A stretch of DNA of 64,000 nucleotides, taken from contig NZ_CP092480.1 in the NCBI RefSeq assembly GCF_022429645.1, positions 1,205,501 through 1,269,500 on the forward strand, written 5' to 3'. Every line of letters starts with the position of its first letter. Position 1 is the first letter of the stretch. Below the pieces are notes generated by a model. That model was not told where the DNA came from, ran no database searches, and was given only the letters and a program-made list of their open reading frames with translations. Both the position numbers and the translations under genes were made by a program. Shown in pieces: positions 1 through 64,000 of the stretch. This DNA is from Lutibacter sp. A80 (GTDB lineage: Bacteria; Bacteroidota; Bacteroidia; Flavobacteriales; Flavobacteriaceae).

Positions 1-198
1 TTCTGCTGGTTTTTTAGCTATCACAGTTTCCCCAACTTTACCTTCTTCTTGTTGTTGGTAACTTTGTTGTTGTTCTTTGTATTTCTTTTCAACATTAGTA
101 ATTACTTTTTTCAAGAAAATAGGCGCAATATACCTACTAAAAAACTTGAGAACATAATAAATAATAACAATAATAGCTATAGTTTTTAATATACCCAT
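1..198 (-). CDS. DUF4834 family protein (partial, runs off left edge)
   Basis: Reading leftward from an ATG at 198, an open frame continues to the first base of the window, giving 66 residues with no stop. The start reads MGILKTIAIIVIIYYVLKFF, a hydrophobic N-terminal helix, followed by a basic stretch and a Gln/Glu-rich low-complexity part. This layout (one N-terminal membrane helix, short charged tail) matches the DUF4834 family of Bacteroidota, whose function is unknown. The C-terminus is outside the window. It is divergent from the beta-barrel gene at 302, with about 100 bases between the two starts. Confidence 0.75.
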   Translation of the reverse strand, partial: MGILKTIAIIVIIYYVLKFFSRYIAPIFLKKVITNVEKKYKEQQQSYQQQEEGKVGETVIAKKPAE

Positions 199-271
199 TT
201 AATTCATTTTTTATATAATTTTCAAAAATAACAATTTGCAAGTAACTAAAACGTTTAAATATATAAAATCT

Positions 272-279
272 TATATTTG
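272..279 (+). promoter_or_regulatory. Candidate -7 promoter element (TATATTTG)
   Basis: An exact match to the Bacteroidota -7 consensus TAnnTTTG lies 22 bases before the ATG of the beta-barrel gene. I see no good -33 TTTG at the usual spacing, so only half of the promoter is supported. Confidence 0.5.
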
Positions 280-301
280 ACACCACAATTAACAAAAACT
301 T

Positions 302-1234
302 ATGAATAGAGTATTGCTACTTTTTTTGGCTTTTTTTAGCATTCAAATTGCTAAAGCACAATATACAGAAATAATAAACTCTAAACGACCAGGTTTATCG
401 GAAAGTCCATATAGTATTGGTACAAATGTTTATCAATTTGAAACTGGTTTATTTTATAGAAATAGTGATAACCCACTTTATACGGTACCTTCAGACACCT
501 ATGGAGGTGAGTTATTATTTAGATATGGAAAATTTTCTGAAAAATTAGAATTTGACTTAAATTTAGCCTATCAAATTGATGATTTATCACACCATCCTAA
601 TGGGCATATTAAAGGTTTAAGCGACTTAACAGTTGGCGCCAAATACTTAATAAGACAACAAGATTTTACAGATAAATCTAAAGAAGTTAGAAGTTTTAAA
701 AAAAGATATGCTTTTGATTGGAAGCGTTTAATTCCCTCAATAGGAATTTATGCTGGAGTACATACTAAATTTGTTAGTAAAGATTATAAAGAAGATGACC
801 TTAGCTATAAGCTTGCGGTATTACTTCAAAATGATATTACAGACAGGTTGGTTATTTTAACAAATTTAATTAATGATAAATTCTCGACAGACGATTCTTT
901 TTATAAATATATAATAACTATGACCTATGCTATTAATCAAAACTGGTCTTATTTTATTGAAAACCAAGGTCAATATCAAGAAGATTATGCTCCAAAATAC
1001 CAATTTGGAACTGGCTTAGCATATTTAATTAATGAAAATTTACAAGTAGATGCTTCTGCCAGAACAAATTTTTTTGACGATTATACCTATTATTATTTTT
1101 CAACAGGTATTGCCTGGAGATTAGATAGACATTACGATACAATGAGCTTTAAAAATCTTTCAGACAAAACAGTTAAAAAAAAGAAAAAAAGAACAGGATT
1201 TTTTAGTAAATTGTTTGGTAAAAAAAGAAACTAA
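302..1234 (+). CDS. Outer-membrane beta-barrel protein, phenol MetA-type transporter family
   Basis: 310 residues. A Sec signal peptide covers about residues 1–19, ending in AKAQ. The rest is alternating polar and aromatic beta-strand sequence typical of a 12–14-strand outer-membrane barrel, with NSKRPGLSESPYSIGTNVYQ near the mature N-terminus. That opening is seen in Bacteroidota proteins annotated as transporter or Phenol_MetA_deg-like barrels. The C-terminal tail after the barrel is very lysine-rich (KKKKKRTGFFSKLFGKKRN), which is unusual for a barrel end and may lie in the periplasm. The substrate is unknown. The next gene follows at once, so the two are probably cotranscribed. Confidence 0.65.
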   Translation: MNRVLLLFLAFFSIQIAKAQYTEIINSKRPGLSESPYSIGTNVYQFETGLFYRNSDNPLYTVPSDTYGGELLFRYGKFSEKLEFDLNLAYQIDDLSHHPNGHIKGLSDLTVGAKYLIRQQDFTDKSKEVRSFKKRYAFDWKRLIPSIGIYAGVHTKFVSKDYKEDDLSYKLAVLLQNDITDRLVILTNLINDKFSTDDSFYKYIITMTYAINQNWSYFIENQGQYQEDYAPKYQFGTGLAYLINENLQVDASARTNFFDDYTYYYFSTGIAWRLDRHYDTMSFKNLSDKTVKKKKKRTGFFSKLFGKKRN

Positions 1235-1249
1235 TTGCAACTTACACCT

Positions 1250-2368
1250 ATGATTACAATTAAAGAAATGACCTCTAAAAAGGAGCTAAAAACTTACATA
1301 AAGTTTCCTTTTAAACTCTATAAAAATAATGAATATTGGGTTCCTCCTATTATTAAAGAAGAACTCGAATCTTTTGACAAAACAATTAACCCTGTATTTG
1401 AACATGCAGAAGCCCGTTTTTTTGTGGCTATTAAAAACAACGAAATTGTAGGTAGAATTGCCGCAATTATTAATTACACCGAAATAAATGAACAAAAAGT
1501 AAAAAAAATGCGTTTCGGTTGGTTCGACTTTATAGATGATATTGAAGTTTCTAAAATGCTACTTGAAAAGGTTAGAGAAATAGGACTTCAACATAATTTA
1601 GAATTTATGGAAGGCCCTGTAGGTTTTTCAAACCTGGATAAAGTTGGCGTGTTAACCTATGGTTTCGACCATATTGGTACTATGGTTACTTGGTATAATT
1701 ATCCGTATTATAAAACGCATTTCGAAAAATTAGGTTTTGAAGTTGGAAAAGAATATTTAGAAAATAAATTCCCTTTTATTAATGTAAAACCAGAACCTTT
1801 AAGAAGAATTAGTACTATTTTAGAAAAACGCTATAATTTAACTCCATTAAATTTCACAAAAACAAAAGACATTATGCCGTATGTGGATAAAATGTTCGAT
1901 TTGTTTAATAAAAGTTATGCCGTATTACCTTCTTTTGTTCCTATTTCTGAAATAGAAATTGATTATTTCAAAAAAAAATACATCACATTTATTAATCCAG
2001 AATATATAAAATTTGTGGTTAATGAAAAAGATGAAATGGTAGCATTTGCCATTACTATGCCTTCATTTTCTGCCGCATTACAAAAAGCAAAAGGAAAACT
2101 TTTCCCACTAGGAATTTTCCATTTATTAAAAGCTAAAAATAATAGTAAAGATGCCATATTTTATTTAATTGGGGTACATCCTGATTATCAAAGTAAAGGA
2201 ATACACGCTTTAATTTTTAATGAATATCAAAAATCTTTTGAAAAAATAGGAATCGAAACTTGTATAAGAACACCTGAACTTGCCAGTAATAAAGCAATTG
2301 CAGCTGTTTGGAAAAATTTTGAACCTGTTACTTACAAAAAAAGATGTACGTATAAAAAAGATTTATAA
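1250..2368 (+). CDS. GNAT-like N-acetyltransferase family protein
   Basis: 372 residues from the ATG at 1250. The frame is also open from a TTG at 1235, directly after the previous stop, but the ATG start (MITIKEMTSKKELKTYIKFP) fits this Bacteroidota family better. The first half contains VGRIAAIINY and the second half a GNAT-like segment, YLIGVHPDYQSKGIHALIF, resembling the acetyl-CoA-binding motif A. It looks like a two-lobed GNAT-fold protein about twice the size of a simple acetyltransferase. The substrate is unknown. Its stop codon overlaps the start of rsmE by one base (TAATG), so translation of the two is probably coupled. Confidence 0.6.
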   Translation: MITIKEMTSKKELKTYIKFPFKLYKNNEYWVPPIIKEELESFDKTINPVFEHAEARFFVAIKNNEIVGRIAAIINYTEINEQKVKKMRFGWFDFIDDIEVSKMLLEKVREIGLQHNLEFMEGPVGFSNLDKVGVLTYGFDHIGTMVTWYNYPYYKTHFEKLGFEVGKEYLENKFPFINVKPEPLRRISTILEKRYNLTPLNFTKTKDIMPYVDKMFDLFNKSYAVLPSFVPISEIEIDYFKKKYITFINPEYIKFVVNEKDEMVAFAITMPSFSAALQKAKGKLFPLGIFHLLKAKNNSKDAIFYLIGVHPDYQSKGIHALIFNEYQKSFEKIGIETCIRTPELASNKAIAAVWKNFEPVTYKKRCTYKKDL

Positions 2369-3078
2369 TGCAGTTATTTTACAATTCTGAAATTAATACT
2401 ACAACCAAACAATTTACGTTCGACAAAACAGAAAGTCGTCATATTGTACGTGTATTACGAAAAAAAGAAGGAGATAAAATTTTTATCACCAATGGACTAG
2501 GAGCGCTTTTTACTTCTGAAATTGAAATTGCAAACGACAAAAGATGTCTGGTTAAAATTTTAGAAAGCAAAACACATAAAAAACCTTGGAATTATTACCT
2601 ACATATTGCTATTGCGCCTACTAAATTAAATGATCGTTTTGAATGGTTTTTAGAAAAGGCAACCGAAATTGGTATTGATGAAATTACTCCAATTATTTGT
2701 GATCACTCCGAAAGAAAGGTTTTGAAAATTGAAAGAATGGAAAAAATTATACACGCTGCTGCTAAACAATCACTTAAATTTCATTTTCCAAAACTAAATG
2801 AACTTGTAACTTTTAATCAGTTTATAAAGTCTGACTTTAACGGACAATTATTTATTGCACATTGTGAAGAAACTTCAAAAAAATCTTTAAAATCTGCTTT
2901 AACACCAAAGCAAAACACCACAATACTTATTGGTCCAGAAGGTGATTTTTCTACCAAAGAAATTTCAAAAAGTATTAAACATAATTTTATTCCAGTATCT
3001 TTGGGCGAAAGCCGTTTACGCACAGAAACAGCAGGTGTAGTTGCTACGCACAGCGTTGCTTTTGTTAATGAATTATAA
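2368..3078 (+). CDS. rsmE: 16S rRNA (uracil-1498-N3)-methyltransferase RsmE
   Basis: 236 residues, the normal size for RsmE. The protein methylates U1498 of 16S rRNA using S-adenosylmethionine. An N-terminal PUA-like RNA-binding part (RHIVRVLRKKEGDKIFI) precedes a SPOUT domain. The SPOUT knot signatures are present: LEKATEIGIDEITPI in the middle, IGPEGDFS, and VSLGESRLRTETA near the C-terminus, which form the cofactor-binding trefoil. The ATG overlaps the preceding stop by one base. It is part of a plus-strand run of seven genes. Confidence 0.95.
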   Translation: MQLFYNSEINTTTKQFTFDKTESRHIVRVLRKKEGDKIFITNGLGALFTSEIEIANDKRCLVKILESKTHKKPWNYYLHIAIAPTKLNDRFEWFLEKATEIGIDEITPIICDHSERKVLKIERMEKIIHAAAKQSLKFHFPKLNELVTFNQFIKSDFNGQLFIAHCEETSKKSLKSALTPKQNTTILIGPEGDFSTKEISKSIKHNFIPVSLGESRLRTETAGVVATHSVAFVNEL

Positions 3079-3105
3079 GTAGCTTTCAAATTAAAAAACC
3101 TAAAA

Positions 3106-3312
3106 ATGAGTACAAATTCTTTTCCAAAAAATGAACCACTTTATATGAACATTATTTATTGGGTTGGAATAATTTGCTTAATTATTAGAATTTTTGGTTT
3201 TCCAATATTTAACAATCAACTAGATAAAATATTTGGTATTATTGGTTTTGGAACAATGTCTTTATTTTTTATAAGATCAATTATATACAACAGAAAGAAT
3301 AAAATCAATTAG
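3106..3312 (+). CDS. Small two-helix membrane protein
   Basis: 68 residues with two predicted membrane helices (about residues 14–31 and 42–58) and a basic C-terminal tail. No known domain is recognised. It lies 27 bases after rsmE and 42 bases before the DUF4159 gene, in the same direction, so it is probably part of the same transcript. The function is unknown. Confidence 0.6.
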   Translation: MSTNSFPKNEPLYMNIIYWVGIICLIIRIFGFPIFNNQLDKIFGIIGFGTMSLFFIRSIIYNRKNKIN

Positions 3313-3354
3313 TGTAAAAACAAAACCAATGAAACTTTACATATTTAAATTAAT

Positions 3355-4047
3355 ATGAAAAATATTCAATTTTCTAAAATATTATCAAAAGTTAAAAAGT
3401 TAAAAATATTCATTTTTACTATCGTATTTTGCGTTTTATACCTTACCAATATAAACGCACAACAAGTGGCTATTTTAAAATACAATGGCGGTGGAGATTG
3501 GTATGCAAATCCTACAGCCTTACCTAACTTAATAGAGTTTTGTAACGATGCAATTAATACAAACATAAAAACCAACCCAGAAACTGTTGAAGCAGCAAGT
3601 ATAGACGTATTTAATTATCCGATTATTTTTATGACCGGACACGGAAATGTTATATTTTCTGAAGACGCAGTTTATAACCTAAAAACTTATTTAATGTCCG
3701 GTGGTTTTTTACATATCTCGGATAATTATGGGCTCGATAAATTTATTAGAAGGGAAATTAAAAAAATTTTTCCTACTTTAGATTTTCAAGAAATCCCGTT
3801 TAATCATCCCATTTTTCATCAAACATTTGATTTTAAAGAAGGTGTGCCAAAAATTCATGAACACGACAATAAAACCCCACAAGGTTTTGGATTGTTTTAC
3901 GAAGGAAGATTGGTTTGTTTTTACGATTATGAAGCAGATTTAAGTGATGGTTGGGAAGATGAAGAAGTACATAACGATCCATTTGAGATAAGAGAAAAAG
4001 CTTTACAAATGGGTGCTAATATTATTGAATACGCTTTTAAAAATTAA
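3355..4047 (+). CDS. DUF4159 domain-containing exported protein
   Basis: 230 residues. An N-terminal hydrophobic segment (about residues 17–35, ending NINAQ) looks like a signal peptide. The mature part begins VAILKYNGGGDWYANPTALP and contains FMTGHGNVIFSEDAV and LMSGGFLHISDNYG, which are hallmarks of DUF4159, a flavodoxin/glutamine-amidotransferase-like fold of unknown role often found near MoxR-type genes. No MoxR genes are next to it here. The stop is one base before the ATG of the SBF transporter. Confidence 0.8.
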   Translation: MKNIQFSKILSKVKKLKIFIFTIVFCVLYLTNINAQQVAILKYNGGGDWYANPTALPNLIEFCNDAINTNIKTNPETVEAASIDVFNYPIIFMTGHGNVIFSEDAVYNLKTYLMSGGFLHISDNYGLDKFIRREIKKIFPTLDFQEIPFNHPIFHQTFDFKEGVPKIHEHDNKTPQGFGLFYEGRLVCFYDYEADLSDGWEDEEVHNDPFEIREKALQMGANIIEYAFKN

Positions 4048-4048
4048 T

Positions 4049-4954
4049 ATGATAGAAAACTTAGATTCGCTAGAAATAAATTTTGACACCGAAGGTCTTT
4101 GGGTTCTAAATATAACACTTGCAATAATAATGTTTGGTGTAGCACTTGGCATTACTTTAGAAGATTTTAAACGTTTATTTAGCAAACCAAAAATTTTAAT
4201 AACCGGAATTATTTCCCAATTTTTTATTCTCCCCTTAGTAACTTTTATTTTTATAAAAATATTAAATCCAATGCCAAGTATTGCTTTAGGTTTAATAATG
4301 GTTGCTGCCTGCCCAGGTGGAAATATATCTAACTTTTTAACCCAAATGGCAAAAGGAAATGCAGCTCTTTCTATTAGTTTAACAGCTTTTGCAACTTTAA
4401 TTTCTTTGGTTATGACGCCTTTTAACCTACATTTTTGGGGAAATTTATATGCACCAACAGCTTCAATTCTACAAACTGTAGAATTAGATCCTTTTGAGTT
4501 GGTAAAACTAGTAACATTAATTTTAGGAATTCCTCTAATATTAGGTATGTGGGTTAGAAACCGTAAACCTGCTTGGGCTACTAAACTTTCAAAAATATTA
4601 AAACCTATTTCATTACTAATTTTTTTATGTTTTATTGTAATAGCATTTTATGATAATTTTGACATTTTTATAAACTATATACATTACGTTTTATTAATTG
4701 TAATTGCACACAATATTCTTGCACTATTAACTGGTTTTTATTTTGCAAAAGCTATGCGTCTTTCATATAAAAATCAAAAAACATTATCTATAGAAACTGG
4801 AATACAAAATTCTGGATTAGGCTTATTATTAATATTTAGCTTTTTCCATGGTTTAGGAGGTATGGCTTTATTGGTAGCATTTTGGGCAATTTGGGATATT
4901 GTTTCAGGCTTAATACTTGCTAGCTATTGGTCTAAAAAACAAATAAAAGTATAA
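4049..4954 (+). CDS. Bile acid:sodium symporter (SBF/BASS) family transporter
   Basis: 301 residues from ATG 4049, one base after the DUF4159 stop. An in-frame ATG at 4013 would overlap the upstream gene and adds no conserved sequence. About nine membrane helices are visible. The family features are AACPGGNISNFLTQMAKGNA, with the Pro-Gly-Gly-Asn crossover motif that binds sodium in ASBT-type carriers, and ETGIQNSGLGLLLIF in the C-terminal half, the second crossover region. It is likely an inner-membrane sodium-coupled importer of an organic acid or sterol-like anion. The real substrate cannot be read from the sequence. Confidence 0.85.
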   Translation: MIENLDSLEINFDTEGLWVLNITLAIIMFGVALGITLEDFKRLFSKPKILITGIISQFFILPLVTFIFIKILNPMPSIALGLIMVAACPGGNISNFLTQMAKGNAALSISLTAFATLISLVMTPFNLHFWGNLYAPTASILQTVELDPFELVKLVTLILGIPLILGMWVRNRKPAWATKLSKILKPISLLIFLCFIVIAFYDNFDIFINYIHYVLLIVIAHNILALLTGFYFAKAMRLSYKNQKTLSIETGIQNSGLGLLLIFSFFHGLGGMALLVAFWAIWDIVSGLILASYWSKKQIKV

Positions 4955-4958
4955 AATT

Positions 4959-6011
4959 TTGAAATATCTTTGGTATAATACTGTTAAGTTTATTGTAAAA
5001 ATTGGACTTTTTTTTACACACAAAAAAATTAAAGTTCATGGTACAGAAAACATCCCTAAAGAAGGTGCTATTTTATTTATTGGAAATCACCAAAACGCTT
5101 TAATAGATGCTATTATAATACCAACTACAACAACAAGAAACATTCATTTTTTAACACGAGCAAGTGTTTTTAAAATTAAAATAGTTGATAAAATTCTAAG
5201 ATCTTTAAACCTCATCCCTGTCTATAGACTAAGAGATGGAAAAGAAAATATGGATAAAAATATTGCCATTTTTAACCAATGTTTTGAATATTTAAAAGCC
5301 AAAAAAGCGATACAAATTTTTGCCGAAGGTGAACACCACCTATTTAGACGTATTTTACCCTTAAAAAAAGGGTTTGCCCGTATAATTTTAGGAACACTTC
5401 AAAAATATCCAGATTTAGAAATAAAAATTGTTCCTGTTGGTATTAATTACGATTCTCATTTAAATTTCCCTTCAAGTGTTTCTGTATATTATGGAAAACC
5501 CATAGTTGCAAATCCTTATTTTAATACTGAAAAAATTGATCCTTCCTATAAACAGATTATTGATAAAGTTTCTTCTGAATTAAAACAACTTACAACTCAT
5601 ATAGAGGATACAGAAAAATATGATGAAATTATTGAACAATTAACAGATTTAAATGTTGATTTTTTAAATCCTATTGAAACCAACAATACCCTTAAAAACT
5701 TAAGCTCTAAAACCCCAGCTAAAAAAGTTAAAAAAGAAAAAATTAATTGGTTCACTCCTATTCATATTTTAACAAAAATAAACAGTTTTTTCCCCTTATT
5801 AATTTGGAGATATTTACAACCAAAAATAAAAGATATTATATTTACAAATACTTATAGATTTGCTTTAATTATGACTGTTTTCCCTCTATTTTATACCATA
5901 CAAGCAGGCATAATAAGTGTTATTTTTAATTATAAATACGGACTAGCATATTTATTATTTTGTATAATTACAGGAATAATAACAACTAAAACAACTACAG
6001 TTACTCCATAA
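4959..6011 (+). CDS. PlsC-family lysophospholipid acyltransferase
   Basis: 350 residues with a TTG start at 4959, four bases after the previous stop. No upstream ATG is available, and the sequence from MKYLWYNTVKFIVKIGLFFT is family-like. The acyltransferase block NHQNALIDA (the HxxxxxD form seen in some PlsC relatives), IQIFAEGEHH and RRILPLKKGFARI match motifs I to III of glycerophosphate acyltransferases. A C-terminal hydrophobic part (about 295–345) gives one or two membrane helices. It probably acylates a lysophospholipid or glycerol phosphate at the inner membrane. Its last 11 bases overlap the end of the convergent NagZ gene. Confidence 0.85.
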   Translation: MKYLWYNTVKFIVKIGLFFTHKKIKVHGTENIPKEGAILFIGNHQNALIDAIIIPTTTTRNIHFLTRASVFKIKIVDKILRSLNLIPVYRLRDGKENMDKNIAIFNQCFEYLKAKKAIQIFAEGEHHLFRRILPLKKGFARIILGTLQKYPDLEIKIVPVGINYDSHLNFPSSVSVYYGKPIVANPYFNTEKIDPSYKQIIDKVSSELKQLTTHIEDTEKYDEIIEQLTDLNVDFLNPIETNNTLKNLSSKTPAKKVKKEKINWFTPIHILTKINSFFPLLIWRYLQPKIKDIIFTNTYRFALIMTVFPLFYTIQAGIISVIFNYKYGLAYLLFCIITGIITTKTTTVTP

Positions 6012-8919
6012 TTGCATCTTGTATTACTTGTTGAATTTGTGTTCTAATATTAGAACGCACCAAACCTTTATTATCCATTGTTGGATATACCCTATTTGAT
6101 AAGAACACATAGATAATTTCAGATTCAGGATCTGCCCAAGTATAGGTCCCTGTAAATCCACTATGTCCAAAACTCTCTTCTGAAACGCAACCACAAGTTG
6201 CTTTTACTTTTTCATTAAGTTGCGGCTTGTCAAACCCAAGACCTCTTCTAACTTTAAATTTCTCAAAATACCTATGGTTAAACTTGTCTACAGTTTCAGG
6301 TTTAAAGTAACGTTTTCCACCATAAAAACCTTTCTGCAAAAATAACTGCATTAGTTTAGCTACATCATTTGCATTAGTAAATAAGCCGGCATGCCCACCA
6401 ATACCACCTTGCATTGCAGCTCCCATATCGTGCACATAACCTTGCACAAGCTGATTGCGGTAATAATTATCTTTTTCTGTTGGAACAATTCTAGATTTTG
6501 GAAATTTATGAATAGCCAAATACCCTGAATTATTAGCTCCAATAGCTTTATAAAAATGTTCTTGTGTTAATTCATCTAAATTTTCGCCATAGTAATTTTC
6601 AATAATATCTTTAAATATATAAAAAGTTAAATCACTATACTTATATCCTGGTTTTAAACGTTGTTCTGCTGTAGCTATTTTATTAAAAATAGAGTCTTTA
6701 TAACTTTTAGTTAAATACAATTTTTCAGCAACTTCAAAAGGAAAATCTTCTGACCAAGTATCTCTATAATATTCTTTTGAAGGCTTACTTGTAACACTAT
6801 CTAAAGTGCTAAAATAAAAAGGAATCCAAGCTTTTAACCTTGCATAATGCGATAGCAATTCTTTTACAGTTAAAGTATCTTTATTAGTTCCTTGAAATTG
6901 AGGCAATAAAGAACCTAAAGTACTTTCTAACTGCAATACTTTCTGCTCTTCTAACTCCATAATCAATGGCAATGAAGCTAATATTTTAGTCATAGAAGCT
7001 ACATCATAAATATCACTATTTTTAACTTTTGTTTTCTTTTGATCTGTATGATAGCCAAAGCTCTTATTATAAACAACGGTTCCTTTTCTTGCAACTAAAA
7101 CTTGTAAACCAGGCGCCATTTTATCTTTTATTACAATGGCTGCTAACGAATCTATTTTTTTTAAAACACGACTATCTAATCCCACCTCTTCAGGTATAGA
7201 GTAAGCCAATCTTTTTAATGAACTTGAATGTAAGCCGTGACCTTCAGAAAAAGATTTATTTATAGCAACAGGCAATTTTCCATTAGTTTCAAGAGCTCCA
7301 AAAATCATTTGTGCAGAAATTTCTTGAGACAATTTACTATTTTGATATGAAAGTAAAAGTCCGTCAATATTTTCAAAAGTTTTAATTTGCAATAAACTAT
7401 AAGGACTTGCAAAAACATCTAAAATAACCTTATTAGTTCTAGCAATTTCTTGTAACCATACCAACTCGGTTTCTTTAAATTTATAACTTTTCCAAGGATT
7501 TGTATTTGATTTATGATATCCTACAATAACTAAATTATACTTTTTAAACTTTGTAATTAATCCGTATAAATTAGAAGACGAAACCACATCTACATTTGTA
7601 TAATTCTTTAAATTCTCAACAAAATCAGCATTCTCACCATCACCCAATTTTACATAAGCAATTTTCTTTTTATCTAAATTCTGAATTGGAAAAATAAGAG
7701 ATTCATTTTTTAATAAAGTAATCGAATTTTCAACCAATTTTCTATGAATTAATTCATTCTCAACCGTATTTAAATCTTCAAGTAAATTTTTAGTTTCAAT
7801 AGGCTTATAGTTATTTAAACCCGCCCAATACTTTGTTTTTAATATTTTCCGAACTGATTCGTCTAAACGCTCTTCAGTAAGTTCACCCGACTCTAAGGCT
7901 TGTTTAAAACGGATAACAGTTTCTGGAATATTTAAAGGCACATCTAACAAATCATTCCCAGCAAGTATTGCTGCTAAATTAATCTCTTGAGGAGAATTAA
8001 AATCTGCAGATCCCTTCATATTAAGTGCATCTGTAATAATTAGCCCTTTAAAGCCCATTTTTTCTTTTAATAAACCTGTCACAATATTTTTTGATAAAGA
8101 AGATGGTAAATTTTTATTTGGCTCTAATTCTGGCACACTTAAATGCGCCACCATTACACTTCCTAAACCTGCTTCAAAATTTTGTTTATAAGGATATAGC
8201 TCTACCGAATCTAAGCGCTGTTTTGTAAAATCTACTGTTGGAAGTGTAAGATGAGAATCTGTTGCTGTATCTCCATGTCCAGGAAAATGTTTAGCACTTG
8301 CAAGTACTTTTTGACTTTGAAGCCCTAATGTAAATGCAGTACTTTTATCTGCAACCTGTATCGGATTCTCGCCAAAAGAACGATTTCCAATTATTGGATT
8401 TTCTGGATTTGTATTTACATCTACTACAGGTGCAAAATTCATATGAATACCCATACGGTTCGCATGTTTACCTACTTGTACTCCAAAAGCTGTAATTAAC
8501 GAATTGTTTTCAACTGCTCCTAAAGTCATATTCCAAGGAAATCTATACGTATTTTTTAATCGCATATTCAATCCCCATTCTCCATCTATTCCAATTAATA
8601 ACGGAATTTTAGATTGCGACTGATATTTATTTGTTAATTCTGCTTGTTTTAAAGGATTATCTTGAAAAAAAATAAGCGCACCAATATGGTACTTATCTAT
8701 TAAATTCGAAATAAAATTTTCGTGGTACTTATCTTTATTTGAATAAGCAGCTACCATAAATAATTGTCCAATTTTTTCATCAATTGTCATATTATTTAAT
8801 AAGGTATCTACCCATTTTTGTTGCGCTAAAGTATCTTTTACCAATAACGGATCTATACTTTGTGCATTTAAATATGTGCCGCAAAAAATTAAAGCTATTA
8901 AAACTGTTTTCTTTATCAT
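6001..8919 (-). CDS. NagZ-type GH3 beta-N-acetylglucosaminidase fused to a class C beta-lactamase-like serine hydrolase
   Basis: 972 residues with a Sec signal peptide (residues 1–20, LNAQ). Residues about 30–370 are a GH3 domain. The NagZ signature KHFPGHGDT (210–218) with DSH provides the His/Asp acid-base loop, and ITDALNMKG contains the nucleophile Asp297. Residues about 380–560 form a GH3 C-terminal-like domain. Residues about 580–970 are a penicillin-binding/beta-lactamase fold with SMTK (642–645), a YSD tripeptide and HSGFTGT in place of KTG. This fusion is known in Bacteroidota and points to cell-wall muropeptide processing in the periplasm. It converges on the acyltransferase gene with an 11-base overlap. 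Confidence 0.92.
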   Translation of the reverse strand: MIKKTVLIALIFCGTYLNAQSIDPLLVKDTLAQQKWVDTLLNNMTIDEKIGQLFMVAAYSNKDKYHENFISNLIDKYHIGALIFFQDNPLKQAELTNKYQSQSKIPLLIGIDGEWGLNMRLKNTYRFPWNMTLGAVENNSLITAFGVQVGKHANRMGIHMNFAPVVDVNTNPENPIIGNRSFGENPIQVADKSTAFTLGLQSQKVLASAKHFPGHGDTATDSHLTLPTVDFTKQRLDSVELYPYKQNFEAGLGSVMVAHLSVPELEPNKNLPSSLSKNIVTGLLKEKMGFKGLIITDALNMKGSADFNSPQEINLAAILAGNDLLDVPLNIPETVIRFKQALESGELTEERLDESVRKILKTKYWAGLNNYKPIETKNLLEDLNTVENELIHRKLVENSITLLKNESLIFPIQNLDKKKIAYVKLGDGENADFVENLKNYTNVDVVSSSNLYGLITKFKKYNLVIVGYHKSNTNPWKSYKFKETELVWLQEIARTNKVILDVFASPYSLLQIKTFENIDGLLLSYQNSKLSQEISAQMIFGALETNGKLPVAINKSFSEGHGLHSSSLKRLAYSIPEEVGLDSRVLKKIDSLAAIVIKDKMAPGLQVLVARKGTVVYNKSFGYHTDQKKTKVKNSDIYDVASMTKILASLPLIMELEEQKVLQLESTLGSLLPQFQGTNKDTLTVKELLSHYARLKAWIPFYFSTLDSVTSKPSKEYYRDTWSEDFPFEVAEKLYLTKSYKDSIFNKIATAEQRLKPGYKYSDLTFYIFKDIIENYYGENLDELTQEHFYKAIGANNSGYLAIHKFPKSRIVPTEKDNYYRNQLVQGYVHDMGAAMQGGIGGHAGLFTNANDVAKLMQLFLQKGFYGGKRYFKPETVDKFNHRYFEKFKVRRGLGFDKPQLNEKVKATCGCVSEESFGHSGFTGTYTWADPESEIIYVFLSNRVYPTMDNKGLVRSNIRTQIQQVIQDAIME

Positions 8920-8950
8920 TCCTAAAAATAGATGTAAAATATTTATAAAA

Positions 8951-9439
8951 TTAGCTTACCAAAAAGCGTTTATGCCAACTTTTATCTGCAGTTACTTCCC
9001 AATTGTTTTCAAAATCTCCTTTAGTTGTTACTAAATTATTAAAAACAATAGTGTTTGTAGTAATTTTTTGTTCCTTAACATATTTTTGAAAATCTGCCAT
9101 GCTAACTATGTTAATAGCATCACCATCTCTAAAAGAAACATTCAACTTATTTGTTAAATCTACTGAAAAAACATTTTCTAAATTCTTGATTAAATTTACA
9201 GATGCATCAATAGAACAACCTGAAACATTGTTAAAATTTTCATCTACAGCCAACACAATAAATTGATTGTATTTAATACAAAAAGATGCTTTTAAATCTT
9301 CTCCATGTCGTTGCCAACCTAAAACAAAATCGGCAGTTTTTTCATTTATAATTTCAACTTCATTATTAGTAAACGCTCTATTTGCTTGATAAATCCAAAC
9401 TCTAGCATTTTTATCTAAATCTTCAAAATTAACGAACAT
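8951..9439 (-). CDS. Conserved flavobacterial protein of unknown function
   Basis: 162 residues, starting MFVNFEDLDKNARVWIYQAN. Homologues in flavobacteria are often labelled ABC transporter ATPase, but there is no Walker A, signature or Walker B motif here, so that name is not supported. No signal peptide or membrane helix is visible. The ATG lies two bases after the exonuclease stop, so the two are probably one transcript. The function is unknown. Confidence 0.75.
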   Translation of the reverse strand: MFVNFEDLDKNARVWIYQANRAFTNNEVEIINEKTADFVLGWQRHGEDLKASFCIKYNQFIVLAVDENFNNVSGCSIDASVNLIKNLENVFSVDLTNKLNVSFRDGDAINIVSMADFQKYVKEQKITTNTIVFNNLVTTKGDFENNWEVTADKSWHKRFLVS

Positions 9440-9441
9440 AT

Positions 9442-10260
9442 TTAAATTTTTTGATTGAATTTTTTTTGCAAATCGTCTAAGGTACTCTCTTTTTTATTGA
9501 AAAAAGTTTTTTCTTTAATTTGACTTAATACTTTTTTGGTATATAAAGGAAAATCTGCATTTTGTATCCAAGAATAATATCCTTTATCTTTCTTTAAAAT
9601 ATCAGCTACTTTTTGACCTTTATATTTTCCAAAAGTAAATATCTCTTCATTTTTATCATTGTACATAATAAACCCTGCAAAATCAGCTCTTTTATGATGT
9701 CTAGAATATTCATTTAAAAAATTAACATCATTTTCAAGGTCATCATATTTATCTAACTGAGCTTTTAAAATTTCGTAAGTAGCCATTGTATCAGCTTCTG
9801 CAGAATGTGCATTCTCTAGATCTTTACCACAATAAAATTTATAACCAGCACTTAATGTTCTTTCTTCTTTTTTATGAAAAATTACTTGTACATCAATTGC
9901 AACTCTATCTTTCATATCAAAATTCACATTTGCTCTTAACATTTCTTCTGCAAGCAACGGAATATCGAATCTGTTAGAATTAAACCCAGCTAAATCACAA
10001 CCATCAATCATTTTACTAACTTCACCTGCCAATTCTTTAAAGGTAGGTTCTGTAACTACTTTTTCGTTAGTAATTCCGTGAATATCTGAAGACTCTTTAG
10101 GTATTTCCATTTCAGGATTTACCAACCAAGTTTTACTTTCTTTATTTCCGTTTGGAAACACTTTTAAAATAGAAATTTCTACAATTCTATCTTTTGCAAT
10201 ATTGATTCCTGTTGTTTCTAAATCGAAAAAAATAATCGGTTTTGTTAGCTTTAATTCCAT
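9442..10260 (-). CDS. DnaQ-like 3'-5' exonuclease with ExoX-like C-terminal domain
   Basis: 272 residues from ATG 10260. An upstream ATG at 10296 is in frame, but MELKLTKPIIFFDLETTG is the family start. The RNase-T/DnaQ fold is complete: FFDLETTG gives Exo I (D-x-E), LAGFNSNRFDIPLL gives Exo II and AHSAEADTMAT gives Exo III with the HxAxxD pattern of the DEDDh class. The C-terminal FTFGKYKGQKVADILKKDKG resembles the small domain found at the end of ExoX-like nucleases. It likely degrades DNA 3' ends in repair or proofreading. Its stop is two bases from the start of the next gene downstream. Confidence 0.88.
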   Translation of the reverse strand: MELKLTKPIIFFDLETTGINIAKDRIVEISILKVFPNGNKESKTWLVNPEMEIPKESSDIHGITNEKVVTEPTFKELAGEVSKMIDGCDLAGFNSNRFDIPLLAEEMLRANVNFDMKDRVAIDVQVIFHKKEERTLSAGYKFYCGKDLENAHSAEADTMATYEILKAQLDKYDDLENDVNFLNEYSRHHKRADFAGFIMYNDKNEEIFTFGKYKGQKVADILKKDKGYYSWIQNADFPLYTKKVLSQIKEKTFFNKKESTLDDLQKKFNQKI

Positions 10261-10360
10261 AGTTATCTTAAAAAATATTAAGTTGTAAATATACAATTTG
10301 TAATTTACGATTTTAGGAATACCTGCACCGTTTTTTTAAACTTTTTAACAATATATTATA

Positions 10361-10432
10361 CTTCGACAAGCTCAGTATGACACTTCGTTAATTTAAAATT
10401 CGTTATTAATTGTCAGTCTGAGCTTGTCGAGG
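10361..10432. repeat. REPIN-like inverted repeat pair A
   Basis: Left arm 10361–10382 begins CTTCGACAAGCTCAG. Right arm 10411–10432 contains AGTCTGAGCTTGTCG. The arms are near-perfect reverse complements around a 28-base AT-rich loop. This is the first of five copies. It sits between the exonuclease gene and the nuclease array. Confidence 0.85.
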
Positions 10433-10497
10433 ACTCAATGTAAAAGACTTCATAAACTTTAAAATACTAATCTTTATAATTTTATTCTAAAAACATA
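10433..10497. repeat. 65-bp spacer X, copy 1
   Basis: This inter-repeat segment, starting ACTCAATGTAAAAGAC, is identical to 11351–11415. It contains no ORF. Its two copies bracket the nuclease genes, so the array reads X, gene, gene, X between repeat pairs. Confidence 0.85.
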
Positions 10498-10568
10498 CTT
10501 CGACAGGCTCAGTATGACACTTTGTTAATTTAAAATTCGTTTTTAATGTCAGTCTGAGCTTGTCGAAG
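10498..10568. repeat. REPIN-like inverted repeat pair B
   Basis: Arms are at 10498–10519 (CTTCGACAGGCTCAG...) and 10547–10568 (...GAGCTTGTCGAAG). The right arm overlaps the 3' end of the first GIY-YIG gene and supplies its stop codon. Confidence 0.88.
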
Positions 10569-10866
10569 ACTTACCGTATTGAGTATAATTTTTAGATAAC
10601 CTTACCAACTTGTCAAATTCACCATTAATCAGTGCTTCTTTTTTAACTCTACTCCATCCTTTTAACTTTTTCTCAAAACCAATTGCTTGCTCTATATCAT
10701 TAAAAGTTTGATTCCAAATTAAGGCTATTGGCCTTCTTTTAAATGTATAACTTTTAGAATCTAAACCTTCTTTATGCTCCATAATTCTTTTTTCTAAATT
10801 ATTAGTAACACCAACATAGTACGAATTATCAGCACATTTTAAAATATAAACATCATACGTTTTCAT
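10549..10866 (-). CDS. GIY-YIG nuclease family protein, copy 1
   Basis: 105 residues of the small UPF0213/URI-type GIY-YIG family. The strands carrying YDVYILKCADNSYYVGVTNN give the (G)IY and (Y)VG motifs. EHKEGLDSKSYTFKRRPIAL and WNQTFNDIEQAIGFEKKLKGW carry the conserved Arg and Glu regions of the fold, so the catalytic core looks intact. It differs from copy 2 by one base (10652 C against 11042 T), giving Ser instead of Asn after KGW. The last residues, KSSTSSD, and the stop codon are encoded inside a REP arm. The gene lies between repeat pairs B and C. It probably nicks or cuts DNA, and a role in repeat mobility is inferred only from position. Confidence 0.88.
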   Translation of the reverse strand: MKTYDVYILKCADNSYYVGVTNNLEKRIMEHKEGLDSKSYTFKRRPIALIWNQTFNDIEQAIGFEKKLKGWSRVKKEALINGEFDKLVRLSKNYTQYGKSSTSSD

Positions 10867-10888
10867 AGCTTTATTTTAGGATAACATA

Positions 10889-10958
10889 CTTCGACAGGCT
10901 CAGCATGACACTTATTAATTTAAAATTCGTTTTTAATGTCAGTCTGAGCTTGTCGAAG
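10889..10958. repeat. REPIN-like inverted repeat pair C
   Basis: Arms are at 10889–10910 and 10937–10958. The left arm has CAGCATG where the others have CAGTATG. It separates the two nuclease genes, and its right arm encodes the C-terminus of copy 2. Confidence 0.88.
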
Positions 10959-11256
10959 ACTTACCGTATTGAGTATAATTTTTAGATAACCTTACCAACT
11001 TGTCAAATTCACCATTAATCAGTGCTTCTTTTTTAACTCTATTCCATCCTTTTAACTTTTTCTCAAAACCAATTGCTTGCTCTATATCATTAAAAGTTTG
11101 ATTCCAAATTAAGGCTATTGGCCTTCTTTTAAATGTATAACTTTTAGAATCTAAACCTTCTTTATGCTCCATAATTCTTTTTTCTAAATTATTAGTAACA
11201 CCAACATAGTACGAATTATCAGCACATTTTAAAATATAAACATCATACGTTTTCAT
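10939..11256 (-). CDS. GIY-YIG nuclease family protein, copy 2
   Basis: 105 residues, identical to copy 1 except Asn for Ser after KGW. The near-identical block extends beyond the gene: 10531–10902 matches 10921–11292 at an offset of 390 bases, so a REP-bounded unit was duplicated in tandem. As in copy 1, the C-terminal KSSTSSD and stop lie in a REP arm. The YILKCADNSYYVGVTNN core of the nuclease is intact. Both copies being intact suggests a recent duplication, or selection, or gene conversion. Confidence 0.88.
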   Translation of the reverse strand: MKTYDVYILKCADNSYYVGVTNNLEKRIMEHKEGLDSKSYTFKRRPIALIWNQTFNDIEQAIGFEKKLKGWNRVKKEALINGEFDKLVRLSKNYTQYGKSSTSSD

Positions 11257-11278
11257 AGCTTTATTTTAGGATAACATA

Positions 11279-11350
11279 CTTCGACAGGCTCAGTATGACA
11301 ATTCGTTAATTTAAAATTCATTCTTAATCGTCAGTCTGAGCTTGTCGAAG
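11279..11350. repeat. REPIN-like inverted repeat pair D
   Basis: Arms are at 11279–11300 and 11329–11350. It lies directly upstream of nuclease copy 2 and is followed by the second 65-bp spacer. Confidence 0.87.
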
Positions 11351-11415
11351 ACTCAATGTAAAAGACTTCATAAACTTTAAAATACTAATCTTTATAATTT
11401 TATTCTAAAAACATA
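11351..11415. repeat. 65-bp spacer X, copy 2
   Basis: Identical to 10433–10497, 918 bases away. It sits between repeat pairs D and E. Confidence 0.85.
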
Positions 11416-11487
11416 CTTCGACAGGCTCAGTATGACACTTTGTTAATTTAAAATTCATTATTAATTGTCAGTCTGAACTTGTCGAAG
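11416..11487. repeat. REPIN-like inverted repeat pair E
   Basis: Arms are at 11416–11437 and 11466–11487. The right arm carries GAACTT where the others read GAGCTT. It ends 38 bases before the PPK2 stop codon, and the hairpin could end PPK2 transcription. Confidence 0.87.
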
Positions 11488-11524
11488 ACTCTCTGTAGTA
11501 GACTTTTCTTGTTAAGATTAAAAT

Positions 11525-12373
11525 TTACTCATTCTCTAATTGATTCTTATAATTTTCAATTTCAATTTTATATTTTTTTGGCAGTTCTGGTTCTTTAAAA
11601 TTGTATTGTTTTAAAGTTTTATAAATAGTTTCCGCAACAATTAAACGAGCTGTTGGTTTATCGTCTGCAGGAATTACATACCAAGGTGCATTATCTTTAG
11701 AAGTTTTATTTAATAAATCTTGGTAACAAAACTGATACTTATCCCAAAGCTTACGTTCTTTTAAATCTCCAGGTGAAAATTTCCAATTTTTTTCTTTTAA
11801 ACGCAATCTGCGTAATAATCTATTTTTTTGCTCTTCTTTTGAAAGGTTTAAAAAGAATTTTAAAATAATAGTTCCATTATCAGAAATAAATTTTTCGAAA
11901 TTATTTATTTCGTCCATTCTGTTATTGTAAAAATCATCATTTAAATCGTCTAAACTTTTTACTGTCGGTATTTTTTCTCCAAAAATATATTCTGGATGCA
12001 CACGTGTTACCAATACATTTTCGTAATGTGTTCTGTTAAAAACACCTATTTTACCTTTAGCTGGTAATGCAATATAATGACGCCATAAATAATCGTGTTT
12101 TAACTCCAACTCCGTTGGAACCTTAAAACTGTGCACCACAACACCTTGCGCACTAACATTTTTAAAAACCTCTCTAATTAAACTATCTTTCCCGGAAGTA
12201 TCCATGCCTTGTAAACAAATTAAAACGGCATATTTACCTTCGGCATACATTGCCTCTTGAATTTCACTTATTTTTTTTCTTATGGCTTTTAATTTCTTTT
12301 TAGCTTTTTTTTCTACTTCTTTAGTTTCTATTTCATTTAATTTTATAGTACCTGTTACTTTATATTTATTCAT
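11525..12373 (-). CDS. Polyphosphate kinase 2 family protein (PPK2)
   Basis: 282 residues, typical of single-domain PPK2. The Walker A block LQGMDTSGKDSLI (GMDTSGKD at 56–63) follows a basic helical N-terminus. GVFNRTHYENVLVTRVHPE is the conserved PPK2 region with the Walker B neighbourhood and lid. LRLKEKNWKFSPGDLKERKLWDKY continues the family core. It transfers phosphate between polyphosphate and nucleotides in the cytosol. The substrate class (NMP or NDP) cannot be fixed by eye. It starts divergently from the radical SAM gene, and the 231-base gap to that gene holds no exact TAnnTTTG match. Confidence 0.93.
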   Translation of the reverse strand: MNKYKVTGTIKLNEIETKEVEKKAKKKLKAIRKKISEIQEAMYAEGKYAVLICLQGMDTSGKDSLIREVFKNVSAQGVVVHSFKVPTELELKHDYLWRHYIALPAKGKIGVFNRTHYENVLVTRVHPEYIFGEKIPTVKSLDDLNDDFYNNRMDEINNFEKFISDNGTIILKFFLNLSKEEQKNRLLRRLRLKEKNWKFSPGDLKERKLWDKYQFCYQDLLNKTSKDNAPWYVIPADDKPTARLIVAETIYKTLKQYNFKEPELPKKYKIEIENYKNQLENE

Positions 12374-12604
12374 TTGTTTGTTTTTAATTTATCAATAAAA
12401 TTATGAAATTATTTAATTATGAATTTGAATAACGCATTAATTTCAAAAAAATTTCAGTAAAACTTATGCTTTCTATTAAATAAAAAACTTGGTTGGTAAT
12501 TTACATTACACTTAATAACCACTATACTTTGTAACTTCGTTGTCAACAATAATTTGTTTTAGCTTACAACTAAGTAAAACAATAATTACATAAAAAATTA
12601 ACTT

Positions 12605-13543
12605 ATGTATAAACATCTTTTTGGTCCAGTACCATCGCGTAGGTTGGGTATGTCCTTAGGAATTGATTTAATACCTAAAAAAGTTTGCTCCTTAAACTGT
12701 GTTTACTGCGAAGTAGGAAAAACGACTAACCTTACAACCGAAAGATTAGAATATGTGAAATATGACAGTGTAATTACTGAGTTAGAAAAATTTATGAGCA
12801 ACAATCCTAAAATTGATTATTTCACTTTTTCAGGATCTGGAGAACCCACTTTAAACAGTAAAATTGGAGCTATTTTAAAATTTATCAAAAAAAAATATCC
12901 AAAAATTAAAACTGCAATTTTAACAAACGGAACCTTGCTTTTTGATAAAAACTTAAGAAAGGAATTGATGGATGCCGATGTTATTCTACCATCATTAGAT
13001 GCTGCTAGTAAAGAGGTGTTTTTAAAAATCAACAGACCTTCAAAAAAATTAACTATTGAATCACATATACAAGGATTAGTAGATTTACGAAAAGAATACA
13101 AAGGTGAAATTTGGCTCGAAATATTATTTTTAAAAGGTTATAATGATTCAAAAAAGGAACTTAATTTATTAAAGGAAGCAATCCTTAAAATAAAACCAGA
13201 TAGTATTCAATTAAACACTTTAGATCGCCCAGGAACAAGACAAGACTTAATTCCTTTAACAAAAATAGAATTACAAAAAATTAATGATTATTGGAAGTTG
13301 CCAAATGTTGAAATAATAGCCTCTCCAGATAAACGATCAAATATTGAATCGTACAACGGAAATATTGAAACAGCCATTTTAGAAACAATTGCAAGAAGGC
13401 CTTGTACATTAGATGATTTACATAGTTTTTTAGGCATCCATATAAATGAAATAAATAAGTATTTGGCAGGATTGGAAACAAATAATAAAATAGAAACTGT
13501 TAATCTAGAAAGAGGACTATTTTATGAATTAAAACATAAATAA
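12605..13543 (+). CDS. Radical SAM protein with C-terminal winged-helix-like domain (COG0731-like)
   Basis: 312 residues. CSLNCVYC (Cys28, Cys32, Cys35) is the CxxxCxxC motif that binds the 4Fe-4S cluster, and SGSGEPTLN is the glycine-rich SAM-binding GGEP-like segment. The N-terminal FGPVPSRRLGMSLGIDLIP is characteristic of the COG0731/TYW1-related Fe-S oxidoreductase group. The last 70 residues (ETAILETIARRPCTLDDLHS) look like a winged helix. There is no SPASM-like extra cysteine set, so it is not a sulfatase maturase. It is followed after 12 bases by the transporter gene. The substrate is unknown. Confidence 0.85.
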   Translation: MYKHLFGPVPSRRLGMSLGIDLIPKKVCSLNCVYCEVGKTTNLTTERLEYVKYDSVITELEKFMSNNPKIDYFTFSGSGEPTLNSKIGAILKFIKKKYPKIKTAILTNGTLLFDKNLRKELMDADVILPSLDAASKEVFLKINRPSKKLTIESHIQGLVDLRKEYKGEIWLEILFLKGYNDSKKELNLLKEAILKIKPDSIQLNTLDRPGTRQDLIPLTKIELQKINDYWKLPNVEIIASPDKRSNIESYNGNIETAILETIARRPCTLDDLHSFLGIHINEINKYLAGLETNNKIETVNLERGLFYELKHK

Positions 13544-13555
13544 ATTGAATAATAT

Positions 13556-14584
13556 ATGGAATTAGTTTATAAAACACTGCTACACGCCATTATGATAACT
13601 GGATTTGTTTTTGTTATGATGCTGGTTATAGAATATATAAATGTACAATCAAAAGGTTTATGGCAAAAATTCCTTACAAAAAATAAATGGAGTCAATATT
13701 TAATTGCAGGTCTTTTAGGCGCAATTCCTGGTTGTCTTGGTGCATTTACAATAGTTGCTATGTATTCGCATAGGTTAGTTTCTTTTGGAGCATTAGTTAC
13801 AACAATGATTGCTACAAGTGGAGATGAATCTTTTGTTATGTTTGCTTTAATTCCCGAAAAAGCCATTTTACTAACCTTAATTATTTTTGTAGTTGGAGTA
13901 TTGGCAGGTTATATTACAGATAAACTTTATAAACCAACCAAAGCACTCGAACAAATTTCAACACATAAGCTTCCTTTACACAACGAACCCGATTGCAAAT
14001 GTTTTGAAAAAGATAAAATTTGGTTCAATTTATTTCATCCATCTTTTCACCGAATTACAACAAGCATTATCATTTTAATACTCATAACAGGTGTTTCAAC
14101 CGGAATAATCGCTGGAGGTTTAGAAATTTGGATGAAAATTTCAGTATTATTAGCATTTCTTTTTTCATTATTTATTGTAATTACTGTACCTAATCATTTT
14201 CTTAAAAAGCATATTTGGGCACATATTGTAAAAAAACATCTTCCCCGAATTTTCTTGTGGGTATTTGGAACACTTTTATTAATGCATTTTTTAATGAATT
14301 ACATAGATGTTCAAGCTTGGATAACTTCTAATATGTTTGTAGTATTAATTATTGCAATTTTAGTAGGTTTAATTCCTGAATCTGGACCTCATTTAATATT
14401 TGTCACTCTTTTTGCTCAAGGTAGTATTCCTTTTAGTATTTTATTAGCTAGTTCAATATCACAAGATGGACATGGAATGCTTCCTATGCTTGCGGAATCT
14501 AGAAGAACATTTTTAGCTGTAAAAATTGTAAATATAATTTATGCTTTTATTGTAGGAGCATCAACTTTTTTATTAGGATTTTAA
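13556..14584 (+). CDS. Putative manganese transporter, 10-TM ArsP_2 type
   Basis: 342 residues with about ten membrane helices in two halves joined by a cytoplasmic loop around residues 125–160 (HNEPDCKCFEKDKIW). Family features are GLLGAIPGCLGAF and SGDESFVMF in the first half and LVGLIPESGPHLIFV with SISQDGHGMLP in the second. These repeated Pro/Gly-Asp motifs are typical of the family annotated as putative manganese transporter or ArsP_2. The His/Cys-containing loop could bind metal. It is likely cotranscribed with the radical SAM gene and ends at a bidirectional terminator. Confidence 0.82.
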   Translation: MELVYKTLLHAIMITGFVFVMMLVIEYINVQSKGLWQKFLTKNKWSQYLIAGLLGAIPGCLGAFTIVAMYSHRLVSFGALVTTMIATSGDESFVMFALIPEKAILLTLIIFVVGVLAGYITDKLYKPTKALEQISTHKLPLHNEPDCKCFEKDKIWFNLFHPSFHRITTSIIILILITGVSTGIIAGGLEIWMKISVLLAFLFSLFIVITVPNHFLKKHIWAHIVKKHLPRIFLWVFGTLLLMHFLMNYIDVQAWITSNMFVVLIIAILVGLIPESGPHLIFVTLFAQGSIPFSILLASSISQDGHGMLPMLAESRRTFLAVKIVNIIYAFIVGASTFLLGF

Positions 14585-14591
14585 ACTAAAA

Positions 14592-14622
14592 AAAACCATT
14601 CTCAATTTATGAGAATGGTTTT
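14592..14622. terminator. Bidirectional intrinsic terminator
   Basis: A 13-bp perfect stem (AAAACCATTCTCA against TGAGAATGGTTTT) with a 5-base loop ATTTA lies between two convergent genes. It has A-runs before it and T-runs after it, so it can end transcription from both sides. Confidence 0.88.
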
Positions 14623-14643
14623 AAAATTTACTATTAATTAATT

Positions 14644-17600
14644 CTATTTCACCAAAGAACCTTCCATCACAGCTTTCACTACTTCTGGGTTTAATAAGGT
14701 TGAAATATCTCCTAAATTTGAAGTTTCATTTTCAGCAATTTTACGTAAAATTCTACGCATAATTTTTCCTGAACGCGTTTTTGGTAATCCTGTTACAAAC
14801 TGAATTTTATCTAATTTGGCAATTGGCCCAATAGAACGTGCAATTAAATCGTTAATTTCACGACGTAAGAAATCTTCATTCTCAGGAAGTTCGTATACAA
14901 TTACATAGGCATATAATGCATTTCCTTTAATATCATGAGGGAAACCAACCACTGCAGATTCTACAATATTACTATGTTCATTAATTACGTTTTCAATTGG
15001 AGCAGTTCCTAAATTATGACCCGAAACAATTACAACATCATCTACTCTACCTGTAATTCTATAATTTCCTTCTAAATCTCTAAAGGCTCCATCACCAGTA
15101 AAATATTTTCCTTCAAAAGCAGTAAAATACGTTTCTTTATAGCGTTGATGATTTCCATAAATTGTACGTGCAATAGACGGCCAAGGATATTTAATACACA
15201 ACCTACCTTCCGCAGGGTTTGTATTTAACTCTTCGCCTTGTTCATCAACCAAACAAGGTTGAATACCCGGTAATGGACGTGTTGCAAAAGTAGGTTTTGT
15301 TGGTGTTACTCCTCCCAATGGAGAAATCATAATTCCACCAGTTTCAGTTTGCCACCAAGTATCAACAATTGGAGATTTTTGTTTTCCAATTTTCTCATCG
15401 TACCAGTGCCAAGCCTCTTCATTAATTGGCTCTCCAACTGTTCCTAATACTTTTATTGAACTTAAATCGTTGCGTTCAGTTAATTCATTTCCTTGTGCTG
15501 CCAATGCTCTAATTGCTGTTGGAGCAGTATAGAATTGATTCACTTTGTATTTTTCCACAATTTGCCAAAAACGACTGTAATCTGGATATGAAGGAACACC
15601 TTCAAACATTAAGGTAGTTGCACCTGCTGCTAAAGGTCCGTAAACTATGTATGAATGACCTGTAATCCAACCAATGTCAGCCGTACAGAAATATACATCA
15701 CCTTGGGTATATTGGAAAACATTTTTAAAACTGTACGCTGTATGAATCATATAACCTGCACACGTATGTACCATACCTTTTGGCTTTCCTGTGGAACCTG
15801 AAGTATATAAAATAAACAACATATCTTCAGCGTCCATAACTTCGGCTTCACAAACATCATTTACTTTTGCTATTTCATCGTGCCACCAAATATCACGACC
15901 TTCTTTCATATTAATGTCTCCATTTACTCTATTCAATACAATAGCAGTTTCTATAGTTGGACACGTTTCTAATGCTTCATCAACTATTTTTTTGAAATCA
16001 ACTGCTTTGCTTCCTCTAAAAACTCCATCAGAAGTTAATAATACTTTACATTCTGAATCGTTAATTCTTGTTGAAAGTGCTACCGCAGAAAAGCCTGCAA
16101 AAACAACTGAGTGTACTGCTCCTATTCTAGCACAGGCTAATAAAGCAATGGCTAATTCAGGAACCATTGGCATATACACACAAACTCTATCTCCTTTTTC
16201 AACACCATTATTTTTTAATACGTTTGAAAATTTACAAACTTCAGCATGTAATTCTTTATATGTGAAACTTCTATTAGCTTCATCTGGATTATTTGGTTCC
16301 CAAAGAATGGCAATATCATCACCCCGTTTATCCAAATGACGATCTAAACAATTTTCAGTAATATTTAATTTAGCACCTTTAAACCATTCAAATTTTGGTT
16401 TTTCCCAATCAAATTCAACAACACTATCCCATTTTTTATGCCACGTAAACGTATCTGCAATTTGTGCCCAAAAACCTTCTGGATCATTTACACTATGCTG
16501 ATAAGATTTGTAATATTTAATAAACGAATCAACTTTTAAATCGGCTAAAGTTTGTTTTTCCTCTTCTGTAGCATGTTCATAAATACCAATTTTATGCAAT
16601 TTGAATTCGTGCGTAATTTCATTTACAATTTCAGGGTCATCTATAGTTGAAGGAATGGTATATTCAATTCCATCGGCTATATTTCTTAATAATTTTCGAA
16701 GAATTTTTCCCGAACGTGTTTTAGGTAATCTTTGAACTAGTAATACTTTTTTTAAGGAAGCAACAGGCCCTATTTGTTTTCTAACTTCTTGAACAATTTT
16801 ATATTCCAATTCAAAACTAGAAACATAATCACCAGATTTTAACACCACTAACGCTAAAGGAACTTGTCCTTTTAAAGCGTCTTCAATTCCAAAAACAGCA
16901 CATTCAGCCACCGAAGGGTTTGAAGAAACCACTTCTTCCATTTCAGCAGTTGACAATCTATGACCTGCAACATTAATTACATCATCCACACGACCTGTAA
17001 TAAATACATAGCCGTCCTCATCAATATAACCACCATCTCCTGAGAAATAATATCCTGGAAACTTCTTCAAATATCCATCAATAAATCGATCGGTATTTCC
17101 CCAAATATTTGCCAAGGTTCCTGGAGGTAATGGTAATTTTATATTAACCAAACCTTCTTCATTTGCTCCTAATTCTTTTCCATCAGCACCTAAAATTTGA
17201 ATATTATAACCCCCAACTGGTTTTGCTGCCGAGCCTGGTTTTACTGGTAAAGGTTCAATCCCCATCATATTTGATACTATTGGCCAACCGGATTCTGTTT
17301 GCCACCAATGATCAATAACCGGAATTTCTAATTTTTCTTCTAACCATTGCAATGTTGCAGCATCGCAACGTTCACCTGCTAAAAATTGATATTTCAAACA
17401 ACTTAAATCGTACATTTTTAGCAATTCTCCATCTGGATCTTCTTTTTTAATTGCACGAATTGCAGTTGGAGCCGTAAACATTACTTTTACATTATTTTCA
17501 CTAATTATTCTCCAAAAAGTACTAGCATCAGGTGTTCTAATAGGTTTTCCTTCAAAAACGATTGTTGTATTTCTATTCAATAAAGGTGCATACACAATAT

Positions 17601-18468
17601 AACTGTGTCCTACAACCCAACCAACATCTGAAGCTGCCCAAAATACATCACCTTCTTCAACTCCATAAATATTTTTCATTGAATATTTTAAAGCAGTTGC
17701 ATAACCACCCGTATCACGAATGATTCCTTTTGGTTTCCCTGTAGTTCCTGAAGTATATAAAATATATAATGGGTCGGTAGAGTTCATTTCAACACAATCT
17801 ACAGGCTTCGACTTTTTAACTAACTTTTTATAACTAATATAACGATCTGTTTTAGGATTTACAGCACCCAAATTACGCTTATAAACAATTACTTTTGTTG
17901 GTTTATGTTTTGCTAATTCAATAGCTTCATCAACCATAGGTTTATAGGCAATTAATCGATCAACTTCCATTCCAGAAGTAGCTGTAATAATAGCTTTTGG
18001 TTTACAATCATCTATTCTAATCGCTAATTCGTGTGGTGCAAAACCACCAAAAACTACTGAATGTATTGCACCAATACGCGCACAAGCTAACATACTAAAA
18101 ACCGCATGCGGAATCATTGGCATATAAATAATTACAGTATCTCCTTTTTGAACACCTAAATCACATAATCCACCAGCCAAACGCTCCACTTGTGATTTTA
18201 CATCATTATAAGAATAAGATACTTTTTGTTGTGTTACAGGAGATTCGTAAATAATAGCTTCTTGTTCTCCAAAACCATCTTCAACGTGTTTGTCTACCGC
18301 TAAATAACACATATTTAATTTTCCATCGGCAAACCAACGATCAATTCCAAATTCATCTTTTGATAAGATTGTCTCCGGATTTTTAAACCATTTTAATTCA
18401 TTAGCTTGTTCTTTCCAAAATTTTTGAGGATCTTCAATACTGTAATTGTAATGCTTTTGATAATTCAT
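14644..18468 (-). CDS. Fused tandem acyl-CoA synthetase: PrpE-like module plus Acs-like module
   Basis: 1274 residues in one uninterrupted frame, twice the size of a normal acetyl-CoA synthetase. Module 1 (about 1–628) resembles propionyl-CoA synthetase PrpE. It has P-loop YTSGTTGKPKG at 238–248, DHWWQTESGW, and PKTRSGK with the catalytic lysine at 588. Module 2 (about 650–1274) resembles acetyl-CoA synthetase. It begins near YYKSYQHSVNDPEGFW and has EWFKGAKLNITENC, YTSGSTGKPKG, DTWWQTETGG and PKTRSGK with its lysine near 1235. A linker of about 20–30 charged residues joins them. Both modules keep all the adenylation and thioesterification motifs I can see, so both should be active. It would make acetyl-CoA and propionyl-CoA (or related short acids) from acid, ATP and CoA. 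It is divergent from gltB. Confidence 0.93.
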   Translation of the reverse strand: MNYQKHYNYSIEDPQKFWKEQANELKWFKNPETILSKDEFGIDRWFADGKLNMCYLAVDKHVEDGFGEQEAIIYESPVTQQKVSYSYNDVKSQVERLAGGLCDLGVQKGDTVIIYMPMIPHAVFSMLACARIGAIHSVVFGGFAPHELAIRIDDCKPKAIITATSGMEVDRLIAYKPMVDEAIELAKHKPTKVIVYKRNLGAVNPKTDRYISYKKLVKKSKPVDCVEMNSTDPLYILYTSGTTGKPKGIIRDTGGYATALKYSMKNIYGVEEGDVFWAASDVGWVVGHSYIVYAPLLNRNTTIVFEGKPIRTPDASTFWRIISENNVKVMFTAPTAIRAIKKEDPDGELLKMYDLSCLKYQFLAGERCDAATLQWLEEKLEIPVIDHWWQTESGWPIVSNMMGIEPLPVKPGSAAKPVGGYNIQILGADGKELGANEEGLVNIKLPLPPGTLANIWGNTDRFIDGYLKKFPGYYFSGDGGYIDEDGYVFITGRVDDVINVAGHRLSTAEMEEVVSSNPSVAECAVFGIEDALKGQVPLALVVLKSGDYVSSFELEYKIVQEVRKQIGPVASLKKVLLVQRLPKTRSGKILRKLLRNIADGIEYTIPSTIDDPEIVNEITHEFKLHKIGIYEHATEEEKQTLADLKVDSFIKYYKSYQHSVNDPEGFWAQIADTFTWHKKWDSVVEFDWEKPKFEWFKGAKLNITENCLDRHLDKRGDDIAILWEPNNPDEANRSFTYKELHAEVCKFSNVLKNNGVEKGDRVCVYMPMVPELAIALLACARIGAVHSVVFAGFSAVALSTRINDSECKVLLTSDGVFRGSKAVDFKKIVDEALETCPTIETAIVLNRVNGDINMKEGRDIWWHDEIAKVNDVCEAEVMDAEDMLFILYTSGSTGKPKGMVHTCAGYMIHTAYSFKNVFQYTQGDVYFCTADIGWITGHSYIVYGPLAAGATTLMFEGVPSYPDYSRFWQIVEKYKVNQFYTAPTAIRALAAQGNELTERNDLSSIKVLGTVGEPINEEAWHWYDEKIGKQKSPIVDTWWQTETGGIMISPLGGVTPTKPTFATRPLPGIQPCLVDEQGEELNTNPAEGRLCIKYPWPSIARTIYGNHQRYKETYFTAFEGKYFTGDGAFRDLEGNYRITGRVDDVVIVSGHNLGTAPIENVINEHSNIVESAVVGFPHDIKGNALYAYVIVYELPENEDFLRREINDLIARSIGPIAKLDKIQFVTGLPKTRSGKIMRRILRKIAENETSNLGDISTLLNPEVVKAVMEGSLVK

Positions 18469-18576
18469 TTTTTATTTATTTATTTGGTTTTTATTCTGAA
18501 TTTCTTCAGAGATTAGTAGTTATTTATATATGTTTGTTTTACTTCATTTACATGTTTTTTTATTTAAAAAGGGTTT

Positions 18577-18584
18577 CAAATATA
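18577..18584 (-). promoter_or_regulatory. Candidate -7 element for the acyl-CoA synthetase gene
   Basis: On the minus strand this reads TATATTTG, an exact TAnnTTTG match, 109 bases before the start codon. No matching -33 element is seen. Confidence 0.38.
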
Positions 18585-18949
18585 TTTTTAGGTAATTGAT
18601 TTAAAGCTTAACTCTATGTCATATTTTTTTAAAGAATATTCTTCATTATTACTAATAAGATTGAAATTTAACAATTTTATACATATATAGGTACATATTC
18701 TACATAAATATACCTATTTACTATATAAAACCAAATTTCAAGTTTAAAATGTCTCATTTTTTAAATCAAAAATTATTAAAACTTGTTGTTTTTTAAATTA
18801 GCTTAAGTTTTTAGAGCTAATTACATTTAACAATTTCTTAATATTTAAAGCTTAAATTACATATTTAATTATTTTCAACATTTAAATTCTTTTATTATAA
18901 TAATTACAACGTTTTCGAACTTATCAAACAAACTACAACAATTTTTCAC

Positions 18950-18957
18950 TATTTTTG
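18950..18957 (+). promoter_or_regulatory. Candidate -7 element for gltBD
   Basis: TATTTTTG is an exact TAnnTTTG match, 28 bases before the gltB ATG. No clear -33 TTTG is found at the right spacing. Confidence 0.5.
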
Positions 18958-18985
18958 TAAACATTCTATAATAATAACATTCTAT

Positions 18986-21900
18986 ATGATAAAACAAGGA
19001 TTATACTTACCAGAATTTGAACATGAAAACTGTGGAGCTGGTTTTATATGCAATTTAAAAGGACAGAAAACAAACCAAATTATACATGATGCTTTAGAAA
19101 TTTTAGTGAAATTAGAACATCGTGGAGGAGTTAGTTCAGATGGAAAAACAGGTGATGGAGCTGGGCTACTAATAGATATTCCACATACATTTTTTCAAAG
19201 AGTTTGTGAATTTGAATTACCTGAGCAAAGAGAATATGCTGTTGGAATGGTATTTTTCCCAAAAAACAAAAACCAATACCGCTTTTGTAAAGAAGAATTT
19301 GAAAAAGAAATTAAAAATCAAGGGTTAAATATATTAGGTTGGAGAAAAGTTCCTGTAGATTCTACTCAACTTGGTGAAATTGCTCTAAATTCAGAACCAA
19401 CTATTGAACAAATATTTATCAGTAAAGATCCAGACTTAAAAGAGCTTAATTTTAAAGCAAAATTATACGCAGCACGTAAAATTGCAGAACATACTATTGC
19501 GGGTTCAAAAATGTCTGAAGCTTCGTATTTTTACGTATCTAGTTTATCTAATACTACTTTAATATACAAAGGTATAATTATGCCAGAAGATATTGGCCCA
19601 TATTATACAGATTTACAACAACCAGATTTAGTAACTAGACTAGCACTTGTACATCAACGTTTTTCAACTAATACAATGCCTTCTTGGGAACTAGCTCAAC
19701 CATTTAGGTATATGTGCCAAAATGGTGAAATAAACACTTTACGCGGAAACGTTAGTAGAATGCGTGTACGTGAGGAAATTATGAAAAGTGAGCTTTTTGG
19801 TGATGATATTGAAAAATTATTTCCTATAATATTACCTGGAAAATCAGATTCAGCATCTATGGATATGGTTGTTGAACTTTTAACTTTAAGTGGAAGATCA
19901 TTACCTGAAGTTATGATGATGTTAATGCCTGAAGCTTGGGAAAAACACCAAACAATGTCTAAAGAACGTAAAGCATTTTACGAATATAATGCTTGCCTAA
20001 TGGAACCTTGGGATGGACCTGCCTCTGTACCTTTTACAGATGGAGACTATATTGGTGCATTATTAGACAGAAACGGATTAAGACCTTCTAGATATACCGT
20101 AACAAAAAGCGGAAAATTAATAATGTCTTCAGAAATTGGTGTTGTTGATATTGAACCAGAAGATATTGAAAAACATGGTAGACTAGAACCTGGAAAAATG
20201 TTTTTAGTTGACATGAATGAAGGTAGAATTATTAATGATGAAGAAATAAAAGCTAAAATTGCCTCTGAAAGACCTTATAAACAATGGTTAGACGAAACAA
20301 GAGTTTTTCTAAAAGATGTTCCTAATAACAATGAAGAATGTCCAATTGAAACCTTAGATATTAAAACTCGTTCTAGATTATACAATTACACTATAGAAGA
20401 TATTCAAGAAGTAATTACACCTATGGCACAAAATGGTAAAGAAGCCTTAGGTTCAATGGGTATTGATACTCCTTTAGCTGTTTTATCAGACAGACCTCAA
20501 CTTATATCAAATTATTTTAAACAATTATTCGCTCAGGTAACCAATCCTCCTTTAGATGGAATTCGCGAAGAAATTGTAACAGATATTAGTCTTGCATTAG
20601 GAAAAGATAGAAATATTTTTAGCATTACTAAACGACAGTGTAAAAAACTTAGAATTCAAAACCCAGTTATTTCTAATAACGATTTAGAAAAAATTAGAAA
20701 CATAAAAATTGGTGACTTTAAAGCAATAACCATTCAAATGCTTTACGTAAAAGAAAAAGGCGTAAATGGTTTAGAAGATGCTTTAGAAAATATAATTAAA
20801 CAAGTTGCAGAAGCCGTAAGAAACAAAAATAATATTATTATTTTATCTGATAGAGGTGCTAATGAAGAAATGGCTCCAATACCAGCATTATTAGCTTGTT
20901 CTTATGTTAATCATCAAATGAATAGAATGCGTAAACGTTCTTATTTTGATATTATTATTGAATCTGCAGAACCTCGAGAACCTCATCAATTTGCAACTTT
21001 ATTTGGTTATGGAGCAAGTGCTATTAATCCTTATATGGTAAACGAAATTATCCGTAACCAAGTAAAAGAAGGATTTATTACTGGTATGGATGAGCAAAAA
21101 GCCGTTGATAATTTTAATAAAGCAATTGGAAAAGGCTTATTAAAAATTATGAATAAAATTGGAATCTCTACATTACACTCTTACAGAGGTTCACAAATAT
21201 TCGAAATTGTTGGTTTTAACTCTAAATTTGTTGAAAAATATTTCCCTTTTACAACTTCTAGAATTGAAGGTGTAGGACTGTATGAAATTGAAAAAGAAAT
21301 TTCAGCACGTTACAACTACGCATATCCTAAAACATTAATTAAAAATAGACTCGGTTTAAATATTGGAGGACATTACCGTTGGAGACGTGGAGGTGAAAAA
21401 CATATGTTTAACCCAACAACTGTAGCTAAACTACAACAAGCAGTTAGATTAAGCGATCAAAAAAGCTATAATGTATATGCTAAAACCGTAAACGAACAAT
21501 CTGAACGTTTAATGACTATTAGAGGTTTGTTCGAATTTAACAATTACGACCCAATTCCAATAGATGAAGTAGAACCTTGGACAGAAATTGTAAAACGATT
21601 TAAAACCGGAGCTATGTCTTACGGGTCAATTTCTAGAGAAGCTCACGAAAATTTAGCCATTGCAATGAACCGTATTGGAGGAAAATCTAATTCTGGTGAA
21701 GGTGGTGAAGATAGAAAACGTTTCCAAAAAGATATTAACGGAGATAGTAGAAATTCTGCAATTAAGCAGGTAGCTTCAGGTCGTTTTGGAGTTACTTCGC
21801 ATTACTTAACAAATGCTGAAGAAATTCAAATTAAAATGGCTCAAGGAGCAAAACCAGGAGAAGGTGGTCAATTACCTGGTGAAAAAGTACTTCCTTGGAT

Positions 21901-23494
21901 TGCCAAAGCTAGAAATTCAACTCCTTTTGTTGGTTTAATTTCACCACCACCACATCATGATATTTATTCAATTGAAGATTTAGCTCAATTAATTTTCGAT
22001 TTAAAAAATGCTAATAGAGAAGCACGTATAAACGTAAAACTAGTTTCTGAAGTTGGAGTTGGTACAATTGCAGCTGGTGTAGCAAAAGCTAAAGCCGATG
22101 TTGTATTAATTGCTGGTTACGATGGTGGAACTGGTGCATCTCCCCTAACATCATTAAAACATACTGGTTTACCTTGGGAACTTGGTTTAGCAGAAGCTCA
22201 ACAAACTTTAGTAATGAATAATTTACGCTCTAGAATTGTTGTTGAATGTGATGGACAATTAAAAACTGGTCGTGATGTTGCTATTGCAGCTTTATTAGGT
22301 GCTGAAGAATTTGGTTTTGCAACCGCTCCTTTAGTAGCTTCGGGTTGTATTATGATGCGTAAATGCCATTTAAACACCTGTCCTGTAGGTATTGCAACTC
22401 AAGACAAAGAATTGCGTAAAAACTTTAAAGGAACACCAGAACATGTTATTAATTTCTTCTATTATATTGCTGAAGAATTAAGAGGTATTATGGCTCAGTT
22501 AGGTTTTAGAACAATGGATGAAATGATTGGTAAAACCCAAAAAATTAATGCAAATAAAGCCATACAACACTATAAAGCAAAAGGCTTAGATTTAACATCT
22601 ATACTACATAGACCTGAAGGTTATAGTAAAATGCCTTTAAAAAATACGGAAAAACAAGATCACGAACTAGCAAACGTATTAGATTTTACACTTCTAAAAG
22701 ATTCTCACAGAGCAATCTATAGAAAAGAAAAAACTACACTTAATTATCCTATCTGCAATATGAACCGATCTACTGGTGCAATTGTAAGTAACGAAATTTC
22801 TAAAATTTATGGTCATTTAGGCTTACCAGAAGACACCTTAAATATAAACTTTACTGGGTCTGCAGGACAAAGCTTTGGAGCTTTTGGAGCGCCAGGTTTA
22901 ACATTTACAATTGAAGGTAATACCAATGATTATTTAGGAAAAGGACTCTCTGGAGCTAAACTAATTATTAAAAAACCTGAAAAAGCAAACTTTATAGCAG
23001 AAGAAAATATTATAATTGGTAATGTTTGTCTATTTGGAGCCGTTAAGGGTGAAGCTTATATAAACGGAATTGCCGGTGAACGTTTTGCTGTTAGAAACTC
23101 TGGAGCAACTACAGTTGTAGAAGGTGTTGGAGACCACTGTTGTGAATATATGACAGGAGGTAAAGTAGTTGTACTTGGTAAAACAGGAAGAAACTTTGCT
23201 GCAGGTATGAGTGGTGGTATTGCTTATGTATACGATCCAAACGATAAATTCACAAATGGATTGTGTAATACTGAAACCATAGAGTTTGAAGCAATTGAAA
23301 AAGAAGATGCAACTGAATTAAAAGCATTAATTGAAAAACACGTACTATACACTAATAGTAACAGAGGTAAAGAATTATTAAAAAATTGGGAAAAAAGCTT
23401 AAACAATTTTGTTAAAGTAATGCCTATAGAATACAAACGCGCATTAAAGCGCTTAGAGACTGAAGAAGAAATGTTTGAAGAATTAACAGCATAA
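18986..23494 (+). CDS. gltB: Glutamate synthase large subunit
   Basis: 1502 residues, full length for GltB. The class II glutamine amidotransferase domain begins with the catalytic Cys16 in ENCGAGF. The short segment before it is the propeptide removed on maturation. The FMN-binding synthase domain holds SGEGGEDRKRF and KPGEGGQLPGEKV. The cysteines of CIMMRKCHLNTCPVGIATQ bind the 3Fe-4S cluster. The C-terminal GxGxG beta-helix domain includes GGIAYVYDPNDKF. It makes two glutamates from glutamine and 2-oxoglutarate, with electrons from GltD. gltD follows after five bases. Confidence 0.97.
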   Translation: MIKQGLYLPEFEHENCGAGFICNLKGQKTNQIIHDALEILVKLEHRGGVSSDGKTGDGAGLLIDIPHTFFQRVCEFELPEQREYAVGMVFFPKNKNQYRFCKEEFEKEIKNQGLNILGWRKVPVDSTQLGEIALNSEPTIEQIFISKDPDLKELNFKAKLYAARKIAEHTIAGSKMSEASYFYVSSLSNTTLIYKGIIMPEDIGPYYTDLQQPDLVTRLALVHQRFSTNTMPSWELAQPFRYMCQNGEINTLRGNVSRMRVREEIMKSELFGDDIEKLFPIILPGKSDSASMDMVVELLTLSGRSLPEVMMMLMPEAWEKHQTMSKERKAFYEYNACLMEPWDGPASVPFTDGDYIGALLDRNGLRPSRYTVTKSGKLIMSSEIGVVDIEPEDIEKHGRLEPGKMFLVDMNEGRIINDEEIKAKIASERPYKQWLDETRVFLKDVPNNNEECPIETLDIKTRSRLYNYTIEDIQEVITPMAQNGKEALGSMGIDTPLAVLSDRPQLISNYFKQLFAQVTNPPLDGIREEIVTDISLALGKDRNIFSITKRQCKKLRIQNPVISNNDLEKIRNIKIGDFKAITIQMLYVKEKGVNGLEDALENIIKQVAEAVRNKNNIIILSDRGANEEMAPIPALLACSYVNHQMNRMRKRSYFDIIIESAEPREPHQFATLFGYGASAINPYMVNEIIRNQVKEGFITGMDEQKAVDNFNKAIGKGLLKIMNKIGISTLHSYRGSQIFEIVGFNSKFVEKYFPFTTSRIEGVGLYEIEKEISARYNYAYPKTLIKNRLGLNIGGHYRWRRGGEKHMFNPTTVAKLQQAVRLSDQKSYNVYAKTVNEQSERLMTIRGLFEFNNYDPIPIDEVEPWTEIVKRFKTGAMSYGSISREAHENLAIAMNRIGGKSNSGEGGEDRKRFQKDINGDSRNSAIKQVASGRFGVTSHYLTNAEEIQIKMAQGAKPGEGGQLPGEKVLPWIAKARNSTPFVGLISPPPHHDIYSIEDLAQLIFDLKNANREARINVKLVSEVGVGTIAAGVAKAKADVVLIAGYDGGTGASPLTSLKHTGLPWELGLAEAQQTLVMNNLRSRIVVECDGQLKTGRDVAIAALLGAEEFGFATAPLVASGCIMMRKCHLNTCPVGIATQDKELRKNFKGTPEHVINFFYYIAEELRGIMAQLGFRTMDEMIGKTQKINANKAIQHYKAKGLDLTSILHRPEGYSKMPLKNTEKQDHELANVLDFTLLKDSHRAIYRKEKTTLNYPICNMNRSTGAIVSNEISKIYGHLGLPEDTLNINFTGSAGQSFGAFGAPGLTFTIEGNTNDYLGKGLSGAKLIIKKPEKANFIAEENIIIGNVCLFGAVKGEAYINGIAGERFAVRNSGATTVVEGVGDHCCEYMTGGKVVVLGKTGRNFAAGMSGGIAYVYDPNDKFTNGLCNTETIEFEAIEKEDATELKALIEKHVLYTNSNRGKELLKNWEKSLNNFVKVMPIEYKRALKRLETEEEMFEELTA

Positions 23495-23499
23495 AAAAT

Positions 23500-24960
23500 A
23501 TGGGAAAAGTAACAGGATTTAAAGAATTCGAAAGAAAAGACGAAAAATATAAGCCAGTTAAAGAACGTGTAACTAATTATAATGAATTTACACAACCATT
23601 AAATAAGGCTGAAATTACTAAACAAGGATCTAGATGTATGGATTGTGGAATTCCATTTTGCCACAGTGGATGTCCTCTTGGTAATTTAATTCCAGATTTC
23701 AATCACATGGTACATCAAGGTGAATGGAAAAAAGCATCTTGGATATTACATTCAACTAATAATTTTCCAGAATTTACAGGAAGACTATGCCCAGCTCCTT
23801 GTGAGCAAGCTTGTGTGCTTGGTATTATAGACGATCCTATATCAATAGAAAATATTGAAAAAAACATTGTTGAAAAAGCTTTTAAAGAAGGCTGGATAGT
23901 ACCGCAAACACCAAGTACAAGAACCGATAAAAAAATAGCTATTGTAGGTTCAGGCCCATCTGGTTTAGCTGCTGCTCAACAATTAAATAGAGCTGGACAC
24001 AATGTAACTGTTTTTGAAAGAGATGACAAAGTTGGAGGTTTATTACGCTACGGTATTCCAAATTTTAAATTAGAAAAAGGAATAATAGACAGAAGAATTG
24101 ATATTCTTGAAAAAGAAGGAATCGAATTTAAAACAAATGTTCATGTTGGTGTAAATTATGATGTAGAAGAGTTAAAAAAGTTTGATGCAATAGTTTTATG
24201 CGGTGGAGCAACACAAAAAAGAGGTTTACCTATTAAAGGTGGAGACCACAAAGATGTTGTACAAGCTATGGACTTTTTAACACAACAAACAAAGGTTGTA
24301 TTTGGCGAAAAAATTAAAGATCAAGTACTAGCAACCGATAAAAATGTAATTGTAATTGGGGGTGGAGATACCGGCTCAGATTGTGTTGGAACCTCAAACC
24401 GACAAGGAGCTAAATCGGTAACGAACTTTGAGATAATGCCAAAACCACCAGGACAAAGAAGTCCGTCAACACCTTGGCCTTATTGGCCTTTAAAACTAAA
24501 AACATCTTCATCACATGAAGAAGGTTGTGATAGAAACTGGTTAATTAACACTAAAGAATTTATTGTTGATGAAAAAGGCAATCTAACAGCGTTAAAAACT
24601 ATTAATGTTGAATGGAAAATGGTTCCTGGTCAACGCCCAGAATTAATTGAAATTGAAGGTACTGAAAAAACATGGCCTTGTGAGTTAGTTTTACTTTCTC
24701 TTGGATTTACTGGACCAGAAGCAACATTAAGTGACCAGCTTGGAATTAAAACAGATTTTAGAAGTAATTACGAAGCTTCAAATGTAGATTACCGTACTAA
24801 TGTTACTAAAGTGTTTACTGCTGGAGATATGCGTAGAGGTCAAAGTTTAATAGTTTGGGCAATATCTGAAGGAAGAGAAGCCGCAAGAAAAGTTGATGAA
24901 TATTTAATGGGATATAGTAATTTACCTACAAAAGGTGATGGAGATTTACCTGCTATGTAA
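23500..24960 (+). CDS. gltD: Glutamate synthase small subunit
   Basis: 486 residues. The N-terminal cysteine sets CMDCGIPFCHSGCPLGNLIP and RLCPAPCEQACVLGI bind two 4Fe-4S clusters. AIVGSGPSGLAAA is the FAD dinucleotide fold, and VIVIGGGDTGSDCVGT is the NADPH-binding fold. The C-terminal FTAGDMRRGQSLIVWAISEG is the conserved FAD contact. It passes electrons from NADPH to GltB. It forms a two-gene operon with gltB and ends at a strong terminator. Confidence 0.97.
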   Translation: MGKVTGFKEFERKDEKYKPVKERVTNYNEFTQPLNKAEITKQGSRCMDCGIPFCHSGCPLGNLIPDFNHMVHQGEWKKASWILHSTNNFPEFTGRLCPAPCEQACVLGIIDDPISIENIEKNIVEKAFKEGWIVPQTPSTRTDKKIAIVGSGPSGLAAAQQLNRAGHNVTVFERDDKVGGLLRYGIPNFKLEKGIIDRRIDILEKEGIEFKTNVHVGVNYDVEELKKFDAIVLCGGATQKRGLPIKGGDHKDVVQAMDFLTQQTKVVFGEKIKDQVLATDKNVIVIGGGDTGSDCVGTSNRQGAKSVTNFEIMPKPPGQRSPSTPWPYWPLKLKTSSSHEEGCDRNWLINTKEFIVDEKGNLTALKTINVEWKMVPGQRPELIEIEGTEKTWPCELVLLSLGFTGPEATLSDQLGIKTDFRSNYEASNVDYRTNVTKVFTAGDMRRGQSLIVWAISEGREAARKVDEYLMGYSNLPTKGDGDLPAM

Positions 24961-24990
24961 TTATCAACCTTAACTAAAAATTAGTTTTAA

Positions 24991-25028
24991 AAGATGCTGT
25001 CTAAATTTTAGACAGCATCTTTTTTTTA
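24991..25028 (+). terminator. Intrinsic terminator after gltBD
   Basis: A 15-bp perfect stem (AAGATGCTGTCTAAA against its reverse complement) with a minimal loop is followed directly by eight T. This is one of the strongest terminators in the window. Confidence 0.92.
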
Positions 25029-25192
25029 TAAACTTTTTTGAAATTCTTTCCTTTTAATTTTCACAAAACAACTATCAAAAAAAAATTAAAAATTCATAAT
25101 TAACTGATTTTAATCATACTATAAAACTTAAAACTAGTATAATTTAGATGTTGTAAATTTTAAAATTAACCCAATCAAATTAAAAAAACAAT

Positions 25193-25720
25193 ATGAAAAA
25201 TTTATTATTCTTAATAATTATTAGCGCTCTTGCTTTTTCTTGTAAATCTGATAAAAAATCTGAAGTTCAAAATAAAGAAGAAGCTATTGAAATTCTAGAT
25301 ACTCCAAAAGTATCCTTAAGTGAATTTGACACAAAAGCAGGTGATTACGTAGGTAAAGAAATTGAAGTAACAGGCATAGTTGACCATGTTTGCAAACACG
25401 GCGGAAAAAAAATTCTATTGGTTACTGATGAAGGTGATGCACATATAGTTGCAGACGAACGTTTTGATGAAGCATTAATGGGAGAAGAAATTAAAGTAAT
25501 TGGAATTGTACTTGAAGAAAGAATAGACGAAGCCTATCTTTTAAAAATGGATGAAGATAATATTAAAAGTCATTCTGAAGGAGCTTCGAATGAAGAACAA
25601 TTTAATAACAAAAAGAAGCACCTTCAAGAATACAGAAACAAAATGAAAAAAGAAGGAATTGATCATATTTCAAATTACTCCTTACAATATGTTTCACACA
25701 CAAATATAGCTACTGAATAA
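25193..25720 (+). CDS. Lipoprotein with OB-fold-like domain
   Basis: 175 residues. A lipoprotein signal with lipobox ALAFSC puts the acylated Cys at residue 17. Residues about 45–125 contain GKEIEVTGIVDHVCKHGGKK and EEIKVIGIVLEERIDEAYL, two strand patterns of an OB fold like that of tRNA_anti or CcmE-type domains. The Cys and His in VCKHGGKK could bind metal or heme, but this is only a possibility. A basic helical C-terminus follows. It lies 11 bases before the PepSY-TM gene, so the two likely work together in the envelope. Confidence 0.65.
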   Translation: MKNLLFLIIISALAFSCKSDKKSEVQNKEEAIEILDTPKVSLSEFDTKAGDYVGKEIEVTGIVDHVCKHGGKKILLVTDEGDAHIVADERFDEALMGEEIKVIGIVLEERIDEAYLLKMDEDNIKSHSEGASNEEQFNNKKKHLQEYRNKMKKEGIDHISNYSLQYVSHTNIATE

Positions 25721-25731
25721 TTTTTTTTAAA

Positions 25732-26289
25732 ATGAAACAATTGCGAAAATGGAGTAGAATTCTTCATAGAGATATTGGTTATTTTTTTATTGGTACAACC
25801 TTAATTTATGGTCTATCGGGTATTGCATTAAATCATATGAGTGATTGGAACCCTAATTATTCTGTTGAAGTGAAAGATTTTAAAACGACTATCAATTTAG
25901 AAAAAAACGCTACTACAAAAGAGAACATACTCAAATTATTAGATGATGTAGATAAACGTGAAAATTACAAAAAACACTATTACAGAAATACCAATCAATT
26001 AAAAATATTCTTAAAAGGTGGTTCATCTATAATAGTAAACATACACAATGGAAAAGGCTATGCGGAATACCTAAAAAAAAGACCTATTTTTTATGAAGTA
26101 AATTATCTTCATTACAATCCAAATAGAATTTGGACATGGTTTTCAGATATTTACGCACTAGCATTAATTCTATTTGCTGTAACTTCATTTTTTATGGTAA
26201 AAGGTAAAAAAGGAATTACTGGAAGAGGTGGTATTTATGCAGTTTTAGGTATAGTAATACCTTTACTTTTTTTACTCTTTTATATGTAA
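25732..26289 (+). CDS. PepSY-associated TM helix protein
   Basis: 185 residues. It opens with RKWSRILHRDIGYFFIGTTL, a helix typical of PepSY-associated membrane proteins, then a soluble external part (about 40–125), and ends with two more hydrophobic helices (WFSDIYALALILFAVTSFFM and the last 20 residues). Such proteins sit in the inner membrane and are often linked to iron uptake or reduction. Here the only partner is the OB-fold lipoprotein just upstream. The precise role is unknown. Confidence 0.78.
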   Translation: MKQLRKWSRILHRDIGYFFIGTTLIYGLSGIALNHMSDWNPNYSVEVKDFKTTINLEKNATTKENILKLLDDVDKRENYKKHYYRNTNQLKIFLKGGSSIIVNIHNGKGYAEYLKKRPIFYEVNYLHYNPNRIWTWFSDIYALALILFAVTSFFMVKGKKGITGRGGIYAVLGIVIPLLFLLFYM

Positions 26290-26298
26290 AAACTTAAA

Positions 26299-26333
26299 TA
26301 GCCTGCACTTAAACAATTTCTAAATGCAGGCTA
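26299..26333. terminator. Hairpin between convergent genes
   Basis: TAGCCTGCA pairs with TGCAGGCTA, extended by TTA/TAA with one mismatch, around a loop of about nine bases. There is no clean T-run, so it is a weak terminator for the PepSY gene and for proA. Confidence 0.5.
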
Positions 26334-26370
26334 AATATTTTATTAGCTAATATTATTATTTTATTAAAAA

Positions 26371-27570
26371 CTAATCACGTACGTGCCCATCTCCATAAAC
26401 ATAATATTTATTAGTCACCAATTCATTAAGACCTAAAGGACCTCTATGGTGCAATTTATCAGTACTAATTGCTAGTTCTGCACCCACTCCCATTTGACCA
26501 CCATCAGTAAATCTAGTTGATGAATTTTGATAAACTGCAGCACAATCAACTTGTTCCATAAAAACTGAAGCAGTTTCGTTATTGGCAGTCATAATTGTTG
26601 CTGAATGCCCACCAGAATACATATTAATTTTTTCAATAGCTTCTTTTGTAGCATCTACAACGCCTATACAACATTTCATTGCTAAAAACTCTTCACTCCA
26701 CATAGATTCTTCAGTAATTAGTGCTGCTTCTTTTAATATATCTTTTGCTTTTGAATCAACCCAAATAGATACACTTTTTTCTTTTAAAGCATCCTTTAAA
26801 TCAGACATTTTTTGAGGATAATCTGGAATATTTGAATTTATTAATATTTTATCAACAGCATTACACGCAGATATTTTACTAGTTTTAGCATTAAGAATTA
26901 CAGCAATACTTTTTTCCCAATCAGCATTTTCATCAACATAGACAAAGTTATTACCTCTACCACTAACCAAAACAGCGCATTTTGCATATTCCTTAACAAA
27001 TGCTATTAGTTTTTCACCTCCACGAGGAACAATTAAATCTAATTGCTCTGTTGGATTTTTTAAAAATTGCTGTGTCTCTTTTCTATCCATTGTCAACAAT
27101 TGGATATAATCGGTACTTAAATCATTTTCTTTCAAAGCTTGATGCCAAAAATCAACAAGTATTTTATTACTAAATATGGCTTCTTTTCCTCCTTTAAGTA
27201 AAATTTTATTATTTGCTTTAAAAGCAAGTACAGCTGCTTCAACAGTTACATCTGGTCTAGATTCATAAATAATCATTATAGTTCCAAAGGGAGCTGTTTT
27301 ATTTACAACTTTTAAACCATTTTCTAAGGTTTTGTTTGTAATTATTTTATTTATTGGATCTTCTTGAGAATGTACTTGTGAAATAGCAGTTATCATTCCG
27401 TCAATCTTTCCATCATTTATTAACAAACGATCATACATTGCTTGATCATTTTTACTAAACGCATCTAAATCCTTTTTATTTGCTTGAAGTAATTGAGCCC
27501 TATTTTTATCTAGGATACGCTCCATACTTTTTAATACTTTATTTTTTATTTCTGTAGTTAATAATTTCAT
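26371..27570 (-). CDS. proA: Glutamate-5-semialdehyde dehydrogenase
   Basis: 399 residues from ATG 27570. The frame is open to 27618, but that extension would overlap the end of proB and lacks family similarity. It reduces gamma-glutamyl phosphate to glutamate semialdehyde with NADPH in proline synthesis. Hallmarks are FGTIMIIYESRPDVTVEAA, ILLKGGKEAIFSN, IVPRGGEKLIAFV and the active-site region ISACNAVDKILI with the catalytic Cys. ELAISTDKLHHRGPLGLNEL is at the C-terminus. It is the last gene of proC-proB-proA. Confidence 0.96.
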   Translation of the reverse strand: MKLLTTEIKNKVLKSMERILDKNRAQLLQANKKDLDAFSKNDQAMYDRLLINDGKIDGMITAISQVHSQEDPINKIITNKTLENGLKVVNKTAPFGTIMIIYESRPDVTVEAAVLAFKANNKILLKGGKEAIFSNKILVDFWHQALKENDLSTDYIQLLTMDRKETQQFLKNPTEQLDLIVPRGGEKLIAFVKEYAKCAVLVSGRGNNFVYVDENADWEKSIAVILNAKTSKISACNAVDKILINSNIPDYPQKMSDLKDALKEKSVSIWVDSKAKDILKEAALITEESMWSEEFLAMKCCIGVVDATKEAIEKINMYSGGHSATIMTANNETASVFMEQVDCAAVYQNSSTRFTDGGQMGVGAELAISTDKLHHRGPLGLNELVTNKYYVYGDGHVRD

Positions 27571-27583
27571 TTTATTTTTTTTA

Positions 27584-28354
27584 TTACAAGGACACTTTTG
27601 TCCCAACACTTTTACCATCTATAATATCTATTATAGTATTTTTTCGTTTTCCATTAGCAATAAAAGTAGGAATACTATGCGAAGCAGTTTCTTGAGCATA
27701 GGTTAATTTAGATCCCATTCCTCCTCTTCCTTCACCTTCTAATTTGCCGCTATCTTTAATATACTCATCAAGATTATCATCTGGATCTACATTTTTAATA
27801 AGATCACTACTATCCGCATCTGGATGCCCCGTATACAATCCATCAATATCTGTAAGAATAATTAACCTATCGGCATTTATCAATTGTGCAAGCAAACTTG
27901 CAAGTTCATCATTATCTGAAAACATAGACATTGTAATAGAAACTGCATCATCTTCATTTGCAATAGGAATTACCCCTTCAGAAAGTAAACCTTGACAACA
28001 TTTTATCATATTTTCACGATGAATTCCTGGACTAAAATCTCTTTTAGTTGGAAGTACCTGAGCACATTTCATTCCATATTCTTGAAAAATGGTATAATAG
28101 AATCGCATCATTCTAGGTTGTCCAATAGAAGAATACACTTGTCTTTTTTGTGTTTTATCTTCTATAGTTGACTCTCCTAAAACTTCTTTTCCTGCAATTA
28201 CAGAACCCGATGAAACTAAAAGCGTAATTATACCACGCTCATAAAGTTCAGCAATTTGTTTCACTAAATTTCTTAAAACTGTTCTTACAATTCTGTTATC
28301 TTTATTGGTCATTACATTAGTACCAACCTTAATAACTATTATTTCTTTATACAT
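27584..28354 (-). CDS. proB: Glutamate 5-kinase
   Basis: 256 residues. It phosphorylates glutamate with ATP. IVIKVGTNVMT is the N-terminal kinase motif and LLVSSGSVIAGKEVLG the glycine-rich loop. IANEDDAVSI, FSDNDELASLLA and LTDIDGLYTG are further amino-acid-kinase blocks, and GRGGMGSKLTYAQ is the conserved lysine region. It lacks the C-terminal PUA domain of the 367-residue E. coli enzyme, which is common in other bacteria. It lies one base after proC and 13 bases before proA. Confidence 0.95.
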   Translation of the reverse strand: MYKEIIVIKVGTNVMTNKDNRIVRTVLRNLVKQIAELYERGIITLLVSSGSVIAGKEVLGESTIEDKTQKRQVYSSIGQPRMMRFYYTIFQEYGMKCAQVLPTKRDFSPGIHRENMIKCCQGLLSEGVIPIANEDDAVSITMSMFSDNDELASLLAQLINADRLIILTDIDGLYTGHPDADSSDLIKNVDPDDNLDEYIKDSGKLEGEGRGGMGSKLTYAQETASHSIPTFIANGKRKNTIIDIIDGKSVGTKVSL

Positions 28355-28355
28355 A

Positions 28356-29159
28356 TTAACTTACTTTTCCTAATTCAACGGCACGAGAAAACGCAGCGAA
28401 TGCAGCTTCCTTAATTAATTCATTTACATTATTATCATCCATAGAATCTAACGCTGCTTGTGTTGTTCCACCTTTAGAAGCTACTTTTTGCATCCAAGAA
28501 TTAGGCGAAAGATTAGACTGATTAAAAAGCTCTATAGCTCCTGTAAAAGTTTGACTCACCAACAATTTAGAATCGTTTTTAGAGAAGCCCATTTGCAACG
28601 CAGCCTCCATCATACTTTGCATAAAATAAAACACATATGCAGGACCACTTCCAGAGATACCTGTTGATGCATCAATTAAGTTTTCATTACTTACTAGAAT
28701 AGATTTTCCAGTTGTACTTAACAAACCTTCAACAGTTAACAACTCAATTCTCGAAACATTAGATGACGAAACATAAGATGTTAAACCCAACCCAACACTT
28801 GCCGGTAGATTAGGCATTGCACGTACTACTTTTGATACTCCAGAAAGATTCTGGATAACATCTATAGTTATACCAGCCATAATAGATATTAGAATTTGAT
28901 CTGACGTAACCAAAGGTTTTATTGTTTTAAATAACTCTTCTGCATGATATGGTTTTACTGCTACAAAAATTATATCTGCTTTTGGAATACAATCTTCTAA
29001 ATTACTATATGCATCAAAATGTAATATTTGATGAAGTTCATCTAGTTTTTCATCAGATTTATCCATAACCATGATATTTTCTTTTAGAAGTTTTGATTTA
29101 GACATCCCTTCCGCATAAGTTAATCCCATATTTCCTGCTCCAATTACTAGTACTTTCAT
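28356..29159 (-). CDS. proC: Pyrroline-5-carboxylate reductase
   Basis: 267 residues. It reduces pyrroline-5-carboxylate to proline with NAD(P)H. The dinucleotide fold is VLVIGAGNMGLTYAEG. The C-terminal signature is DASTGISGSGPAYVFYFM with VASKGGTTQAALDSM. VVRAMPNLPASVGLG is the conserved middle motif. It is the first gene of the operon. No exact TAnnTTTG promoter is visible on its strand in the upstream region. Confidence 0.96.
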   Translation of the reverse strand: MKVLVIGAGNMGLTYAEGMSKSKLLKENIMVMDKSDEKLDELHQILHFDAYSNLEDCIPKADIIFVAVKPYHAEELFKTIKPLVTSDQILISIMAGITIDVIQNLSGVSKVVRAMPNLPASVGLGLTSYVSSSNVSRIELLTVEGLLSTTGKSILVSNENLIDASTGISGSGPAYVFYFMQSMMEAALQMGFSKNDSKLLVSQTFTGAIELFNQSNLSPNSWMQKVASKGGTTQAALDSMDDNNVNELIKEAAFAAFSRAVELGKVS

Positions 29160-29873
29160 TCTTATTTTTTATATAATTTAATTAAAATAGATTGAGACTT
29201 TGATTAAAAAACATGCGTCACAATCTTTTACTTTCAATAGTTTTTTTTAATTTTTAAATAACGTTTCAATTAAAAAACTTAAAAAATTGCATACGTTACT
29301 TTTGTTATTCTTTTATTATTTTTTGATTATATCATTTCTATGTTTTGTTTAAACACTAACAAATTGTTAGTATTATAATTAATAAATTCAATGATTATTT
29401 ATTTTTTAAGACATATAAAGAACACCAAATAGAAACTAAAGAATATACGTTTCGTTATTAGTGAAATCTTATCGTTATTTATCGTTGTAATTTTTTGCTA
29501 AACAGCAAGTAATACAGGCTACTAAACTAGGAGTAAAAGATAAATTATCTGTAATTTAATGCTACGTAGCTATAATTGTAGTTGTTTTAGAATTTTCGAG
29601 ACAACTTAAAATTGATCCTACCGAAAATGAAGTTTTAATTTTTGCACACACAATAATATTTTCTGAATTCTTTTCAATATACATATACTTGTTCTAGTGA
29701 AACTATATTTAAAAACCTTTAAATTTAAAGGAACTTTTGCAAATATATAAAAAATAGTTCTTATAGAAACTATTTAATTAAAAAACATAAAAAACGTGAC
29801 TTAAACAACTTAAAACAAGCTGTTTAATTTTTAAAACACATTAATTTACTTATTAAAGAAACTTTGTATAAAA
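29160..29873. other. 714-base region without an intact gene
   Basis: There is no intact ORF. A plus-strand -7 element (TACTTTTG, 29297–29304) points into it. Near 29510–29700 one plus-strand frame reads KQQVIQATKLGVKDKLSVI, then a stop, then about 40 further codons including SRQLKIDPTENEVLIFAH. This looks like a decayed gene, but I cannot name the family. A 16-base perfect palindrome, CCTTTAAATTTAAAGG, lies at 29716–29731. Confidence 0.4.
29746..29775 (-). terminator. Probable terminator of the MarR gene
   Basis: On the minus strand an 8-bp AT-rich stem (AAATAGTT against AACTATTT) is followed by six T, about 100 bases after the MarR stop codon. Confidence 0.42.
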
Positions 29874-30356
29874 TTATTCTGAATGATTTGTTATTTCTTG
29901 AATAGTAAGTAATGGAGCAGCATCAACGTCTTCAACATCCATTATTGTAGTTAACAACTCTATATTTCTATCTAATTCTTCAATTTGAGCTGCACTTAAT
30001 TTTTTTAATCTATGCGATAATTTTTCTTGAAGTGTAGAAGGAGAATTATTAAGCAAATCTGCTCCTTTAGCTGTTAAAACAATATATGTAGCTCTTTTAT
30101 CGCTTGATCGTAGGGTTTTGGCTAAAAGCCCTTTCGCTTCTAACCTTGAAATAATACCGGAAACAGTACTTGCATTTAAATTAATATACGCTTTAATATC
30201 TTTAGCAAATGCTCTATAATCCTTTTGATCTGATAAATATTTAAGTACTAAAAGTTGAGGAATACTTATTCCAAATTCTTTTTCTATTTTTTTACTCTCG
30301 AGATTTATAGAACGAATAATTCTTCTGAGTTTTACAAGAATCTCAATATATTTCAA
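29874..30356 (-). CDS. MarR family transcriptional regulator
   Basis: 160 residues. The winged helix-turn-helix spans about 25–105: SIPQLLVLKYLSD, a recognition helix region NLNASTVSGIISRLEAKGLL, and the wing LRSSDKRATYIVLTAKGADL with the typical DxR pattern. Flanking helices would form the dimer interface. No ligand can be inferred. It is transcribed away from aroC at low spacing (104 bases), so it may share the aroC transcript or have its own promoter. Confidence 0.9.
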   Translation of the reverse strand: MKYIEILVKLRRIIRSINLESKKIEKEFGISIPQLLVLKYLSDQKDYRAFAKDIKAYINLNASTVSGIISRLEAKGLLAKTLRSSDKRATYIVLTAKGADLLNNSPSTLQEKLSHRLKKLSAAQIEELDRNIELLTTIMDVEDVDAAPLLTIQEITNHSE

Positions 30357-30460
30357 TATAAATAATTTTATTACATAGCAAATTAAGATTTTTTGGAAAT
30401 ATAAAAGATACTATTTCCAAAAAAATGAAAACTGCTTTTCTAATTTTGAATTGGCAGGAA

Positions 30461-31510
30461 TTATTTATTTAACATCATAAAATCTGCTATTACCATTGCT
30501 GCCAAAGCCTCAACAATAGGTACAGCTCTTGGAACCACACAAGGATCGTGACGGCCTTTACCCATCATTTCAACTATGTTTCCATCTTTATCAATGGTTT
30601 GTTGTTTTTGCATAATAGTAGCAACAGGTTTAAAAGCTACACGAAAATAAATATCCATTCCATTGCTAATACCTCCTTGAATCCCTCCAGAAAGATTAGT
30701 TTTAGTAGAGCCATCATCGTTAAAAATATCATTATGCTCACTACCTTTCATTTTTGCTCCACAAAAACCGCTTCCATATTCAAAACCTTTTACAGCATTT
30801 ATAGAGAGCATTGCTTTTCCAAGCTGCGCATGTAATTTATCAAAAATTGGTTCACCCAAGCCTACTGGTACATTTTGAATTACACAGGTAACAGTACCTC
30901 CAATAGTATCTCCTTGTTTTCTAATTTGATCTATTTTAGAAATCATTTTTTCAGCAACTTCAGTATCTGGGCAACGAACTATATTATTTTCTGTTTTACT
31001 GAAATCTAATGCTTGATATGGTTTTTCTAAAAATAAATCACCAACAGAAGAAGTGTATGCATTTATTTTTATTGAAGGAATTACTTGTTTTGCAACTGCA
31101 CCACCTACTACCCAATTAGCAGTTTCTCTAGCAGATGTTCTTCCTCCTCCACGATAATCACGATTTCCATATTTTTTATCATAGGTATAATCTGCATGAG
31201 AAGGACGATAAGTATCTTTTATATGAGAATAATCATTAGACCTCTGGTGCACATTTTTAATAATAAAACCAATAGAAGCACCTGTGGTTTTTCCTTCAAA
31301 AATACCTGATAAAAATTGTACTTCATCAGGTTCTTTTCGCTGAGTTACAATTTTAGATTGACCTGGCTTTCTTCTATCCATGTCATTTTGAATAGCTTCA
31401 AAATCAAGTTTAACACCAGCTGGACAACCATCAATTACTCCTCCAATAGCTTCTCCATGAGATTCTCCAAAAGTTGTTATTGTAAATATTTTTCCGAATG
31501 AATTAGACAT
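30461..31510 (-). CDS. aroC: Chorismate synthase
   Basis: 349 residues, full length. It makes chorismate from EPSP with reduced FMN, the last shared step of aromatic amino acid synthesis. The family signatures are [18 protein letters not shown] at the N-terminus, [20 protein letters not shown] in the middle and [17 protein letters not shown] near the C-terminus. The start [19 protein letters not shown] is the usual one. Confidence 0.97.
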
Positions 31511-31784
31511 ACATATAATTTAGCTGACAAATTTAAAAAAGAATTTTAGAGAAGACTAATTTACTGATTGAAATAAATTCAAAAAAAACATTGTTTTATT
31601 ATTATAATAACAACCACTACATATAATAAGTTCTTAATAAACCTACCCCCTATTTAATTACTACTTACCAGAAAACCAACAACAATTATAGCTAATATTT
31701 CTATTGTTAAATTCATCTAATTAATTGAGAGTCAAATCTACTTTAAAATAAAGTAAAAAATAATTAAAAAAAATCTAAAAAAAG

Positions 31785-31816
31785 TTTGAGAGAACCAAAA
31801 AAGGTTTCTATATTTG
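31785..31816 (+). promoter_or_regulatory. Bacteroidota-type promoter of tRNA-Ser
   Basis: TTTG at 31785–31788 and TATATTTG at 31809–31816 are separated by 20 bases. This gives both the -33 and -7 elements of the Bacteroidota sigma factor. The tRNA starts 12 bases later. Confidence 0.85.
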
Positions 31817-31827
31817 CAACCGCTAAA

Positions 31828-31912
31828 GGAGAAATGGCAGAGTGGTCGAATGCGGCAGTCTTGAAAACTGTTGAGGGTCACACCTCCGGGGGTTCGAATC
31901 CCTCTTTCTCCG
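31828..31912 (+). tRNA. tRNA-Ser (anticodon UGA)
   Basis: 85 bases with the long variable arm of a serine tRNA. The acceptor stem GGAGAAA pairs with TTTCTCC, discriminator G. The anticodon stem GCAGT/ACTGT encloses the loop CTTGAAA with anticodon TGA at 31862–31864. The T-loop GGTTCGAATCC is standard. CCA is not encoded. It has its own promoter and terminator and lies at the edge of an accessory region. Confidence 0.97.
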
Positions 31913-31915
31913 CAA

Positions 31916-31955
31916 AAAGCTTCATAATATTTTTATTATGAAGCTTTCTTTTTTT
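31916..31955 (+). terminator. Intrinsic terminator after tRNA-Ser
   Basis: A 14-bp perfect stem, AAAGCTTCATAATA with its reverse complement, and a TTTT loop are followed by a T-rich tract. It directly follows the tRNA. Confidence 0.88.
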
Positions 31956-32012
31956 ACATCACTTTTCAGTGAGCAAAAGCATCTAAGCAAGAATCATTAC
32001 TAATTATTGTGT

Positions 32013-32220
32013 TTAGGCAAAAATCCTGGTTAATCTAAAAAGAAAGAATTCTACATTTTTGACACCTCTAAATTGACTTCTAAAAGCTTTAATCTTCACA
32101 TTGAAAGATTCGACAGAAGCATTTGTACTTCTATTAATAAAATAGTTTAAGATTAAGCTATTATTAAGTGTAATTGTATTTGTGATTAATTTTTTTTGAA
32201 CATTCTAAAAAATATCAATC
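32013..32220 (-). pseudogene. 3' remnant of an ISAon1-like transposase
   Basis: On the minus strand a frame reads INRSTNASVESFNVKIKAF and then RSQFRGVKNVEFFLFRL, ending TRIFA and a stop at 32013. This is the conserved C-terminal end of ISAon1/ISL3-type transposases (RSTNA.ESFN.KIKAFR.QFRGV). About 60 codons remain, and the frame meets a stop near 32205, so the element is a dead fragment. The inverted-repeat ends and the rest of the transposase are missing. Confidence 0.8.
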
Positions 32221-32484
32221 TCAAACTTCTCTATAAAAACCAAAATATCCAGAATTCTTTTCATTTCCTTCATACGAATTCTTAAAATGTAGCATTGGTA
32301 AGATTCTATCTTGCCCATTCTTTAAGGAAAACTGATTCTCATCCTCAATTATAAAATCGGTAATAAAAGATCTATCCCCTCTATTTATAATACGTTTGTG
32401 ATACTTCAAGTGAGCATCTATTAACTGTGCTTCTGCTTTTTTTAAAAACAGTTCATTCGGAATGTATCCGTAACGATTCGACAC
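32221..32484 (-). pseudogene. Truncated DUF932-like plasmid/phage gene fragment
   Basis: An 87-residue open frame, starting MSNRYGYIPNELFLKK. Its end, PMLHFKNSYEGNEKNSGYFG and then FYREV, resembles the DUF932 / plasmid-phage-like motif in which REV is followed by Cys-x-Asn-Gly-Leu. Here a TGA stop falls exactly where the Cys codon (TGT/TGC) would be, and the sequence beyond is unrelated and borders the transposase remnant. I read it as a gene cut by insertion or deletion. The family assignment is tentative. Confidence 0.42.
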
Positions 32485-33022
32485 TACATTAACTATTTAT
32501 TTGATTTTAGGTTAAACTATATTTAAGCTAGAACCAAACGGAAGCTAAAATCTTAGGTCAAAAGGAAACGTAATAAAAAGTATAAAAGAATTGCTGGCTT
32601 TATCCCGTAGTCTTTTGATGGAAGTATTTTACGAGTTTAATTTGCGTGTATATTGTAATATCATAAATATCCTCATTAAAAAATAAAGATAAAACAATCT
32701 TGTATATTTCAATATTTAAAATAAAAACAGACTAAATACTATTACATTTTAAACATTAATAGAAGTATTTAAGTCTATTTTAGTTTACTAATAATACCTT
32801 TCACTCATTGATTAAGTAATTATTGCCTTAAAATGAATAAATAAAATAAAATTATACACACACAAATATAAAATCAAGTACATATTTCTATTCAAAATAA
32901 AGGTAATATTTGATTTGTTTAAGATAATTATGGAGATTATAGGAATTACAACAATCTATAATTTTATCCAAATAAATAAAATACAGTTTTCTGCTTTAGC
33001 GTCAACAAAAAAATATCAAAAC
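32485..33022. other. 538-base region without a gene, island edge
   Basis: AT-rich, no RNA gene or intact ORF seen. It likely contains further decayed mobile DNA on the left and the upstream region of the enolase-family gene on the right. I see no exact TAnnTTTG promoter match close to 33023. Confidence 0.45.
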
Positions 33023-34180
33023 ATGAAAATCATTAAAATTGAAACCTTTGTACTTAAAGATAAACTATCAAAAAGTTTTTTCTTTTCACAATGGGAATAT
33101 TCTGAAAGATGTATCTGTGTTGTAAAAGTTACTGCTTCCGATGGAACATATGGATGGGGAGAAGGATATGGACCTGCAACAATTTTAGAAGAAGGTATTA
33201 AAATAATTGCTCCACATGTAATTGGAAAAAACCCTTTAGAAAATGAAGTAATCTGGAATCATATGTATCGTAAAACATTAGATTATGCCAGGCGTGGAAT
33301 ATTAGTTGCTTCTTTAAGTGCTATAGATATTGCTATTTGGGATTTAAAAGGTAAAATTTTGGGTTTACCTATTTCGACCTTATTAGGTGGTTCTCATAGA
33401 ACTAAAATAAGACCTTATGCGACTGGGCTTTACTTTACAAACTATGAAAACCCTGCAGAAGGTCTAGTTGAAGAAGCTAAATTATACGTAAAACAAGGCT
33501 TTAAAGCTATGAAAATGAAAGTTGGATTAGGCATAAAGCAAGATATAGAAATAGTAAAAAGTATTCGTGAAGCAATTGGTCCAGATATTGACTTAATGGT
33601 AGATTCTAACCACGCTTACACATTAAGAGAAGCAATAGAACTATCTAGAAAAATAGAAAAATATGATATCGGTTGGTTTGAAGAACCTATTTCTCCTGAA
33701 TTTTATGAACAGTCTAAAGAATTAAGAAGTAAAACAACTATACCTATTTCTGGAGGGGAATGCGAGTACTTAAGGTTCGGTTTTCAACAATTAATTAAAA
33801 ATAAGGCTGTAGATATAATTCAACCAGATATATGTGCAAGTGGTGGTTTAACAGAAGCAAAACGAATTGCAGCAATTGCTAGTGCAAACGGAATTGATTT
33901 AATTCCACATACCTGGGGCACCTCTATTGGAATTCATGTAGCTTTGCATTTTATTTCTAATTTAGAATCAATTCCAGGAAGAATGAATCAACCTGAATTT
34001 TTAATGGAATACGATCAAACAGAAAATGGATTAAGAGATAAATTAACCTTCCCTAAAATTGAAATGAAAAATGGTCTAATCGATGTACCTAATAGACCTG
34101 GTCTAGGAATTGATATTGATGAAAAGATTTTACATAAATTTTCAATCACAAAAAATTTAACAGAAAGTTCAATTATTTAA
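33023..34180 (+). CDS. Enolase-superfamily (mandelate racemase group) enzyme, probable 3,6-anhydrogalactonate cycloisomerase
   Basis: 385 residues from ATG 33023. The open frame starts earlier at 32915, but the first 36 residues are not family-like. The active-site residues fall at nearly the same numbers as in mandelate racemase: KMK (Lys164, Lys166), Asp194 with Asn196 in VDSNHAY, the WFEEP Glu at 220–221, Glu246 in SGGEC, and His296 in PHTWGT. The N-terminal capping domain is normal, and no signal peptide is present, so it is cytosolic. The family includes the enzymes that open 3,6-anhydro-galactonate. Directly downstream lies an aldehyde dehydrogenase, the expected partner. Galactonate or fuconate dehydratase are alternatives. 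Confidence 0.72.
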   Translation: MKIIKIETFVLKDKLSKSFFFSQWEYSERCICVVKVTASDGTYGWGEGYGPATILEEGIKIIAPHVIGKNPLENEVIWNHMYRKTLDYARRGILVASLSAIDIAIWDLKGKILGLPISTLLGGSHRTKIRPYATGLYFTNYENPAEGLVEEAKLYVKQGFKAMKMKVGLGIKQDIEIVKSIREAIGPDIDLMVDSNHAYTLREAIELSRKIEKYDIGWFEEPISPEFYEQSKELRSKTTIPISGGECEYLRFGFQQLIKNKAVDIIQPDICASGGLTEAKRIAAIASANGIDLIPHTWGTSIGIHVALHFISNLESIPGRMNQPEFLMEYDQTENGLRDKLTFPKIEMKNGLIDVPNRPGLGIDIDEKILHKFSITKNLTESSII

Positions 34181-34191
34181 AACATACAGAT

Positions 34192-35646
34192 ATGAAAACT
34201 CAAAATTTTGGTTATAAAAAATTATATATTGACGGACAATTAGTGGATGCTGTAAGTGGAGAAAAAGCAGATGTGATATGCCCAGCCACTGGTGAAGTAA
34301 TTGCTGAAGTAGCAAAAGCAGGTAAAGCTGATGCAGAAAAAGCTTTAATTTCTGCTAAAAAAGGTTTTAAATATTGGTCTAAACTTTCACTCACAGAAAG
34401 AACTGCATGGATGACTAAACTCCGTTCTGCCATTTTAGAAAAAGAACATGAGTTAAGAACTGCAATGGTTCATGAAATGGGTAAAACCTACGCTGGTGCT
34501 TATGAAGACATTGAAGCTGTAATTAATGCTTTAGAATGGTACCCTGCAGCAATGAAAAATATGAGAGAAGAACAAATACCAGATTATGAGAACACACATA
34601 CTCATAAAATGATTTCTAAACCTGCTGGTGTTGCTGTAGCATATTTAGCTTGGAATTTTCCACTACTAAATGTAGGCTTTAAATTAGGCCCTGCCCTAGC
34701 TGCCGGATGTTCAATAATTATAAAACCCTCAATGCTATCTCCTTTATCAACTTATATGATTGGAGAAATATTAAACAGCATTAATTTCCCTGCAGGAGTT
34801 GTAAACATTGTTGCAGGTTCTAGCAAAGAAGTTGCCATACCTATGACAACTAGTAAAATTCCAGCTGTTTTAACAATGATTGGTTCTACTGCTACTGGTC
34901 AAAAAGTAATTGCAGACAGTGTTACTTCCATTAAAAAATTAGGAATGGAATTGGGTGGAAACGCTCCATTTATAATATTTGAAGATGCTGATTTTGATAC
35001 AGCGTTAGATTTAGCTATTGGATTAAAATTTGGTAATTCTGGCCAAGTTTGTGTAGCTGCAAATAGAATTTTTGTTCATAAAAATATCTATGAAAAATTT
35101 ATGAAAGCTTATGTAAAAAGAGCTTCTAAATTAAAATTAGGCTTCGGAACTAAAGAAAATCCAGAGGTCTTTATGGGTCCAGTTGTTACGCGATCAGACA
35201 GAGATAGAATGTTTAATTTGATTGAAGATGCTGTAAGTAAAGGAGCTAAATTAGAATATGGTGGAAAAATACCTGAAGGATTTCCTAAAAATGGAAACTG
35301 GATTGAACCTACTATCGTTTCAAATATAACTCCAGATATGGATCTTTTCAGAAAAGAAACTTTTGGTCCAGTTGCAGCAATTATGAGTTTCGAAACTGAT
35401 GATGAAGTACTAGAATTAGCTAATGATACTGAATTTGGATTAGCATCTTACATTTTTACAAATAACCATAAAAGAATAGAGCGTTTTACTGAAGAATTAG
35501 AATTTGGTGAAATTCAAATTAATGGTGTTAAATATGCTATTTATCTACCGCATGGCGGTTTTAAAAATAGTGGAATTGGTCATGATTGCTCGCACTTAGC
35601 CTTAGATGATTATTTAGTAAAAAAACGAATTTCAACTGCCCTCTAA
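34192..35646 (+). CDS. NAD(P)-dependent aldehyde dehydrogenase, probable 3,6-anhydrogalactose dehydrogenase
   Basis: 484 residues. The catalytic Glu253 is in GMELGGNAPF and the nucleophile Cys287 in GNSGQVCVAANR. The NAD-binding Rossmann part includes GSTATGQKVI. It resembles succinate-semialdehyde and lactaldehyde dehydrogenases. Its place 11 bases after the cycloisomerase-like gene in a sulfated-galactan locus suggests oxidation of 3,6-anhydro-D- or L-galactose to the acid. The substrate is inferred from context only. Confidence 0.75.
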   Translation: MKTQNFGYKKLYIDGQLVDAVSGEKADVICPATGEVIAEVAKAGKADAEKALISAKKGFKYWSKLSLTERTAWMTKLRSAILEKEHELRTAMVHEMGKTYAGAYEDIEAVINALEWYPAAMKNMREEQIPDYENTHTHKMISKPAGVAVAYLAWNFPLLNVGFKLGPALAAGCSIIIKPSMLSPLSTYMIGEILNSINFPAGVVNIVAGSSKEVAIPMTTSKIPAVLTMIGSTATGQKVIADSVTSIKKLGMELGGNAPFIIFEDADFDTALDLAIGLKFGNSGQVCVAANRIFVHKNIYEKFMKAYVKRASKLKLGFGTKENPEVFMGPVVTRSDRDRMFNLIEDAVSKGAKLEYGGKIPEGFPKNGNWIEPTIVSNITPDMDLFRKETFGPVAAIMSFETDDEVLELANDTEFGLASYIFTNNHKRIERFTEELEFGEIQINGVKYAIYLPHGGFKNSGIGHDCSHLALDDYLVKKRISTAL

Positions 35647-35732
35647 CCAGTTATAAATATATATTGAATACTTAACATTCCAAGTATTCAATATATTTTA
35701 AGTTTAAAAATACAACTAAAACATAATATACT

Positions 35733-36746
35733 ATGGAATCTATATTTCTCCCTTTTTTATTAGTAATTTTTGCAAGTATTTTTCAAGGATCATTTGGCCT
35801 TGGAATGAAATTTATGAATCCTTTAAAATGGGAAGCTTGGTGGTTAGTGCATTCAATTTTTGCAATGATATTAATTCCTACTATATGGGCTTATTTTGTA
35901 ACTCCAGATTTATATAATGTTGTTACTAGTGCACCTACTGAAGACATATTAAAAGCAATGGCTTTTGGTGCATTATGGGGAATTGGTGGAATTATGTTTG
36001 GAAAAAGTGTTCCCTATATTGGTATTTCTTTAACGTATGGAATTGTAATGGGTGTTTGTGCAGCTGCAGGAGGTTTAATTCCTTTATTTACTGCCACCGA
36101 TGTTGAATATCAAAAAATGGCACCTGCATTACCTTATATTTTAGGTGGTGTTGCTATTATGTTAATTGGTGTTGCTATAACAGCTTATGCAGGTGTTAAA
36201 AAAGATAAAATTAAAAGTATTACCAAAACTACTGGTGAAAAAGTAAATTTAAAACTAGGATTAATTATAGCTATTATAAGTGGTTTTTTATCCGCTTTTT
36301 TAGCTATTGGGTTTACAGCAGGAAGTGCTATAGGAGATTTAGCTCAAAATGCCGGAGCAATTTCTCGTAATAGTAGTCTAGCTATCTGGGTAGTAGTGCT
36401 TTGGGGAGGATTTGCTATTAATGCTGGCTATGCTGTATTCTTATTATTTAAAAACAATACATGGAGCTCATTTACCACTCCTAATGCAAGTAAAGCTTAT
36501 ATGTGGTCTATCATTGCTGGTATACTTTGGTTTGGTGCTTTAGGTATTTACGGACAAGGAGCAACACTTATGGGTAGCCTAGGAGATGTAATTGCTTGGC
36601 CAATTATGCTAGGTCTTTCTCTAATTGTTGGAAACATTTGGTCTTATTTAAATAAAGAATGGGAAGGAGCTAAAAAACCTTTTTACACAATGTTATTTGG
36701 TGTATTAGTAATTATAGTTGCAGTTGTAGTAATGGGGTATTCTTAA
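35733..36746 (+). CDS. RhaT-family sugar:proton symporter
   Basis: 337 residues with about ten membrane helices. [39 protein letters not shown] and [20 protein letters not shown] are conserved segments of the L-rhamnose-proton symporter family. It is probably the inner-membrane importer of the anhydrosugar or galactose product handled by the two enzymes upstream, from which it is separated by 86 bases. Rhamnose itself is less likely, as no rhamnose catabolism genes are seen. Confidence 0.82.
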
Positions 36747-36813
36747 TATAAAAATATTGAATAATACACTTAAAATTATTACTATAATTTGTCTTTTCAA
36801 GAATCTTAATATT

Positions 36814-38223
36814 ATGAAACATTTAAAAACTATTTTATTATCTGCACTTGTTATATTAACTATTCAATTTACAAATGCACAAAAAAAACCTAATATTGTT
36901 ATGTTGTTTTCAGATGATGCAGGTTATGCAGATTTTGGATTTCAAGGTAGTAAAACAATGATTACTCCAAATTTAAATAAATTAGCTCAAGAAGGAGTTT
37001 TATTTAATCAGGCTTATGTTACAGATCCCACTTGCGGACCATCTAGAGCAGGTTTAATGACTGGGAAATACCAACAAAGGTTTGGGTTTGAAGAAAATAA
37101 TGTTCCGGGATACATGAGTGCTGTATCTGGTGCAGATGGCGATGAAATGGGAGTTCCTGTAGAAGAAACATTCTTAGCAGAATATTTAAAAGAGCAAGGT
37201 TACGCAACTGCTTTTTATGGTAAATGGCATTTAGGAGGTGCAGATCGCTTCCACCCTACCAAAAGAGGTTTTGATGAATTTTATGGTTTTCGTGGTGGAG
37301 CTAGAAGTTATTTTGCATATTCAGAAGAACCTGCAAGCAAATTAGATTTAATGGAGAGAGGGTTTCGAAACTTTGTAGAACCTGAAAGGTATTTAACTGA
37401 TGTTTTAGCTGATGAAGCTATAAAATTTATAGAAAAAAAAGCCAAAAATGAACAACCTTTTTTTGCTTTTGTATCTTTTAATGCCGTACATACCCCAATG
37501 GATGCCACTCCTGAAGATTTAGCTAAATTCCCTAATTTAGAAGGTAAACGAAAAGTTGTAGCTGCGATGGCATTAGCTCTTGATAGAGCCTCTGGAAAAA
37601 TATTAGATAAATTAAAAGAACTAGGAATTGATGACAACACACTTGTAATCTTTACAAACGATAATGGTGGACCAACCGACAAAAACGCATCGAGTAACTT
37701 ACCTTTAAGCGGGACAAAATCTAATCATTTAGAAGGTGGTATACGAGTACCTTTTATAATGAAATGGCCAGGAAAAATAAAACCAAATACAACTTATAAT
37801 TCTCCAATTAGCACACTTGATTTGCTACCTACATTTTATGCTGCTGCTGGCGGAAATCCTAAATCTATAAAAGATATTGATGGCGTTAACTTACTTCCAT
37901 ATATTAACAATCAAATTAATTCGAAACCACATGAAGCCTTGTTTTGGAAAAAAGACACAAGAGCATGTATTAGAAAAGGAGATTGGAAATTAATACGTTT
38001 TCCAGATAGACCTGCAGAACTTTATTACATTCCTAATGATATAAAAGAACAGACAAATTTAGCTGCTAGTTATCCAAAAATAGTAAGACAGCTTTTTAAA
38101 GAACTTTTTGAATGGGAATCAACTCTAGAACGCCCACGATGGTTATTAAAAAGAGAATTCGAAAATTTTGATATTGATAGAATGGATAAATACAAAGCCA
38201 GGCCAAAACACATAATGAACTAG
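36814..38223 (+). CDS. Periplasmic Cys-type sulfatase 1 (S1 family)
   Basis: 469 residues from ATG 36814. An open frame from a TTG at 36757 adds 19 residues before a good signal peptide ([23 protein letters not shown], split in two by length only), so the ATG is preferred. The formylglycine motif is CGPSR with Cys74. Metal ligands are [10 protein letters not shown] (Asp pair near residue 34), KWHLGG and [12 protein letters not shown]. It removes sulfate esters in the periplasm after Cys is converted to formylglycine. It belongs to the same group as sulfatase 5 at 55003. It follows RhaT by 67 bases in the same direction. Confidence 0.9.
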
Positions 38224-38725
38224 TTCTTTATTAACTGCCTTAAAAGTAAAATTTAAACCAAATAAAACTACTTTTAGATTCTCTAAGAAATTAACATCAT
38301 ACATTTCTTAAATCTAATATTAACAAATTCCATTTTTAAAAAAATTGCGGAATATGTTTATAGTCTCTTAAAAAGTTAATTGGTTTAGACTTAAAATTTC
38401 ATCACTTTTAAGGCAGTTTAAATTTTAACTACACTACTAAAGCTCTAATAATATTGAAATTAAAATTGCGCTTTCCACCAAACACTTTTAAAATTCTCCA
38501 TTAAGTTATTTCTTCATTTAACAATTTATCAAACTATTTTCTACAATTATTATTAATTAAAATAGAATATGTTAAGGGTAAAATAGAATAAGTGAGAGAT
38601 AAATTATAGAAATTGAGTAGACCTCAAAATCATTTTCTTTGTTAACAAACTTATAACTCTTAAAACATATAAATATATGATTTTAAAAAAACTAAATCTT
38701 AATCAAATAAATTAAAATTAATCAG
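38224..38725. other. 502-base region between sulfatase 1 and SusC
   Basis: No ORF. The left part carries a MITE-like inverted repeat, listed separately. The right part, about 38570–38725, is the likely promoter region of susC. A weak element TTG (38613–38615), 18 bases, TTTCTTTG (38634–38641) has one mismatch to the Bacteroidota consensus. Confidence 0.5.
38231..38421. repeat. MITE-like imperfect palindrome
   Basis: Terminal 15-bp perfect inverted repeats AACTGCCTTAAAAGT (38233–38247) and ACTTTTAAGGCAGTT (38405–38419) enclose about 157 bases. The similarity between the two arms continues inward, imperfectly, for some 50 bases. The shape fits a non-autonomous miniature element or a long hairpin. 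I could not define target-site duplications. Confidence 0.5.
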
Positions 38726-41700
38726 ATGGAAATAATAAAAATATTAGTATCCAAAAAAGTAATAGCCAGATATATGTTATTATCCTTATTTGTGTTTTTC
38801 TGCAATTTTAATTCACATGCACAAAATATAACTGTGCAAGGGATTGTAACAAGTTCAGATGATGGCTTACCAATACCTGGAGCTACAGTGTTATTAAAAG
38901 GAACAACAAATGGAACAACAACAAATTTTGATGGAGAATATACAATTAAAGCTAAAGTAGGTGATGTATTACTTTTTAGTTTTATGGGTATGCAAGATCA
39001 AGGACTTAAAGTTAAAGGAAAACAACTGAATGTTGTAATGACTCCTGATATTGAAAGTCTTGAAGAAGTTGTAGTTATTGGATACGGTACTGTAAAAAAG
39101 AAAGAATTAACTGGAGCTGTAACTCAAGTACAGTCTGAAGCCTTAGAAAAAATATCTACGTCAGATTTAGCGACTGCATTACAAGGACAAGCAGCTGGAG
39201 TAAACATTATTAGCTCATCTACACCTGGTGGTTCGGCAGAAATTTTAATTAGAGGTATTACTACCTTAGGAGATAACACTCCTTTATATGTAGTAGACGG
39301 AATTATTCAAGAAAGTGACCCAAGAATTCCACCATCAGACATTGAAACTATTGATATATTAAAAGATGCTGCATCAACTGCTATTTATGGTTCACGTGGA
39401 GCTACTGGAGTTATTTTAATTACAACAAAACAAGGTAAAGAAGGTTCTTTACAAGTTAGAACAAATGTAAGTTATGCTATTCAGCACAGAAATGCAGCAA
39501 TTCCATTAATGAATTCTGTAGAACAAACCTATTTTGATTTAGTTGTAAAACGTAATGTTGGTGGTTTTTTTGATGAAGAATCGGCTTCAAGTTTAGAAAT
39601 TGTAAAAAATCCTTATTCATTTCAAAATGAAACAGATTTAAATAGTTTAATTTTCCCAAGCAATAATGCACCCGTTCAAAACTATAATACAAACATATCA
39701 GGAGGTACAAAAGATATCACTTACAATGTGTCTGTTGGTTTTTTTCAACAAGAAGGACTACAATTAAATTCGTCTTATGAACGATTTAACACACGTGCAA
39801 ATACAGTTTATAGTAAAGATAAATTAAGAATTCAAACAAGCGTTGGTTTGTCTATTGACAACAGAGAAATCCCTCAAAACTTTTTACTTTCACAAGCCAT
39901 TGTATACAATCCAACTCAAAATGGTTTGGACCCTAGTAATTTTTCAACTTTAGATGGTGGTTCTGGTGATGATGTAAACAGATTAGGCTGGGTTTTAGAG
40001 AGTTTAAGAACCGAGCAAAATATAAAAGCTGTTAGAACAAATGCTTCTTTTAGAATTAACTATAAAATTTCTAAAAACTTAAGTATTGCTTCAAACACAG
40101 GACTTACTACTCAAAACACCTATGGAAGTGAGTATAGACCCTACCAAGCAATTTATAGTACTGAAGGTAAACTTCAAACTAATCCAAACACTAGCTATAT
40201 TAGAAGAAGTAGTGGGTATAGAACATCATTAAGCTCTGATGCTGGTATTACATTTCAAAAACAATTAAATGACCATAAACTTACACTTACAGCATTTGCT
40301 ACAATTGAAAAATATAAAAATGAACAATTTAGCGCAGAAAGAACCGGAGCTACCGACCCTGATGGTAGGGTATTAGATAGAGCAACGGGTGAACAAACTG
40401 TAAGTTCTGGTTTTGATTATACAGATACAAGAATTGGTACTATTGGACGACTTCAATACGACTATAAAGGAAAATATTTATTTAGTTCAAGTGTTCGTAG
40501 AGATGGTTCATCTAAATTCCCTTCGGATAATCAATGGGGAGTCTTCCCTTCTGTTTCTCTAGCTTGGAATATTTCTGATGAAAAATTTTGGAAATCCTTT
40601 AAAGAAACTGCTAATAATTTTAAATTAAGACTTTCTCATGGTTCAGTTGGTAATGACAGAATTGGTTCTTACGAATTTTCACCAGGAATTGAACAAAACT
40701 TAAATTATGTAGGTTATGATGGAACTAATGAAACCTTAAATCTAGGAGCATCTCAAACTTCTTACGCAAATGAACTTTTAAAATGGGAAACTACCACTAC
40801 TTCAAACGTAGGTATCGATTTAGGTTTCTTCAGAAATAAATTAACCATTACTGCTGAATACTACTATGCTAAAAAGAAAGACATGTTATTCCCTGTATTT
40901 TTACCATTATCAGCAGGTGGAGGAAACAATGCCTCTGTTACCTTAAATGTTGGTAATATGACCAATACTGGTGCTGAAATATCTGCTCAATATAAAGGTC
41001 ATACGGGTAAAGTAAATTGGAATATGAATGCTAATTTTTCAACAAACACCAACGAAATCACTAAAATTAATGGAGATACTGAATTTTTATTCACTAATGA
41101 TTTTGGTTTAGTAAATAGAGCTCCAACCCAATCAAGAGTAACCGCTTTAGCTGTAGGTCAAGAAGCTGGAGCTTTTTACTTATGGACAACAAATGGAATT
41201 GTTGATACAGAAGAAAAACTAGCTGAATATCAAAAAATAGATAGTGGAGCCCGTATGGGAGACACCATGTTTAATGACAACAACAATGACGGTATTTTAG
41301 ATGATAATGATAGAGTCTATAGTGGAAGTGGTTTACCTGAATATGAAATAGGTTACACCTTTAATGCAAAATATAAAAATTTTGATTTTTCTATGAATTG
41401 GTATGCTGCATTAGGTCAAGAAATAATGAATGGATTTAATGCTTGGGCTTTTGGTTTTGGTAGACACAAAGATCAAATATATCAATGGTCAGAGGCTAAT
41501 CCTGTAACTTCTATCCCAGCATATAGAGAAGATATGAGAACAGATAATAATTTTATTGGCTATAGTGATTTATGGTTAGAAGATGGATCATATTTACGTT
41601 TAAGACAAATTTCTTTAGGGTACAGTCTTCCTAAAAAAACTATAAATAAACTTGGTGTAAACAGAGTTAGGGTATACCTAAGTGCTCAAAACCCACTAAC

Positions 41701-41821
41701 AATTACAAAATATTCTGGATACAACCCTGAAGTTGGAGGAGGTATTGCTGCAAGAGGGCTAGACAAAGGAACTGGACCTACATCTGAGCAATATTTGATT
41801 GGGTTAAATTTTAATTTTTAA
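38726..41821 (+). CDS. SusC/RagA-family TonB-dependent outer-membrane transporter
   Basis: 1031 residues. After the signal peptide (ends SHAQ) comes a carboxypeptidase-D-like domain, VQGIVTSSDDGLPIPGATVL. Next is the TonB box and plug region, EEVVVIGYGTVKKKELTGAV, with YVVDGII and SATAIYGSRGA-like plug motifs, and then a large beta-barrel. The C-terminus, EQYLIGLNFNF, ends in an aromatic residue as barrels do. It imports oligosaccharides together with the SusD protein 12 bases downstream. It opens the susC-susD-SGBP-lipoprotein operon. Confidence 0.95.
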   Translation: MEIIKILVSKKVIARYMLLSLFVFFCNFNSHAQNITVQGIVTSSDDGLPIPGATVLLKGTTNGTTTNFDGEYTIKAKVGDVLLFSFMGMQDQGLKVKGKQLNVVMTPDIESLEEVVVIGYGTVKKKELTGAVTQVQSEALEKISTSDLATALQGQAAGVNIISSSTPGGSAEILIRGITTLGDNTPLYVVDGIIQESDPRIPPSDIETIDILKDAASTAIYGSRGATGVILITTKQGKEGSLQVRTNVSYAIQHRNAAIPLMNSVEQTYFDLVVKRNVGGFFDEESASSLEIVKNPYSFQNETDLNSLIFPSNNAPVQNYNTNISGGTKDITYNVSVGFFQQEGLQLNSSYERFNTRANTVYSKDKLRIQTSVGLSIDNREIPQNFLLSQAIVYNPTQNGLDPSNFSTLDGGSGDDVNRLGWVLESLRTEQNIKAVRTNASFRINYKISKNLSIASNTGLTTQNTYGSEYRPYQAIYSTEGKLQTNPNTSYIRRSSGYRTSLSSDAGITFQKQLNDHKLTLTAFATIEKYKNEQFSAERTGATDPDGRVLDRATGEQTVSSGFDYTDTRIGTIGRLQYDYKGKYLFSSSVRRDGSSKFPSDNQWGVFPSVSLAWNISDEKFWKSFKETANNFKLRLSHGSVGNDRIGSYEFSPGIEQNLNYVGYDGTNETLNLGASQTSYANELLKWETTTTSNVGIDLGFFRNKLTITAEYYYAKKKDMLFPVFLPLSAGGGNNASVTLNVGNMTNTGAEISAQYKGHTGKVNWNMNANFSTNTNEITKINGDTEFLFTNDFGLVNRAPTQSRVTALAVGQEAGAFYLWTTNGIVDTEEKLAEYQKIDSGARMGDTMFNDNNNDGILDDNDRVYSGSGLPEYEIGYTFNAKYKNFDFSMNWYAALGQEIMNGFNAWAFGFGRHKDQIYQWSEANPVTSIPAYREDMRTDNNFIGYSDLWLEDGSYLRLRQISLGYSLPKKTINKLGVNRVRVYLSAQNPLTITKYSGYNPEVGGGIAARGLDKGTGPTSEQYLIGLNFNF

Positions 41822-41833
41822 GACATTATAATT

Positions 41834-43612
41834 ATGAAAAATATAAATTTTAAATATTTACTATTAATAATTTCAGTAAGCCTTTTAACTTCCTGTGATA
41901 CGAATGATTTTTTAGAGGAAATCAATCCCAATGAAATTGCAAAAGACAATTATTGGAGAAATTTAGATGAAACTGGTGCTGGTTTAAATGCAACCTATAA
42001 AGTACTTAATAATCTTTCTATTCTTAATATAAATTTAGAAGCCTTAAGAGCTGATATGGGATACCCTGGTTATGGAAGACCAGTACCTAATAAAACAGAA
42101 GAATTTTATAATCAAACGTATAACGTAAGCTCTACATCATTATCTGATAAATGGCAAGCATTATATCAAGGAATTTTTAGAGCAAACCAAGTTATTGGAG
42201 CACTTGAAGATTTAGAAGGTACAGTTGAAAATGAGGAATGGACTTCACAAATGGGGCAAGCTCGTTTTTTAAGAGGTTTATTTCATTATTATTTATATAC
42301 CTCTTTTAACAATGGTAATATCATAATTAGAGATGCCGTTCCATTAACCAATGATGATTTTGCGAAACCTTTATCTCCAGCAGAAGATGTGATTAAATTT
42401 ATTAGAGAAGATTTAGAATTTGCTTATAAAAATTTATACAAAAATGGTGAATATCCGAGTGGAGATAAAAGTAGAGTTACCTCAGGTGCTGCCGCAACAA
42501 TTTTAGGCGATAGTTATTTAAATGAATTGAACTACGTAAAAGCAATGGAATATTTTGATGATGTAATATACAATCATGGATATTCTCTTGAATACGATAT
42601 GGATAAATTATTTACAACGGCCGGTGAATTTAATAAAGAATCCATTTTAGAAATAAACTATACTTCAGATAATATAGACACCTCATTATCACCTTGGGAT
42701 GGTTCTTCTGGAACAAACTGGTTAAACCAATTAACATCTAATAGTGTAAAAGGTGCTGTATTTGCTCCAGCATGGGCTGTACTAGCTTATAAAAACGAGC
42801 CAATGGATCCTTTAGATGCTAGAAATTACTTTGTACATGCTACAACTGGCTTAACACAACGTAATGTACCTTTAAGAGCTTCTGCAATGATAGCTATGGT
42901 AGAAGATTATCAAACATTATATTATGGCGCTCCTGTAACCGAGGTTAAAGGTGGTAAATTTCATGCCACAGCATGGGGATTTGGATATTGGAAACATTTT
43001 ACAAATCATGATATTGTTGAATCAGAGTCAGAATTACCATTAGGAACCTCTTGGTCTAGTAAAAACGTAACATTACTAAGATTATCAACAGTAATCTTAA
43101 TGCAAGCAGAATGTAAAATTAAAACAGGAGATATAGACGAAGCTCTTAAATTAATAAATCAAATTCGAAAAAGATGGGGTTTAGTTTTACTTGGTGAAAG
43201 CAATGGTAATCTATCTTATACTTATGACGAAGAATCATATTCTGCAGAAGAACTAATGCAACGTTTAATGAAAATTGAAAAACCTCTTGAAACTTCTATT
43301 GAAGGTCATATGACTCGTTTTTCTGATTTTAAACGTTGGGAGAAATCTGACAACTATAGTTTAAAGCAAAGATTAACTGAATTATCAAATGAGGTTTATT
43401 ATGCAGAAAACTATAAGTATATAGATGAAACTGGTGCAACAAAATGGAAATATAATTTTCCATCTTTAGTTCGTACAGCTCCTAGTTCTGGTGAATTTAA
43501 AGTTGTTGATTATGAATTCGATATTCCTGCTTTAAATTATATAGAGAGTCAACATAGTACATACCCTATACCTCAAACTGAAATTAATTCAAACCCTAAT
43601 ATTAATAACTAA
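41834..43612 (+). CDS. SusD/RagB-family nutrient-binding lipoprotein
   Basis: 592 residues. The lipobox SLLTSC acylates Cys21, placing it on the outer-membrane surface. YWRNLDETGAGLNATYKVL is the typical N-terminal helical start, GQARFLRGLFHYYLY is the conserved TPR-like helix, and the C-terminus reads YPIPQTEINSNPN, the usual SusD end. It caps the SusC barrel and binds the glycan. The gene starts 12 bases after susC. Confidence 0.95.
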   Translation: MKNINFKYLLLIISVSLLTSCDTNDFLEEINPNEIAKDNYWRNLDETGAGLNATYKVLNNLSILNINLEALRADMGYPGYGRPVPNKTEEFYNQTYNVSSTSLSDKWQALYQGIFRANQVIGALEDLEGTVENEEWTSQMGQARFLRGLFHYYLYTSFNNGNIIIRDAVPLTNDDFAKPLSPAEDVIKFIREDLEFAYKNLYKNGEYPSGDKSRVTSGAAATILGDSYLNELNYVKAMEYFDDVIYNHGYSLEYDMDKLFTTAGEFNKESILEINYTSDNIDTSLSPWDGSSGTNWLNQLTSNSVKGAVFAPAWAVLAYKNEPMDPLDARNYFVHATTGLTQRNVPLRASAMIAMVEDYQTLYYGAPVTEVKGGKFHATAWGFGYWKHFTNHDIVESESELPLGTSWSSKNVTLLRLSTVILMQAECKIKTGDIDEALKLINQIRKRWGLVLLGESNGNLSYTYDEESYSAEELMQRLMKIEKPLETSIEGHMTRFSDFKRWEKSDNYSLKQRLTELSNEVYYAENYKYIDETGATKWKYNFPSLVRTAPSSGEFKVVDYEFDIPALNYIESQHSTYPIPQTEINSNPNINN

Positions 43613-43622
43613 TATTTATTTT

Positions 43623-45326
43623 ATGAAAAATATAAGAATAATATCATTTTTTATTAGCTTACTAATTTTAGTAAGTTGTGAAGAAGAGGAATATGTGGAT
43701 TATACACCTGTAGATGAACTATCTGATGTATCTTGGATTATTAGTTTACAAAAATTCACCCAAAACCCATTTAATATTGAAGAAGATAGTTTTATGTCTT
43801 TTTTCGATTTATCGGTAGGTGCATCAAGTCATCAATGGATTATTGAAGATGGAAATGCATTTTTAAATGAAGGCTTTAAAAAAGGTGATTCCTTGCCTTT
43901 ATTTATAAACTCAGAAGCTGGTTTAACTACAACCGACGTAAAAGCACATGTAATTTTCAGAAAAAGTGGTGTAAATAAAGTCCGTTTGTTAAATAAATTT
44001 CCAGAACCAGTAAGCTATAAATCTAGTGCTGGAACTTTAAATTCAAAAAAAGAAGGAGATTTTTGGGTTATTGATACTACATTTACATTTGATGTATTTG
44101 CTAATTTAAAACCTGCTTTTAAAGTATTACAAAATAATGTTGAAGTATTATCAATTACTGAAGACCAATTAACTTCTATTGAAAATGAAGCATCTTGGCC
44201 AACAGTTGAAGTAGAAGCAGGTGCAACATTAACATTTATAGACCAAACAACAACAGGACGTGCTAATGGTAGAAATTGGGCAATACCTAGCGGCATTCCT
44301 GCTAGTTCTAATTTAGATACTGTTACTGTTAAATTTTTTAAACTTGGAACATATAATGCAGGAGTTTTTAAAGCACTTAGAGCTACTCCTTACCCAACCG
44401 CTTCTGTAGAAAAAACTATTCCACTAAAAATAAATGTAATCCCTTCATCTCAACCATTTAAAATAAACGGTGCAATTAAAGAAGATGTTAATGAAAAAAT
44501 TTCTTTCCAAGTTACGGGTGAAATTGTTCCATTTACAGATCAAGAAGATAAATTTGTGGTTCATGTAAAAAACACTGCTGCTGGTTTTGACCAAACAATA
44601 CCTGTTTTAAAAGCAAGTGTTAATTCCACAGATGCAACCTACATAGATTTAACTTTATCTGAAAAAATTTATAATTCTGATGTAGTTACTGTTGCCTATA
44701 ACGGTGGTGAAATTGAATCAACAGACACCAGACAGTTAGCCAGTTTCCCTGCTACAAATGTACAAATGTATATTGGTGGTAACATTTTAAAATCTAATAG
44801 TTGGTCTGGTTACGAAATTGGACTTGATGGAGATTTAGCAAGAGCTTTTTCAGGGCCTAATGGTGCCTTCTGGGTAGGAGCTCCTTTAAATGGCTCTGCA
44901 GATAATCCTATTTGGTCTAGAACTACAGAAAAAGCATATGAAGGAAATGCAAGTATGAAATTTAATGTTGATGGAATTACTAAAGCCTATCAATTACATA
45001 CATTTGGATTGGGTACCATTGATATGATACCAGCTGGTACGTATAAAATTTCTTTTATGGTTTATTTAGAAGCTGGAAATACTATGGAAAAATTTTGGAC
45101 TTGGGGAGGAGAAGTTCCAGAGTTAGCTCCTGAAGCTTGGAACCTAGATGGTTTGCCTAGAGAACAATGGATAAAAATTGAACATATTGTTACTTTATCT
45201 GAAATCAATTCAAAAAAGAAAGTAACACTTGTAATAAATCCACCTTCAAACCCTAATTCTTCAACAGGTCAACAAACAATGTATTTTGATAATTTTTCAT
45301 TTGTTGAAGTTGAAGTTAGATCATAA
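43623..45326 (+). CDS. Surface glycan-binding lipoprotein (SusE/F position)
   Basis: 567 residues with lipobox ILVSC (Cys19). The N-terminal half has PKD-like beta-sandwich patterns, then a SwmB-like repeat (about 285–380). The C-terminal 180 residues form another beta-sandwich with IPAGTYKISFMVYLEAG and YFDNFSFVEVE. A very similar pattern closes the GH16 enzyme at 60906. It likely binds the polysaccharide on the cell surface for SusCD. No enzyme motif is present. It lies 10 bases after susD. Confidence 0.78.
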   Translation: MKNIRIISFFISLLILVSCEEEEYVDYTPVDELSDVSWIISLQKFTQNPFNIEEDSFMSFFDLSVGASSHQWIIEDGNAFLNEGFKKGDSLPLFINSEAGLTTTDVKAHVIFRKSGVNKVRLLNKFPEPVSYKSSAGTLNSKKEGDFWVIDTTFTFDVFANLKPAFKVLQNNVEVLSITEDQLTSIENEASWPTVEVEAGATLTFIDQTTTGRANGRNWAIPSGIPASSNLDTVTVKFFKLGTYNAGVFKALRATPYPTASVEKTIPLKINVIPSSQPFKINGAIKEDVNEKISFQVTGEIVPFTDQEDKFVVHVKNTAAGFDQTIPVLKASVNSTDATYIDLTLSEKIYNSDVVTVAYNGGEIESTDTRQLASFPATNVQMYIGGNILKSNSWSGYEIGLDGDLARAFSGPNGAFWVGAPLNGSADNPIWSRTTEKAYEGNASMKFNVDGITKAYQLHTFGLGTIDMIPAGTYKISFMVYLEAGNTMEKFWTWGGEVPELAPEAWNLDGLPREQWIKIEHIVTLSEINSKKKVTLVINPPSNPNSSTGQQTMYFDNFSFVEVEVRS

Positions 45327-45341
45327 ATATAAAATAACAAA

Positions 45342-45365
45342 CTCCGTTGTTTTACAACAACGGAG
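45342..45365 (+). promoter_or_regulatory. Intercistronic hairpin
   Basis: CTCCGTTGTT pairs perfectly with AACAACGGAG around a 4-base loop. No T-run follows, so it is more likely an mRNA-stabilising or attenuating hairpin than a terminator. It sits between the SGBP gene and the small lipoprotein gene. Confidence 0.55.
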
Positions 45366-45386
45366 ACATAAAAAACAATATAAATT

Positions 45387-45782
45387 ATGAAAAAAATAAT
45401 AAAATATTTTGGAATTTTAACTATTATTCTAACAATAACTAGTTGTGAAGAAGAAGAATGGTTAGCACCAGATATTGAAATTACAAATGTCTATTCTATT
45501 ACAAACATTACGGGATTAGATGTAGTAAAAATAAACGTATATAAAGAAAAACCATTAATTATTGAATATGCTACCGATGTTGTATTAAATAATTATAACT
45601 CTTCTAATTTTATAAATTCATCTACAGATACTAATATTGAATTTTCAGTAAATAAAATATCTGGAGATAGTACTATAAGCTATGCTGTTATTGCAGACAA
45701 AACTACTGGAAACGGTACTTTAACTATAAACGACACATCTGAATATGCTATTAATGTTTCCGAAATAGAGGTTTATAATTGA
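45387..45782 (+). CDS. Small lipoprotein of unknown function
   Basis: 131 residues, lipobox TITSC with Cys20, then a run of acidic residues (EEEEW), a usual surface-export signal in Bacteroidota lipoproteins. The mature part alternates strand-forming and Asn/Thr-rich segments and probably folds as one small beta-sandwich. No known domain is recognised. It is the fourth gene of the susC operon and ends at a strong terminator, so it probably sits on the surface with SusD and the binding protein. Confidence 0.75.
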   Translation: MKKIIKYFGILTIILTITSCEEEEWLAPDIEITNVYSITNITGLDVVKINVYKEKPLIIEYATDVVLNNYNSSNFINSSTDTNIEFSVNKISGDSTISYAVIADKTTGNGTLTINDTSEYAINVSEIEVYN

Positions 45783-46209
45783 TACAGTTATGTTTTAACT
45801 TATTACTATTTTAAAACAATAAATAGTCCATTTAAAAAAAGGATAACCAAGTTTGGTTATCCTTTTTTTGCAATAATTTGTTCCACCCTAAAAAACGATA
45901 CACTTAAAAATAAGTCTAATAAAAATATTAAAAAGGCTTGTATAACAAACTAAAAAAGATAACTCTTCTTTTAACTTCAATTAATTAAAGAATTAGAACA
46001 AGGGTTTTCACAAAACCACCCTTACTCTTTTCTTCTTAAGAATCTATTTTACATTAAAATACTATATATTACAATAACCATTCTATAAAAAATATTTTTG
46101 GGTAAAATACCTATAGAACAAGGTAATATTTAAGAAGTATTTCAACCATTTTTTTCGCTAATTTGATAACTAAATCACAATCATGTTTCATAAAACAAAA
46201 AAATTTATA
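45783..46209. other. Region between the susC operon and sulfatase 2
   Basis: About 425 bases. The first part holds the terminator listed next. I see nothing else beyond AT-rich sequence that must include the promoter of sulfatase 2, for which no exact TAnnTTTG match is found. Confidence 0.5.
45834..45869 (+). terminator. Intrinsic terminator of the susC operon
   Basis: A 17-bp perfect stem, AAAAAAAGGATAACCAA with its reverse complement, and a 2-base loop end in seven T. Confidence 0.92.
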
Positions 46210-47835
46210 ATGAAGGCCAAACAACTATTTAATCTTTTTCTAATTTTTGCTATGATTTCCTTTACAGGCTTCGCCCAAAAGAAGAAACAGCCAAATGTAT
46301 TGTTTATTGCTATTGATGATTTACGTGCTGAACTTGGCACTTATGGTTCTGAAATCGTAAAATCTCCTAATATAGATGCCTTAGCAAACGTTGGGATTCA
46401 ATTTAATCATGCTTATGTTCAACAATCAATTTGTGGACCTTCACGAGCTAGCATTATGACAGGATCTTACCCAGAAACTATAAATGTTATTGATTTATTT
46501 CAAGATTTTAGAGATAACCGTCCTAGTATTATTACTCTACCCCAACACTTTAAAGATAACGGATATGAAACAGTATATCTAGGAAAAGTATTTCACGGCG
46601 TGTTTACTGATGATGAGATGTCTTGGAGTAGAAAACCGATTAAAGCAAAAAAAGACTCAAATATACCAAATATAGAAGGTGGTTATGCACTAGCTGAAAG
46701 TCAATTAATGTATTTAAAAAACAAGGTCGCTTTAGAAGCTAAATATGGTGAAAAACTAATTCGTGAAAACTGGTTAAATAAAGGGCCAGCTTTAGAATCT
46801 GCTGATGTTCCAGACGAAACCTATGAAGATGGCTATAACACACTTTCTGCAATAGAAACATTAAATGACTTGGTTAAAAATAACCAAAAACCTTGGTTTC
46901 TAGCTTTAGGTTTTAAAAAACCTCATTTAGATTGGATAGCACCTAAAAAATATTGGGATATGTATGATGAAGCCAAAATTCCAATTGCAAAACAAGTAAA
47001 CCCTCCTAAAGATGGTGCGACTATGGGATTATCAGAATCCTTAGAATTACGTGTTTCAGCAGACATGCCTAAAAAAGGAAATTTTAGTCCAAAATTACAA
47101 CGCCAATTACGCCACGGATATTATGCTTGTATAAGTTATATTGATGCTCAAGTTGGAAAAATGATTCAGGCTTTAAAAAACTCTGGAGCCTATGAAAATA
47201 CCATTATTGTTTTATGGTCAGACCACGGATTTAATCTTGGGGAGATGGGCTATTGGGGGAAGGCTACAAATTATGAAATTGCTACAAGAGTTCCATTTAT
47301 AATTTCAGCACCTGGAACAACAGATAAAACAAAAGGACAAAAAGCTAACGCTACTGTAGAATTAATAGATTTATACCCAACTTTATGTGATTTAGCCGAA
47401 CTAAATAAACCTAAACACTTAGAAGGCGAAAGTTTAGTTTCCATACTAAAAAAACCTAACTTAAAATCTAAAAAACCTGCATTTAGCGTATTTCCAACAC
47501 CTGCATTACGCGAATGGGCAGCGAGACCTTTTACACCTCCATTTAGAACTACATTTTTTATGCCTTTAATTGAAAAAATTGAGACCAAAATTAAAACACA
47601 AATGGGTGAAAAATGGAATAAAAAAACTTTTGAACAGTTTGTTATGGGATATGCAATGAGAACAGATGATTACAGATTTGTAATTTGGAAAGATAGAAGA
47701 CGCCCTAACAACAACCCTTTATATATAGAACTTTACGATCATAAAAATGACCCAAACGAAACTATTAATATTGCAAATCAAAATCCTATACTTGTAAAAG
47801 AATTATTAAAAAAGTTTAATAAAACTTATAAATAA
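46210..47835 (+). CDS. Periplasmic Cys-type sulfatase 2 (iduronate-2-sulfatase-like, S1_7-like)
   Basis: 541 residues from ATG 46210. An ATG at 46183 is also in frame, but the second start gives a cleaner signal peptide (ending FAQ). The formylglycine motif is CGPSR with Cys75, and IDDLRAELGTYG is the metal-binding start. LWSDHGFNLGEMGYWGKATN is typical of the iduronate-sulfatase-like group. It is a close paralogue of sulfatase 4 at 51476 (shared GKATNYEIATRVP). The order suggests it is transcribed alone. It should act on sulfated oligosaccharides in the periplasm, but the position of the sulfate is unknown. Confidence 0.9.
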   Translation: MKAKQLFNLFLIFAMISFTGFAQKKKQPNVLFIAIDDLRAELGTYGSEIVKSPNIDALANVGIQFNHAYVQQSICGPSRASIMTGSYPETINVIDLFQDFRDNRPSIITLPQHFKDNGYETVYLGKVFHGVFTDDEMSWSRKPIKAKKDSNIPNIEGGYALAESQLMYLKNKVALEAKYGEKLIRENWLNKGPALESADVPDETYEDGYNTLSAIETLNDLVKNNQKPWFLALGFKKPHLDWIAPKKYWDMYDEAKIPIAKQVNPPKDGATMGLSESLELRVSADMPKKGNFSPKLQRQLRHGYYACISYIDAQVGKMIQALKNSGAYENTIIVLWSDHGFNLGEMGYWGKATNYEIATRVPFIISAPGTTDKTKGQKANATVELIDLYPTLCDLAELNKPKHLEGESLVSILKKPNLKSKKPAFSVFPTPALREWAARPFTPPFRTTFFMPLIEKIETKIKTQMGEKWNKKTFEQFVMGYAMRTDDYRFVIWKDRRRPNNNPLYIELYDHKNDPNETINIANQNPILVKELLKKFNKTYK

Positions 47836-47870
47836 CATTTTTAAACATTAGTTACACGGCTATAATTAAT

Positions 47871-47908
47871 AAAAAAACTCAGGATTGAATTCAATCCTGA
47901 GTTTTTTT
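47871..47908. terminator. Bidirectional intrinsic terminator
   Basis: A perfect palindrome from ACTCAGGATTGA through its reverse complement is flanked by A7 and T8. It lies between the convergent sulfatase 2 and FAD oxidoreductase genes. Confidence 0.92.
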
Positions 47909-47959
47909 TAAACCAAAATAAATTTTGAGATACTGCCAATAATTTATAATATTTAAAGC

Positions 47960-49879
47960 TTAATAACAACGTACTTCAAATAATTTAATGTCTTTTGCTC
48001 CATAAGTTTCTTTCAACTTTAATCTAACAGCTGTTGTTTTTATTTTATTGAAATTAAATTTAATTAAACGCTTTTTGTTGTTTTCAATTTCACCAATTTT
48101 AATCCATTCACCATTAACCCTACCTTCAACTTTCATAGATTTTAATAATTCTATAGGAACTTTACTTGTATGCCTTGAGTTTTCAGGTGAAAGTTTATGC
48201 ATAAAAATATTTTTTTTAAGATTAGTATCACATTTAATTTCAACTTTTGAAAGAGTAACAGGCCTAAGCCATTCAAACTGTAACTCGGCATTTAAACCAT
48301 CAGATTTCCAATGATTTATACCACCATCAATATCTCTTGATATTCCATTAACTAAATTTCTAACATCACCAGATAAAGTAGACGAACCCATAATTAAATC
48401 AGCTTTTTTTGCAAGGTCATTTTTATCATTTGCTGGTCTTAAAGGAATATAAGCATCATCTCTTAATAACTGTTCTTGCAAGTCGTTTATATAATTTTTA
48501 GTAATTGCCCGCGGATTCACATTTTTTTTGATGCATAAACTTGCTGCAGTACCTGTTGCTTGCCCCATTGTAGCACAAGTTGCCATGACTCTTGAAGAAG
48601 AAAGCGCTATATGAGTTTGACTAATATTACGTCCCGAGAACTGTAAATTATTTATATTTTTTGAATATAAGCTTCTATAAGGTATTTCATAGATTTTTTT
48701 GAACTTATAATGAAAATAACTTCCTGGAACATTTAACTTTTCAATACCTCCTTCTCCGTGTTCATCAATACTCCAACCTCCATAAGCAACTCCATCTTCA
48801 AAATGTTTATGTTCTGTTAGATCTTTTTCTGAAAGTATATAATCACCCATAAAACGACGAGATTCTCTTCGCCCTGGAATTGCCCCAACCCAATCTAATG
48901 CTAAATTTTCAGAGTCTGGAAATTCTCCAGAGTTTTTAATATAATCCCAAACTCCATACATATAGCCCATAATTTTATGTCGGTTTGTTTCAGCTTCAGC
49001 AATAATATCATTTTCACTTCCAACTTCAACCCACCAAATACCCCCAACGTAAGGTTTTATTTTACGTTTGTATGCATTTTCAGCATCATACTTTAAGGTA
49101 TAGGAAGGAGGCGTAAACGGCATAGGTTTACCCATATCTTTTGTTGAAAACAGAATTGTTGCACCCATTTGCCAACCATCAGCAACTTTTGGCGCATATT
49201 GTTCATTAAATTCTGAAGAAGCTTCTCTCCCTGTTCTAAAAATTGCACCTGCTGAAGCAGCTAACATTCCATCTCCAGAACAATCTATAAATTGTTTTGC
49301 TTTTATAATAAATTCTGTTTCAGTAGTTAATTGCCAACAACGTGCAGAAACAATTGTATTCCCATCCATATTGGCATCAATAGCTTGTGTGTTTAACATT
49401 AAGTCTAAATTTTCAATTTGGTATACATAATCATATAAAACATGATCCCAAACAGGAAAAGATTCTTGCGGATTTTGAAACCTATTTAATAATAATAATT
49501 CTTCGATAACACCCGTTTCCCGTTCTGCCCAATTGTCTGGTTTTAAATGACCAACTCCATTAACGTGAACTCTAATTTCACTAGAACTATTTCCTCCTAA
49601 AACTGGACGATCTTGAACTAATACTGTTTTCACTCCATTTCTTGCTGCTGATACAGCTGCACATATTCCTGCCAAACCAGCCCCTATAACAGCAACATCA
49701 TAATTCAATATTTTTTTTCGATTAGAAATTTCTTTTTTACCAGATTCTTGTTGTTCCCAATTTGTAGTTTTTATTTTTTGTAAATCTGTATTTATATCAA
49801 ATGCATTTCCTGTAATTGGCATTAAACTTGCAGCAATAGCACCCTTAGTTCCTTTTTTAAAAAATTCTCTACGTTTCAT
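47960..49879 (-). CDS. Tat-exported FAD-dependent oxidoreductase with C-terminal F5/8-like domain
   Basis: 639 residues. The N-terminus MKRREFFKKGTKGA is a twin-arginine signal (RRxFxK), so it should be exported folded with its cofactor. VIGAGLAGICAA (66–71 is the GxGxxG core) binds FAD, as in the FAD_oxidored (PF12831-like) group, and VLGGNSSSEIRVHVNG continues the family. FSGRNISQTHIALSSSRVMA is the second FAD contact. Residues about 510–639 form a beta-sandwich resembling a discoidin or F5/8 sugar-binding domain. It is last in an operon with two sulfatases (7-base gap). The substrate is unknown and could be a sugar or a product of the locus. Confidence 0.82.
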   Translation of the reverse strand: MKRREFFKKGTKGAIAASLMPITGNAFDINTDLQKIKTTNWEQQESGKKEISNRKKILNYDVAVIGAGLAGICAAVSAARNGVKTVLVQDRPVLGGNSSSEIRVHVNGVGHLKPDNWAERETGVIEELLLLNRFQNPQESFPVWDHVLYDYVYQIENLDLMLNTQAIDANMDGNTIVSARCWQLTTETEFIIKAKQFIDCSGDGMLAASAGAIFRTGREASSEFNEQYAPKVADGWQMGATILFSTKDMGKPMPFTPPSYTLKYDAENAYKRKIKPYVGGIWWVEVGSENDIIAEAETNRHKIMGYMYGVWDYIKNSGEFPDSENLALDWVGAIPGRRESRRFMGDYILSEKDLTEHKHFEDGVAYGGWSIDEHGEGGIEKLNVPGSYFHYKFKKIYEIPYRSLYSKNINNLQFSGRNISQTHIALSSSRVMATCATMGQATGTAASLCIKKNVNPRAITKNYINDLQEQLLRDDAYIPLRPANDKNDLAKKADLIMGSSTLSGDVRNLVNGISRDIDGGINHWKSDGLNAELQFEWLRPVTLSKVEIKCDTNLKKNIFMHKLSPENSRHTSKVPIELLKSMKVEGRVNGEWIKIGEIENNKKRLIKFNFNKIKTTAVRLKLKETYGAKDIKLFEVRCY

Positions 49880-49886
49880 TTTAATA

Positions 49887-51473
49887 CTATTTAGTTATTT
49901 CTATTAATAAATTATCTAGTTGCTTTTTAAGCTTTTTCTTTACCATTTTAAATTTAGGTTTGTAGGCTAAATTTGTCCATTCATACGAATCATTCCTATG
50001 GTCATATAATTCTTCTTTTCCATTAACATAGCGTATATATCTGTAGTTTTTTGAACGTACTGAATAACTTTGTTCATTTGGCTCATTACTTTTAAAATTA
50101 CCTCTAACAACAGTTAATGCAACTTCAGGACCTTTCCATTTTACACATTCCGGATTTTCTAAAAAAGGTTTCATGCTAAATCCACTTAACAATGCGCCAT
50201 TCTTATTTTTTAAATTACTGTTTTCAATATTGCATAAATCAGCAATGGTTGGGTATACATCAATTAAAGATACTGGATGTTTTACTTTTTTACCTGCATT
50301 ATTTTTGAAATTAGGTGAGCGCACAAGCATTGGAATTCTAGTAGTTTCTTCCCATAAATTGTTCTTGTAAATAAATTCTTTTTCACCTTGATTATATCCG
50401 TGATCACTAACCAAAATAACAATGGTATTATTATTAAATTTACTATTTCTCAAAGCGTTCATTACTTTACCAACTTGGTCGTCGGCAAAACTAACACAGG
50501 CTAAATATGCTTGTAAATATGTACGTAAACCTACTTCAAAATTGGAGTAAGAAGCTTTTAATTCTTCGTAATGTTTCGCCCAAGCTGGTGTCCATCTAAA
50601 AGTGGATCTATAATACGTATCCTCAATATCATTTTCTTTTACTCTAGGCAGTTCTAATGTTTCTAAAGGGTATTTATCGAAATATTTTTGAGGCGCAACT
50701 AGTGGTGTATGCGGACGAACAAAGCCTACTGCTAAAAAGAAAGGATTGGAGCTTTTATTATTTTCTAATTCTAAAATTTTATCTACAGCCCAATTTGCAC
50801 TTTTTTCATCACTTAATAAATCACGATTTTTATCATTTACATAGTTAAAAGGTTTTCTATTCTTCACATCATACCAACCTTTGTATCCTTTTGTTTTTTT
50901 AGATGCTGGTACATTAGGAACATCCGCTAAAGAGCTATATAAACCATCATTTTTGTTTTGGTAATATTCTTTTGGAACTGAAGGGTGTCTTGCAGCCTTT
51001 TTACCATCAAATGCATAAGGACCAAAGTCATTTTCTACACCATATTCATTCCATTCACTTTTAACTCTGTCGTGCATTATTTTACCAGTACCATAAGTAG
51101 CATAACCATTATCACTCATAAATTGCATGAGTGTTTTATTGTTTTTTAAAATAGGGTTTTCTGTCCATTTAGAAAACCAAAAGTTCTTTGATTTGTGTGG
51201 ATAAACCCCTGTTAACATACTAACTCTAGAAGGTGCACAAATAGGAGCATTAGTATGGGCATTAGTAAAAACTACACTTTCCTTTGCTAAAGCATCCATA
51301 TTTGGAGTTTGAGCTTGCGGATGACCACCTAAAAAACCTACATAATCATTTAAATCATCGAGTATAATTAGTAGAACATTAGGCTTTTCTTGAGTTTGAG
51401 CAACTGAAATAGTTGTTGAAATCAAGAATATACCAATTATTAACTTCGAAAAAATAGTGCAATTATTTTTCAT
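49887..51473 (-). CDS. Periplasmic Cys-type sulfatase 3 (S1 family, CAPSR type)
   Basis: 528 residues with a signal peptide ending SVAQ. The formylglycine motif is CAPSR, with Cys79, and not CGPSR as in the other four. DDLNDYVGFLGGHPQAQTPN is the metal-binding start and VSDHGYNQGEKEFIYKNNLW the second metal site. It differs enough from the others that a different sulfate position is likely. It is between sulfatase 4 and the FAD oxidoreductase with gaps of 2 and 7 bases, so all three form an operon. Confidence 0.9.
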   Translation of the reverse strand: MKNNCTIFSKLIIGIFLISTTISVAQTQEKPNVLLIILDDLNDYVGFLGGHPQAQTPNMDALAKESVVFTNAHTNAPICAPSRVSMLTGVYPHKSKNFWFSKWTENPILKNNKTLMQFMSDNGYATYGTGKIMHDRVKSEWNEYGVENDFGPYAFDGKKAARHPSVPKEYYQNKNDGLYSSLADVPNVPASKKTKGYKGWYDVKNRKPFNYVNDKNRDLLSDEKSANWAVDKILELENNKSSNPFFLAVGFVRPHTPLVAPQKYFDKYPLETLELPRVKENDIEDTYYRSTFRWTPAWAKHYEELKASYSNFEVGLRTYLQAYLACVSFADDQVGKVMNALRNSKFNNNTIVILVSDHGYNQGEKEFIYKNNLWEETTRIPMLVRSPNFKNNAGKKVKHPVSLIDVYPTIADLCNIENSNLKNKNGALLSGFSMKPFLENPECVKWKGPEVALTVVRGNFKSNEPNEQSYSVRSKNYRYIRYVNGKEELYDHRNDSYEWTNLAYKPKFKMVKKKLKKQLDNLLIEITK

Positions 51474-51475
51474 AC

Positions 51476-53083
51476 TTATATTCCCTTTGATTTATGCGCC
51501 TTTTTCCATTCCTTTTTAAAAACTTTTAATAGTTTTGAAACTAGTTTTGGATGTTCGTTAGCAATATTTATAGTTTCTTCAGGGTCGATTTTATGGTCAA
51601 ATAATTCTATTTGTACAGGTTTACTATCTTGATTTCTACTGTCTTTCCAAATTACAAATCTGTAATCATCTGTTCTCATAGCGTACCCCATCAAGTAATT
51701 TTCAAATAAGACTCTATCCCATTTTTCTTTTTGCTGAAGTTTAATTTTGTCTTCAACTTCTTTTAATAAAAGGCCAAAATAAGTTTCACGCATAGCCGGT
51801 CTAATAGGGAAAGCTCCCCATTCTCTTAAAGCTGGACTAGGAAATTGGCTAAACACAGCTTTTTTCCATTTTTTTGAAGGATTTTTAAGTAGTGGTTTAA
51901 AACTCTTACCTTCTAAATGTTTTGGTATTTCTATTCCTGCTAAATCAGATAGTGTAGGGTAAATATCTACCAATTCTACCAAGGCATTAGTTTTAGCGCC
52001 TCTATTTTTAGCTAACATATCAGGTGTATAAATCATCATTGGTACTCGTGTGGCAATTTCATAATTTGTAGCTTTTCCCCAAATTCCCATTTCACCTAAA
52101 TGCCAACCGTGATCCCCCCAAAGAACAATAATTGTATTGTCTTTAATTCCAGCTTCATCCAAAGCATTTATTACTTTTCCAATTTGAGCATCTACATAAC
52201 TTACACAAGCTAAATAAGCATGTTTTAAAGTGATTGATAATTGTTTATCCAGTTTACCGCTTTTAGGTATTCCACTTCTAACTCTTAATTCAAAAGAAGG
52301 GTGAATTCCCATTTCAGCTCCATTTATTGGCGCAGTGGTTTGAGTAGCTAATTTAATATCTTCTTCATTATATAAATCCCAATATTTTTTTGGTGCTACC
52401 CAATTCAAATGCGGTTTATGAAACCCTAATCCTAGAAAAAAAGGTTTGCCATCTTCTTTCACCATATCTTTTATAGTTTGAATGGCTAAATCTGTATTTA
52501 AACCATCAGAATAAGTATCATCAGGCACATCAGCACACTCATAAGCTGGCCCCATAGCTAAGCCATATTTTGCTACTTCCCCATATTTCGCAAACATTTT
52601 TTCACGAGTTTCTTTTCTAATTTTATTATTTTCAGGAAGTGCAAAACCAACAGGTTTTTTATTACTCTTTAGCTGAGGTCTTGTCCATGAAATTTCATCT
52701 TCGTCTCCGTGATGAAATATTTTTCCATAATAAACAGATTGATATCCATTTGAATTAAAATGTTGAGCAATCGTATTTACCTGTGGAAGTTTTTCTCTAA
52801 ACCGAATGTAATTATGAGTAACTCCACTTGTTGATGGACGGACACCTGTCATTAAACTTGCTCTTGATGGTCCACAAATTGCTTGTTGGCAATAAGCATT
52901 ATTAAACAATAATCCTTCACTTGCCAGTTTATCCATATTGGGAGTAATTGCAATTTCTGAACCATAACATCCCAACTCCGGTCGTAAATCATCAATAGCA
53001 ATAAATAATATATTTGGTTTTTTTTGAGCATAATTAAACATGGTACCCAAGCAAAATAAACAAGTAAAAAGTATATTTTTCAT
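51476..53083 (-). CDS. Periplasmic Cys-type sulfatase 4 (iduronate-2-sulfatase-like, S1_7-like)
   Basis: 535 residues, signal peptide ending NYAQ. CGPSR carries the formylglycine Cys70. IDDLRPELGCYGSEI and LWGDHGWHLGEMGIWGKATN match sulfatase 2, so the two are paralogues, possibly acting on different oligomer positions or lengths. It is first in the operon with sulfatase 3 and the FAD oxidoreductase, and divergent from the regulator gene (162 bases between starts). Confidence 0.9.
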   Translation of the reverse strand: MKNILFTCLFCLGTMFNYAQKKPNILFIAIDDLRPELGCYGSEIAITPNMDKLASEGLLFNNAYCQQAICGPSRASLMTGVRPSTSGVTHNYIRFREKLPQVNTIAQHFNSNGYQSVYYGKIFHHGDEDEISWTRPQLKSNKKPVGFALPENNKIRKETREKMFAKYGEVAKYGLAMGPAYECADVPDDTYSDGLNTDLAIQTIKDMVKEDGKPFFLGLGFHKPHLNWVAPKKYWDLYNEEDIKLATQTTAPINGAEMGIHPSFELRVRSGIPKSGKLDKQLSITLKHAYLACVSYVDAQIGKVINALDEAGIKDNTIIVLWGDHGWHLGEMGIWGKATNYEIATRVPMMIYTPDMLAKNRGAKTNALVELVDIYPTLSDLAGIEIPKHLEGKSFKPLLKNPSKKWKKAVFSQFPSPALREWGAFPIRPAMRETYFGLLLKEVEDKIKLQQKEKWDRVLFENYLMGYAMRTDDYRFVIWKDSRNQDSKPVQIELFDHKIDPEETINIANEHPKLVSKLLKVFKKEWKKAHKSKGI

Positions 53084-53209
53084 TGTAAAATTATTTTCAT
53101 TTAAATGATGTTCTAAAATAGATAATTTCTACCTTAACTATGCTAAATTTGGCATTACATAAACTTAACATTTACATAAATATCAATTTTCAAGTCTTTC
53201 AAATTAATT

Positions 53210-53217
53210 TATTTTTG
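53210..53217 (+). promoter_or_regulatory. Candidate -7 element of the regulator gene
   Basis: TATTTTTG is an exact TAnnTTTG match, 28 bases before the ATG at 53246. No -33 TTTG is seen. Confidence 0.48.
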
Positions 53218-53245
53218 TATTTTTATTTATTATAAAATATTAATA

Positions 53246-54862
53246 ATGAATAACTTAAGATATAACTTTTTAAAATTTAAAATTCTAATCCCATTAATAA
53301 TACTTAACTTATGTAATTTCAAACATTTACAAGCTCAACAATTTAAGAGTTGTTTTTCTGAAGGTTTAATTCAAGTTAATACAGATGTAGATTCTTTAAA
53401 AATTGTATTGAATACTAAGTTTCAAAAAGCTACAAAAAAGAAAGATACTATCATAATGGTTAAATCACTTATTTCGTTAAGTGCTTTAGCTAGAAAACAA
53501 CAAAATTATGACGCTGCTTTTGAAAATTCTGGAGAAGCTATGTTTTTAGCTGAAGAATCTAAAAATATAGTTCTAATAGCAAAATCAAATGAGGAAGTTG
53601 GAGTTTTAAATTATTTATTTAAGCAAGATACTAATGCCGGAATAAATTTTAAAAAAGCTCATTTGAATTATAAGTTAGCTTATTCTAAAAACTTAGTTGA
53701 ACTAGATGATTTATATAAATCGTACACCAATTTAATGCTTTATTATCAAAGAATTGTGGAGGTAGATTCTTTAAAAATGTATATTGATAGCTGTGAATTT
53801 CTGCTCCCAAAGTTAAAAAACAACAATTTTCAAAATATTCAATTAAACGAGAAAAAAGCATTTGCTTTAAAAAAAGAGGGATATATTAAAGAATCTATTC
53901 AATTATTAAATGATGCCGTATTTCAATTAGAAAATAAAATAGTGAATCCTTCAAAAAAGGATGTAGATAAAAGCTTTTTAATTATTTTGTATTCTCGCTT
54001 AGGCAGACTACATAAAGATATTGATAATATTGAATTGGCTAAAAAATATTTTAAAACGGCTATTTCTATAAAAGATATTAATGGAGAAAATGCTTTTTAT
54101 TTGTCATTTGTATATCAACAATTAGCTTTACTGTCTAAGAATACAGGTGAAATAGAAAAAGGGTTTAACTATTTATATAAGGCTAAAAAAATAAATGATT
54201 CCTTTTTAAATCCTAGGAATGAAAACACACAAAGTTTTTTAACTTTTAAGAATAAGTATAAAGAACAGCTTCAAAAAAAAACGAAGGAACTGAATGCTAG
54301 GAATTTGGAATTAGCAAAAAAAACTGAAGAAGCCTTAAGGTTTAAAATAATTCTATTTGTAACCTTGGCTATTATAGTTATACTTTTTTTATTGGTACGT
54401 GGTAAAATGTTGTATACTATTCATAAGAAAAAGCAGATAGATTCAAAAGAGTTATTAAATCATAAAAACAAAGAACTTACAGTAAATATGTTACAATTAA
54501 TAGAGCGTGAAGAAGTTATTAAGGAGTTAAGTGATTTAATTAAAAAATCTAAAATGGATCATTCAACAAAAAACCTGTTAAAATCTATTGAAAATAGATC
54601 TGATAGTTTATGGGAATCTTTTAACAAAAGATTTTCTACACAAAATGAAGATTTTTACAATCGATTACAAAAAAAAGTACCGAACTTAAGTTCGGCAGAT
54701 TTAAAGGTTTGTGCTTTAATAAAATTAAATTTTTCAGGTAAGGAAATGGCTTATTTATTAGGAATTTCTCTTGGTAGTGTTCACGTTGCAAGACACCGAC
54801 TTAGAAAAAAAATGAATTTAAATAGAGATGTAAACCTAACTACTTTTATAAATTCTATCTAA
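53246..54862 (+). CDS. Membrane-spanning TPR / LuxR-type HTH transcriptional regulator
   Basis: 538 residues. A signal sequence covers about 1–31 (LQAQ). Residues about 35–330 are helical repeats of the TPR type, such as KYFKTAISIKDINGENAFYLS. A coiled-coil-like stretch (340–365) leads to one membrane helix at about 366–385 and a cytoplasmic helical linker. The last 60 residues (478–538) are a GerE/LuxR-like helix-turn-helix, with LSSADLKVCALIKLNFSGKE and ISLGSVHVARHRLRKKM. There is no kinase or receiver domain. It probably senses a periplasmic ligand and binds DNA directly. It lies within the sulfatase cluster, so it likely controls the locus. Confidence 0.85.
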   Translation: MNNLRYNFLKFKILIPLIILNLCNFKHLQAQQFKSCFSEGLIQVNTDVDSLKIVLNTKFQKATKKKDTIIMVKSLISLSALARKQQNYDAAFENSGEAMFLAEESKNIVLIAKSNEEVGVLNYLFKQDTNAGINFKKAHLNYKLAYSKNLVELDDLYKSYTNLMLYYQRIVEVDSLKMYIDSCEFLLPKLKNNNFQNIQLNEKKAFALKKEGYIKESIQLLNDAVFQLENKIVNPSKKDVDKSFLIILYSRLGRLHKDIDNIELAKKYFKTAISIKDINGENAFYLSFVYQQLALLSKNTGEIEKGFNYLYKAKKINDSFLNPRNENTQSFLTFKNKYKEQLQKKTKELNARNLELAKKTEEALRFKIILFVTLAIIVILFLLVRGKMLYTIHKKKQIDSKELLNHKNKELTVNMLQLIEREEVIKELSDLIKKSKMDHSTKNLLKSIENRSDSLWESFNKRFSTQNEDFYNRLQKKVPNLSSADLKVCALIKLNFSGKEMAYLLGISLGSVHVARHRLRKKMNLNRDVNLTTFINSI

Positions 54863-54888
54863 AATTAAATATTTATATTTTCAAACTC

Positions 54889-54905
54889 TGTTAGTAAAAC
54901 TAACA
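54889..54905 (+). terminator. Weak hairpin after the regulator gene
   Basis: TGTTAGT pairs with ACTAACA around AAA, followed by a T-rich stretch. The stem is only 7 bp, so terminator function is uncertain. Confidence 0.38.
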
Positions 54906-55002
54906 TTTATTTGTACACATACTTATTTATTAAAATAAGTCTTTACAAAAACTTGCAAGTATTTAAACTAAATTTACAAGGCAACAAAAAACATTTTTCT
55001 AA

Positions 55003-56478
55003 CTATTTTTTAGAAGGAAGATCTATTAACATGTCAACTTCAAAAGTTTCCTTATATTGAGGCATTCTTCCATCATTCCATAATTCTTCATCTTTAGCTG
55101 AATAAAACCACAATGGCTGTACAAAGCCTTCTGTCCATTTTTGTGTTTCTTCCACCATTTTTTTAAGTCGCTCTGGGTATCTACCTCCCATATTTTTTTT
55201 CTCTCCAATATCTTGTGTTATATTTGTTAATCTCCAAGGTTCGTTACCCACTCGTGTAATTTTCCAATCACCTAATCTTGCACCAACATCACTAAAACCA
55301 TGACGATATCTTAGGCAATAAATCATATTGTCTTTATGTGGTTCTGAATTATTTATTATAGATTCCATTATATCTTTACCTGACAATAATTTATTTTTGG
55401 GAATTTTACCTTTTCCTAGATTTACAAACGTAGGATACAAATCTAAAGCAGATACAGGATAATCAAACTTTTTACCTTTTGGTAATTTATTTGGATAATG
55501 AAAAAACATTGGAACTCTATAACCACCTTCCCAAGCATCTCCTTTTGTTCCTTTTAGAGGATAATTATTTGCTCCGTGATCAAAATTACCTCCATTATCA
55601 CTCATAAAAACAATTAATGTATTATTGTATTGATTTGTTTCTTTTAATGTTTTTACAATCTCACCTACACCTCTATCAACAGCATAAACCATAGCCGCAT
55701 AAGTCCTTCTATCTTTATCTTTAATATTAGCAAAAACCTTAAGATCCTCATCTTTAGCCTCTAAAGGGACATGAGGTGCATTATAAGCTAAATAAATAAA
55801 GAAAGGATTTTTTTCAACTGATGCTTTTTTGATATCTTTTATTGCTTCTCTAGATAAAGCATCTGTTATATATTCAGTCTCTTTAACTTCTTTTTGGTTA
55901 TGTTCCAATGGAAGAATATAGTCTCTAATTTCTTTGTTTCCAGCTTTTAACTGCTTTTGATATTCTTTCTGATATTTCTCCGGAAAATAATTATGACCTC
56001 CACCAAGAAATCCATAATAATTATCAAAACCTCTATTATTAGGATGATATTTTGGCGCACTTCCTAAATGCCACTTTCCTAAAGCACTGGTATAATAACC
56101 AGCATCTTGTAATATATTTGACATAAATGTTTCTTCGGTTGGAATCCCCATATTATCATCATCATTCATACTAGAATTACTATGAAGATTAAAAGGTGTT
56201 CCTATTTCTTGAGAATAACGACCAGTTAAAATTGAAGCACGGCTAGGTCCACAAAAAGAATGTGCTGCATATGCTGAAGTAAAAATCATTCCGTTTGCCG
56301 CTAATTCATCCATATGTGGAGTAATAATATCTTTAGATCCATTAAAACCAACATCTGCATACCCTAAATCGTCACATAAAATGAATAAAATGTTTGGTTG
56401 TTCAGATTGAGCTGTAATTAAGCCTGAAGTTAATAACACTACAGCAAAAAAAGTTTTTATTTTTTGAGTTAAATTCAT
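55003..56478 (-). CDS. Periplasmic Cys-type sulfatase 5 (S1 family)
   Basis: 491 residues, signal peptide ending ITAQ. The formylglycine motif is CGPSR with Cys76, metal site CDDLGYADVGFNG, then GKWHLG and FMSDNGGNFDHGANN. It belongs to the same group as sulfatase 1 at 36814 (DD-GYAD-GF-GSK and the GKWHLG pattern). It is 107 bases after the first GH127-like gene in the same direction, so it may be the last gene of the GH127/GH16/MFS transcript. The substrate position is unknown. Confidence 0.9.
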   Translation of the reverse strand: MNLTQKIKTFFAVVLLTSGLITAQSEQPNILFILCDDLGYADVGFNGSKDIITPHMDELAANGMIFTSAYAAHSFCGPSRASILTGRYSQEIGTPFNLHSNSSMNDDDNMGIPTEETFMSNILQDAGYYTSALGKWHLGSAPKYHPNNRGFDNYYGFLGGGHNYFPEKYQKEYQKQLKAGNKEIRDYILPLEHNQKEVKETEYITDALSREAIKDIKKASVEKNPFFIYLAYNAPHVPLEAKDEDLKVFANIKDKDRRTYAAMVYAVDRGVGEIVKTLKETNQYNNTLIVFMSDNGGNFDHGANNYPLKGTKGDAWEGGYRVPMFFHYPNKLPKGKKFDYPVSALDLYPTFVNLGKGKIPKNKLLSGKDIMESIINNSEPHKDNMIYCLRYRHGFSDVGARLGDWKITRVGNEPWRLTNITQDIGEKKNMGGRYPERLKKMVEETQKWTEGFVQPLWFYSAKDEELWNDGRMPQYKETFEVDMLIDLPSKK

Positions 56479-56585
56479 AATTAATATAATTTATGTTATA
56501 CAAATAAAAACACTATGCAAACATCTTATTGTTAACATAGTATTTTCATTTTATTTTAAAAAAATTCAATTAGTTTAAATTTTGT

Positions 56586-58601
56586 TTATTCTTCCCAAAG
56601 AATTGGTAACCAAACAGTCATTTCACTTTCTCCTCTATTTGCCCAAGCAAAATAAGGCACTAACTGAACTTTTTGAGTTTTCCAAGTTGGTTTTGCTATT
56701 TCTCTGTACATCCCTTCACCATTTACGTGACGTAATTTAAAATCTCCAGTAATGGTAGAAACACCTCCTAAAAAATTTGGTCTATACGTTGCTGTTAAAT
56801 TTGATTTTAGAGGTAAATATACATCCAATATATCTGTATTTTTTGGTAAATCTGGAGATTCAACACAATATACAACTGGACCTCTTTTTACTGCAGCTTG
56901 ATTTCTAACCTCTTCAATTAAAGGATTTCCCTCTAACAATTTAACATCCATTGGCATTTTTAAATTAATTATGTCATTTTTTTTCCACTTTCTATTAATA
57001 GTGACATAAGTACCAGCTATTACTTCAGATTCTATATCTTTTCCATTTACTAATAAAGTAGAACCTTTTGCCCATTCAGGTATTCTTATTAATATATCAA
57101 AAGCTTCTCTTTTACATTTTTCAATTGTAATATTTACATTTCCATTCCATGGGTATTGAGTTTCTTGTTTCAATTGAATCTTAGATCCATCTAGTTGTTT
57201 TGTTTCTAATTTATTTCCACCGTATAAATTTACTGCAACACCATTATTAGTTAAACTATATGCCCAACCTGAAACTTTTGCAATTGTACGTACTAAGTTT
57301 GGCGGACAACAAAAACAAGGAATGTAAGGCTGACGAACATCAAATTCAGTATCATTTCCTGGATCATATCCATCGTGATGTACACGTAGAGGATTTGCAT
57401 AAAAATAATCTTTTCCTTCAATACTAATTCCAGATAAAGCACTATTAAAAAGTACTAGTTCCATTATATCTGCATATTTAGCCTCCCCATGAACACCTAA
57501 CATTCTATAACTAAACATAGAATTACAAATATTTGCACACGTTTCATTATATGCTGTTAAATTTGGCATCATATATTCGTTAATAAAACCTTCATGAATC
57601 ATATCTACATTTGAAGATGCTCCATGATGAGTTTGTCCTACCGCACCAGTTACATACATTTTTTTATCAACAACATTACTCCAAAGTCTGTCTAAAGCAT
57701 CAATTAATGCTTGTTCTCCGGTTTCAGCATAAACATCTGCTGCTCCTGCATAAAAATACAATGCTAAAACGGCATGACCTTCGGCTGTTTGTTCCTCTCT
57801 TAATGGTGTGCGTTCTTGAACCATATCTCCAATAAACTTAAAACTTGCAGTAGCATCAGGTATAACTTTAGATTTACCTCTCATATTGATAAATAATTCT
57901 GCCAACTCTAAATATTTTTTATTTTTTGTAGTTCTGTATAATTCTACCAATCCCATAATTTGAGTTTGATTAAACCCAAATCTTTTTAAATGGTCTGGTT
58001 GAGGCATAAATGTATCGTATAAGTTATCTGCACTTTTAATTGCAATATCAAGGAAATTAGTTTTTCCAGTTATACGATTATGAATACAAGCACTTGTATA
58101 TAAATGTCCACTATTATACATTTCGTGGTACTGTCTATTTCCGTAACGCTTTAAATCAGTGGTTTGAACCTGTGTTTGTAAATAACCATCAGGAGCTTGC
58201 GCTCTACCAATTATTTCAATATATCGGTCTAAATCAGCTAATATTTTTTTATCTTTATTTTGAGCATAAATATACATTGAAGCTTCCATCCATTTATAAA
58301 AATCTCCATCGTGCCATTTCATCCCTTTATGTTCACCTTCTTTAAGACCTGCTGCAATTTTAAAATTATTTAAAGCATGTCCCACATCTCCGGTTAACAA
58401 CTCTCCCATATAAGGAATCATTACTTCTTCAGCTACTTTAAATTTATCTGCCCAAAAACCTTCAGTCCATTGACAGTCACCCATATTAATACTTTTGAAA
58501 TTCACATGAGAACTATTGGCATTGTTAATAATACCATTAGTTTGACCAAATAAAGGGATTATAAATAATACATTTATGAAGAGTATAAAGATTTTTTTCA
58601 T
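56586..58601 (-). CDS. Exported GH127-like glycosidase (DUF1680), copy 1
   Basis: 671 residues, signal peptide of 20 residues (LFGQ), so it is periplasmic. The zinc and thiol site of GH127 is intact: Glu353 and Cys355 in NETCAN, and Cys429, Cys431 and Cys432 in PCFCCPPNLVRT. One of the last cysteines is the catalytic nucleophile in characterised GH127 beta-L-arabinofuranosidases. In carrageenan loci of marine flavobacteria GH127 members act as 3,6-anhydro-D-galactosidases, and the setting here suggests that role over arabinofuranosidase. It is paired with copy 2 downstream of the GH16 gene. Confidence 0.88.
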   Translation of the reverse strand: MKKIFILFINVLFIIPLFGQTNGIINNANSSHVNFKSINMGDCQWTEGFWADKFKVAEEVMIPYMGELLTGDVGHALNNFKIAAGLKEGEHKGMKWHDGDFYKWMEASMYIYAQNKDKKILADLDRYIEIIGRAQAPDGYLQTQVQTTDLKRYGNRQYHEMYNSGHLYTSACIHNRITGKTNFLDIAIKSADNLYDTFMPQPDHLKRFGFNQTQIMGLVELYRTTKNKKYLELAELFINMRGKSKVIPDATASFKFIGDMVQERTPLREEQTAEGHAVLALYFYAGAADVYAETGEQALIDALDRLWSNVVDKKMYVTGAVGQTHHGASSNVDMIHEGFINEYMMPNLTAYNETCANICNSMFSYRMLGVHGEAKYADIMELVLFNSALSGISIEGKDYFYANPLRVHHDGYDPGNDTEFDVRQPYIPCFCCPPNLVRTIAKVSGWAYSLTNNGVAVNLYGGNKLETKQLDGSKIQLKQETQYPWNGNVNITIEKCKREAFDILIRIPEWAKGSTLLVNGKDIESEVIAGTYVTINRKWKKNDIINLKMPMDVKLLEGNPLIEEVRNQAAVKRGPVVYCVESPDLPKNTDILDVYLPLKSNLTATYRPNFLGGVSTITGDFKLRHVNGEGMYREIAKPTWKTQKVQLVPYFAWANRGESEMTVWLPILWEE

Positions 58602-58792
58602 TATTAAGTTTTTAATAAATAGTTTAGATTAACACAATAGTGCTAAAACAAAAGAACAATTTAATATTTAAATTCTATTAATAATATTTACCCACAGCTA
58701 ACATTATTTTACCTTAAAACCATAAAATTTTAAGCATAAAAAAACTGAAGTATATTCTTAAGTTTTTTATGTTTATTTCTAATTAATACTTA
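58602..58792. other. Gap between the two GH127-like genes
   Basis: 191 AT-rich bases. No stem or promoter match is convincing. It could carry a separate promoter for copy 1. Confidence 0.35.
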
Positions 58793-60778
58793 TTACCAAA
58801 CAACTGGCATAAATACCGTCATTTCAGCTTGTTCTCTATTGCTCCATACAAAATAAGGAATTAACTGTGTTTTAAACGCTGTAAAGCTTGGCTTTGCAAC
58901 GGTTTGGTACATATCTTCAGTTTTACCAGCCCTCAATAGCAGTTCTGTTTCTACAACTGTTACACCTCCTAAAAAGTCGTTTTTATGAATCGCATTTAAT
59001 TGAGAATTTCCATTAAAATAAACATCTAAAATAGATATACCTTTAGGTAAATCAGGAGTTTCGATACAATATACAATTGGACCTCTTTTTACAGCAACTT
59101 GGTTTCTTACTTCTTCTATTCGGTTATGACCTTCAACTAAAGTTACTTCCATTGGCATATCTAACAAAATAACATCTCCTACCTTCCAAGCTCTTTTTAT
59201 TACAGCAAAACTCCCTGGATTAACTACAATATCTAGATCTTCACCATTTACTTTTAAGCTACTTCCAACTGCCCATTTAGGAATACGAATTTTAATTTCA
59301 AAAGCTGAATCTTTACATTCATCAACTGTGATTTTCACTATTCCCTTCCATGGATAATCTGTATCTTGAGATAGTTTTAATGGTGAACCATCTAACATAG
59401 TTGTATCTAAATTATTTCCCCCAAATAATACTACCGCTACACCGTTTTCTGATAAGTTATACGCCCATCCTGAAGTTTTACAAATAGTGCGCACTAAATT
59501 TGGCGGACAACAAAAACACTCTAAATAAGGTTGTCTTACTGGACTTTCAGTTACATCTGCATGAGAATTATAATCTCTAGAATTATTTACCATTCTTAAT
59601 GGATTGGAGTAGAAATAGTCTTTTCCTTCTACACTAATACCCGATAAACCACTATTATACAATACTAATTCAATAATATCTGCATATCTCGACTCATCTT
59701 TAATAGCCATCATTCTGCTACTAAACATGGCATTACATAAGTTAGCACAGGTTTCGTTATAGGCAGTCATATTTGGCATCATATACGCATCAATAAAACC
59801 TTCTTCAATCATATCTAAACTAGTAGAAGCTCCATAATGTGCTTGACCAACAGCGCCTGTTACATACATTTTTTTACCTGTAATATTTTCCCATAAAGCA
59901 TCTAACGCTTCAATTAATGCTTTTTCTCCAGTTTCAGCATATACGTCAGCTGCTCCTGCATAATAATATAAAGCTAAAACTGCATGACCAACAGCTTCTT
60001 TAGATTCTCTTAAAGGAGTTCTTTCTTGAACCATATCTCCAATAGGATAACCAATAGTTGTGTCATCATGTTTAATTTCATAAGTTCCTCTTCTATTGAT
60101 AAATTTTTCGGCAAGTTTTAAATATTTTTCATCTTTTGTTGTTCTATATAACTCTACCAATCCCATAATTTGAGTTTGGTTAAAACCAAAACGTTGATAA
60201 TGTTTGGTGTCTGGCATAAAATAAGTATATAATAAATCTGCTTGCTTTATTGCTATATCTAAAAAATTACGTTGCTTAGTAATTCTATAATGTATAGAAG
60301 CTGCAATAAATAAATGCCCAAAATTATACATTTCGTGGTATTTTCTATTTTCAAATCTGTCAGCACCTTCAGTAATTTGAATATGTGTATGAATGTAACC
60401 ATCGTCCTCTTGAGCGCGTCCGATTATAGCAATATACTCATCTAATTCTTTTAGTAAAGACTCATTTTTAGTAAGTCCATAAATGTACATTTTAGCTTCC
60501 ATAAACTTATAAAAGTCTCCATCGTGCCAATAAAAGCCTTTATGTTCACCTTCTTTTTCGCCTGCTGCAATTTTAAAATTATTTAAAGCGTGACCTATAT
60601 CTCCACATAATAAATCTCCCATATAAGGAAGCATTTTATCTTCTGCATTTTTCACTTTTTCAGCCCAAAATCCTGAATCCCATTTACAATCACCAAAATT
60701 GATACTTTTTAATTTTACAAAAGGACTTTCTGAATTGTTTGTTATAGCCTTGTTATGGTTGTTTATATTTATACTCAT
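58793..60778 (-). CDS. GH127-like glycosidase without signal peptide, copy 2
   Basis: 661 residues, clearly paralogous to copy 1 over the whole length. The thiol/zinc site is complete: Glu342 and Cys344 in NETCAN, Cys421, Cys423 and Cys424 in ECFCCPPNLVRT. The N-terminus MSININNHNKAITNNSES has no hydrophobic core, and a stop lies upstream in frame, so no signal peptide is missed. This copy should be cytosolic, while copy 1 is exported. It would then act on imported small oligosaccharides. It is 127 bases after the GH16 gene. Confidence 0.87.
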   Translation of the reverse strand: MSININNHNKAITNNSESPFVKLKSINFGDCKWDSGFWAEKVKNAEDKMLPYMGDLLCGDIGHALNNFKIAAGEKEGEHKGFYWHDGDFYKFMEAKMYIYGLTKNESLLKELDEYIAIIGRAQEDDGYIHTHIQITEGADRFENRKYHEMYNFGHLFIAASIHYRITKQRNFLDIAIKQADLLYTYFMPDTKHYQRFGFNQTQIMGLVELYRTTKDEKYLKLAEKFINRRGTYEIKHDDTTIGYPIGDMVQERTPLRESKEAVGHAVLALYYYAGAADVYAETGEKALIEALDALWENITGKKMYVTGAVGQAHYGASTSLDMIEEGFIDAYMMPNMTAYNETCANLCNAMFSSRMMAIKDESRYADIIELVLYNSGLSGISVEGKDYFYSNPLRMVNNSRDYNSHADVTESPVRQPYLECFCCPPNLVRTICKTSGWAYNLSENGVAVVLFGGNNLDTTMLDGSPLKLSQDTDYPWKGIVKITVDECKDSAFEIKIRIPKWAVGSSLKVNGEDLDIVVNPGSFAVIKRAWKVGDVILLDMPMEVTLVEGHNRIEEVRNQVAVKRGPIVYCIETPDLPKGISILDVYFNGNSQLNAIHKNDFLGGVTVVETELLLRAGKTEDMYQTVAKPSFTAFKTQLIPYFVWSNREQAEMTVFMPVVW

Positions 60779-60905
60779 TGATATTCTTTTTTAAAATCTA
60801 AACGTTGTTTAAAAAATATTAAAATAGCTTATTCTCTACTTGTTTTGTTTGTAAACCTAAATTAAGTTTAAATTGAAGAATATTTAATATTTTATTCAAC
60901 TTCAT

Positions 60906-62396
60906 TTATTTTATAGTTTTTTTAATTGCAATGTCATCAATAAAAAGTTTAGGAGCTTTATCTTTAGGTAAATCTTCTTTTCTAATTTCAATTTTAAGTT
61001 GATCGTTTTTAGCTGAAGCTTCAGTTTTTAAAATAGTTGATTCTAATGTAATCCATTGACGACGATCTAATTTTGACAAATCTTTAAATTCAATTTCTAA
61101 CTTAGGATTTTCAAAAGAAACATAAATTTTATCAGCAATTCTACCTTGATCTAGCCATACTTTCATAGAGAATGTGTATTCACCTGCTGGAATATTAATT
61201 GCTCCTTCTGGTGTTAGAACTACAGCTTTTTCTACTTCAAATTTTTCATTTTTCCCATATCCTGCAAATTGAAGACTTTCTACACCACTTGCATATTGAC
61301 CTTCAACAATAGAAAAATATTTTTTAGAAGCATCATCAATCAACCAAAATTTCTGATAGTTATTTGGTTTAGAATCTTCTGGAACCATAGTTAATGGTCT
61401 TGGATTTTCTTCAAATAGTATTGGACCTTCAAAACCATAGAAAGCACGATCTTTTGCCAATAAATTATCTGAAGGTTTTTGCCAAACTCTCATATATTCT
61501 ATTTCAAAATCTACTGGTAGTTCTTCTTTATGAGGAAGACCTAACCAAAAGAAAATTTCAGAATCTAACCAAATTTCCATTGGATTATTTAGCACCCAAT
61601 CTAGTCCAACATCATCTTGAGTAAAATGGTGCACTAATTTACCATCAATAAATAGTTTTAAGAAATCTTCACCCCATTCAGCACCGTACACATGAAATTC
61701 ATCTGCTGTTCTAAATGGTAAATTTTCTGTATGTTGAAACACATTTGTTGGTCTTTCAGCAGGAGGACTCCAATCGTGAGCAGTTGCTAAATAAGAATCT
61801 TCTCTAATATTACCTTTTTTATTTTTTGGATTCCCCATTAACTCATATACATCTAGTTCTTGCTCGTAACCAATAGCCCAAAAAGCACCTGTTATAGCGG
61901 CATTTCCAACTTTAGATTTCACTTCCATATAACCATTTAAAAAGCGTTTCTTAGAAACTACAGCTGCAGTGGTAACAGGCATAGGTTCTCCTTTATATTC
62001 GCCGTATTTTGAAGTCCCCATATTTCCGTCAGTATAACTTTCTTCAAAAAAATCATATTCTGGTTCCCAGTTTGTTCTAAGTTTTAATTTACCTTCTTCA
62101 ACTCTTACATTATGTGGAACAAATTGAGATGGTGCACGGCCTTTCCAAATGTAATAATCACCATTTAAACCTTCAACAAACCATTTTATTGTATCTATTG
62201 AGTCTCCTTCAAATTCATCTGAAATTTCTTCATTTAACACCCATCCTTCTCTATTTTCAGGATCTGAAAAAGGATAATATAAAGACTCCGTAATTAAATC
62301 TTTAGTATTCTCTTTATCATATTTTTCTGGTCCACAACTAATAAATAAGAAGACTCCTAATAACAGTGTGAAACTATAAATCTTGTAATAATTCAT
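60906..62396 (-). CDS. GH16-family galactanase lipoprotein with C-terminal beta-sandwich domain
   Basis: 496 residues. The lipobox FLFISC acylates Cys21. The catalytic beta-jelly-roll spans about 55–310. The GH16 motif is ELDVYE with Glu180, Asp182 and Glu185 (ExDxxE, the nucleophile and acid/base in agarases, porphyranases and kappa-carrageenases). Supporting segments are IWKGRAPSQFVPHNVRVEEG and GYMEVKSKVGNAAITGAFW. Residues about 317–496 form a second beta-sandwich like the one closing the SGBP at 43623. It probably cuts the galactan at the surface. The exact subfamily cannot be set by eye. It follows the MFS gene by two bases. Confidence 0.88.
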   Translation of the reverse strand: MNYYKIYSFTLLLGVFLFISCGPEKYDKENTKDLITESLYYPFSDPENREGWVLNEEISDEFEGDSIDTIKWFVEGLNGDYYIWKGRAPSQFVPHNVRVEEGKLKLRTNWEPEYDFFEESYTDGNMGTSKYGEYKGEPMPVTTAAVVSKKRFLNGYMEVKSKVGNAAITGAFWAIGYEQELDVYELMGNPKNKKGNIREDSYLATAHDWSPPAERPTNVFQHTENLPFRTADEFHVYGAEWGEDFLKLFIDGKLVHHFTQDDVGLDWVLNNPMEIWLDSEIFFWLGLPHKEELPVDFEIEYMRVWQKPSDNLLAKDRAFYGFEGPILFEENPRPLTMVPEDSKPNNYQKFWLIDDASKKYFSIVEGQYASGVESLQFAGYGKNEKFEVEKAVVLTPEGAINIPAGEYTFSMKVWLDQGRIADKIYVSFENPKLEIEFKDLSKLDRRQWITLESTILKTEASAKNDQLKIEIRKEDLPKDKAPKLFIDDIAIKKTIK

Positions 62397-62398
62397 AA

Positions 62399-63964
62399 TT
62401 ATTTATTTTGTAGTTTTAGCTGAATTTCTTCAATTGTTAATCCTTTTGTTTCTATTAAATATTTATATAAAATTACCAAACCTACAGCAACGGTTATTGC
62501 ATAAAAAAGTAATGTATTACTTATCCCAAATGTTGCTAGTTGTTTTGGAAAAAAGACTTGTACCATTGAACTTACAATACTTGTTAATAAAGTAAAAAAT
62601 GGAATAGCTATACCACGTATTGATATAGGAAATATTTCTGAAAACAACACCCACATAACAGGCCCTACTGAAAAATGAAATGCTGCAATAAAACTTAGGA
62701 TACCTATTAATATTAAAATAGCATTAATTTTAGCTGCTTTTTGTATTAAAACACTTTCGTGATTACGAGCATCTACTTCACCTAATGTTTCTTCTAAAGC
62801 TTTTTTAAATGAAATATCACTATCGTATTCTACACCTACAATTGCATTAAGTCTTTCTGGGTTATTAATTTCATTTAATTCAACAATAGCATTATTATTA
62901 ATTGTATAGCGTGCTGAATTAAATCCATAAAAACATAGTCCTAAACTTAAAATTATCCAAACCATACCCCAAATAATTAACGGTCTTCGGCCTAATTTAT
63001 CTACTAACAACAAACCTAAAATTGTAAAAACAACGCTTGTTAAACCTATCCAAATAGATTGCATAAAAGCAGCATCTGACCCTCCTCCTATTTGTTCAAA
63101 AACAGTTGGTGCATAAAAGAGAATTGCATTTATACCCGTAGATTGTTGTGCTATAGCAATTGTAGTTGCTATAATAAAAGTAACACGCATTGGTTTACTA
63201 AATATCTGCTTTAATTGTGAAACTATTGAATGATCTTGTTCACCAATATCCATACTCTTTTGCATTTCTTGTATGTTAAGAATCACCTCATCTTCAGGAA
63301 TAATTTTTCTAAGTGTATTTTTAGCTTCCTCAGACTTTCCATTAAACATTAACCATGAAGGACTTCTAGGTATAAAGTAAAGTAAAGTAAGCCATATAAG
63401 AGCTGGCAAAATTTCAGATCCTAACATCCATCTCCAGGTGTTTTCTCTTAAACCTAAATCATCTACCCAAGCTGCATCTGAATTAGTAAATTGAATAATT
63501 AAATAGTTGATAAAGTAAGCTGCAGATAACCCTAAGACAATATTTATTTGTGTCATAGAAACCAACTTCCCTCTCCATTTAGGTGGTGCAATTTCACCAA
63601 TATACATAGAAGCTACAGATATAGAACTAAAAGCTAACCCGCCTAAAAATCGGGCTGCAACTAGTGCCCAATAGCTTGGTGCTAATGCCGATGACACTGC
63701 TGAAACCAAGTATAGTGCAGCTATTATTTGCAATGTTTTTTTTCTACCTAAGTAATTACAAGCACTACCTGCAAAAAACAATGCTAATAAAACACCAATA
63801 CTTGGAGCTCCAACTACAAAACCTAATTGTAGTGGATTTAGTGAAAATTCTTCTGTAATAAAATTTACAGTTCCTGAAATTAAAGCAGCATCTAAGCCAA
63901 AAATAAAACCTCCAACGGCTACAATCGTTGCGTAAGTAAATGCATTTTTTTTATATGAACTCAT
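62399..63964 (-). CDS. MFS sugar porter
   Basis: 521 residues with twelve membrane helices. Sugar-porter signatures are FGLDAALISG in TM1, RFLGGLAF, PRSPSWLM (the PESPRxL site), AQQSTGINAILFYAPTVF in TM7 and DKLGRRPL. The loop between TM9 and TM10 is long, about 70 residues (from SARYTINNN to ESVLIQKAAK). It likely imports galactose or a related monosaccharide. No stop codon lies between the ATG and the window edge in this frame, so an upstream start outside the window cannot be excluded, although the ATG at 63964 gives a standard N-terminus. GH16 follows after 2 bases. Confidence 0.9.
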   Translation of the reverse strand: MSSYKKNAFTYATIVAVGGFIFGLDAALISGTVNFITEEFSLNPLQLGFVVGAPSIGVLLALFFAGSACNYLGRKKTLQIIAALYLVSAVSSALAPSYWALVAARFLGGLAFSSISVASMYIGEIAPPKWRGKLVSMTQINIVLGLSAAYFINYLIIQFTNSDAAWVDDLGLRENTWRWMLGSEILPALIWLTLLYFIPRSPSWLMFNGKSEEAKNTLRKIIPEDEVILNIQEMQKSMDIGEQDHSIVSQLKQIFSKPMRVTFIIATTIAIAQQSTGINAILFYAPTVFEQIGGGSDAAFMQSIWIGLTSVVFTILGLLLVDKLGRRPLIIWGMVWIILSLGLCFYGFNSARYTINNNAIVELNEINNPERLNAIVGVEYDSDISFKKALEETLGEVDARNHESVLIQKAAKINAILILIGILSFIAAFHFSVGPVMWVLFSEIFPISIRGIAIPFFTLLTSIVSSMVQVFFPKQLATFGISNTLLFYAITVAVGLVILYKYLIETKGLTIEEIQLKLQNK

Positions 63965-64000
63965 TTTTAAAATGTTTAAGTAGGCCTCTTCACCTAATTT

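Follow-up and report, generated by a model that had tools for sequence, protein, structure and literature searches.

A probable module of GIY-YIG nuclease genes and cognate tagged hairpin repeats in Lutibacter sp. A80

An array of five inverted repeat pairs in Lutibacter sp. A80, which encloses two near-identical GIY-YIG nuclease genes and two copies of a spacer (X), probably represents a small selfish or semi-domesticated module in which a GIY-YIG nuclease and its cognate hairpin sites spread together. This reading rests mainly on the coupling between repeat type and nuclease clade and on the repeats found in the flanks of nuclease genes from many genomes. That hairpin type tracks enzyme type points to a possible enzyme partner for REP sequences of a class described as having none.

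The array and its repeat unit

The array was located in a window of 64,000 nucleotides, the whole stretch of DNA that was analysed, between two neighbouring genes that we take to be exonuclease-like and PPK2-like, both names being based on the sequences themselves rather than on a family search. The order of the array was pair, X, pair, nuclease, pair, nuclease, pair, X, pair, with start-to-start spacings between pairs of 137, 391, 390 and 137. The features were as follows.

9442-10260, minus strand: presumed exonuclease-like neighbour gene, which adjoins the PPK2-like gene in 26 congeners
10359-10434: pair P1, in which two hairpin units with a YGTCA tag stand head to head (minus unit 10382-10359, with a TA/TA stem; plus unit 10411-10434, with a GT/AC stem)
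10435-10495: first copy of spacer X, with its start 918 from that of the second
10496-10570: pair P2 (minus unit 10519-10496; plus unit 10547-10570)
10549-10866, minus strand: GIY-YIG nuclease gene 1, 105 aa (PF01541, 64.1 bits)
10887-10960: pair P3 (minus unit 10910-10887, with a G.T wobble in its stem; plus unit 10937-10960)
10939-11256, minus strand: GIY-YIG nuclease gene 2, 105 aa (PF01541, 63.7 bits)
11277-11352: pair P4 (minus unit 11300-11277; plus unit 11329-11352, tagged CGTCA)
11353-11413: spacer X copy 2
11414-11489: pair P5 (minus unit 11437-11414; plus unit 11466-11489)
11525-12373, minus strand: presumed PPK2-like neighbour gene at the far end of the insertion

These coordinates, together with PF01541 matches of both ORFs above the cut-off (22.6 bits), confirmed the initial annotation of five palindromes bracketing X, nuclease, nuclease and X. 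The two nucleases differed at one residue, and their genes were separated by 390 bp from start to start. The plus unit of P2 doubled as the C-terminus and stop codon of gene 1, and the plus unit of P3 performed the same double function for gene 2. The stop codon was supplied within the TGACA of the repeat, and the same junction was observed in two congeners (L072 and L073). A search of the window for CTTCGACARGCTCAG with up to 3 mismatches detected 10 sites compared to an expected 0.83 (100 shuffles; maximum, 4), a count so far above that of the shuffles that chance was excluded for the array. Counting of exact cores across the whole genome, as proposed in the initial annotation, gave a total of 10, of which 8 were within the array.

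Alignment of 11 nuclease sequences indicated that Y7, Y17, G19, R27, H31 and E65 were invariant, and these residues presumably have catalytic roles. Sequence relatives included the UPF0213 structures 1zg2 (BH0048; E value of 3.9e-12) and 1ywl (EF2693; E value of 4e-9). Assignment to the group I intron homing endonucleases was not supported, as the match to TIGR01453 scored 20.6 bits, below the cut-off of 56.05, and covered residues 6 to 40 only. A PADLOC search for anti-phage defence families produced no match, and such a family was rejected.

Examination of the pairs indicated that the repeat unit was a 24-nt hairpin, 5'-YGTCA-NNCT-GAGCYTGTCGA-AGN'N', and that each palindrome was a head-to-head (HH) pair of such units. 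All 10 units in the window started with YGTCA, and both N pairs were complementary in 9 of these units, with the tenth having the G.T wobble. Left units had TA/TA stems and right units had GT/AC stems, such that pairing was kept despite the difference in sequence. Similar covariation was detected in loci L001 to L200, whose repeats belonged to several of the eight types (A to H) into which all repeats were sorted. For type A, both N positions were paired in 108 of 113 distinct units (shuffled mean, 33.0; maximum in 1,000 shuffles, 48), and for types B, C and D in 34/37, 35/38 and 176/184 units, respectively. Type A units in HH dimers were paired within their own stem in 56 of 60 cases, while 28 of the 30 dimers were heterodimers whose arms would mispair across the dimer; heterodimers accounted for 6/6, 17/18 and 40/47 of the HH dimers in three other types. 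As the units pair within their own stems while the dimer arms differ, selection appears to act on a single hairpin, in the form of either single-stranded DNA or RNA. The large palindrome was thus rejected as the functional unit, and the initial view of the palindrome as the natural unit gave way, on the basis of stem covariation and heterodimers, to one of a half-palindrome hairpin. Folding of single units as DNA was weak (-1.6 kcal/mol, z of 0.47, and -2.4 kcal/mol, z of -2.37), with one of the two units tested folding no better than shuffles, and two dimers folded well (z of -7.1 and -5.5).

Linkage of nuclease genes and repeats across genomes

The flanks of nuclease relatives, consisting of ~300 bp on each side and taken from loci chosen among the matches listed, were examined for words of at least 14 nt with an A+T content of at most 85%. 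A total of 145 ORF matches was reduced to 138 by removal of duplicates and of ORFs of >150 or <60 aa and then to 135 by removal of 3 without flanks. A word common to both flanks was detected in 111 of these 135 relatives, compared to 0 of 28 PPK2 controls and 4 of 56 neighbouring ORFs. The GC content was 0.37 for both the nuclease flanks and the neighbour stretches and 0.26 for the PPK2 control flanks, which were hence more AT-rich. Replication was performed with titled genome records, using 80 loci; removal of 6 for short flanks and of 5 of the other 74 because they belonged to the first set left 69 further loci, of which 56 shared a word (controls, 3/128). No shared word of at least 14 nt was found in the other 24 of the 135 relatives. 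Two other GIY-YIG genes of the Lutibacter sp. A80 genome (L004 and L005) had flanks sharing only 9- and 12-nt direct words. A total of 57 distant GIY-YIG relatives were also found on viral contigs, and shared flanks were present in 1 of the 48 loci analysed after 9 with short or partial matches were left out.

In a ranking of all 256 tetramers, CGTC and TGTC were, among those with n of at least 100, the ones that preceded hairpins in the flanks at the highest rate (0.290 and 0.282, compared to 0.122 and 0.128, respectively, further away). Enrichment in the nuclease flanks was observed for TGTCA and CGTCA and was absent for AGTCA and GGTCA. Among 98 genes having a detected unit on each side, 55 were faced by both of their nearest units, a count obtained with a lenient hairpin criterion and without a control of its own.

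The analysis was extended to related GIY-YIG genes at 16 named loci, selected from 33 plasmid-collection records so as to cover genera. YGTC hairpins were present on both flanks in 10 of the 16 loci and in 0 of 16 control stretches; for a hairpin on either flank, the numbers were 11 loci versus 3 controls. All ten loci with hairpins on both flanks were proteobacterial (Azospirillum, Neisseria, Aeromonas, Neorhizobium, Rhizobium, two Shinella, Novosphingobium and two Sphingobium), with the two Sphingobium loci looking like one locus in two strains. The Photobacterium locus had a hairpin on one side, two Sinorhizobium loci and a Planktothrix locus had other repeats common to both sides of the gene, and no YGTC hairpin was detected in the flanks of the Rhizobium tumorigenes and Spirosoma loci. 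Overall, these results upheld the initial identification of a GIY-YIG gene, rather than a RAYT gene, as the linked partner of the repeats and indicated that the link is general, extending across both sets of relatives (111/135 and 56/69) and the proteobacterial loci.

Repeat types were compared with nuclease phylogeny using labels assigned by motif patterns that were written after inspection of the flanks; 31 loci had more than one type, and a type could not be assigned for 10 of the 138 nucleases. On a tree of the 138 nucleases, the repeat label required 20 changes, compared to 87.6 for shuffled labels (0 of 200 shuffles as low). A tree of the first 85 residues required 28 changes, so that repeat-encoded C-termini cannot be driving the coupling of type to clade. 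Gene pairs from the same genome shared a type in 8 of 48 cases, which was no more than the 18% observed over all pairs. The repeat label hence follows the nuclease and not the host genome. Labels A and B did not form single clades, requiring 7 and 6 changes, respectively.

A difference between the two ends of the genes was also detected. For type D, the nearest gene-facing units were CT (n = 22) or GT (n = 9) upstream and CT (n = 2) or GT (n = 27) downstream (p = 2.5e-7). Upstream and downstream subtypes differed among the 138 genes for types C (p = 1.3e-3), A (p = 0.015) and B (p = 0.021), and the asymmetry had the same direction in a set of 213 genes that included these 138, these comparisons being made with subtypes picked after the 213-gene result had been seen and with tests that ignore relatedness.

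Gain, loss and copy number in congeners

The spacer between the PPK2-like and exonuclease-like genes was 1264 bp in the window versus 85 to 290 bp in 26 congeners. A locus with the PPK2 orthologue was obtained for 29 of 37 other congeners, 3 of which had no exonuclease gene detected nearby; neither the array nor a core was found in the orthologous spacer of any of the 26 congeners with both neighbours. A second spacer, for which 29 of 30 loci had both neighbours, contained a C-type nuclease gene with repeats in 6 cases, one of these genes having an in-frame stop and one being too short to be whole. In this comparison, made partly by eye, nuclease-free second spacers contained hairpins of another type in a few cases (e.g., L362 and L365) or a single C-like unit (L376), and others had no recognised repeat. 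The presence of genes and repeats at these sites is thus lineage specific.

Nine of the 38 genomes of the genus had a close nuclease (best E value of ≤1.1e-33) with A-type flanks, and these genomes contained 5 to 58 cores. The other 29, classified by best nuclease match as having no close A-flanked nuclease, contained 0 to 21 cores (Mann-Whitney p = 1e-4), a contrast that is partly built in because the A label is derived from the flanks. When cores of the nuclease locus were left out, the nine genomes retained 0, 1, 2, 6, 6, 7, 24, 31 and 44 cores, giving a median of 6 (range, 0 to 44) versus 1 (range, 0 to 21) in the 29 (p = 0.008), and hence the excess outside the nuclease locus was modest, which makes the argument from copy number somewhat weaker. 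Abundance of the repeats in relatives lacking the nuclease, named in the initial annotation as counting against the link, was encountered in part: 6 of the 29 congeners without a close nuclease kept 6 to 21 cores. The copy number in Lutibacter sp. A80 itself, in which there were only 2 exact cores beyond the array, is low, and recent spread in this genome is therefore not evident.

Among 199 genomes of the family, nuclease relatives were detected in 129 (E value of ≤0.001) and an exact core in 68. One of these genomes (G177) had 40 cores and a best nuclease match with an E value of 5.3e-5; 6 of the 7 core sites examined by eye were dimers seemingly nested in a longer MITE-like element. Terminal inverted repeats of ~20 nt were discerned by eye for this element at six sites (L182 to L187), and a Y1_Tnp-like ORF was located ~225 bp from a single unit elsewhere in the same genome (L181). 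In another genome (G200), a glycosyltransferase-like cluster (L189) contained nine A cores, together with further stretches within ORFs that looked like repeats, and no nuclease match was found in the 14 kb.

Known repeat systems and proposed explanation

REPs with CGTC or TGTC tags were described by Di Nocera, De Gregorio and Rocco in 2013 (PMC3733652). That report describes a predominance of HH dimers, heterodimers in several families and a distribution over five phyla that include Bacteroidetes, with Neisseria dRS3 as a member; the REPs fall into four families, have 8- to 9-bp stems that mostly begin with an AT pair, 4- to 5-nt loops and CCA tails and, in its words, apparently "lack a dedicated transposase" (PMC3733652). 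The likeness to the present repeats lies in hairpins whose one end bears an unpaired CGTC/TGTC tag, in the HH dimers and in the heterodimers. In type A, the stem is 4 to 5 bp long, the loop measures 11 nt, the first pairs vary and a CCA tail is lacking. TT dimers, too, are common in type A (29 versus 30 HH) but rare in the CGTC REPs (PMC3733652). Types G and H of Bacteroidota, on the other hand, and the units from Proteobacteria do resemble the CGTC REPs in hairpin form. The Neisseria relative among the named loci had 38% identity over 76 residues and flanks containing CGTC hairpins of the ATTCCC..GGGAAT kind. The Ssn proteins, reported by Chenal et al. in Nat Commun in 2025, are said to be site-specific single-strand nucleases of the GIY-YIG superfamily that cut single-stranded Neisseria repeats. 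Two of their features, a small GIY-YIG protein and a specific repeat family, are both present here, and the Ssn family may already cover part of the link between nuclease and repeat.

We propose that the array consists of a UPF0213-like nuclease of the Ssn-like kind and its cognate sites. One hairpin with YGTC(A) as its unpaired 5' tag would constitute the site, which would be read as single-stranded DNA, for example, on the lagging strand or in incoming DNA. Nuclease and hairpin type evolve together, and the gene is typically bounded by two inward-pointing units of differing subtype, a left-end form and a right-end form. The protein most likely binds the tag and hairpin, and such recognition is well supported by the coevolution seen in the sequences; nicking near the tag would be expected from membership of this nuclease family. 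Breaks at dispersed units could then be repaired by copying of another unit or of a unit-gene-unit cassette, with the consequence that repeats and gene would spread together, and recombination between identical repeats may have generated the tandem copies in the window. Movement, suggested by the lineage-specific presence and the end asymmetry, is the least certain of these steps. Several observations count against this account: the relatives with no shared word (24 of 135) or no assignable type (10 of 138), the genomes rich in cores that have no close nuclease (6 of 29 congeners and G177), the modest excess of cores outside the nuclease locus, the scatter of labels A and B over more than one clade, the weak folding of single units and the low copy number in Lutibacter sp. 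A80; the stems might, moreover, equally work at the RNA level.

The array has the overall look of a RAYT product, since the RAYT/REP and REPIN systems, which depend on IS200/IS605-type HUH transposases, also combine a tag and hairpin, inverted dimers and a repeat-flanked gene, and Y1_Tnp proteins were detected in 72 of the 199 family genomes. An origin as RAYT-made REPs or REPINs lying beside an unrelated nuclease is nevertheless scarcely credible. A search of the whole 3.93-Mb genome with PF01797 (Y1_Tnp/RAYT) gave 0 matches at an E value of ≤0.001, extending to the entire genome the absence of a RAYT gene noted in the initial annotation, and there was no association between Y1_Tnp and the presence of at least 5 cores in the family (11 of 28 such genomes; Fisher p = 0.83). 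A RAYT origin was rejected on these two grounds; moreover, RAYT/REP systems have a GTAG tag and another enzyme fold, whereas the tag here is YGTC and the repeats are strongly coupled to nuclease clade. A passive RNA role, with the hairpins acting as terminators or mRNA stabilisers around small genes by happenstance, would account for stem covariation as well as single-stranded DNA does but is very improbable, as neighbouring genes of the same loci mostly lacked the pattern (4/56) and type tracks the nuclease and not the host. A known RNA family was rejected, the one Rfam match in 9400-12400 being far below the cut-off (18.7 versus 97 bits).

The Ssn nuclease and NTS repeats of Neisseria are said to tune natural transformation or exchange. 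A domesticated system of this sort, in which the nuclease would cut single-stranded units in incoming DNA and so tune transformation or exchange near marked loci, is conceivable, if somewhat doubtful; the nuclease would not be the mover, and the repeats would spread by ordinary recombination and drift. The CGTC hairpins flanking the Neisseria relative and the persistence of repeats in some genomes without a close nuclease are consistent with such a role, but on its own it leaves unexplained the clade-specific repeat type around each gene, the left/right asymmetry and the occurrence of gene and repeats as one extra block. A homing-like element, whose nuclease would cut gene-free repeat dimers with repair copying the gene in, seems unlikely. 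Location of the genes between repeat units, the inward-facing nearest units (55/98 by the lenient criterion) and the second spacer, which in 29 genomes held nuclease and repeats in 6, repeats only in some and neither in others, would all fit homing; however, the window spacer of the 26 congeners had neither gene nor core, and thus no visible pre-existing repeats, and repeat-only second spacers mostly carried another repeat type.

The preferred reading, a nuclease module with cognate sites, has a wider form in which the entire superfamily of CGTC/TGTC-tagged REPs would owe its mobility to GIY-YIG nucleases as the enzymes so far missing, a suggestion that we make only tentatively. If correct, there would be a second, HUH-independent REP system parallel to the RAYT/GTAG REPs, with a hairpin-specific nickase that moves cassettes whose left and right ends carry distinct hairpins. 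The 2013 report found no dedicated transposase for CGTC REPs; the repeat types of Bacteroidota examined here travel with their own GIY-YIG clades, and related genes in Proteobacteria have CGTC hairpins in their flanks. The question of an enzyme for CGTC REPs thereby becomes directly testable with short oligonucleotides, and the relatives provide many natural candidates for hairpin-specific enzymes whose cognate sites are predictable.

Two of the plasmid loci were distinctive in their gene context. On an Azospirillum lipoferum plasmid (L284), the GIY-YIG gene with its CGTC hairpins was located between sufB and sufC, and on a Planktothrix plasmid (L282), a GIY-YIG gene with GTCATTCTGA-type repeats was located between an MmeI-like gene and the DISARM gene drmA.
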